From NCBI RefSeq assembly GCF_037893015.1, contig NC_133666.1:624663852-624727851 (forward strand): a stretch of DNA of 64,000 nt, in the 5' to 3' direction. The DNA comes from Macrotis lagotis (taxonomy: Eukaryota > Chordata > Mammalia > Peramelemorphia > Peramelidae). The notes under the pieces were generated by a model, which was not told the DNA's origin, ran no database searches, and saw only the letters and a program-made list of their open reading frames with translations. Every line of letters begins with the position of its first letter. Within the stretch, counting starts at the first letter, position 1. The position numbers were made by a program, and so were the translations under genes. Positions 1-64,000 of this stretch are shown piece by piece.

Positions 1-98
1 TTATATACCATAATTAGTACATTATGAGACTCGGTTTTCTGCTTATTTTTCACAACTTTTCACAATTTTCACAACAAATAGTATAAAAGTATCGGTGA

Positions 99-248
99 AG
101 GGCGGCTAGGTGGCGTAGTGGATAAAGCACTGGCCCTGGAGTCAGGAGTACGTGGGTTCAAATCCGGTCTCAGACACTTAATAATTACCTAGCTGTGTGG
201 CCTTGGGCAAGCCACTTAACCCCATTGCCTTGCAAAAACCTAAAAAAA
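99..248 (+). repeat. tRNA-headed marsupial SINE with target-site duplication
   Basis: The body runs from GGCGGCTAGGTGGC to an A-rich tail. It is flanked by 14-bp direct repeats AAAAGTATCGGTGA at 85-98 and 249-262. The head keeps A-box and B-box-like motifs (GTTCAAATCC) of a tRNA-derived promoter. The intact duplication implies a fairly young insertion. Confidence 0.93.
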
Positions 249-639
249 AAAAGTATCGGTGACATCTGGAAAAGATTATGAGATAGTAATATACAGCTGG
301 AAAGATCCTTTAGAAAAAAAATTACTGACATTAACAATAACATAGAATAAAAGGTAATTACACTCAATATTTTAATCGTATTTGTTTCAAATATATTTTC
401 TTTTGAATTGTTTATAGAAGGCAATACCCAAACTCTTCACTCTAAATGTCTGCACTAATGAGAAAATTGGCATGAAGGAGAGAAAAGGTCAAGGATAATA
501 AACTTTTGTGTCTGCTATACTGGCAGTACTGAAACAGTACATCATAAAAAAATTAAAGTTATTTAAAATTAGAACTTGACTTAATCAAGCACTCTGTGTA
601 AGATAGGAGTTGAATATCCTTAAGAGATCATGAAAAAGG

Positions 640-1052
640 GTAAAAACATCACTTGTACAAAAATATTCATAGCAGCTCTGTTTGTGGAAGCAAAGAATTG
701 GAAATCAAGTGAAAGTCCATCAATTGGCAAATGACTTTACAAACTGTGGTATATGTATGTCATGGAACACTACTGTTCTATTAGAAACCAGGAGGGATGG
801 GAATTCAGAAGCCTGGAAAGACTTGCATGAACTGATTGATGCTGAGTGAGATAAGCAGAACCAGAACACTGTACATTGTAACAGCAACATGGGGGTGATG
901 ATCAACCTTAATGGACTTGCTCATTTCATCAGAGCAATAATGAGGGGCAATTTTATGCTATCTGTGATGGAGAATACCATCTGTATCCAGAGAAAGAACT
1001 GTAGAGTTTAAACAAAGACTAAAGACTATTACTTCCAATTAAAAAAAAAAAG
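640..1052 (+). repeat. 5'-truncated L1, 3' end
   Basis: The sequence encodes the tail of L1 ORF2 (a frame resembling TKIFIAALFVEAKNW and LWYMYVMEHYCSIRNQEG), followed by a short 3' UTR and a poly(A) run at 1,041-1,052. The same 3' end recurs at 63,355-63,955 and, inverted, at 61,065-61,962. This is a typical dead-on-arrival L1 insertion. Confidence 0.85.
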
Positions 1053-1130
1053 TTGTCTTATGTACTACATATTTTGTGTTATATTTTATTTTTTTCTCAA
1101 GGATATGATTTTTCTCTTAACATATTCACT

Positions 1131-1283
1131 TTAAAAAAATTTATTTATTTAAGGCAATGGAGTTAAGTGACTTGGCCAAGATCACACAGCTAGTGTGATT
1201 AAGTGTCTGAGGCCACATTTGAACTCAGGTCCTCCTGACTCCAAGATCAGTACTCTATCCACTATGCCACCTAGCTGCCCCTT
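1131..1283 (-). repeat. tRNA-headed SINE, antisense
   Basis: This is the reverse complement of the window's common SINE. The poly-T end is on the left, and the head, reading CCACCTAGCTGCCCC on the plus strand, is on the right. It is moderately diverged. Confidence 0.88.
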
Positions 1284-2135
1284 GGACAGCTGCCCTCTTT
1301 TGTAAAGAGAATCAACTTTGGAAGATTTACTATCTTTGGCCAACAATTCCAAAGAAATCATGATGAAATATAGTACCCATCTCCAGATAGCTGAATGAAT
1401 TTAAGAATGAGGCATATTTTCTTTATCTTTTTTCTTTTAAATTTTGGACATAGGTAACTCAGGAATTTGTTTTACAAGACTTTACATATTTGTGAGGAAG
1501 GTTGCTTTTCTTGTCCAGTGTAGGAAGAAGGAAGGGAAAGGAAGATAATTCAAAAAAAATGTTTTGGTAAATTTTTTATTCATTTTAAACTTAAAATACA
1601 AAATGAGAAATGAAAAAAGGGAACATTTCCATGTATACAGAAGAATATGAGGATTCAATATGAAATAAGTTTCATTTCAAAAAACCTATATAATAAAAGC
1701 TACATTGTTTTCAAAGCTACCTGGTTTTTCTTTGCTTCCTTCTAGGTGTATACTGAAATTTTTCACTTTATTTTTTCCTCCTACTCCTCCAGTCCCCAAA
1801 AGGCTACAATTACACAGACACAGACACACACACACACAACCTATAGATGCATACACACATGTAAGACCACAGATACTCTGCTTATTTTCACTTCTCTTTT
1901 TATCTGAAGGTGGACAGCATTTTCCTTCATACATCCAAGTCTTATCATGATTTTTGAAATCAATCAGTTTATTATTTACTACAGTATTCCAACATAATCA
2001 TATCCTATCTAAAAGCTCATCTATGAAAATTTTTTATCCCAATTCTCTGCAATCCTATTCCTGGCTACAATGGTTTCATGTATATAAGAAAATTTTAAGT
2101 AGATATAAAGAAATTTTTTTTAAATACTTGAAATT

Positions 2136-2279
2136 GGGGCAGCTAGGTATCTCAGTGGATAGAGCACCAGCCCTGGAACCTGAGTTCAAATCTGGCCTCA
2201 GACACTTAATAATTACCTAGTTGTGTGGCCTTGGGCAAGCCACTTAACCCTGTTTGCCTTGCAAAAAAACCCTAAAAAA
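2136..2279 (+). repeat. tRNA-headed SINE with target-site duplication
   Basis: The element starts at GGGGCAGCTAGGTATC and ends in an A-rich tail. Direct repeats AAATACTTGAAATT flank it at 2,122-2,135 and 2,280-2,293. Confidence 0.93.
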
Positions 2280-2846
2280 AAATACTTGAAATTATCCACT
2301 TTACACTTCAATAATGCTTCTATCTTATGATATAGCTTAAGTTACAATACTTCTAAATCTCCTTCCTTTACATATTTTCCTCCTACTTTCTTTGAAATTT
2401 CTGACTTTTTGGTCAGAAATTTTATTTTTTCTAAGTAAAATAATGTTTGAAGTAATTTGAATGAGATAGCACTGAATAGATTAGTTTTTTTATCATTTTT
2501 AAAAATTAATATATTGACTTTACAAACTCATGAACAGTAAATATTACTACAATTATTTAAATCTGCCTTTGTATAAGTGTTTTATGTTTATGTTCACGTA
2601 GTTCCTGTGTTTGTTTTAGCTGGTATACTCTCAGGTTTTGTATACTGATTATTTTTAAAAGTCTAAAACACTGAATAATATTGGTGACACAGTGTGGTTT
2701 CCCCTATTTTTCTCTTTTAATTAAATCAATTTTAGCTTTATCATGATTTCTACCCCCCTCCTTTTTTTACATAATAAATTATACTCCAATTTTATCAATG
2801 TGTATCTCACATTTTTATTGTGTTTCTTGAAATCAACATATTGTTG

Positions 2847-3005
2847 GGGTGGCTAGGTGGCACAGTGGATAGAGCACCAGCCCTAGAGTCAGAAGTACCT
2901 GAGTTCAAATTCGGCCTCAGACACTTAATAATTACCTAGCTGTGTGGCCTTGGGCAAGCCACTTAACCCCATTGCCTTGCAAAAAACAAAAAACAAAAAA
3001 CAAAA
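2847..3005 (+). repeat. tRNA-headed SINE with 18-bp target-site duplication
   Basis: The element starts GGGTGGCTAGGTGGCAC and has a (CAAAAAA)n-like tail. Direct repeats GAAATCAACATATTGTTG flank it at 2,829-2,846 and 3,006-3,023, without mismatch. Confidence 0.93.
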
Positions 3006-3724
3006 GAAATCAACATATTGTTGAATTCAGATTTTTAATCTGTTGTTTCTGTATTATGGGTAAACCTATTCCATTTAAATTCTAAGTGATAATTACTTTT
3101 TATATGTATTTCCCTCCTATTTTTTCCTTACTATCCTTCATGCCCCATTTACCTTATCCTTCCCCACTCTAATTTACTTTTACCTGTCACCTTGCCTTCC
3201 TATTCCTTCACCTACCCATCCTTCTAAGAGTCCCTCCCTTATCCTCTTCCCCAACCCTATCCCCTCACCTTATTTCTTTTTAAATTTAGAAGATTTTTAT
3301 TCCCTTCTAGATAAAATAGGTTGTTCCCACTTTAACCAATGAGATTAAAGTTCCAGCATTACCTGCCTTCCTCCTAACTTGCTTCAGACTTGAAAATTAA
3401 AAAAAAAAAATTAAAGGAGGGTCACTGTTAAGTGAGTGGAGGGTAAACTGAAGTGGGGAATAACAGGAAGCAGGGAGACAACCCAAAGTGTTGAGATGAT
3501 AAAAGACCTACACCAAGACAGTAGCAGTGTCACAAGAAAGAAGGGGACATATATATACACAAGAGATAATTTGAAGGTTAAATCAATCAATTGGCAACAG
3601 ATGAGTGAGTGAGAAGAGAATAATGCAAGTCTGAGTTTGTGTGATTGGAAGATATTGATTCTCTCAAAGATAGCAAGGAAGTTTGGAAGAGGGGAGGGTT
3701 TAGATGAAAAAAAATGAGTTCCAG

Positions 3725-3880
3725 GGACAGCTAGGTGGTGCAGTGCATAGAGCACCATCCCTGGAGTCAGGAGGACCTGAATTCAAATCCAGTCTCAGAC
3801 ACTTAATAACTGCCTAGCTATATGACCTTGAGTAAGTCACTTAACCCTATTGTCTTAAATAAAAGTTTTTTTTATGAATG
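3725..3880 (+). repeat. tRNA-headed SINE, diverged
   Basis: The head GGACAGCTAGGTGGTGCAGTG and the middle motif CAGACACTTAATAACTGCC are recognisable. The copy is more diverged than its neighbours and has a T-rich end. Confidence 0.88.
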
Positions 3881-4939
3881 CTTTAAAAAAATGAGTTATA
3901 TTTTTGATTATCTACACTATATCTAGTTCAAGATGGAATACTGGAAGTAAAGAGAGATGTCAGGGCTGAACAAACAGATCTGAGAATCATCTGGATGGAA
4001 ATAATAACTGATTCATTTCCATCAATTGAATAACTGAAATGAAAGTTTATGAGATCATCAAAAGCATAGAGGAGAAAAATGAAAAAGGTCCAGCACAAAG
4101 TCTTGGAGAATACCTAGCAGGCATATATCCTAGATGAAGATACATCAAAAGAAAATGAGGAGTGATCAGACAAGTAAGAGAACTAAGAGAAAGCAATGTC
4201 ATAAAAACTTAAGAGAAAAAAAGAGGATGATCAGAATGTCAAAGCTGCAGAGAGGAAATGGATCACATGCATTTCAAAATGTCAACAAACCAGACAGTTT
4301 AGTTTCTTTAGCACCTCTGCACAAGGGATCATAATTTTGTATTAGAAACAACATGACACAGTTAATGGAAGGGGAGGGTCACTGATTTAATACCACCAAA
4401 GTTCTGTAATAAAATCTAGATCAACCTACTTAAGCTAGTACACTGCTCATAGAAAAACAATGAATTGTGGTCAGCAAGAAATAAGATGTTCCATTATGTT
4501 ATAAATTATTTATAGTAATTTCTTTGAAAGAGGATTTTTTTTTTGTTTTGTCTTATGTTTGTGCTATCACAGCAAAATTAAGAACTTGCTTGGCAAAAAT
4601 ACAATCCTGGCAAAGTAAAGCTTTGCTGGATAGTCATTAAAATGACTTCTGATTGTTTAAACGTACAGCAAGTCCAGCAACTGTTCTAAAGGACAAAATC
4701 TAGTACCTGAAATATATTTCAATCAAGAGAGTTAAGCCTGAAGCAACACAAAGTAAATGGGCATAAGCTCCAGGAATGAGTCAGTATAAGCTTGGAAGAA
4801 GTTTATATGCTCCATTCTACCTGTCCAGACTTTTATTACACATTACTCCTCTTCCTACATTTTACATTCCAGCTCAACTGGCCTATTTCCTGTTTCTAGA
4901 ACTCAGCATTCTAGTTGTTTTTTTAGTTTCTTCTTATAG

Positions 4940-5090
4940 CTTTTCCCATCATACCTGAAGAGTTCTTCTTCACCTTTCCCTTAATTCCATTTCCTTCACA
5001 GTTCAGCTCAAAGACCACCTTCTATATGAGGACCTTTCCTGAAATCCCAAACTACCTGGGCCTCCTCATTATTCTCTATTTACTTTCTAG
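4940..5090 (+). repeat. L2-like 3' relic
   Basis: The text around CAGTTCAGCTCAAAGACCACC and the following GACCTTTCCTGAAATCCC resembles the L2 3' region shared by all mammals. It is old and truncated. The family call is from memory of the consensus. Confidence 0.5.
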
Positions 5091-5341
5091 ATAGATAAAT
5101 GAGTCCGTATTACTTCTTGCCAAGAGAAATTAGGTTCCACAAATACCTATAGGTATATACAATACTCTATACTTCTTTAGTATAAAAGGATTTGACATTT
5201 ACTAAGTGCCTACTGAGTGAAAGAAAAAAGTGGGATGTCAGTCAGAAAGAAAGAGTTTAGCCTGGAGGTAGATGAATACAAGCAGCCTCATGCACTCGCT
5301 CGAGTGCTCTGGCTCTCTCTCTGTTCTCTCTGATTGACACA

Positions 5342-5349
<8 letters not shown>

Positions 5350-5389
<40 letters not shown>
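5350..5389 (+). repeat. (AC)n microsatellite
   Basis: An uninterrupted run of about twenty AC dinucleotides, followed by a short alternating GTGCGCATGTG. It is likely to vary in length between individuals. Confidence 0.95.
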
Positions 5390-5396
<7 letters not shown>

Positions 5397-7329
5397 TGTG
5401 CAAAACAAACCACCATTGTATTTGATTACCTGTATATGACTATAATGGAAATGTCTTGGATTAATTCTAAACTTGACTTACTCAAACAATTGAATAATTA
5501 ACAAAGTGAAAAATTAGAAACGAGTTTTTAGAATTCATAAAGTGGAACTTTAAGTTAAGTTCGATATATTCTCATTATAAATCTAATTGTTAAAATATTT
5601 CTTCACAAGGACAAGGATCATTTTCTTTGGTATCATCTAATCTCCTTTTGGCATTATATAATAAATTCTACAAATTATCCTCATGATGCTGAATCTCCTA
5701 AGTTTAACAACAATGTAAAACTGTAATTAATGCTCTGAAGAAAGAGTTACCATCAAAAGCATTTAAGTGGCCACAAGTTCACGCACTGTACTTGGGAGTT
5801 ATACAAATTAAAATTATATGCAAAAGTCACTGCCCTCTAGGGAGCAACAATCTAGAAACTAAGAGAAATAAGAATCCAGTTAGAGGGACCAATGAATTTA
5901 AAGCTGAATAGACAGATCCTTTAAACATAAATCCACATAATCTCATAGAGGCAGGACTATGCCCCCAAACTACATTTCCTAGATTAGATTCTAAAAAGAA
6001 GCTGTATGATAATTGCATTATTTTATTTTATAATGGTTAAAAAGTAATCAAGTGACAGAAAAGAGGAAAATATTGACAACTTCTTTAGGGATGATTATAT
6101 ATTAGAGCACAGATATGTGTGCAACTTTTTTTAAGTATAATATTTTCTTGCCCTTTTCAGATTCTTAGGCAATAGAAATTTCATACATTTTTTTTTCAAA
6201 CTAATCATTCAATAGAGGGAACATTGCTTAGCCAATCTATTATGCAGAAAACTGAAGAAACAACAAAAGAAGTATGAGGAGGGATTTGGGGGACAAGCAT
6301 TTCTTAAATCAATTCACTGGTAGAAAAAGAAGCTTGTGTGATTAGGTCACAAAGAGAGTCTAACCCTTCTGCTACAATATGTCCAGGCTTTTGTTTGCTG
6401 AAAGCTATAACATCTGCTCCCCATAATTTAAATAAGGAATAGACAGGTTATCAGACATTCACAAATCTGTAAGACCAAAAGAAATTCAGTGTAACCAAGC
6501 TGCAAAGGTTTTAAAAATCAAGTACATTTACCAGTGAAAAGTACATCAAAGATAATCAGAGTGATTTTTTTGTGTGTGCAAGTACTTTCACAAACACCTG
6601 TATAAGTATAAATGCTTTGAAAGTAAAGGTGAAAGTGAATGCTATGCTCTTCCAATTCAACTTAAATAACCAAATACTGAAATATGATCTTATAAGCACT
6701 CACAAAGAAGATAATTTGTGCAACTTTCTTAATAGAGAAGGCTAATTTTCAACCTACTGATGGCAGTCTGAGGAAGTTAAAGGTCTCGATTTTATTCAAA
6801 TGACATAATACAGTCACAAGCTACATCCTCCTTTCAAGCTAATTCATCCTAGAAAGACTAATTAATTCAAGTAACAATCTTTACTGTCAATTTTCATTGT
6901 ACTTTGTCGATTTGATCTTTTATTTTCTCTCCTAGACTCTTGTTTTCTATTTTTTTGGTTTAAAAAATTATTTAGCATTTTATTTTTTAGCAATTTATTT
7001 CTTCCTCAATTACAATTTTTGATATTTGCTATTTAAAATACTGAGTTCATTTTACCTTGATTTGATTTTGTATTTTCTCTCCTAGACTGTTTTTAATTTT
7101 AATTTAAAAAATTTAGCTTTTTTATTTTTTAGTAATTTATTATTTTCCCCAATTACTATTTCTGACATATTATTTAAAATTGTGAGTTCCAAATTTTCTC
7201 CCTCCTTCCTCCACTGATTCTTGTTTTTCTAATTAAAATCACAGTGCTTGCTTTGACAATACAAAATCTGATTATAAATACAATTGCTGACTTTTACACA
7301 TGGCTTGATAGTTTAAACAGAGCTTCACT

Positions 7330-7530
7330 CACATTCATCCCATCACTTTATACTCATGACAATCCCCTTCAATAGACAGTGTAAGTAAGCACTGTTATTC
7401 CTATTTTACAGATGGGAAAACTGAAAAATAGAAAGGTTGTGACAAAGTTACATATACAGTAAGTGATGCAGTCAAGACTTCTCTCTCCAGGGCTCACTCT
7501 ACTATACCAGAGCAGCCTCTAGTTTCTAGT
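7330..7530 (-). repeat. MIR-like relic, antisense
   Basis: CCTATTTTACAGATGGGAAAAC followed by a degenerate 'gtcacacagcaagt' block is the antisense MIR core and tail pattern. It is strongly diverged. Confidence 0.55.
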
Positions 7531-7559
7531 TCCATAATTCCTCTTTCAAAACACCAAAC

Positions 7560-7800
7560 CATCATGCCCTCTGCCATTGCCCCTCTGCGTCTTAGCTTCC
7601 TTCAAGACATGGTTCAAGTTCCATATCCTCTCCAAGCCTTTCCAGGGGTCCTTCCCTCCCTGCCATCCACTTTATGTATATGCATTGAATCTAGCTGCTA
7701 GGTATCCAGCTCTTTACATGTTGCCTGTCTCTGAGAATAAGGCATGTTCTGGCCTTTTCTTGTATAACCAACACTAAGCAAAGAGCCCTAGCACACAGCA
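7560..7800 (+). repeat. L2-like 3' end relic
   Basis: TTCAAGACATGGTTCAAG and the closing AGCACACAGCAAGTTCTTAAA match the remembered shape of L2 3' ends. The assignment is approximate. Confidence 0.5.
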
Positions 7801-7823
7801 AGTTCTTAAAATTGTTAATTTAT

Positions 7824-8001
7824 AGATGCCTCTAGTCCTGGCCTTGCTTATCAAACACCATGTTCTTTATATAGAAATGGTCCAAGGCTCTGCTCCTTTC
7901 CTCCCCCAGACTGCTGTAAATCTCCTCCAATGGCCAGGCTCCCTGCCAGGCTCCCTCCCTGCCACCCCCTCCCCCCCCCTGCTGAGGTTACTCAGGACAA
8001 T
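7824..8001 (+). repeat. left copy of a ~0.17 kb direct duplication
   Basis: From AGATGCCTCTAGTCCTGG to GCTGAGGTTACTCAGG this block is repeated almost unchanged at 8,736-8,902. The left copy carries an extra CCAGGCTCCCTG step and a longer C run. It has no recognisable transposon structure. Confidence 0.85.
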
Positions 8002-8309
8002 ACTCTCCAGGACTGTTCAATATTTCCTGTGACTATCAAAGACCTGAAGTTGTTCTTTGGAATATAATCAGAATAATACTTCTTTTTCTCTTTGCTTGGT
8101 CTTAAAACAAAGTTGAACTAATCACCATTATAATAAGGTTATATATACCAAACCTGTTACAGATAAGCCATAAAAAAATAATTCACCCACCACCAAAGGC
8201 ATGCCAAGCTAAGAAAAGTTTTAAGATTTGGTCAGAAACCTACAAATCATGTAAAAGTATTGTTCTCCAAGCCCAATAGAAGCATACTGGACCATTTCTA
8301 CCATCACTA

Positions 8310-8450
<141 letters not shown>

Positions 8451-8578
8451 TCAGATCCAAAATCAATCTAACAATTATTAGGTACCTACTTTATCAAGTG
8501 GCATTGGGAATACAAATACAAAATGAAAGCCCCTACCTTTAAGAACTCTCTATCTACTGAGAAACACAACATACATAC

Positions 8579-8636
8579 ATTCTGAATATAAGTTGTATAT
8601 ACATATACTCATGTATATACAACATATATTCAGAAT
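8579..8636 (+). repeat. near-perfect inverted repeat (palindrome)
   Basis: 26-bp arms at 8,579-8,604 and 8,611-8,636 are reverse complements with one mismatch, around a 6-base loop. The arms are AT-rich (core GTTGTATATACAT). The palindrome lies between the two copies of the direct duplication. Confidence 0.85.
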
Positions 8637-8735
8637 AAATCTGTTGGGCTCTGTATATGAAAAAAGCAAACAGCACCTGGTGGGGGATGGTGGGGAGGGA
8701 GAAAGAAATCACAAGACCAAGGTCACTTTATAGAT

Positions 8736-8902
8736 AGATGCCTCTAGTCCTGGCCTTGCTTATCAAACACTATGTTCTTTATATAGAAATGGTCCAAGGT
8801 TCCTTTCCTCCTCCAGACTGCTGTAAATCTCTTCTGATGGCCAGGCTCCTTCCCTGCCTCCCCTTCCCCCTCCCCGTGCTGAGGTTACTCAGGGCAATCT
8901 CA
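8736..8902 (+). repeat. right copy of a ~0.17 kb direct duplication
   Basis: This block repeats 7,824-8,001, offset by about 912 bases, with scattered substitutions and small indels. The divergence indicates an old local duplication rather than an assembly artefact. Confidence 0.85.
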
Positions 8903-10021
8903 CCCTCCTTTCCCAGGCTCCTTTTTCCGGAGCACTGTATGAGTTCCATTCTGAGGTCTGGTGTGGCCAACATTTTTGAAGTGCTTCAAGTGTTACACCT
9001 CTTCTTCCTTTCCTAACAAGGATCCTGGGAAGTCAGCAGTACCCATGTCTCAGAATCTCAATTAGAGGAGACTTTAAGAGGTCATCAGGTATTTGACAAA
9101 AAATTCTCTATACAACAACTGCAACAAGTGTTCCTGTAGTCTTTATCTGAATGTCTCTGAGAAGGAATCCTAAGGATTATCTACAAATAAGGAAAGTAAT
9201 GAGTAGAGTGAGAAATAGTACTGCACCACAAAGCTCTCAGCCTAGTATTTTTTAAAACTATGACATGAGAGCAAATAATGCTCAACAAACTGTGTCAATT
9301 TTTAATCTACTTTACATTTCTAATGTTAAAATGTTTTAAGTGAAACCTTAATGGGTTTGTTTTGAAATGTGCTAGTATTTACTATTTAAACTTTTTAGGA
9401 GCTAAATATTTTACAGCTAAAATAGGAACAGAAGTAGAAGAAACTTGGTTAAGTGTTATCAATTGCTGTTGAAATGGCATAAACAGCTATGTATTCTCTT
9501 TAACATGGAAGAATGAAAATAGTCAAGTTCTCTTCAAATGAGTTTCTGCTGCTCTTGATCACCTCAGCAACTCACCTGAAAAGAACTTAATTCCAACACT
9601 TGAAGAATCTTCCATGATTTCATGGTATGGTTACTCCTTTAGGCAACCCAGATTGCACCATCTCCCACTTATTTCATGTCACATTGGTCATTTCATGATT
9701 TGGAGTGGTTAAAAATTTCTTCACCCCAGTGGCCAACTTTCTGGTGCCAATTCTCTCCAAACTTAACCAAGGAGGCTCTACAGGGCTTCTGCTTGAGCCT
9801 TTCTATCTTGTCAGGACCACAGGGCACTGGGCTGCACTGACATTGCCTTCTGGAATCCAATATGAAGTAGAACTCCAGGAAAGTGAAGGGAAGTTATTAG
9901 TTAAAAATAAAACAAAAACTGCTCCTTACTATTAGAGAAGATATGAAAAGAGGAGAGAGAGCACAATGATATAATCTGTCCATGTGTATATTATAAGATT
10001 CCCTCTTAAAATTCTTGTGTG

Positions 10022-10140
10022 AGAGGCTGCATGATGCAGTGGATGGAGAACTGGTCTTAAATTCTGATGACCTGCCTACTCTCTAATACCTGAGCTTGGT
10101 GGCCCTGCGCAAAGCAATGAACCTTTTAATGCTCCCAAGG
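10022..10140 (+). repeat. degenerate tRNA-headed SINE
   Basis: GAGGCTGCATGATGCAGTGG aligns with the SINE head AGGTGGCGCAGTGGATAGAG. The rest is weakly preserved, so this is an older copy. Confidence 0.55.
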
Positions 10141-10234
10141 AGGTTCCTTACTGGGTTTTTCATAAAACAGTGAAATCAAAGGCCAGGATCAGAAAAATTC
10201 TGCATTGGTGTCAACCACTTGGTGAAATAAAAAA

Positions 10235-10392
10235 TAAATGAAACTGGAAGCCAGGACACCTGGGGCCCAATCCAGTCATATGCCACTAACTGTAACCTTG
10301 GGTAAAGTACTTAATTTTGCCATTCTTTAGTGTCCTCCTTTACAAACAATGATTAAAAAATCTCTAAGTTCACTTCCAGCTTTATGATCATA
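10235..10392 (+). repeat. MIR-like relic
   Basis: ACCTGGGGCCCAATCCAG, then CACTAACTGTAACCTTGGG and a CTCCTTTACAAACAATG block, follow the order of the MIR core (last third in sense). Confidence 0.6.
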
Positions 10393-10837
10393 TGAAAAGT
10401 CCTGAACAAAGAATTATGCACTAGAATAATATTCTATAGACCTTTGTAACAAAGTTCCAACCAGTCAGAATCCTCTCCAATGTCCGTCCTGAATGGGTAA
10501 AATGATCAGCATGTTTCATTTTAAATATAAATTAACATGCTTTATTCCCCAAATGTAAAAATCAAGATAAATTCTGGCCTCCACAAGTTTTATAATTTAA
10601 TTTTTAGCTTGGACTGTACTCCCCACCCTCCACACAAATAAAAAACATTTTGAGTATTTAATTTGTTAAGACAAACATCTGGATACTATGGCAACAATTC
10701 TATCAAGACTATATGCAATCTTACAAAATATCTCAAAGAAATGTTCCACCTTCATTTCAAGATATGTTTGGCTCTATACTGGAGACAGGAACTTCCAACA
10801 AGTACCTATTATAGACAAAGCACTGATAATGTTTTTC

Positions 10838-11107
10838 CTTCATTCTTGAAGAAGACTATGACTTCAGGGAAGTGAGGCCATGATATGCAAGTAAACTGGA
10901 CTTGAATGGGGGGGGGGGGGGGGAGAATGCTGTGCTAAGTCACCAGCCTCACTGTCTTGTCGAAAAGTCTTCTGGATGTGAGGCATAGGGTTAAGTGACT
11001 TGCCTAAGGTCACACAGTCAGTGTCAAGTGTCTGAGGATGAATTTGAACTTAGATCCTCCTGACTCCAAGACAGGTATTCTATCTGCTGCACCACCTAGC
11101 TGTCCTA
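10838..11107 (-). repeat. long (~300 bp) tRNA-headed SINE, antisense
   Basis: The left end CATTCTTGAAGAAGACTATGA and right end CACCACCTAGCTGTCC match the copies at 38,830, 40,379 and 41,218. A poly-G run sits at about 10,909-10,922 inside it. This family shares the tRNA head of the short SINE but has a separate ~150-bp 3' body. Confidence 0.8.
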
Positions 11108-11506
11108 AAGTGCTAGACAAAGCAATAAACTTGAAGAGTAGAGACTAAAAGAAGTAGAAAACATGATCCCTAAACTCACAAAGCTTAAGGAAAGATACTC
11201 ATAGAGATACAGAAAATTCCACTTACAAAGCAAAGCAAACAGGTGCCAAATAATAGAATTTAATACAGAAAATTTACATGCTGAGGGAGAAGATAAGATA
11301 CCTTAGAAGAACTGAGTTACAAGAAGAATTGTATTACACACTTAATAAAACTGTATATACATATCAAGAAAGTGAATTAGAGAAAAGTTATTCTTGGTCC
11401 TTCACAACCGGCACTCTTCCAATATAGACAAGACAATTCCAATTTAGAGAAGACTGAAAGTGCAATAATTTGGGGGAATTGTACTTTTACATTTTTCTTT
11501 AAAGCA

Positions 11507-11531
11507 TTGTGTGTGTGTGTGTGTGTGTGTG
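11507..11531 (+). repeat. (TG)n microsatellite
   Basis: A short TG dinucleotide run, followed by a diverged alternating purine-pyrimidine stretch. Confidence 0.9.
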
Positions 11532-12169
11532 GATGTGTACATACACATATATGACTTCATATATCGGCACAAATGAACATATTTATTTATATATTTTTTC
11601 AGAAGCAAACTGAATCTTGTTTATATTTCTAATTAATTCAACACTATTTTAAAAGGGTTGTTACTAAAATTCTAGATTCAAAACAATACCTCAAAACACC
11701 TAAAAATGCAAAAAAAAGTTTTTAATTGAAGAGAATTACTATTATCACTGCAGGTCACATTTCTTCCAAGGATAGTCCAAAACCAACATAGTCTAAACCA
11801 AGCTGGGGCCATTAGGGGTTATCAGAAACATCATGGAAGATCAATATCAAAACCCAGCAAACTGTGTGAGAACAAAGACAGCTGACAGCTAAAGCTTAGT
11901 GGCTGCTTTGTCCTCCCTTAAGTCTTTAACTGACTAGCTGGACCTAAGGAGTCCTTAGTATAACTAAAGCAATTGATAAATTCCACAAATATTTATTATG
12001 TTCCTCTTAGAAAGAAGGCATCATGCTCAGGCCAAGGTATACAAAAATGGAAAAAAAACAACAGAGTTCACACCTAATCAGGCTCCCCACCCCATCCCTA
12101 CTCCCAAATTTAATGGTTGAATAGGAGGATCAATATAAATAACCCAATTCAGAAGTCCACCACAGGATC

Positions 12170-12320
12170 ATAAACATGGAACCAAAAAGACCATCAGAAG
12201 TTATCAACTCCAATCTCCCTTTCAAAGACAAAGAAATTGAGCCCCAAGCTCACACAGATAGTAAGTAGTAGAGCTGTGATTTGTATTTGGATACTAAGCC
12301 CAGCATTCTCTTCTTGCTTG
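12170..12320 (-). repeat. MIR-like relic, antisense
   Basis: AAGACAAAGAAATTGAGCCCC and CTCACACAGATAGTAAGTAG match the antisense MIR core order (end, then 'tcacacagctagtaagt'). Confidence 0.65.
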
Positions 12321-13959
12321 CAATAAGTAACTTTTCGAATTTTTTTAAAATTTCACACTTCCACAGACTTTTAAGGTCCACAAGATTTATTCCACAAATA
12401 AATACAAATATGCACACAATTCACTGGGATACTGGCTCTAAGAATATTTTTTAAATTCTTATCTACATTTTTTAATACCTTCAACTTACAAATTAAAATT
12501 GAATTTGTATTTTAAAAGATCAGGAATCAATCTACAAAATTAATTAATCTACAAAAGAGTAGAATCAGAGCCTTAGTAGTCATCTAGTAAGTTCCCACAT
12601 GAAACTGGCATCTCTAACATTCTTGATAGTCTCTGAAGACCTTATGAATAGAGAATTTTCTGTTTTCCAAAGCAGCACATTCTGGGGTTTAGGACACTTC
12701 TAAGTCTGGAAGTATTTTTAATAATGGGTCAAAATCTGACTCCTTGTAACTTCTATTCATTTTTGACCTGGTTATGTCCTCTTGGGACAGGAATAATTTT
12801 AAAAAATTTTGCTTTAAGACAACTTTTAGATATTTGAATAAAGAGCTCATTATGCCTGCAAGTCCTTGTCTGTTCTGTGGTCATCCTCATCATACTCCAC
12901 ACCAGTTTATAAATGTCCTTCCTATAATGTGAGGAGCCCAATAAATGCAGTTAATAAAACTACACATTTATACAACAAATACTGTAAGAACTCCTAATTC
13001 AAGGACTAATTCATAAAGAACCAAAAATTCACAGAAACTTTATCTGCAAATTTATAAAGAAAAATTAATTTCATTAATTTGCTTTAAAAAATAAATACCA
13101 AATGTTTTTCACTTTCAGGAACACAAAAGTCAAGTTTTATATTCCAAATATATACAAAAATACATAAAAAATTAGAAAAAAATCATCTGGTATGTGTTCA
13201 CACTTATTACACGGATATATATATGTATACACATGAATGTAAAAGTGAATGTACTTCATAAAGTTTTTTTTAACCCTATATTATTCTTAAAAATTGCTCA
13301 GAAGTCATTTTGCATTCTCCACTGAGGTCATATCTGCCACTGGAATGATATTGTATAGAATTCAAGTTAAAAGTTACCAGTATGAAAAGTTATCTTAGAC
13401 CCACAGAAGCCTGGTGTACCTGAATTTAAAATCAACTAAAAACATTAAAATAGGTTACAAATTCAATGTCTTGGTCACCAGCAGTAAATCCAAAACTGCT
13501 TTATTATTTGTGCTTAATATTCTGACATTCACCAGCAAAGAAAGTCACAATACATCATTTAAATGATTCAAAATAATATTAATATGGACCATTAAATCTA
13601 CATTCAGATCATCACATTTCACATAAAAGAACTAAATAAACAGTAATAATACTACTGAGTACCATTACTCCAAAGCTTTTCCATTAGATAAACCTTGGTT
13701 GACTCTTCCTCTCTATCCCTGTCCCATAGTTTCCTATCTCTAGTCACTGACTCATCCTACCTTACCTGGCCTGGACTATATACTCCTCATCCTTGCCTGT
13801 GCAAACAACTCTCTTTCTCTCTCCATTGGTACTTAAGTGCACTTCTTACCTGAAGCTTTTCCTCAACTCTATCCCCACCCAAGGTGCAAGTAACTTCTTC
13901 CTTTTAAAATTTTTCATAGCATTATGTCTGGATCAATCCTTGACTTTATGGACTAAGTA

Positions 13960-14350
13960 CTTTTAACAAATATCTCACAACAACCCTGGGAGGTAGAGTC
14001 TCCCTTTTTATAGCTGAAGAAACTGAGGTAAAGTGACTTGCTCAGATTCACACAGTTAAGAAATGTGTGATTTGAAGAAGGATTTGAACTCTGCTCTTTC
14101 TGAAACAAAACTTGATACCAGACCATTCCACCCACAGTTGTCTCAATGCGTTAAAGTTTGTAAAGTGCTTAATATATTCTCTCATCCGGGCTTTCCTACA
14201 TTCTTGTAAGATAGCTACTACTGGTATTATCTCCACTTTACAGATGAAGAAACCATGGGTCAAAGAGACATAAATGACTTGTCCACAATCTCAAAGCCAC
14301 TAAATATCAGAGGTATGATCCAAACTCAGCTTTCCTTCTATTACAATTCT
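13960..14350 (-). repeat. two adjacent MIR-like relics, antisense
   Basis: The first copy is near 13,965-14,095, with AGCTGAAGAAACTGAGGTAA and TTCACACAGTTAAGAAATG. The second is near 14,160-14,345, with CTTTACAGATGAAGAAACC. Both are antisense and old. Confidence 0.6.
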
Positions 14351-15649
14351 ATTTTCTGAATGAAAATCTAAATTAATGAATGAACCCCAAATCTGGAAGC
14401 ACTCTATAGTTACATACAGAAACAGAAGCAATTTAGAATTGACATTAGACTCCTGGGCCAGATTTAATGTGGGCAGGCCTTGAATGGTAAGCACCATGAT
14501 TCTGTAATACACTATTACTGAAATGGCCAGATTCAGAGCTTCCACTAGTCCCTGGTGCAGTTGCTGTCCTCTACTTCCTTTTCCATTAGTCTTCTCCAGT
14601 ATTCTTAATTCTCATTTACATTCCTGACTCTTCAGCTATTCCAAACCTAGAGATTTCATATACCATTGCCAAAGATTCCTGCTCTTTAACAATGTCAACA
14701 TTATTCTATTCTCTAGCTCTAAAAAGGCTACTTCAAGCAAACTCTGCCTAACTGAAGTCATTTGTTAGTGCAAGTCATTGGTATCAGTCTGACTTAAATC
14801 TAGTCTCAACAACTCTAGAATGCTCAGATTCAAAAAAACGTTACCTATTGATTTGGCTAATTTATTTTAAATTTACTTCAATGCTATGTATTACATACTG
14901 AATATTCCAACACTTTTGGCAAAAAAAAAAGTTTTTCAGAAGAAAAAACAAATTTTGTCTGATTAAAAATGACCCATTCTGAAAAGAACTGGTAAGGGGG
15001 GAGTAAGTCCTATAACAAAAAGGCACTTTGCAAACCTTAAAGAAGTTAGCATTAGCAGTTTAGCAAGAATTCAAACTAGGAAAAAAAGATGAAAAAAATG
15101 TTTGCCTTACTGATACCAAGATGTAATAAAATTATTATTAAAAATTAACTTCTTAGTTATCCTCCTAAGATGATGTTTCTTTCCTATAATTCTTTAACCT
15201 ACTAAGGAAATACCAGCTTTGAAGTAGAACAATTCATTGTGGGCCACTGTTGAGAGTATACATTTGTTTAAATCTTTGAGTGGGGCCACTAAGAGGATCA
15301 CAGTCCTTTGGAGATTGTTAACCTCTACTATCAAAAGGAACTGTTTTGTGTGCATTTGGAAGAATGTTACAATGCTTCTTAAGGGTATAAAACCGAATTG
15401 TTCATCAAGAGAGAAGAGGAGGGAGTAGTCAGTCATCTTTCCCTCACCTCCTCTGCCCAAACTTTAAATGCGGGGCACTGCCCTCCCCCTTTGGTTGGCT
15501 GACTTTTATGCGGATCACTTAACGTGGACGGAAGCACTAAAGCTAGTCCAAGGTCATGCAGTCGGTGAAACGGGTCAAAACACCCCGGGGAAAAAAGCCC
15601 GAGCGAGCCCGGGCAGAACAACCATCTTATCAGCCGCTGGAAATGAAGC

Positions 15650-17170
15650 ACAAGGAGGATGGGAAGGTGTGGCTGGGTTTTGCTCTTTCCTCGGGCAGGA
15701 GGGGGCAGGTACCCCTGGGACGAGGCCGCGGGTCCACGGAAGTCCTGGAGGGAGTGGCTACACACCTGCTCCACGTACTTGGAGGTGTGGAAAAATTCGT
15801 GGTTGCCCCTTGCTCTTCCTGGGTAGGTGCTCCCGCTCCTGTGCCCACAGAGCTGGCATGTGGCGGAGGTAACGGGGCGGGAAGCCTCCCCGGCGCGGGT
15901 CCACGCTCAACACGTGTCCCGCGTCCCGTGGCTCGTGCCGGGAACACTCGGGTCTGGGTCCTCCCGGTCCGCCGCTCGCCGCGGCGCAGGTAGGAAGCGC
16001 CCATGGCACCCAGGCACGGCGGGGAGGCGACAAAGAAAGGCACCCCGGCAGCGGGCAGCCCGGGCACCGGGCGGGAGCGGGGCTTCGCCAACTCTCCTCC
16101 AGGGCGCGGACGCGGGGCAGGGCACACGCGTGGCGCCCCACTTCCCACCCGGCCGCCGCCGGGGCAGATAAAGTTTGGGGAAACTCCCCCCGGGGCGGCG
16201 GGCGGGCTCCGGGCGCGCCCCGCCCCCACCCGCCGGCCCCGCGCCCCCTCGGCGCCCCCTCCCCCACCCTCCCCTCCCCCGTACCGGGCCTGCGCCTCGT
16301 CCAGGCTCTGGTCCGTGATGGCCATGATCTGCTGCAGGATGTCGCCGGTGTCCTGGCGCGGGCCGGGCCCCGGGGCGGGCTGCGGGGGCCCCGGCGGCAG
16401 GCGGTGCGGGGCGGCGGGCTCCAGCTCCTCGGCGTCGGGCGGCGGCAGCGGCAGGGGCGGGATCCCGGAGAGCGCCCCCGCGGGGTGCGAGGCCGCGGCC
16501 GCCGCCGCCGCCGCCAGCAGCCGGGACGGGTCGTCCATGGCCCGGAGGCGCGGAGGGAGGGGGCGCCCGCGGGGCCTCCGGCGGCGTCGTCGGCGACCAA
16601 CAGCCCCGCGCCTCGCGGCCGCCTCGCGCGCTCCGACAGGCCCCGCCGCGGGGGCGCGCGCCTGGCCCCGCCCCCGGCCGGCCGGCCGCTTTCCGCCCCC
16701 GCGGCGCGCGCCAGCGCGAGCCCGCCCCCGGCCCCGCCCCGCGCCGCAGGGAGGCCGCCGGCTCCGTCGCCCGGGCGACCGCCCGCCCCGCCCCCCGAGG
16801 GGCGGGGCCAAGGCCCGGCTTCAGGTACGCCCGGCCGCGCCCCTCCCCCGCGTTGTGCGCCGAGCCCCGAGGGACGCCGGGCTGGGCCGAGCGGAGGGGC
16901 CCACCGAGGCCGGCCCCGAGCTCAGGGCGGCATGGGCTGGCCGAACCCCAGTCTGAGGCCGTCTCCTGGGGAGCTGAGACGCCCTCCCTTCTAAGGAGCA
17001 GCCAGGCCCGGGGCCCGGGGGAGGAGGAGGTGGCCCCTTGGGGGCACAGCCCCCCATCCTGCCCCCAGGGGTGCAGGCCTACTCCGGGAGACGGGGGGGG
17101 GGGGGGGCAAACCCAGGGCTGGCTGGGGGGGCGGGGCTGCGAGCCCCTCCCCCTCCCCATCTGCTCCCAG
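15650..17170. promoter_or_regulatory. PBX4: CpG island over PBX4 exon 1
   Basis: The sequence switches abruptly from AT-rich to very GC- and CpG-rich, peaking at about 16,100-16,850 with several GGGGCGGGG/CCCCGCCCC SP1-type boxes. It covers PBX4 exon 1 and the region upstream of its start codon on the minus strand (16,539-17,170), so it is the likely promoter. I see no TATA box. Very long open frames on both strands here are a composition effect. Confidence 0.85.
16285..16538 (-). CDS. PBX4: PBX4 exon 1: N-terminus of a PBC-class TALE homeodomain protein (partial)
   Basis: This exon encodes 84 residues plus two bases. It starts MDDPSRLLAAAAAAAASHP, passes through a Pro/Gly-rich linker, and ends GDILQQIMAITDQSLDEAQA with the last arginine codon split at the donor CG|GTACGG. 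That final motif opens the PBC-A domain of all PBX proteins, which dimerise with HOX and MEIS/PREP factors in the nucleus. The Ala in IMAITDQ, instead of the Thr of PBX1-3, fits PBX4 as I recall it. Gene order (PBX4, LPAR2, GMIP, ATP13A1) also supports PBX4. The start is the ATG at 16,536-16,538, whose first residues resemble PBX1 and PBX3. An eight-alanine run follows. The homeodomain exons lie left of the window. Confidence 0.88.
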
Positions 17171-17975
17171 AGCCCCCTCCCTCCTCAGACGATCTCAGAT
17201 AGAGATGGCTTCTAGACAAAGCAAGATGGAGAAGCTTTGTCACTGCTGGGCCCAGGGCTAGGAAGGGTCACACCCTCTGGAAACTGGAGGCCCCAGGTTT
17301 CCAGGGGGACCAGTGAGATGAAGGGATAGAGCCTTTAATTGTGGATCCGGAGGAGATAAAAGGGAGATAGGACTGGGGCAGGGCTATTCCAGGCAAGACT
17401 CCACTCTCACATCTGTGCAAGGGCCAGAAATGCTTAGTTTAGGTCAATACTGGGAAGGCTTCAGTCAATGGAGGAGGGGGGAAGGGAGACAAAGTCCCCA
17501 GCTCCGGCTTATGGGGAAGGATGGGGGGAGGAGAGACCGCCGGTTCAGCCACCTGTTTTCCCCACAGAATAAGATTCAACCAGATTATAAATCCATGGTC
17601 CTTATTAATTAATCCCTCTGATCCAGGCAGCATGTCCATACCAAGAATTAAGGAGAGCCCTATCCCAGCCCCCAAGAGTTAAACAGTCAAGTGTTCGTAA
17701 AAATTGTCAAATAAATGCATCTCTCTTGTCCCCATGGGGAGGGGGGAAGGAGTACAGACAAGCCTAGGATTACATCAAGGCAATCAATGGGGAATACTGG
17801 CCCTGACCTTGATAGAGTTTATAACCACCGTAGTCCAGCTTCATCTCATTTGAAGGGGTTAAATAAGCCTCATCCTTCCTTAGAGGCAGTGCACTATTCA
17901 TTACCCTAGTTCACAGCAGTCAATTCCCATCCCAATCCCAATCATCAGTCCTGTCCCACCGGTGTATAGAGACAG
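17171..17975. other. LPAR2 3' flank and 3' UTR
   Basis: There is no coding exon here. The right part should be the LPAR2 3' UTR. I see no AATAAA on the minus strand near the stop. The only variant signal I noticed is ATTAAA at about 17,334 (plus-strand TTTAAT), which would give a 3' UTR of roughly 0.6 kb. The left part is PBX4 upstream flank. Confidence 0.5.
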
Positions 17976-19440
17976 CTAAAGGGTGGAATCCACCAAGGGG
18001 TGGCCGCTTTCAGGAAGACTGACCCTCATTCCAGGTCTTGGCCCGTTTTGGGGCATATGGTGGGAAGAACTCTTCAAGCAGCCACAGAGTAGACGGCGGA
18101 AGGTGCTCCGCATCTCTGCATCCCGGCAGGAATAGACAACGGGGTTGACCAGTGAGTTAGCCTCAGCCAAAAGCAGGAAGTACTTCTCCACAGCTAACAC
18201 ATTGCATGCGTCACAGCCCAGCCCATCCAGAAGCAATACCACTTGGCCAGGTGTCCAGCAGACCACAAATGCCCCTAGGGACAGAAAGCAAATTGGTGGT
18301 TGTCAGTGTGGACTTGCTCACTCTGGGGAAGCTCTGAGTTGGGGTGGGTCAGTAACTCAGAAGAGTGGCTCATAGTGGGGCATTCATTCTAGAAGGGAGA
18401 ATCAGTTACTTCCAGTGAAACCATTCACTTTCCCAGGATTGGGGGGGGAATATGTCACCACTGCCAGGTGGTCAATCAATATTAAGAGAGGGTAGGTCAT
18501 TAGGGTGGAGGGCAATCTAACCATTTTAAAAGGGAATGTCATACCAGCAGCAGGTCAGTTAGAAGGGGTTGGACAGTCCCTCTAAAAGGGTTGGTTTCTC
18601 TGATGGGAAAGATCACTACAGGTGAGACAGTCACTTTGGGGGACAGGGAATCAGTGAATGGGTCAGTCTCTGAAGGGAGGAGATCCACGTTGTAGATAAA
18701 GTTCCCTCACCCAGAATGATGACCACTGTCTTGACTAGGGCAACTGTGGTCTCCCGATAGCGTGGGTGGAAGCCAGCGTGTTGTGACATGCGATTCATGC
18801 GCCTTCGCACATAGAAGAAGATGCGTGCATAGACAGCAGCCATAAGCAGGAAGGCCAGCAGGTTGCCAAGGGCCCAGGCAGTCAGGAAGGTGCGGCTGTA
18901 GAGCGGGGCCAGGCGGGCACAGTAGTCCAGGTTACACAGGCAGTTCCAGTAGGAGGGCAAAAGTGCCAGGCCCAGTGCAACCACCCAACTGCCAGCCATG
19001 AGCAGCAGCACGCGGCCTCTCGGTAGAAGGCTCAGGGGCTGCACCGCCATGACGCTGCGGTGCCGCTCCACCGCGATGGCCAGCAGATTCACAACAGAAG
19101 CACTGAGGCTAGCGTCCAGCAGGGCCTGCCGCAAAAACCAGACCTTCACTGAGAGCTGGGCAGTGCGGGGGCCTGTGTGCAGCATGAGGAACAGGTAAGC
19201 CAATCCTGCAAACAGATCGGCTGCAGCCAGGTTCCCTAGCAGATAATAAATGGGTTGGTGTAGCCGCCGGTTGGAAATTATGGCCACGATAACCAGCAGG
19301 TTTGTCAGTAGAACCACTACACTGACGGTAAGCCCTAGGACTACCATTAGTACATCCTTGGGCTGCCAGTGCAGACTCAGCTGCTTCCCACTGTGGTTGT
19401 AGAAGAAGCTCACAGATTCATTATCGTAACAGTGATCCAT
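17976..19440 (-). CDS. LPAR2: LPAR2, lysophosphatidic acid receptor 2 (complete coding region)
   Basis: Two coding exons, 18,711-19,440 and 17,976-18,274, join in phase 1 (ATTCTGG|GTGAG with CCCTAG|GGGCATTT) to give 342 residues; human LPAR2 has 351. The product is a plasma-membrane class A GPCR for lysophosphatidic acid that couples to Gi, Gq and G12/13. Visible signatures are two N-terminal glycosylation sites (NES, NHS), LLGNLAAADLFAGLAYLF in TM2, AIAVERHRS (DRY position) at the end of TM3, FVVCWTPGQVVLLLDGLGC in TM6, NPVVY in TM7 and the C-terminal PDZ ligand DSTL. The start is the ATG at 19,438-19,440, whose reading into CYDNESVSFFYNHSGK matches the human start. An acceptor lies just upstream at 19,455, so the 5' UTR begins in an upstream exon, probably in the CpG island near 21.4-22.3 kb. 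TM6-TM7 lies wholly in the last exon, as in other LPA receptors. Confidence 0.96.
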
Positions 19441-20039
19441 GACTACAGCCAAAGCCTGGGGATATAAGAAGCTAATGGTCAGTGAAAACAAAGGGAGAGG
19501 GGGTAGTCACTGTGAGGACACAAGAGGCTAATAGTGTTGGGACGTGGTGGAGGCAGAGGTCAGAGAACAGTAAGAAGATAAGGGGGTTGGCAAGTGAAAG
19601 AATATGTATGAGGGGTAGCTAGGGTGACCAATGTGAGAGAGAGGCCAGTCAATAAGAGAAGTCAGGAAATAGTATGATGAAAGGACATAGAAGAGGCAGC
19701 AGTAGTCACTATGGAGACAAGCTAGGAGGCTGGGAAAAATTAGACAGGTGAGGGGCAGTAAGTAAGGGGAATCAGTTAAAGAAATGATGCAGGAGCACAA
19801 TGTAGTGGTCAGTATTTGAAAAGGAAAAGACCAGTAGGTGGTCACTTCTAGGAGAAAAGACCACTATCGCCTAAAGATCAGCATAGTACCTTTGATTTAG
19901 AAGATAACTGAGTAGTGATTCAACACTAGATGCCAGGCACAATTATCCCTGGGATCATAAAAAGAAAGGCAAAAACAGTCCTAGTACAAGGAGCTTAATA
20001 TACTAATGAACATATTACTAAATAGGCATAGGCAAGTTG

Positions 20040-20222
20040 GAGGCAGCTAGGTGACTCAGTAAATATAGCCCTGGGCCCAGAGTCGGGAAATAATCCAAAT
20101 AATCTTAATCCACCGGAGATGAAAATGGTAAACCTCTCCAGTATCTTTGACAAGAAAACCCCATGAACAGTATTGGTATACTATGGTCCACAGGGTCACA
20201 TATAGTCAGACACGGCTGAACA
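20040..20222 (+). repeat. diverged SINE of a second, longer family
   Basis: A diverged tRNA-like head (GAGGCAGCTAGGTGACTCAG) is followed by GTAAACCTCTCCAGTATCTTT and by CAAGAAAACCCCATG, ending near AGTCAGACACGGCTGAACAA. The related body appears inverted at 23,218-23,455. I recall this 'AAACCACTCCAGTATCTTTGCC' body as common in opossum. Confidence 0.65.
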
Positions 20223-20269
20223 ATATATAAATTAGTAACAGAAAATTAGTAGCAAAAGCTAGCAGCAGG

Positions 20270-20720
20270 GAAGGAGAAAGGGGATGTGAAACTCAGAAAG
20301 GTTTTCTGCAGAAAGGTAGCAGTCAGGCTGAGTCATCCAGGGATGCTGGGACAGGGGAGGAAAAAAGAATTCCAAGCATGGGGGACATCCAATACAAAGA
20401 TAGAGGTGAGAAAAGGAATTACGAGGAATGAAAGTAAAGTGTGAAGACTAGAAGAATCAGAAGCGGGGCTAGGTTGTAAAAAGCTTTTATTGCCAAACCA
20501 AAGACGTCTTACTTGAGCCTGGAGGTAAAAGGGAACAATTGGAGTTTTAAGTGTGTAGGAGAGTGCCAAAAAGTTGAGTGGAAGTTGTCTTGTAATAGGG
20601 AGAAACTTGAGGCAGGAAGCCCAACTAACAGGCTATTGCAATAGTCCAGGTGAGAGGTGATGAAGGCCTGTATGGGTTGGTGGCTGTGTCAGGGGAAAGT
20701 AGACATTAACAAGGGATTTG
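20270..20720 (+). repeat. ancient interspersed repeat, family not assigned
   Basis: Motifs such as AACAGGCTATTGCAATAGTC and CAGGTGAGAGGTGATG belong to an old mammal-wide repeat whose name I cannot fix. Similar text occurs at 37,740-38,560 and 47,050-47,630. Because LTR kinship is possible, it is treated only as a broken relic. Confidence 0.45.
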
Positions 20721-21399
20721 GGAAAAGAACTAGCAGGATTTGGTAACAGACTGGGTGAGTAGAATGCGAGAAGCCCAGAATGCTATTAAGATTGGGTATG
20801 AGTGATGGGGAGGATGGTAGTGCCCTTAAGAAAATTGAGAAGTTGGGGGGAGAGAAAGGTTGAGGGGGTTATTGAGCTACTTTGGACACACTTGAGTTAG
20901 AGAAAGTTCCAGGATATAGAATTGCCCAAAAAGATGATTTAAGAGAGCAGAGAGAAAAACAAGGGGCCGGACATAATAGATTTGGGAAAGATTTTCATAG
21001 AACTGAATCCAGGAGAGCTAGTGAGGCCAAAAAGGAAAGGAAAAAAAAAAGGGGGCCCAGGAGAGAGCCCAAAGGTAAACGCATCTACAGAACAAGGATG
21101 AAGATCCAGCAAAGGAGACTTGAGGAGCAGTCAGGAGAGACAAGCCAGTTTCCCAGTAGAAGGCGACTGGCCTCTGCTGGGAACAGGGAGTTATGTAGAA
21201 AGGAGGAGAAGGGAAGGGAGGGGAAGTTAGAGATCTCCAGCTGCTGCCTGGGAGGTGATAGGAGAAACTTTCATGCGCTTTGAGAGAGGGGTCCTCCCCA
21301 AAGACTCCCTAAGAGCAATAAGTAAGCCTGAAACCAAAGGAGCCCCCGCCCCAAAAGGCTCGATGGCCTTGGGCTCTATCCCTGGGCAGGGCAGCTTTG

Positions 21400-22340
21400 T
21401 CAGGCAGAGTTTTTGCCCCTCTCCCCCCCCCCCAAACTGGCCAGCAGGCAGCTTTGGAGACCCTAACGGACGCCCCCCCCTTCCCAACCCAACCCCGCAG
21501 GCTGCCGCGCTTCCCTCTCCCGGCCAGGACCGGCAAACATTCCGGTCCCTCGGGCCGACACGGTTCCCGGCTCCCGGAGCCCCAACAGGAGAGCCCGCCT
21601 CCTAGTTCCAAACTTTTCCCACACTCCTCCCGACCCCCTTCCCCTCCTCCAACTCTTCACAACCCTCCGGTCCCTCCTCCCCCCGGATGCCAAAGAGGGC
21701 GCCAACCCCCCACCCCGCCCTTCCCGGCCAAACCCCTCCTGCAAGTAGCGCCCCAAGTCCAGGTGCGGAGTCCCCGGCTCCGGGCCGGGCCGCCGCGGCG
21801 CCCGCCCTCCGGGTCCGCCCGCCACAAAGCCCTTCCGGCGGTCTTCCCCATCCCGGGCCCGCCACCGAGCCCCCTCCCCAGCCAACCGCTGACCCGAAGC
21901 CGCCTCCGGCAGTCTCGCTGCACCCGGGCCCGCGGCGGAGCCCCGGTCACGGAGTCCCCAGCCTGCACCCCACACCCAGCCGACGGGCCCCCCCTCCCCA
22001 GAGCCGAGAGACCTGAGACCACCTGGAGCCGGTTTCTCCGCGTGCGGCCCTGTGGGCGGGGCCGGGGCGGCCGGGAGGGGCTGGGGGCGGGGGGCGGCGC
22101 CCAGAGACTGCCGCGGATCTCGGCCCTGCCCAGCTTCTCTGGGCCGAGCCCGGGCCGAGCTTGGCCGGCCCACCTGCGGCCCGGGGCTGCTGGGAGGCCC
22201 GGGTTGCGGTTACACTAGTGAAACTTAATAAATGTTTGCCGGCAAGTTTGCGCCGTGGCCTCCCACTGAGCAACGGGTGGGTGGGGTGGCACGGGCGGGT
22301 CCCAGGCGGGGGCACCTCCGGCTCTCCCCGGGCACGGTGC
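21400..22340. promoter_or_regulatory. LPAR2: CpG island, probable LPAR2 promoter
   Basis: A second GC-rich block lies between the LPAR2 coding exons and the 3' end of GMIP. It holds GC boxes (GTGGGCGGGGCCGGGGCGG near 22,050). No other gene start is apparent nearby, so assigning it to LPAR2 rests on position. Long open frames on both strands lack domain or homology support. Confidence 0.65.
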
Positions 22341-22501
22341 CACCCACACCCCTCACACCAGCCCCAGAGGGTCTCTGGACCTCGCCCCTTGGCCGGGGCT
22401 GTTCGGATCACCAGTCTGTGCCTTCCTGGATCCCTCACTGGCCGGTCACCTCTGCCCCATATATCACCGAGTAAGAGTCAGAAACAAGGAAGGCAGAGAA
22501 A

Positions 22502-22507
22502 TTTATT
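22502..22507 (-). terminator. GMIP: GMIP polyadenylation signal
   Basis: Canonical AATAAA on the minus strand, about 106 bases past the GMIP stop codon. Cleavage is expected a few tens of bases further left, giving a short 3' UTR. Confidence 0.85.
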
Positions 22508-22612
22508 AACTGCTGGTTAGTGACAGCAATGGAGGCTCCCACCGCGCTTGAATGACCAGAAATTACCTGCGTGGACCCTGAGGCTCCCAGGATGGGGAAG
22601 AAGAGGTTTAAG

Positions 22613-25600
22613 TCACAAGTGGTCCTCGGCTTCCTCAATCTGGGACTCCATCTCAAACTGGGATTCTGCCTGGGGCTGGGACTGATAGGGCAGGGGTTGG
22701 GACTGAGGTTGCGGTGCAGGCCAGGAGCAAGATTCCCTACCATCTTGGGACCCCTCTCTCTGGATTTTGGAGAGGAGTCTGGCAGTTTCCTGGGTAATCT
22801 CAAAGTGCTTTGGCAGTTTGGCTCGGCGAAAGGGGCTGCCTTCGGGGGAAGCATTGGTCCAAGACCCCTGGCCCCGAAGGCTTCCATAGCGGTCCTTGTT
22901 AGGGGTTTCTTCACAGAGTTTAGAAGCCACCAGGGCCAGACTGGACAACTGGTGGATGACTGGCTTGACTCCCCCGGCCCGGGGATATTTCACAGGTTGG
23001 CGACTGAAGTGGCCCCGAGACTGTGTCCCTAGTGGGGTTTCCTCACGAACTTGATTGGAATCTGACAGGGAACAGGGGGACTGATTAGTTTTAGCCTCCC
23101 TAAATCTTCATCCAAGATTATTCCTACATAAACATTTCTCATAGAATTATTCTCTGGAGTATTGTACCACTTTGACACCAACAGTTATCCTGAGATCATT
23201 ACCCCAAGTTCTATAGGCAACTTAGTGGGGCTCAGTGGATCTGGATCTGGGGTCAGGAATTAAGTTCAGTCACGTCTATGGACCATAGTGTCCATGGGAT
23301 TTTCTTGGCAAAGATACTGGAGTGGTTTGCCATTTCCTTCTCCATAGATTAAGGTAAAATGAGATTAAGTGACTTACCCAGGGTCACACAGTTCAGTGTC
23401 TGACATTGGATTTGAACTCAGGTCTTCCTGATTCCAGGCCACTAAGTCATCTAATAGCCTTGGGGGCAGTTAGGAATATTTGTGTTCAAATAGATACTTC
23501 TAAGTTGTGTGACTGAACAAGGCACTTAATGCCTTATTTTACTCATCTGTAAAATGGGGATCATAGTATCTATCTCCAAAAAATGCTTTGTAAACCTACG
23601 TAAACAATAGCAATTACCACTAGTAATTATATCATCTAGGGCAACATGTGTGCCAGACTTCTCAGGGATACTCAACCTCCTAGCCCTTCCCCAGTTCCTC
23701 CCAGAGTAACCCCCAAATCTTTGAGGCAGAGCCACGTCTACCTAAGACCTCCCAGACTCATTTTAAACACCCTCAGCCATACTGCACTCACCTTCTCTCT
23801 CTTCTGAGGAGCTCCCAACAACCCACTCAATGAGTTCACCCTTGGATGGTGACGTCTATGAAAAGAAGCATCAATTTAACGTTACCAAGAGAGAAACTCA
23901 AAAGTCTCTAAAATGGGGCTGAGATATGAGAGTTTATCTGAGACCTTATCCTGGCTATATACAAAGAGATGAATTTCTTCTCAGTGAGTCTAAGGACAGT
24001 CTCACTGCACAATGTTAGAATCCGGAGTGTTCAGAACCCCTCACAAATCTCACTCTCTATTTGGAAATCCTTTGGGAGTTTCTTGAAAAGCTAAAGGTTT
24101 CTCCCCTTAAGCAGATTTTAAGTAAAACAACCATTTTTAGAGGAAATATCTCTTGATAATGTTGGAATTTGGGCCAACATTTCTAGGATATACCACTCCT
24201 CACCTCTACCATTCCTTGTGGGACTCAGAATGTCATTTCCTCTTCACTATTATACTATTCCCCATCATCTCCCATACTATAGCCTCTATAGTCACTAAAT
24301 GGACACCCCACCCCACCCCCAACTGTTAGCACACTCTTCATTCTTCTGTTACCCAAATGTTCCCGTTCCCCTCCCCCATTACCCTTAAACTGTTGCTTCA
24401 TCACTTCCCTTGACTCAGCCCAGGCTCTCTGACAGGGTATAGGACCTCCAGAGAGGTTATGCAGTAGAGAAAGCTGGAGACTGACTAAAAATGGACCCTA
24501 CCTCATCAGATGATGCTTGCACTCCTAAAGTTTCAGATCCTTCTTCAGCAGAGGTCTGTGTGGCAGGACCAAGAGTTCCAGAGTCAGATATTTCTGCAGT
24601 GGTAGGAGGGAGTTCTTCCATTCCAAAGACATGCTCATAGTGGACAATTAGGAACTCAACCATCTGTGCCTGGTATCCTGAGTCCAGGAGGCAGGCCACT
24701 GGGTTGGTGCTGACCCCACCCTGGCCTTTTGGTGGTCGAAGCAGCGTTGGGCCAAATACGATGCCCAGGTTGTTGGCTGACATCTTGTTTTCCTCAAACC
24801 TTGAGGCCACCCTAGAAAAAGACCTGGGTTCAGAGGGTTCCTACCTAGAGACCTTTGCCTAACCCCGATCTTAGCCCCAGCACCAACCCTACCTGAACAG
24901 ATGGGCCACTAGGTGTCGGAGAGTATTGTAGTTAGAACCAGGCAACTGTCTCAGGAGAGTTCTCAGGGCACTGACAGACTCAGCTGCAGGGTCAGTACCC
25001 GGGCCCGGGTCAAGATTGAGTTCAGATTCAGAGCTCCCTGAGGCATCTGATGATACACCTGGTTGCAGGGTCTTAGCCAGAGATATGAAGTCATCATAGA
25101 ATTGGGAGGGGATGATAGGATCTGTGAGCTGGGAGAACAAGGAGTGTTCTGGCTTTACCCCACAGAACAGATTGCTGCTCCACTCTCCTATCCCTCATGG
25201 GCTCCCATCTTCCCCACCTGATTTCTGTCCCTTAGTCTCCCAAATCCATACCCAACCGTTGTCCTCCACCATCCTCCTTGGATCCCTGATGCCCCTTCCC
25301 ATCTGGCCTGAGCCCCACCTCCTTAAGGAAGTGCTTGAGTACTCCTGTGACATCGTGGGGAGAGTTACCCGACAACTCCACCAAGGCCCAACCATTTTCA
25401 AAGGCCTGACAAAGCCGCTCCACTCGAACACGGGACCCGCTGATCCGATAAATACCCTGAGGATTAGAGTTTTAAGCCATGAAGCCAAGTTGCCACTTAA
25501 AGACCTGAATCATCAGGGCTCACAGTCCATCGGGAATCAAGGTCCGACTGAAGGTCACTAAGAGTCAGGGCCTGATCCTAGACTGGGACCCTCACCCCCT

Positions 25601-28600
25601 GCCTAGAATATACACCTTTCTTCAAAAGGATCACTGGTTCCCATGTGTCACATCTTAAAGGAAATCTATCTGATCTCCTTAATTGCTAACCCCCCCCAAT
25701 TATGTATTTTTTTGTTTAATTTTTTAATTTATACATTGGATTCTCAAGGGCAGGGACTGTAATTTTTGTCATTGAATCCCCAGTGTGCTAGCATAGTGCC
25801 TGAATCACAATGGGCCCTTAAATGTTTAATAAATAGAATTGACTTGGCAATGACACACAGTAGGCCCACAAATGCCTATTAATGAAATAGAATTGACTTG
25901 GCACAGTGACACCCATTAGGCCTTAATGCTCATAGAATTGACTTGGCACCTGTACGCCGAGAGCCCGGTACTCAATTTCAGCAGTGCATTTGATGACCAA
26001 GAAGGGCACCTCCTCTGGGAAGTCCCGGGGCAGCTGCAGAAAGTCAACTCCAAAGAGCTGAGTTCGGGCCGGGAGCTTCCTGTGGCCACACGTGATCAGT
26101 AAGGACTGCAGGCAACGCTTGTGGCAGGCCAGAAAACACTGGAGGTTCAGGAAGGGGTTGAGAGTCAGTAGGAATCATGGAAAGGCTGGGAGTCACCAAG
26201 GGGCAAGAGGTCAGACACAAGAGGTCAGGGTCACAATACCTCCTCACATTCGATCCCGCTGACCATGAAGGTCTCACATTCTCGGCACTTAGCCGGCCCT
26301 CGAAGCTTTCGAAAACGGTGGGTCTGAGCTGCACTGGACAGTGTCCACTTCTTAAAGGGGCAAGATGTCTCATTGTCTGCTCCATCCCCAAGCTCTAGGG
26401 GTCAGTAAGGAAGGGACATTCAGGTTCAAGCCAGTTCTGGCTCCTGATTCTCCTCTTTTTGAAGTCATCTGAGAATTCAGGATCTAGGCCTCGTTTAGGG
26501 GGGTGAGTCTTGAGGATAAGAGAGAAGTTTTCACTTTTTTTTCAAACCCATGGGGCTGAAGGGATGATGTCCATGGTTAAAACCTCACCAGGGCTGGATG
26601 TAGGAGAATCCAAAGACCGAGACTCACTGCTTCCACCTACGCTGTCCACATCGCTGCCTAGAGATATGCCCAGGCTCCCTAGTTGAAAAGGAAGGCAGGT
26701 TGTGGCTATAAAGCCTTCAGTGCACCCCATCACCTCACTCCCATCTCCCCAAAACATTTCCCCATACATTATTCCTTGTTCCCTCACCCTTACCATGGTC
26801 CCCAGGCTCCTCCCAGAGGTTGAGCTCTGATAAGGATTCATTGGACTGCAAGGATTGCTGGGATGGAACCTTCTTTCGAGCATCCAGAGGGGAACTAAAG
26901 GGAGTTATGGATGAATGCTGAGCCTGGTCAGACACTAGAATCATGTCATCCAAACCCCCTTGCCCTGACCTAGTATTAAGCTGATAGATGACTATCTCCT
27001 GAGTAATGATTTATAGACTCACCCCCACCTGTGTGCTGAGGCCACAAATTCCTGGAAGGAGAAATCTGGTGGAGCTGGAGGAGGGGGCTCTGGCCACAGT
27101 GTCTGTACAAACTCAAGGTACTGCTGGCCAGGCTCAAAAGGTGAACAGCAATCACTAAGTGCTGAGAAACCCTGGGGTCCTCGTTGAGCCAGGTCCCCTC
27201 GAAGACTGAAGAGGTACAGGGACACCTAAGGAAGCACATAGATCCCTTACAGGTCACCCAAAAACATCCCCTCTCCCATGTTCTCAAATTTTCAGAGGCC
27301 CCAAGCACTCCCCAAGAGAACAGACTTCTCAGAGACACTCCCAATACTCACTCACCTTCTTGAGCTCCACATCTCCCTGAAGCAACATCTGTCGGACACC
27401 AGATACAATTCTCTGTTTTGTAGCCTCCAGATCCCGCAGTCGGAGATTAGCCTCCCGGATGCAGGTATGATAATGAGCTTCAGCCTCCTGTGCCTGGGGA
27501 AATCGAGGTATATATATAGAGAGAGAAGGGAAATTGAAGCCCAGGGAGTGAAAGGAAAGAGAGCCACAGGGAAAGATGCTCCCGCTGAGCACGGCTGTGC
27601 CCTCACCTTGGTCTGGGCCTCCTCCCGTGACCGGCGTCGGCGCTCTTGCTGCTTACCAGAAACCTCAGAAAGGACCAAGATTCGAGCCTGTACATCCTCA
27701 CTCCTCTGCAGGTACTGGAGCCGAGCTCGTCGTAAGGTCATCACTGCTTCACTCTGGGTCAAAGGTCAGGATCAGTGGTGATAGGGATCAGGAATGAGCA
27801 GGAACACCCACCCCCTCCCTGTTTCCCCCTCACCATCCTCTTCTGTTCACGAGCCCATTGGGCCTTCATCTCTTTCCGTTTTTTCTCTATTTCATTTCTC
27901 TGGGCCATCAGGGGCTGTAGGGACAGAGACAAGGGTTGGGTGGAACCTCTTTGAGAAAAGCCTACCATTCTGGGCCTCCCTACCAGCTCATCTCTCACCA
28001 GAAGTCAGTAAGGATGGGCACATATTTATCCACATATATTCATCTATATATACAAACATACATACATCCACCACCCACAGACCTGGTAATAATTATGTTT
28101 CTGCTGTGCCAGTATCTGCAGCGTCAGGTCTCCAAGGGTCAAGTCCTGCTCCAAGAAGAGGCCATAGACATCTCGGAGTGGTCCTGGAGGATGCTGAGAA
28201 AGGGGTAGAAACCAAGAGGGGAAGTTAAAGGACCCGACCGATAGGGCTGGATAGAACCTTTGAGACCTCCCAGGTCAACTGACCCTCTAGGTCCAAGATC
28301 ACCAGAGACCTGCATGATGGGAGGATGGGACAGGGGAAGGGGGCACGGACTCTGAGTAGAGTTAATAGGACCATACCTGCTGGTGGATGGACACCTTTGC
28401 TGCCTCAGCAAGCTTCATGATGTTCTTGGAAAACTCTAACTCTGGAAAGGGAAAAATGAAACCATGTCTGAGATTAGGGGCCACGGTTGAGAGTGAATCA
28501 GAAGTGGAGGCAGACAAAGAGAGTGGCAAGATCAAAGTAGTGGATTAAAAACTGGGGTTCACCAGTTAGGGTTTGTGTCCAAAGGCAGAATGGTGATAAA

Positions 28601-30036
28601 AGCTGAGGTCAGGGGACAGGGGTCAGGGGGTCAGGGTTAGGATCTGTCCAGAATCACCATAGCTTGCTCTCTTTTCAGTCCAGCTCAGAATCTCTTTTAT
28701 GTGTCTGCTCCACATCTTGGCATAGTCCAGGGCTGCCTCCACGCCTCCTTCGCCACGCACAAGCCGGACGTCCAGTTCTTCTCCTGGGAAAAGGGGGCCA
28801 ATGAAGGGACCGAGCCCATCCTTAACCCAAGCCCCGGGCCCAGTCCTTGACCTCAGCCTGTACCTGTGAGGGGGGGGATGTCTCCAGGGAAGGAGCAGCT
28901 CCAGTTTGGGGTCTCGTTAGTCTAGGGGAAAAGCTCAGTGTTTGTTTGGTGGTCGCTAGGCCCCCAGGACCTAGGGATGAATTTTAGAGGTCTCAGCAGA
29001 CCCCTCTTACCTGCTCTCCTGGCTCAGGGGCATCCACTGGCTCCGAGTCCCCAACCAACATTTCCACAGCCCTGGGGGTGAGGTAAGAGAGGAGACGGAC
29101 AGGGCTGAGTCTGCGTGGAGCGGGGCTTCTGGGGTTAGGGTGGGCCCCAGGAGAATTCTGGGATGGGGGTTCGCTCTCCCCCAGCCCCGCAGCCCCCACT
29201 CACGCATTTCCCAAGGAAATCTCCAGATTGTCCAGACTCCTGAAGATGTCACTGTAGCGATTCCTGCCCCCGACAGCGGCCGGGGTCGGGGAGACACCTG
29301 GAGGCGGGGCAGGGGGTCAGGCGCACCGGGCCCCCCCCCCCCCCCCGGGCCGGCACGTGCGGGGCCTCGGCCCCCCCCCCCCGCCCGGCGCCCCGGCGGA
29401 GGGGGCGCGGCGCCGGCCCTTCCCCCACCCCACTCCGTGCGCGGCAGCGGCAGAGGCACTCCCCCCGCCCCCCGGCCTCCTACCGAGCGGGGCTCCTTCC
29501 ATGGCCGCGGGCGCAGGCCCGGGGGGCTGCTCGGTGGAGGCGGCCGGACGCGGCCGGGCGGAGGCCAGCCTTTCCCCTCCCCCGCCCCCCAGGCTTCCTG
29601 CTTCCGTATGGGGACCCGCCCCCCCCACAGGGCGGGGACGCCCCGGGCGGGAAGTTCGCCCCCGCCCCCGCGCCGGGCCCGCCCGAGCCCCCGGGAAGCC
29701 GCCCCCCGGCCGGGCCCGCTCACCTCGCACGGCGGCCGCCAGGGCGGCCGCGGCCCCCCGGAGCCCCGGGCCCGCCAGCGCGGGGTGCCGGCTCTGCAGC
29801 TCGGCCACCGCCCGCAGCAGGTCCGCGAGGGGCGCCTCGAGCGCGCCGGGCCCGGCCGGGGAGGGCGCGTGATGCTGCGGCCCGGGCCCCCGCGCGCCCG
29901 CGGCCCCGCGGCCCCGCTCCCGGCCCTCCCGGCACAGCGCCCGAAAGCGGAGGAATTCCCTGTTGATGAGGCGGAGGTGAGCCGAGACCCGGCGCAGCTG
30001 GCCGGGGGAGCCCCAGCCCGGGGCCAGGCTGGCCAT
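22613..30036 (-). CDS. GMIP: GMIP, GEM-interacting F-BAR/C1/RhoGAP protein (complete; two first exons)
   Basis: Twenty coding exons: 29,724-30,036 (1a) or 29,484-29,502 (1b), then 29,204-29,297; 29,011-29,071; 28,864-28,921; 28,658-28,783; 28,377-28,441; 28,083-28,193; 27,834-27,914; 27,607-27,753; 27,356-27,493; 27,029-27,225; 26,794-26,894; 26,589-26,678; 26,240-26,394; 25,950-26,138; 25,319-25,456; 24,893-25,128; 24,502-24,811; 23,792-23,855; 22,613-23,061. All phases close, giving 942 aa with exon 1b (human about 970) or 1,040 aa with 1a. Domains in order are the F-BAR-like coiled coil (GVEAALDYAKMWSRH to LLQGDVELKK), a serine-rich linker (SDVDSVGGSSESRSLDSPTS), a C1 zinc finger (KCRECETFMVSG, CFLACHKRC, CGH), and a RhoGAP domain with the arginine finger in GIYRISG and the helix KMSANNLGIVFGPTLLRP. 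The family inactivates RhoA at membranes and binds the GTPase Gem. A segment present in human just before the C1 domain (containing ESSDDFEERDP) was not found with good splice sites, though similar text lies near 26,470. Confidence 0.95.
23218..23455. repeat. composite SINE in GMIP intron 19
   Basis: The plus strand shows TGGGATTTTCTTGGCAAAG and GGAGTGGTTTGCCATTTCC, then the antisense-type block AGTGACTTACCCAGGGTCAC and TTTGAACTCAGGTCTTCC. It matches the second SINE family seen at 20,040. Confidence 0.7.
25730..25948 (+). repeat. L2-like 3' end with a tandem triplicated tail
   Basis: TCTCAAGGGCAGGGACTGTA and TTTAATAAATAG are typical of L2 3' ends. The 17-mer ATAGAATTGACTTGGCA then occurs at 25,833-25,849, 25,887-25,903 and 25,932-25,948. 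The last copy runs up to the splice donor of GMIP exon 15 (intron begins at 25,949 on the minus strand). Confidence 0.75.
29484..29502 (-). CDS. GMIP: GMIP alternative first coding exon 1b (short N-terminus)
   Basis: ATG plus MEGAPL and one base, ending CTCG|GTAGGA in phase 1. It splices to the acceptor before 29,297 (CCTCCAG|GTGTCTCC), reading MEGAPLG-VSPTPAAVGGRNRYSDIF. The length of this N-terminus resembles human GMIP, which begins with about 14 residues before RKRYSDIF. The start context is GCGGCCATGG, a good Kozak match. Confidence 0.7.
29724..30036 (-). CDS. GMIP: GMIP alternative first coding exon 1a (104-residue N-terminal extension)
   Basis: From ATG at 30,034-30,036 (MASLAPGWGSPGQLRRV) to the strong donor GCGAG|GTGAGC, phase 1, compatible with the same acceptor as exon 1b. 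The frame shows GC-rich third positions and contains LINREFLRFRALCREG and ADLLRAVAELQSRHPAL. The latter resembles the ARHGAP29 text EELLRVLKSIMNKHQNL and the matching part of ARHGAP45, in the same place relative to the downstream YSDIFRSLDNLEISLGN, which itself resembles ARHGAP29 FQEVFSSIETLAFTFGN. I infer an ancestral N-terminal helical segment kept here. Expression cannot be seen from sequence. Confidence 0.6.
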
Positions 30037-30445
30037 GGGCCGGGCAGCGCCCCCGGCGGCGGCCCCCCCCGGCCCGGCTCCGAGCTTTCCGGTAGATGTG
30101 GACCATGGGCCGCCCCGGGGGCGTGGGGGCCTCACGGTCTCCCTGTGGGAGCCTGCTCCTGGGTGGCCGCGCAGGTCGGGACGGATGCAGGGGGCTGCCC
30201 CAGCCGGGCCACGGCCAGGGGTGGCTGGGCCGCATTCCAGCTCTTGGCTGGCAAGCCACGCATTAACCCCTCCCTGGCTGGGGAGGAACCTTGTAAAGAG
30301 GAGAGGCGCAGCTGCTGGGGCTGGAAATCTGGGGCAGGGAGGGAGGCCCAACAGCCCCAGACCGAAGCCTCCTCATCTGCGGCCCCATGGAGTTTCCAGT
30401 CATTAGAGGTAAAGGGAGAAGGGATGACCTCTGACATGGGGGTTG

Positions 30446-30465
30446 GAGTGTGTGTGTGTGTGTGG
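30446..30465 (+). repeat. (TG)n microsatellite
   Basis: A short TG run followed by a G run, between GMIP exon 1a and the ATP13A1 3' end. Confidence 0.85.
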
Positions 30466-30824
30466 GGGGGTATCTGCACTCTCTTTGGTTGGCTCCGGGG
30501 TCATAGAGATAACCCTCTCTTCAATAAAAAAAAGTTAGGGGAGAGTTAATGAAGGCCAAAAGGGTTCAAAAACAGTCCAGGAGGTACCAGCTAGACCAGT
30601 TGTTGGGAATGGACAGAGGGTGGGACTCTGGGTGAGGAAGGAAGCCTTAAAAAAACCAGCCAAGCAGGCTGAGATGGCGTCACTTGTCTGCACTGCCCTC
30701 CTCCCCCCTTCCCAATGTGGGGATTCCTCTCAAGAGAGGAGCCTTTTCCAGTTCCAAATCTCTTATCCTATGATAACAACAGACAGTTGAGGCATAGATT
30801 AATTTTAAAATACGCTGATGCTGC

Positions 30825-30830
30825 TTTATT
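30825..30830 (-). terminator. ATP13A1: ATP13A1 polyadenylation signal
   Basis: Canonical AATAAA on the minus strand, about 200 bases past the ATP13A1 stop at 31,033-31,035. Confidence 0.85.
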
Positions 30831-31032
30831 TACCAAAGGGGGAGGGAATAGAGCAGGGGGCCACAGTACAAAAGATTCCCACTTAAGTCTGTCCTAGATC
30901 GTCACTTAGAACACTGACAGGGAGGGGGCGGTCACTGCTCCTCCCTCCAAAATCTGGGTTCATCCAGGTTCCCCCCTGGAGTGACATGGTCGCCTGTCCA
31001 TGGTCCTGGGAGGGAGGGCCCTAGGTTCCGGC

Positions 31033-49413
<18,381 letters not shown>

Positions 49414-49572
49414 CTTCCCCAGCTCGGCACTCGCTTCCGGGGACAGGCGCCGGCTCACTTCCGGTATCCCCCTTCCGCGGCTCCTGCACGCCGCCATTGC
49501 CGGCCGCGACCGGAAGGGGAGGAACCCAAGGCCTTGCCGGGCACCTCGACTACCCGAAGCGGCGGCGGTGAG

Positions 49573-50422
49573 ATGTGAGTAGTAGCGGGAGCCCCGGCCG
49601 GCCGCTGGAGCTCTGGAACCCGCCGGGGCCTTCCCTCCCCTGCTTTCCGCTCCCCCTGCTTAGGGAGAGCAGGGCAGCGACGAAGGGGCTCGCCATTTCT
49701 GGGCCTGGTGGAACCCTCCCGGGCCCGGCTCTCCCCAGGCCCCGCCTCCCTCCCGGGCCCGGCCTCTCCCCAGGCCCCGCCTCCCTCCCGGGCCCGGCCT
49801 CTCCCCCGGGCCCCGCCTCTCCCCCGGGCCCCGCCTCCCTCCCGGGCCCCGCCTCCACTTGCTGCACTTCCGTCCCGCAGGCAGGCGGCCCTGGAGGTGA
49901 CGGCGCGCTACTGCAGCCGGGAGCTGGAGCAGTACGGCCAGTGCGTGGCTGCCAAGCCCCAGTCGTGGCAGCGGGACTGCCACCACCTCAAGATGAGCAT
50001 CGCGCAGTGCACCTCCTCCCAGTGAGTCTGGGCGGCGGCGGGGGGGCGGGGGGAAGCGGGGCTCCGCCTGCCCGGAGGCCCGGCCTTCCTGACGCTGCCT
50101 TCTTCCCCTCCGCCGCCTCTGCCCAGCCCCATCATTCGTCAGATCCGTCAGGACTGTGCGGAGCCTTTTGAAGCCTTTGAGCTGTGTCTTCGACAGAACG
50201 AGGCCGCCGTGAGCAACTGCTCCGAGCACGTGCGGAGATTCCTGCAGTGTGCCGAACGGGTGCAGGCCCCCGCAGAGGTGGGCTTGGGGGGCTCGGGAGG
50301 GTCCGGTTGGAGGGTGGGGCCTTGCCCCCAAACTTCGCTCCATGTAGATTTGGGAAGGGAAGGGCAGATGAGCGACCCCCCATCATTTTCCTCCACAGCC
50401 GAACCCCATTCAGGCAAAGTGA
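49573..50422 (+). CDS. CHCHD5: CHCHD5, twin-CX9C mitochondrial intermembrane-space protein (complete)
   Basis: Four coding pieces, 49,573-49,574, 49,881-50,021, 50,127-50,277 and 50,399-50,422, give 105 residues (human 110). The start codon is split: GAGAT|GTGAGT joins CCCGCAG|GCAGGCGG to read ATG CAG GCG GCC, that is [12 protein letters not shown] as in human. Two CHCH units each hold paired CX9C motifs with exact nine-residue spacing ([44 protein letters not shown]). Such proteins are imported and oxidised by the CHCHD4/MIA40 relay; the function of CHCHD5 itself is poorly known. The C-terminus PNPIQAK differs from human. It is a normal intron-bearing gene divergent from ATP13A1, not a retrocopy. 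Confidence 0.95.
49714..49857 (+). repeat. GC-rich minisatellite in CHCHD5 intron 1
   Basis: About five units of the theme CTCCCCAGGCCCCGCCTC / CCTCCCGGGCCCGG, 20-35 bases each, end just before the CHCHD5 exon 2 acceptor. Imperfect copies, likely variable in number. Confidence 0.9.
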
Positions 50423-50554
50423 ACCCAGTTTTTCTTGGGCCTTGGACATCTTGAGCTAGTGTGAACCTGGGATTTTCTCTGGAGAGCCCTTAGACAAGGA
50501 TTGGTCTCTGAAGGCTGACCTGACTGCAGTACTGAGCTCACACCTCATCAACCA

Positions 50555-50560
50555 AATAAA
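50555..50560 (+). terminator. CHCHD5: CHCHD5 polyadenylation signal
   Basis: AATAAA in ACCAAATAAAGACATT, about 135 bases past the stop codon. Confidence 0.88.
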
Positions 50561-50599
50561 GACATTTATTTGTATGGAAAACTATGTCTGAGCAAACCT

Positions 50600-53500
50600 C
50601 TCCATCCTTCAGTAATTGCCTAAGAAAGAACAAACAGGTTTTGTTTTTTAATTTAGGAATTTACTGTATGAATTGCTGTCTTTGGAAAAGTCTTAATTGG
50701 AAAGATAACTCACCATGAAGACAGTTACTGCACCTGGCCTGGTCATGCCACCAGACTCGGTAGGAGTTTGGAAGTACCATCTTATTGGGGATGGGTATCT
50801 AAAGCAAAATACATGCTGGCATAGGGAAAGAGAATAAAGGTAGACTTGGATCTGGAATAAACCCGAAAAGCCCATTAGTCCAATGTGTTAGTCCAGGAGA
50901 TGAATCAGTATCTTAACTGCCATATAGTCTACTCAAGAATCACCATTTTCTCACACCCAGCAAATGGTTATACTGCTACTACTTTAAGATCTACCAGGAG
51001 AAACCTACTTTCTTTCAGGACAGCCCATTTTACCTTTTCAGTAACTGTTAGGCCCAGAGTGACACAATATAAGTGGCAGGAGCCCAAGTTTGTACATTGT
51101 TTTCAAATTTTACTCATTACACCACACTTCAGTCTCTCACAGTTCCCTCAGATTCCCCATTAGTCTTTGCTATAATTTCAGCAAATAGCTTTACTCTCTC
51201 CACTCTGCCATAGCATCTATCTTTGCCTCATTTTCCCTTTTCTGCCTACATGTAATATTTTCTCTGCTTCAGAAAGTTGTTCTAAGCTAAGTTCACCATT
51301 TCTCTTTTTTCCTGCCTATGAACAACTGTCCTTGTTTCTGTCTTAAGGCTCAGTCATAGCAGAGCCCTGAAATGAGTCATTGTCATTTTTGTAGATGAAG
51401 AGTGACTAGAGTTACATAGAGACTGGTACTAGAATTGTCCTGAAATTTTGACATTTTTATTCAGTCTGAAAAAAGGGTATGCACAAAAAAATTTCCTTGG
51501 AGACATATGGCACTTGGGTCATCATCTTCCCACTGAGGCTCTCAAGAAAAATCTTCAGGATGACAAACCCGGAAAGTCACTGAAGGGAGTCAGAGGCAGC
51601 AGATGAAATGAGCTAGGACATAGACCTAACTTCTAGCCCCAACTATTCTATTAACTGTGTAACCTTGGAAGTCAGTTCAATTTTTAGAAATGATTCTAGG
51701 GTCCCTTTCAGCTATGTGAATCTAATGTGCTTTTGGTACTTGTTGATATTAGAATACAGATTTTGAGGATCTTAGGAACCTCATGGTCTTTGCAAAGAAA
51801 TAAAGGCAGCTTCCCCTCTGTGCTGCTCCCTCCTCTGTAATTTGGCCACATTATGCGAGGGCACCAAGTCATGGGATACTGTGACCTCAGGTAAATCCTG
51901 TTTCACTCTCTGAAATGGACCAAAATCCTAATCAGAGGATTTTTTTTTAAAGTTTAACATAAACAAGGAAGCTTTGGGACTAAAGCAGAAATAGAGGAGC
52001 AATCATATCAACCATAACTATCCCCCACCTCCAACTCTCCACACTTTGGGAGGCGATTCTATAGGACTTCCAAATGTATGAGTTCCCAATAATTCCTGTG
52101 TTTAAATCAAACCAGAATTTAGTATCTAGATCCATGATTGCCACTTCAACTACCCACCTTCCAACATGTACTAAATATAAAAGTTGTCTCATAAGTTTAT
52201 GATTCCCCAACCAATGTTAGGAAGAGCCTAATCAATGAGCTACCCTATGTCCTTACTCAGAATTTAGAAATCACTACAGGTCAACAGATTGCTCAAATTC
52301 CTATTTCTCCCAATCTTGTTTCCCTTATCTCTGACAGAAACAGAGATCTGGTTTTTCAGCTGATTTCTTCTTTCCTAATATCCATTGACATCTACCCATG
52401 GCCCCATCAGCTTCAGTACTTCCCTCCCCACACACACTAGGGAAGAATGTCACTACATCCTTATCTTCTGCCAGGTTCCTTGAGCTCCAATTTTTGAAGG
52501 CATTCTTCAGTAGGACCTGAGGACAGCCCTATAAAGCTACTTTAGACTTTTCTGATACCCTTTTACTCTGCAAAACAATGTGATTAAATCACTGGAAATC
52601 AGTTTTACAATCTCTTGTTCTCCCCTATTCTACCCCCTGCTCCAACAGTCAATTAGTCTCAGAAATCAATTTGCTGACTGACTGAATACCTCATCTATCT
52701 AAAATTTGAGATAATTTCAGGGTCTCTTCCAGTTTTGATGACAAAGAATTTTCTTATATGTGTATGCGTTGAATTTTTATAAAGAATATAAAACTCTTGA
52801 GAGCTGGGTCTCCCTTTTGGCTTTGGATCAGTCCATTTTCTTCTATCCCTAACAGAAAATGTTTATTAAGTGATTGTTGGTAGACAGAGTGAGCAACTGT
52901 TTCAGAGATTCTGGCCTAACTCAAGTGGCTCAGGAAAAAACTCCCTCTAGCCCCAAGTCAGCAGGTCCAGGTTATCCCACTCCCCAAAACAAACCCCAGA
53001 ATAACAAGATATTAGTCTAAGGTCAAACAAAAAAATCCAATTGTAGGAATTGAAGCATGGGGAATTTTTTTATGAAGAGCTGGGCCAAAGATCCAGTCTT
53101 TTTGAAGGAATGATTGTGTTTGAAAGCCTTTGTTACAGTATCACACTGCTAAGCATTGGGGGAAACAAAAAGCCCCAGTCTTCAAGAAGTTGACATTCTA
53201 AGGACACTTTGGTCTAGAAAGTTATAGAGACAGTGACTGAGGACAGAGAAGTGGGTTGCCATTCCTAAGAACTATGACAGGGATGGTTTTATCATTTCAG
53301 AAGGGAAATACATGGGACAAGTATCCTTGGAACTGCCAGACTACAGGTGAGCCCATCCAGAAAATGATCATATGTAAGTGTCTGTATATTAAGGCAAAGC
53401 TGGATGCTGCCTAATGAGGCAAATACCTATCATAAATAACAGCAGGTCTCAGGGCAGACATTTCAGAAATGAAAGAGTGAAAGTTTCTAGGGCATGGTTT

Positions 53501-54227
53501 TCCAATTCAAGTGCCTGGGGAATGGGGAGTGAAGTGGAGAATTAGCTGCAGCATATCCCCTCCCCTATGCCCTAAGAAGAGGAGGAAAAGAAGGAAGAAT
53601 ACAGATACCTTCTGCCCAGGTTCAAGACTGGGCTTGGTTTGCTCAAGGCCAAACCAAGAAGTGAAAATGGGATGGCCAAAAAGACAAAAGCAGCAACCAA
53701 CCCCAGTCAGGAAGCTCCATTCTTGCAACCTCATTCCATTCTTGAGTTGGGAATCTTGAGTGCCATCAAAAATTCAGAATGACTGAAATGTCTCAAACAT
53801 GCTTTGACTATCAAACTCCTTCTTGGGCAACCCTTGACCATAAATGCCCTCTGTCCTATGTCCTGAGGGAGAAGGACGACTCCTTGGGAGAAAGGATAGG
53901 AGTGGAGGTAGGGAAGGAAAAGGGAGAGAAAGTTAGAGATACTGAGAAGTCTCCTAAGCCTCAGCCCTTTCTCAGCCAAAGCAGAAATGCTTAAAAGATC
54001 CTTCAACTCGGAATTCTGTATCAGAATATAGGATTTAGAGCTAGAAGGGACTTATGTGATTTTTTTAAACTCAATCCTGTTACCTTTTAGATTAAGAAAC
54101 TGGTGCAGAGAGGGGAAAACAGTTTGCCGGAAGTCACATAGCAGTAGAATGCCTTGACTCCACTACCTCACATGTTTGAGTGGACCTTGAATACTTCTGG
54201 TCTAAAGGTGTTGAAGGGCTGTCAACT
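50600..54227. other. intergenic, between convergent CHCHD5 and FBXL12
   Basis: I see no coding exon. Weak MIR-like text lies at 51,640-51,740 (sense) and 54,035-54,150 (antisense), and an L2-like end at 52,785-52,880. The rest is unique AT-rich sequence. No AATAAA was evident close to the FBXL12 stop, so its 3' UTR end is unresolved. Confidence 0.7.
54035..54150 (-). repeat. MIR-like relic, antisense
   Basis: TAGAGCTAGAAGGGACTTAT and AGATTAAGAAACTGGTGCAG with CAGTTTGCCGGAAGTCACAT match the antisense MIR order. It may lie in the FBXL12 3' UTR. Confidence 0.6.
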
Positions 54228-55439
54228 TCAGTCTCCCAGTCCCCAGCCTTCCAAGGGTAAGTCCTCAACAATGATCATACAGTGGGTCAGTCTCTCCCTA
54301 AGAATAGCCTCGTCTGCTGACCCCAGTCTAAGGCCCTGAAGTTTGAGGATTCTGAGATTAGGCAATATGGGACAAGAAGTGAGGATATCCCTGGCTGAAA
54401 GCTCATCAGGGTCAGAGGGTGGTCCCATGAGACTCAGGATCTCCAGGCCCTGCCTCTCCCTCAAGCCAGTCAGGCCCCTGGCCGTGAGCCCGGCCACAGT
54501 CACCCTGAACTCCCGAAGTTTGGGCAGGAGGCCAGTCATGCACTGCAGGACTCCATCGGCCGGCACAGAGCAGCCACTCAGCTCCAGTAGCTGGAGGTTG
54601 CCGAGGCTGGGCAGGGCATCGAGAAGGCCGCGGAGGGTGACCCTGTAGGTGATCCTCAGCACCAGGGAGCTCAGCGCCTCCAGCCGAGACAGGCCCCGGA
54701 GCTGCGTGTCTGAGAAGGCCGGGACCCGGTTGAGCACCAGGCGCTCCAGGTGGGGCAGACTTGAGGGGTCATTCCCCGGGGGAAACCAGGACTGGGGGAT
54801 CTCACACAACTCCAACTCCAGGGAGCGAAGGGAGGGCGGCAGGCAGGAGAAGGGCATTTTGCGGAGGTCCTCCTCTACCAGGCTGAGGCAGGTGAGGTGC
54901 GGGCAGCACTTCCCCAGCTCCTGCAGCAAGGCCGGGGTCAGCAGCGAGCCCCGGGGCACGGAGAGCAGGCGGCCGCGCACCCTCAACATCCTCAGCCCCG
55001 AGCCTAGGTAGTGCCGCTGCAGGTGCCACAGCACGCCGGGCCCGACCTGTGGGAGGCAAGGCGGGGACGGCCGGGCCCTGATCCACGGAGGCCGGAACAA
55101 GCGCCCCCCTCCCCCCGGCCCGGCCCGGCCCGGCCCCAAAGACCAGGCTCTTACCCTGTAAGGGCTCAGATCCAAGCGCTTCCACAGAGTCTTGTCCAGA
55201 ACCAGCCGGCGCCAGCGCTTACACACCCTGGGGGAGGGGGAGGCCCAGAAAGTCAAGGCCGGCCCCGCCCGACCTCCGGGCCCCCCGGGACACCGCCCCC
55301 GCCCCCCAGCCCGGCCCTGACGGAAGGCGGGGCCAAGCCCGGCGCGGCCGCACCTGGAGCTCCGGAGTCGGTCCCGGACGGGGACGAAAGAGAGAATCTC
55401 CACAAGCAGACAGTCCGGCAGCTCCGAAGCCGTCGCCAT
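54228..55439 (-). CDS. FBXL12: FBXL12, F-box and leucine-rich repeat protein 12 (complete)
   Basis: Three coding exons, 55,354-55,439, 55,155-55,227 and 54,228-55,046, give 325 residues (human 326). The F-box runs ELPDCLLVEILSFVPVRDRL to VCKRWRRLVLDKTLWKRLDL and would bind SKP1 in an SCF ubiquitin ligase. The rest is leucine-rich repeats that select substrates, with HLTCLSLVEEDLRKMPF, LERLVLNRVPAFSDTQLRG and GNLQLLELSGCSVPADGV. The end HCMIIVEDLPLEGWGLGD differs from the human tail. Exon 1 ends in phase 2 (TCCAG|GTGCGG) and exon 2 in phase 0. Both introns (126 and 108 bases) are multiples of three and free of stops in this frame. The gene is divergent from UBL5, the same pairing I recall on human 19p13.2. 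Confidence 0.96.
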   Translation of the reverse strand: MATASELPDCLLVEILSFVPVRDRLRSSRCGRAGLGPAFRQGRAGGRGRCPGGPGGRAGPALTFWASPSPRVCKRWRRLVLDKTLWKRLDLSPYRVRAWSLGPGRAGPGGGGRLFRPPWIRARPSPPCLPQVGPGVLWHLQRHYLGSGLRMLRVRGRLLSVPRGSLLTPALLQELGKCCPHLTCLSLVEEDLRKMPFSCLPPSLRSLELELCEIPQSWFPPGNDPSSLPHLERLVLNRVPAFSDTQLRGLSRLEALSSLVLRITYRVTLRGLLDALPSLGNLQLLELSGCSVPADGVLQCMTGLLPKLREFRVTVAGLTARGLTGLRERQGLEILSLMGPPSDPDELSARDILTSCPILPNLRILKLQGLRLGSADEAILRERLTHCMIIVEDLPLEGWGLGD

Positions 55440-56050
55440 CGCAACTCCGCGGGAACTTCCGCTTCCGCCTTCCGGTGGCCGTAAAGTGCGGGCGGCGCCG
55501 TCGTGCGCGGCGAGGAAGGGCCGGGGCCGGAGCGCGGGGGCCGAGGAGCTGCGACTGGGGCCGGGGCCGAGGGCCAGGGCGGGCAGACCGAGCGGAGCCG
55601 GGCCACAGCCGGGGCCGACCGGGGAAGTCAAGGGTGAGCCCCCGGGGCGGGCGCAGGGCGAGGGCACCGGGAGCCGGGGGCGTCAGCGGGGCGAGGCCGG
55701 GGGAGAGCGGGCCTGGAGGCGGGGGGGAGCGGGGAGGACCCGGCCCCAGACCCATCTGATCCCTCCCGGTCCCCAGAGCCATGATCGAGGTTGTGTGTAA
55801 CGACCGGCTGGGCAAGAAGGTCCGCGTCAAGTGCAAGTATCCTGCCGCGGGGGGGGCGGGGGGGCGGGGCGGGCGGCGGCCCGGGGGTGCCTCTCTTGCT
55901 TTCCCTTAACCTTGGCCCAGCACGGATGACACCATCGGAGACCTGAAGAAGCTGATCGCGGCTCAGACCGGCACCCGCTGGAACAAGATCGTCCTGAAGA
56001 AATGGTGAGCGCGGCCCGGGCGGGCCCGGGGGTGGGCGGGCCTGGATTCC
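54900..56050. promoter_or_regulatory. CpG island with FBXL12/UBL5 bidirectional promoter
   Basis: The FBXL12 start codon (55,437-55,439) and the UBL5 noncoding first exon lie within about 200 bases. The gap near 55,452-55,480 holds the ETS-type cluster ACTTCCGCTTCCGCCTTCC. A probable UBL5 exon 1 ends at the donor GTCAAGG|GTGAGC (55,633). No TATA box is visible. Confidence 0.85.
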
Positions 56051-56452
56051 GGGGCCAGACCGAACCCTTACTTTAGAGAAGGAAGGAGGCCCGATGGACG
56101 GCTCTGGCACTGCTAACTAGCATTTCTTTCCAGGTACACAATCTTCAAGGACCACGTTTCCCTGGGTGACTGTATCCTTTAGGTGATAGCTCTCAAGAAA
56201 CAAAGGGGCCTGGGAATTGTCAGGGACATTCCTTATCCTTGCCCCCGCCCCACCCGGGCCCCCCCACATGCATACGGCATACACACACACACACACACAC
56301 TGTCTGTGTCTGTTTCTCTCTCTGGTCAGTAGCAGCCTGGGGGTAGGGGAGAGGATTTGAAGAGGTTAAGGATAGAACAGTTCAATTTCCATGACTCTTA
56401 TATGTCAGATGAGATCCATGATGGAATGAACTTGGAGCTTTATTATCAGTAG
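55781..56452 (+). CDS. UBL5: UBL5 (Hub1), ubiquitin-like protein 5 (complete)
   Basis: Four coding exons, 55,781-55,836, 55,921-56,004, 56,134-56,171 and 56,409-56,452, give exactly 73 residues, the length of human UBL5. The reading is [18 protein letters not shown], then [19 protein letters not shown] and [11 protein letters not shown]. The chain ends in tyrosine-tyrosine-glutamine rather than a diglycine, as expected for a modifier that acts by non-covalent binding. The family binds the spliceosome through HIND motifs and supports pre-mRNA splicing. The ATG lies five bases after an acceptor (CCCCAG|AGCCATG), so the 5' UTR is almost all in the upstream exon. Confidence 0.98.
56281..56302 (+). 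repeat. (CA)n microsatellite in UBL5 intron 4
   Basis: About eleven CA dinucleotides between the third and fourth coding exons of UBL5. Confidence 0.88.
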
Positions 56453-56506
56453 GGGCAGCCGGCCTGCCAATTCTGCAATCTACCCCTCCATTTTTAAAAT
56501 CTCCAT

Positions 56507-56512
56507 AATAAA
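56507..56512 (+). terminator. UBL5: UBL5 polyadenylation signal
   Basis: AATAAA in CCATAATAAAAGTAATTT, 55 bases past the stop, giving a very short 3' UTR. Confidence 0.9.
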
Positions 56513-56814
56513 AGTAATTTACATGCTACTGCTGCTTCTGAGTGTATGTTGTTTTTGTACTCTGAATAATTATAAAGCTGGAGACTGGAAGTGAAACACT
56601 TGTTAGAAACCAAAATTTAATGAGGGACACCTGGCCAGCTAGTGCATCAAAAGAGAAACTACACAGTTCATTTACATTGTCATTAAAAGGATGGCCATGG
56701 GGATAGGGAGAGGGGATAAATATTTTTAAACTTATTTATATAGTATTTTATTTTTCCCCAGTCACATGCAAAAACAATTTTAATATTTGAAAGCAGGCCA
56801 TTTTCAATGGATTA

Positions 56815-58160
56815 GGATAGGTTCAAAAGAAACAGCACTAAATGACTGCAGCAATCTGCTATTTGACAAATCCAAAGACATCACTATTTGACAAAAATTG
56901 TTGGGAAAACTGGAAAATAGTATGGTAAAAAAAGTGCAAAATGAATGATTTTGACTTTATTTAAAAAGTTTTTGCACTAATAAAATCAATGCTGCCAAAA
57001 TTAGAAGAAAAGTAGAAAGCTGGGAAACAATCTTCACAACCAGAAGTTCTGATAAAGGTCTCATTTCTAAAATATATAGAGAATTGCATCAAATTTATAA
57101 GATCACAAGTCATTCCCCAAGTGGTAAATGGTCAAAGGATATGAACCAAGTTTTCAAAGACATTAAAGTTATATATAATCATATAAAAAAATGCTTCATT
57201 GATTACAGAAATGCAAATTAAAATAACAATGAGGTATCATCATCTCACACCTATTAGATTAGCCCAGATGAGAAACAGGGAAGATGATCAATGCTGGAGA
57301 AGTGTGGAAGGATTGGGACATTATTGCATTGCTGATGGAGTTGTGAATGGATCCAGCCCTTCTGGAGAGCCAATACAGAACTATTCCCAAAGAGCAAAAA
57401 AACTTTGACCCAGCAATTCCAATTCTAGGACTATATACAGAAGAAATTGTAAAAAATGGGACATGTTCCAAAATATTCACAGCAGCTCTCTTTGTAGTAA
57501 AAAAAGAATTAGAGGGGCAGCTAGGTGGCATAGTGGATAAAGCACTGGCCCTGGAGTCAGGAGTACCTGGGTTCAAATCCGGCCTCAGACACTTAATAAT
57601 TACTGAGCTGTGTCGCCTTGGGCAAGCCACTTAACGCCATTTGCCTTGCAAAAACCTAAAAAAAATTTAAGAAACCATAGAATCTAGAGAAGCATGGAAT
57701 GACTTATGGGATCTGTTGGTGAGCAACAGGAGTAGAGCCAAGAAAACAATGTACACATCAACATGAGATGAACAACCTTGATGGAAGCAACTCCTCTCAA
57801 CAGTCCAGAGAGCTAGGACAACTATGTGTGACTAGTTATGGACTATATTACCCCCAACCAGAGGAAGAAAAAACAATGCACAGGAAAAAAAAACGCTCCA
57901 AATCTGATGAACACTTTATAAAAATTATCTATTTCTCCCTTAATCCTAATAATAAAAATTATCTCATGTATCTCTTTCCCTTAATCCTAATTCCTCATGC
58001 CAGAAATTACTAATTTGTAAATGTCTTTAACAAAATACATATGTAAAATGCTAACCTGACCCTTACTGAGGGGAGGGGGATGGGAAGGAAGAGTGGAGGG
58101 AAATTTTGTAACTTGGAAATATGCATGTACCAATGAATGAAAATAATTTTAAAAAAAGTA
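56815..58160 (+). repeat. L1 3' fragment interrupted by a SINE
   Basis: A sense L1 ORF2 C-terminal region (text resembling FDPAIPILGLYTEEI and TAALFVV) followed by its 3' UTR. A SINE sits in it at 57,514-57,667, and L1 text resumes at AAACCATAGAATCTAGAG. It is a different, more diverged L1 subfamily than the copies at 640 and 63,355, because the 3' UTR is longer. Confidence 0.8.
57514..57667 (+). repeat. tRNA-headed SINE nested in L1
   Basis: GGGGCAGCTAGGTGGCATAG to the A-rich tail, well preserved. It lies inside the L1 fragment, so it inserted later. Confidence 0.93.
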
Positions 58161-58162
58161 AG

Positions 58163-58335
58163 GGGCAGCTAGGTGGCATAGTGGTTAAAGCACCAGCCCT
58201 GGAGTCAGGAGTACCTGGGTTCAAATCCGGTCTCAGACACTTAATAATAACCTAGCTGTGTGGCCTTGGCAAGCCACTTAACCCCATTTGCCTTACAAAA
58301 AAACAGAAAGAAAGAAAGAAAGAAAGAAAGAAAGC
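58163..58335 (+). repeat. tRNA-headed SINE with (GAAA)n tail
   Basis: The SINE body (58,163-58,302) is followed by a (GAAA)n microsatellite (about 58,303-58,335) grown from its A-tail. Confidence 0.92.
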
Positions 58336-58489
58336 AATTTGACATAGGCCATAAATGTGTGGTCATGCAAAACATGCCACAACAATAAAAATGTGAAAGA
58401 AAACAAGACACCCCCCCCAAAAAAAAACCTTCAAAAAAATAGCAAAAAAAAAGGAAGCTTCAATCTGTATTCTCAAAACTCAGTTCTTT

Positions 58490-59215
58490 CTCTGGGGATG
58501 GATAATATTCCTTATCATAATTTCTTCCTCGCTTGCCTTGAGTCATTGTATGTCTGAGAAAAGCCAAGTCATTCACAGCCAATCATCCCATAGTACTGTT
58601 GTTTCTCTGTATACTTTGTATCATAAGTATTCCTCAAGTTTGCATTTGCATCAAATTAGAAACTCTCCAGTTTTCTCTTGAGAGAATCCTGCTCATTTCT
58701 CACCACAAAATAGCATTCTATCACAATTACACAACAGATTGCTCAGCCATTTCCCAATTAATGGGCATCCTCTCAATTTCCAATTCCTTGCTACAGAAAT
58801 GAGTTGCCACGAATATCCTTGAACATGTAAGTCCTTTTCCTTTTTGCTTTTAATTTCTTTGGGGATACAGTCCTAGTAGGGGCACTGGTAGGTCAAAGGG
58901 CATACAGGTTTTATGGCCCCTTGGTCATAATTTCAAACTGCTCTACAGAATGGTTGAATCAGTTCAAAATGTCATTTTCCTTTTCCCTTATTGCCCAGAC
59001 TAATAAGTATAAGGTAGTACCTCAGAACTGTTTTATTTTGCATTTCTCCAATCAATAGAGTTACATTTTATTTGGTTATAGGTAATATTGACATTCTCAT
59101 CTGAAAGCTGTTCATATCCTTTGAGAATTCAGCAACTCTTATTTTATAAAGTTGACTCAGTTCCCTAGAAGTTTGAGAAATGAGATCTTTATCAGAGAAA
59201 CAATTCAAAATGTTT
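58490..59215 (-). repeat. L1 3' part, antisense
   Basis: Reverse-complement L1 ORF2 tail text, for example CAGCCATTTCCCAATTAATG and CCTAGTAGGGGCACTGGTAG. It runs into the L1-like 5' region that continues to the right. Confidence 0.72.
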
Positions 59216-59709
59216 TTTCAGTTACTATTGCTAACTGTATTTCTATCCATCCTATTCCTACCCCTCTTTATTCTCTCTCCTTTCACCCTGTCCCTCTTCA
59301 AAAGTGTTTTGCTTCTATCTCCTCCTCCAATTCTTCCCTCTCTTCCATCACTCTCTCCCTCTTATCCCCTTCCCTTCCTACTTTTCTGGAGGGTAAGATT
59401 TCTATATACCCAGTTGAGTGTGTATGTTATTCCTTCTTTGAGCCAATTCTGTTGAGTAAATTTCACTCAACGCATCCTCAATTCCCCCTTCAAAACATTT
59501 TCTTGTGTCTTTGTGAAATAATTTACCCCATTCTACTTCCCCCTTTTCTCCTAGTACATTTTTCTCTGACCTCTTAATTTTATTTTTTAGATATCATCCC
59601 TTCATAATCAGTTCACCCCTGTGCTCTTGCTTTCTCTATAACAATCCTAATTCCCATAATAATGAAAAATTTCTCAGTATCATCTTCCCATGTAAGAATA
59701 TAAACAGTT

Positions 59710-59855
59710 TGGGCAGCTAGGTGGCACAGTGGATAGAGAACCGGCTCTGGAGTCAGGAGTACCTGAGTTCAAATGTGACCTCAAACACTTAACAATTACC
59801 TAGCTGTGTGGCCTTGGGCAAGCCACTTAACCCCATTGCCTAGCAAAAACCTAAA
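59710..59855 (+). repeat. tRNA-headed SINE
   Basis: GGGCAGCTAGGTGGCACAGT to an A-rich tail that grades into a tetranucleotide repeat. Confidence 0.92.
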
Positions 59856-59882
59856 ATAAATAAATAAATAAATAAATAAATA

Positions 59883-59914
<32 letters not shown>
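59853..59914 (+). repeat. (AATA)n then (TA)n microsatellite
   Basis: About seven AATA units followed by a TATATATA run, developed from the SINE tail. Confidence 0.92.
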
Positions 59915-60387
59915 CAGTTCAACATCAAGTCCCTTATGATTTCTCTGTCCCGATTACCTTTTTATGCTTCTCTTTTATTTGAAGATCAAATTTTCTGTTC
60001 AATTCTGGGTCTTTTGATCAGGAAAGTTTAAATGTCCCCTGTTTCTTTGAATATCCCTCTTTTCCCTGAAACAATATGCTCAGTTATGCTGAGTAATTGA
60101 TTCTTGGTTATGATCCAAGCTCTTTTGCCTTTAAAAATATCATATTCCAAGCCCTACAATCCTTTAATGTAGAGCTGCTAAATCTCTTATTATTCTTTCT
60201 GTGACTCCATGATGCTCGAATTGTTTTTTTTTTTCTGGCTGCTTGCAATTTCTCCTTGACCAGGAGTTCTGGAATTTGTCTATAATATTCATTTAGGATC
60301 TCTTTCAAGAGGTGATCAGTGAATTCTTTCCATTTCAATTTTACTCTGGAGCTAGAATATCAGGGTAGTTTTCCTTGATAATTTTTT

Positions 60388-60533
60388 TTTCTTACAGTTC
60401 TTGCAAGGAAATGGGGTTAAGTGACTTACCCAGGGTCACACAGCTATAAATTTTGTGTCTGATATTTGATTTGAACTCAGGTCCTCCTCACACTAGGGTC
60501 AGTCCTCTATTTACTATACCACCTAGCTGCCCC
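60388..60533 (-). repeat. tRNA-headed SINE, antisense
   Basis: From the poly-T side TTCTTGCAAGGAAATGGGG to ACCACCTAGCTGCCCC. It forms a close inverted pair with the sense SINE at 60,565. Confidence 0.88.
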
Positions 60534-60564
60534 TTTGATAATTTCTTCAAAGATGATATTTAAG

Positions 60565-60714
60565 GGTGGCTAGGTGGTGCAGTGGATAGAGCACTGGCCC
60601 TGGAGTCAGGAGGACCTGAGTTCAAATGTGACCTCAGACACTTAATAATTATCTAGCTGTGTGGCCTTGGGCAAGCCACTTAACCCCATTGCCTTGAAAA
60701 AACTTGAAAAAAAA
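60565..60714 (+). repeat. tRNA-headed SINE
   Basis: GGGTGGCTAGGTGGTGCAGT to an A-rich tail. Well preserved. Flanking text GATGATATTTAAG occurs at both ends (60,551-60,563 and 60,714-60,726), a likely target-site duplication. Confidence 0.92.
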
Positions 60715-61064
60715 GATGATATTTAAGCTCTTTTTTGGATCATGGCCTTCAGCTAGTTCAATAATTTTAAAATTGTCTCCTGGATCTATTTTCCAGGACA
60801 GTTATTTTTCCAAATAAGTATTTCACATTATCTTCTATTTTTCATTCTTTTAATTTTTATTTCTTGATTTCTCATGAAGTCATTTGCTTCCCATTGTTCA
60901 ATTCTAATTTCTAAGGATTTTTTTTTTAGTGAGCTCTCAAAAGTACCTCCTTTTTCACTTAATCAATCCTGCTTTTTAAGGAGTTTTTTCTTAAGAGGAT
61001 TTTTGTACCTCTTTTCCCATTTGGCCAATTCTACTTTTTAAGGTATTCTCTTCATTGCTTTTTT

Positions 61065-61962
61065 TTAAATTAATTTTTATTAAAGATATTATTTGAGTTT
61101 TATATTTTCCCCCCAATCTTACTTCCCTTTCCCCCACCCCACCCCCATGGAAAGCAATCTGTCAGTCTTTACTTTGTTTCCATGTTGTACCTTGATCCAA
61201 ATTGGGTGTGATGAGAGAGAAATCATATCCTTAGATAAGAGACAAGAATTCTAAGAGGTAACAAGATCAGACAATGAGATATGTTTTTTTCTAAATTAAG
61301 GAGAATAGTCCTTGAACTTTGTTCAAACTCCACAGTTCCTTAACTAGATACAGATGGTACTCTCCTTTACAGACAGCCCAAAATTGCTCCCGATTGTTGC
61401 ACTGATGGAATGAGCAAGTCCTTCAAGATTGATCATCATTCCCATGTTGCTGTTAGGGTATACAGTGTTTTTCTGGTTCTGCTCATCTCACTCAGCATCA
61501 GTTCATGCAAATCCCTCTAGGCTTCCCTGAAATCCCATCCCTCCTGGTTTCTAATAGAACAATAGTATTCCATGACATACATATACCACAGTTTGCTAAG
61601 CCATTCCCCAATTGAAGGACATTTAATTGATTTCCAATTCTCTGCCACCACAAACAGGGCTGCTATAAATATTTTTGTACAAGTAATGTTTTTACCCTTT
61701 TTCTTCATCTCTTCAGGATATAGACCCAGTAGTGGTATTGCTGGGTCAAAGGGTATGCACATTTTTGTTGCCCTTTGGGCATAGTTCCAAATAGCTCTCC
61801 AGAAAGCTTGGATGAGTTCACAGCTCTACCAACAGTGTAATAGTGTCCCAGATTTCCCACCCTTCCAACAATGATCATTATCCTTTCTGGTCATATTGGC
61901 CAATCTGAGAGGTGTAAGGTGGTACCTCAGAGAAGCTTTAATTTGCATTTCTCTAATAATTA
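61065..61962 (-). repeat. 5'-truncated L1, antisense, with target-site duplication
   Basis: The direct repeat TCTTCATTGCTTTTTT lies at 61,049-61,064 and 61,963-61,978. Between them is a reverse-complement L1 3' end, about 0.9 kb, with ORF2 tail text (IPFDPAIPLLGLYPEE, IGEWLSKLWYMYVM). It inserted into the older antisense L1 block. Confidence 0.9.
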
Positions 61963-62319
61963 TCTTCATTGCTTTTTTGAACCTCTTTTACCATTTGGTC
62001 TAGTCTGTTTTTTAAGGTGCTATTTTTCTCAGTGTTTTGGGGGGTTTCCTTTACCAAGCTGCTGGCTCATTTTTCATGATTTTCTTCCATTACTCATTTC
62101 TCTTGCTAATTTTTCCTCTACCTCTCTTACTATATTTCCAAAATCTTTTTTCAGCTCTTCAAGTGGCAAGAGATTAATTCAAATTTTTCTTGAAGTCTTT
62201 GGATGTAGCAACTTTGTCTATTTTCTGAGTGTGAATGAACTTTCTTGTCAACATAGTAACTTTCTATGATCAGATTTTTTTCCCTGTTATTTGCTCATTT
62301 TCCCAGCCTATAACTTGAT

Positions 62320-62457
62320 TTTTTTTTACTTATTTAAGGCAATGGGGTTAAGTGACTTGCCTAAAGTCACACAACTAGATAATTATTGTCTGAGAGAAGA
62401 TTTAAACTCATGTCCTCCTGAGTATAGGTTCTATCTACTGTACCACCTAGCTGCCCT
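62320..62457 (-). repeat. tRNA-headed SINE, antisense, diverged
   Basis: TTTAAGGCAATGGGGTTAAG to ACCACCTAGCTGCCC, with several small changes. Confidence 0.85.
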
Positions 62458-63149
62458 ATAATTGATTTTAATTTTTTGTTACAAGTAGGGCCCTGCTTCC
62501 AGAATGAAGAGTATACTGTCCCAAACTTCTAGGGGTTCTGTGTAGCTATTTTCAGAGATATTTTATTATTTTTCCAAGGTGGTATGATCTAAGGAATGGT
62601 ATTTACTACTCTCCTGGCCTGTACTGTGGTTGACCACAAGCATTCTCTTCTGCCCTGGAACTATGGGGAGGATTCCTTCTCCACCGAGTCCAAGCTCTTG
62701 GAATACTAATACTCTTACTTGCCCTGGGACTACCACCCAAGATTGTGACCAAGATCTGAGTATGGGCAGAGCAATAGACCTATAGAGGTCTTCTAATCAG
62801 TTGTTCTGTGGACTGAGAACTCTGAAAGCAGCTGTTGCCACTTCCCACTGCTGATTCAAGGCCTGCTTCAAGTTTACTCTGGCCCATGGTCTGTGCTGGT
62901 GTGGCTGGTGCTAGATGGACTCTACTCTTCTTTTACCTGGGGAAATAGACCTTTCCTGCCCATCTTCCAAGTTTCTTGGGTTGGAAATTTGTTTCACTCT
63001 ATCTTTTTTATGGGTTCTGTTGCTCTAGAATTTGTTTAGAATCATTATTTAAAGATAATTGGAGGTTTGAGAGGAGGCAGAGCTTGGGTGAGTCCCTGCC
63101 TTTTTACTCTGCCATCTTGGCCTATAGTTCAAGAGGAGTTGGGGTTTTG

Positions 63150-63288
63150 GGAGGGGGGTTTGGCAAGGCAATGGGGTTAAGTATTTGCCCAAGGTCACAC
63201 AGCTAGGTAATTATTAAGTCTCTGAGGTCAGATTTGAACTCCTGACTCCAGGGCTGGTGCTCTATCCACTGTGCCACCTAGCTGCTCA
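63150..63288 (-). repeat. tRNA-headed SINE, antisense
   Basis: TTTGGCAAGGCAATGGGGTT to GTGCCACCTAGCTGCTC, just outside the L1 5' edge. Confidence 0.9.
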
Positions 63289-63354
63289 AGTAGAGTTATT
63301 TTTAACTAAAAGCAATGCAGCAAAACTAGAAAGAGAAAATTGTTTTTCTAAGAT

Positions 63355-63955
63355 ATTATTGACTTAGCAGCCCTGTTTGTGGTGGCAAAGAATTGGAAAT
63401 TAAGTAAATGTCCTTCAATTGGGGAATGGCTTAGCAAACTGTGGTATATGTATGTCATGGAACACTATTGTTCTATTAGAAACCAGGAGGGATGGGAATT
63501 CAGGGAAGCCCAGAGGGATTTGCATGAACTGATGGTGAGTGAGATGAGCAGACCCAGAAAAACACTGTACACCCTAACAGCAATGTGGGGGCAATGATTA
63601 ACCTTGATGGACTCACTCATTCCATCAGTGCAATAATCAGGGACAATTTGGGGCTGTCTGCAATGGAGAATACCATCTGTATCCAGAGAAAGAACTGTGG
63701 AGTTTGAACAAAGACCAAGGACTACTTTCTTTAATTTAGAAAAAAAACACCCTGATATCTTATTATCTGATCTTGCTATCTCTTATACTTTATGTTTCTT
63801 CCTTAAGGATATGATTTCTCTCACATTTGGATCAATGTATACCATGGAAACAATGTAAAGATTGGCAAATTGCCTTCTGTGGAGGGTAGGGAAGGAAAGT
63901 AAAATTAGGGGAAAAATTGTAAAACTCAAAATAAATAAAATCTTTAAGAGAAAAA
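63355..63955 (+). repeat. 5'-truncated L1, 3' end
   Basis: Sense L1 ORF2 tail (VAKNWKLSKCPSIGEWLSKL) plus 3' UTR ending in an A-rich run near 63,950. It is nearly the same subfamily as the copies at 640 and 61,065. Confidence 0.88.
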
Positions 63956-64000
63956 AAGGTGTTATTGGCTGCAATAATTCAGATAAGCACATCCTTCCCT

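Follow-up and report, generated by a model that had tools for sequence, protein, structure and literature searches.

A candidate ancestral first exon of GMIP in Macrotis lagotis encodes a segment similar to the N-terminal domain of ARHGAP29 and ARHGAP45

INTRODUCTION

The reference form of human GMIP is about 970 aa long and opens with a short first segment, without most of the helical segment that ARHGAP29 and ARHGAP45 carry ahead of their F-BAR domains. For the GMIP gene of Macrotis lagotis, an original prediction made from the DNA held that a second first exon encodes a 104-residue N-terminal extension shared with these paralogues. We asked whether this open frame, called exon 1a below, is a genuine exon of GMIP descended from a common ancestor with the paralogues' domain, a relic of such an exon, or a chance frame in GC-rich DNA.

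RESULTS

GMIP gene model and its two candidate first exons

The window, i.e., the whole 64-kb stretch of DNA that was analyzed, holds on its minus strand a gene whose long model runs from 30,036 to 22,613 in 20 coding exons (3,123 nt) and, as had been claimed, closes at 1,040 aa with a single terminal stop. In this model, Pfam places a GMIP-like FCH, a C1, and a RhoGAP domain in that order; PF22699 (GMIP-like FCH/F-BAR, residues 188 to 442) and PF00620 (RhoGAP) exceed their cut-offs, and PF00130 (C1), at 25.3 bits, is slightly below its cut-off of 26.5. The accepted exon matches are 40 to 85% identical to human GMIP. With an F-BAR, a C1 (just under the cut-off), and a RhoGAP domain, the gene is on sequence grounds the GMIP orthologue. 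Its parts are as follows.

Exon 1a, 30036-29724, minus strand: ATG at 30036, 313 nt stop-free, 104 codons plus 1 nt, donor GCGAG/GTGAGC (the slash marks the splice site), phase 1.
Intron A (if exon 1a is used), 29723-29298, minus strand: holds exon 1b; by eye, a CTGAC branch-like motif and a pyrimidine-rich tract at the acceptor.
Exon 1b (candidate short exon), 29502-29484, minus strand: ATG at 29502, 19 nt, MEGAPL plus 1 nt, phase 1, weaker donor TCG/GTAGGA.
Exon 2, 29297-29204, minus strand: RYSDIFRSLDNLEISLGN, putative last helix of the N-terminal domain; preceded by intron A (phase 1) and followed by intron B (phase 2).
Exon 3, 29071-29011, minus strand: AVEMLVGD..., aligned to FLMGEV of ARHGAP45.
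Exons 4-20, 28921-22613, minus strand: F-BAR, C1, RhoGAP, and tail, open throughout.

The stop-free frame from ATG 30036 to the phase 1 donor lies exactly where it had been placed. Exons 1a and 1b turned out, again as predicted, to end in the same phase and to fit one acceptor, CCTCCAG/GTGTCTCC, both joining exon 2 in frame; the model that starts with exon 1b is 942 aa long. Scored with a donor table, the exon 1a donor reached 9.9 bits, the highest of any GT between 30300 and 29300, in keeping with its description as strong. The exon 1b donor scored 4.7, and the 18 other donors of the gene, at 3.7 to 12.3, span this value.

Exon 1b is a candidate, supported mainly by its likeness to the human start: human GMIP begins with a short segment directly ahead of the same RYSDIF segment. 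It is quite possible, if rather doubtful, that exon 1a is the sole real first exon and exon 1b no more than a fortuitous ATG followed by a weak donor, in which case there would be no isoform switch here. Exon 1b has only 6 codons, lies inside intron A, was proposed solely by that likeness, and has a donor of 4.7 bits versus 9.9 for exon 1a. Against this reading stand the short opening of human GMIP just ahead of RYSDIF, the G at -3 of ATG 29502, the correct phase, and a donor within the range of the gene. The alternative is compatible with the main claim for exon 1a and competes only with the two-form part of it.

Three further observations concern the surroundings. The gene that ends immediately upstream on the same strand is presumably ATP13A1, the neighbor of GMIP in human; by eye, it has a likely stop near 31,034 and an AATAAA near 30,830. 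A human GMIP segment ending in ...TESSDDFEERDPD, expected between exons 13 and 14 (26588-26395, minus strand), had no match in the 64-kb window; a short stretch encoding SDDF, seen by eye in the exon 13-14 intron, may be a relic or chance. Two long G runs (29346-29331 and 29382-29371, minus strand) lie in the intron a short way before the exon 2 acceptor.

Intron positions shared with the paralogues of the same genome

A genome-wide, exon-by-exon search with the RHG29_45_N profile (PF24235) gave six matches. Two exceeded the cut-off; by comparison with the human proteins, we take the one on C5 to be an ARHGAP29-type gene and the one on C9 to be ARHGAP45. The four others, below the cut-off at E 3.4 to 9.7, were taken as chance; in the control, a match below the cut-off arose in 1 of 14 genomes (Thermotoga maritima). 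GMIP exon 1a was not among the six, an absence that is expected if the match is split across exons, yet one that lends no support.

In both paralogues the corresponding exon ends in ...KVK plus one G before GTGAG, in phase 1, and aligned to it GMIP exon 1a ends in ...AVR plus one G before GTGAGC. Intron A is in phase 1 at the same residue in GMIP, the ARHGAP29-type gene, and ARHGAP45, and the next one, intron B, is in phase 2 in all three, the exon boundaries at both introns being shared. The last 41 residues before the junction align without a gap, 10 being identical to each paralogue; an equally good alignment was obtained with 0 of 50,000 shuffles for the ARHGAP29-type protein and 1 of 50,000 for ARHGAP45. 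Since the positions and phases of introns A and B are common to the paralogues, we infer that the exon 2 acceptor is the old acceptor of intron A, that the exon 1a donor is its old partner, and that the short exon inside would be a newcomer.

The paralogues have an additional phase 1 intron between helices 1 and 2, where GMIP exon 1a is continuous. An intron within exon 1a mirroring it was ruled out by eye, with no credible donor and a length of about 60 nt.

A second ARHGAP29-type locus (L037, L042, and L043; C5:193374768 to ~193391140) lies on the same strand, about 215 kb from the one used. Its introns are present, the frame is shifted in the helix 2 exon, and the next exon is damaged; it is probably a decayed tandem duplicate, and either C5 copy may be the ARHGAP29 orthologue. 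A DNA search with the sequence spanning exons 1a and 2 returned that sequence itself and eight short matches of 70 to 78% identity. Searched as protein, GMIP exons 4-11 had at least seven matches in the gene itself and at least one in the C5 ARHGAP29-type locus; no retrocopy, which might have preserved a spliced first exon, was among the matches listed.

Codon signal and the start of translation

The open frame of exon 1a by itself is little more than chance, because the region has a G+C content of 81 to 84% and all three frames of the minus strand run through it stop-free. The features that go beyond chance are the in-register similarity to the paralogues, the identical intron position and phase, and a codon periodicity confined to the exon. 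In the proposed frame, GC content by codon position is 0.88/0.66/0.95, a spread equaled in 0 of 20,000 shuffles. There was no such signal upstream of exon 1a (2,244 of 5,000 shuffles as large) or in the intron stretch between exons 1a and 1b (2,239 of 5,000), and little between exon 1b and exon 2 (200 of 5,000). The periodicity climbs near ATG 30036 and declines at the exon 1a donor.

Two features upstream bear on the choice of the start codon.

Upstream off-frame ATG, 30106-30104, minus strand: MVHIYRKARSR..., MVHIYRKARSRAG...; in the spliced model, opens an upstream frame of 143 codons that overlaps the GMIP frame.
G8 run, 30070-30063, minus strand: lies between ATG 30106 and ATG 30036; its length decides whether ATG 30106 is in frame.

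ATG 30106 lies 70 nt upstream of ATG 30036 in an identical 10-base start context, and ATG 30036 has a C at -3. The off-frame ATGs at 30235 and 30106 both precede ATG 30036, and their frames extend past it. Together, ATG 30106 and the G8 run represent either an overlapping upstream frame or a run-length error in the assembly. Should the assembly misstate the G8 length, the extension would start further upstream; if the length is correct, translation from 30036 would require leaky scanning or transcripts that begin downstream of 30106. Of the claimed 104-residue extension, the 104 open codons from ATG 30036 stand, while the number itself hinges on ATG 30036 as a candidate start.

These data also bear on a reading in which exon 1a is a relic, an ancestral exon that exon 1b has replaced, that has ceased to be transcribed or translated, and whose decay is yet to come. 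The segment is missing from the human reference form, off-frame ATGs lie upstream, and the resemblance to the paralogues is low, at 10 of 41 residues near the junction, but we find this reading improbable in view of the 104 open codons with their strong periodicity and 95% GC at third positions, a donor stronger than that of exon 1b, and the open state of the remainder of the gene.

Profile similarity to the N-terminal domain of the paralogues

Among 24,736 Pfam models, RHG29_45_N was the only family matched by exons 1a, 2, and 3 together (the N-terminal 156 residues). The match (E 0.0017, 19.0 bits) aligns residues 69-141 with positions 39-108 of the 108 in the profile and spans the splice junction; its score, 18.9 bits with the full protein, is below the gathering cut-off of 27.7, and the paralogue segments score 108.8 and 120.7 bits. 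In the long model the match (69-140) directly precedes the F-BAR domain (PF22699, 188-442). No Pfam match at E up to 10 was obtained with the short form, with exon 1a by itself, or with one off-frame reading; these negatives are limited by the HMMER filters, which discard most matches with E above 0.1. Since the true paralogue segments also reach E 0.003 to 0.2 with unrelated families, the claim for GMIP was not rested on the Pfam match. What is claimed from the sequence is common descent with the RHG29_45_N domain; formal Pfam membership is not reached at the cut-off.

A profile was therefore not taken from Pfam alone but also built from the ARHGAP29-type and ARHGAP45 proteins of the same genome plus two human sequences. 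Against it the long form scored 23.3 bits, compared with 10.7 for exons 2-3 alone, 10.3 for the short form, and 6.1 for exon 1a alone. The 23.3 bits exceeded every one of 20,000 exon 1a shuffles placed before the true exons 2-3 (maximum, 14.4), all 20,000 shuffles that kept its hydrophobic pattern (maximum, 19.0), and all 8,086 GC-rich stop-free replacements (maximum, 9.7). The latter were overlapping windows of 104 codons with a G+C content of at least 68%, drawn from the 64-kb window and nine other loci; nine loci with the gene, paralogue exons, or weak Pfam matches, as well as exon 1a's own frame, had been left out beforehand. Shuffled by itself, exon 1a reached at most 5.6 bits in 20,000 trials, versus 6.1 for the real one. 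When the profile was restricted to the two paralogues of this genome, the long form scored 20.0 bits, above all shuffles (maximum, 17.1) and all hydrophobic-pattern shuffles (maximum, 17.6; 0 of 20,000 each), and exon 1a alone gave a weak score that 20 of 20,000 shuffles equaled. The comparison with the N termini of ARHGAP29 and ARHGAP45 has two outcomes: 23.3 bits, which beats all the nulls, and a Pfam score of 19.0, which falls short of 27.7.

For exon 1a alone, as a single sequence, AlphaFold2 predicted helices at 11-47, 63-83, and 90-103 (pLDDT 75.4, pTM 0.60), and for an off-frame reading of the same DNA one helix (pLDDT 62.8, pTM 0.20); the latter is Gly/Pro rich and hence an easy control. 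The first helix (11-47) is predicted by AlphaFold2 only. A profile of the first helix alone, in which the ARHGAP45 row ends two residues past the exon joint and has one surplus residue, did not match residues 1-62. An ungapped alignment had the same best offset for both paralogues and was equaled in 102 of 2,000 shuffles with the two taken together, in 119 of 2,000 with the ARHGAP29-type protein, and in 686 of 2,000 with ARHGAP45. This similarity is not significant, and homology of the first helix is not claimed. Demonstrable similarity is, by sequence, limited to residues ~64-104 plus exons 2-3; to this extent the predicted N-terminal segment in common with the paralogues holds, the first helix being a putative part of it. 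A sequence search of the PDB gave one match, unrelated (E 0.89), and a Foldseek search of the exon 1a model against the PDB gave 104 matches, all with E above 0.001 and up to 10, a partial helical domain being uninformative there.

Stops are scarce in DNA of 81 to 84% G+C, three frames of the strand are open, and the Pfam match is below the cut-off, but a chance open frame in a CpG island with a coincidental Ala/Leu-rich helical resemblance to ARHGAP29 and ARHGAP45 is very improbable given an intron at the same residue and phase as in the paralogues, nulls that preserve composition or hydrophobic pattern or that draw on real GC-rich DNA, all of which fall short of the score of exon 1a with exons 2-3, and a codon signal confined to exon 1a.

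DISCUSSION

We put at about 0.83 the probability that GMIP has in exon 1a its ancestral 5' coding exon, encoding most of the helical N-terminal domain known from ARHGAP29 and ARHGAP45 with exons 2-3 supplying its last helix, and that the exon is used today; this figure takes in neither an isoform switch nor the packing of the domain. The reading builds on the frame, the splice-site sequences and their phase, the common intron position, the profile similarity of residues ~64-104, and the codon periodicity. The junction-spanning profile match, the intron position and phase, the nulls, and the codon signal uphold the original prediction of a GMIP first exon that encodes the N-terminal segment of the paralogues.

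Like the RHG29_45_N domain of the paralogues, the GMIP segment lies before the F-BAR domain, has introns A (phase 1) and B (phase 2), and is in register at profile positions 39-108. It differs in being strongly diverged, Ala/Gly/Arg rich, and below the Pfam cut-off, and in having a low-complexity stretch where ARHGAP29 and ARHGAP45 have their phase 1 intron between helices 1 and 2. The human short form (about 970 aa) is the same from exon 2 onwards but opens with a short segment and retains no more of the domain than its last helix. Alternative first exons whose choice decides whether an N-terminal domain is present are a general known kind, and GMIP resembles them in having two candidate starts, one acceptor, and one frame; it differs in that the longer exon is, by comparison with the paralogues, the ancestral one, and both starts here are candidates read from sequence alone. 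Exon 1a is a strong annotation result in a known family and no new kind of system. The long N terminus is not described in the parts of the open-access text that were searched, including PMC8024898, PMC3781157, and PMC12240320, which is weak evidence of absence, and automatic predictions may already hold such a model.

More tentatively, though it could well be so, the textbook form of GMIP would be a derived truncation of an ancestral vertebrate protein with a whole domain of the ARHGAP29/45 type, which marsupials would still encode, and the choice of first exon would switch between RhoGAP forms with and without a regulatory domain. A promoter would lie in the G+C-rich stretch (~30250-29000, presumably a CpG island), with transcription beginning upstream of exon 1a. 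Such transcripts would yield a GMIP of about 1,040 aa in which the complete N-terminal bundle precedes the F-BAR domain. If a second start were used, at exon 1b within intron A, it would give the 942-aa form, which, like the human form, keeps the last helix only. The whole domain may pack on the F-BAR module and tune its dimerization, its docking on membranes, or the degree to which the RhoGAP domain is restrained, and first-exon choice would then toggle GMIP between two regulatory states. Published work reports that the GAP activity of HMHA1/ARHGAP45 is inhibited by the protein's own N-terminal half (PMC3781157) and that ARHGAP45 associates with GMIP in Jurkat T cells (PMC8024898). A complete bundle beside the F-BAR domain would be well placed to change an ARHGAP45-like restraint or the pairing of GMIP with ARHGAP45.

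If the long form is made, the regulation of GMIP and the association with ARHGAP45 in Jurkat T cells, as reported in PMC8024898, merit retesting with it. If the same is true in human, GMIP constructs built from the reference form would be without the greater part of a domain retained by both sister proteins. The finding also makes an evolutionary question testable, namely, whether the domain was lost in placental mammals or merely omitted from annotation.
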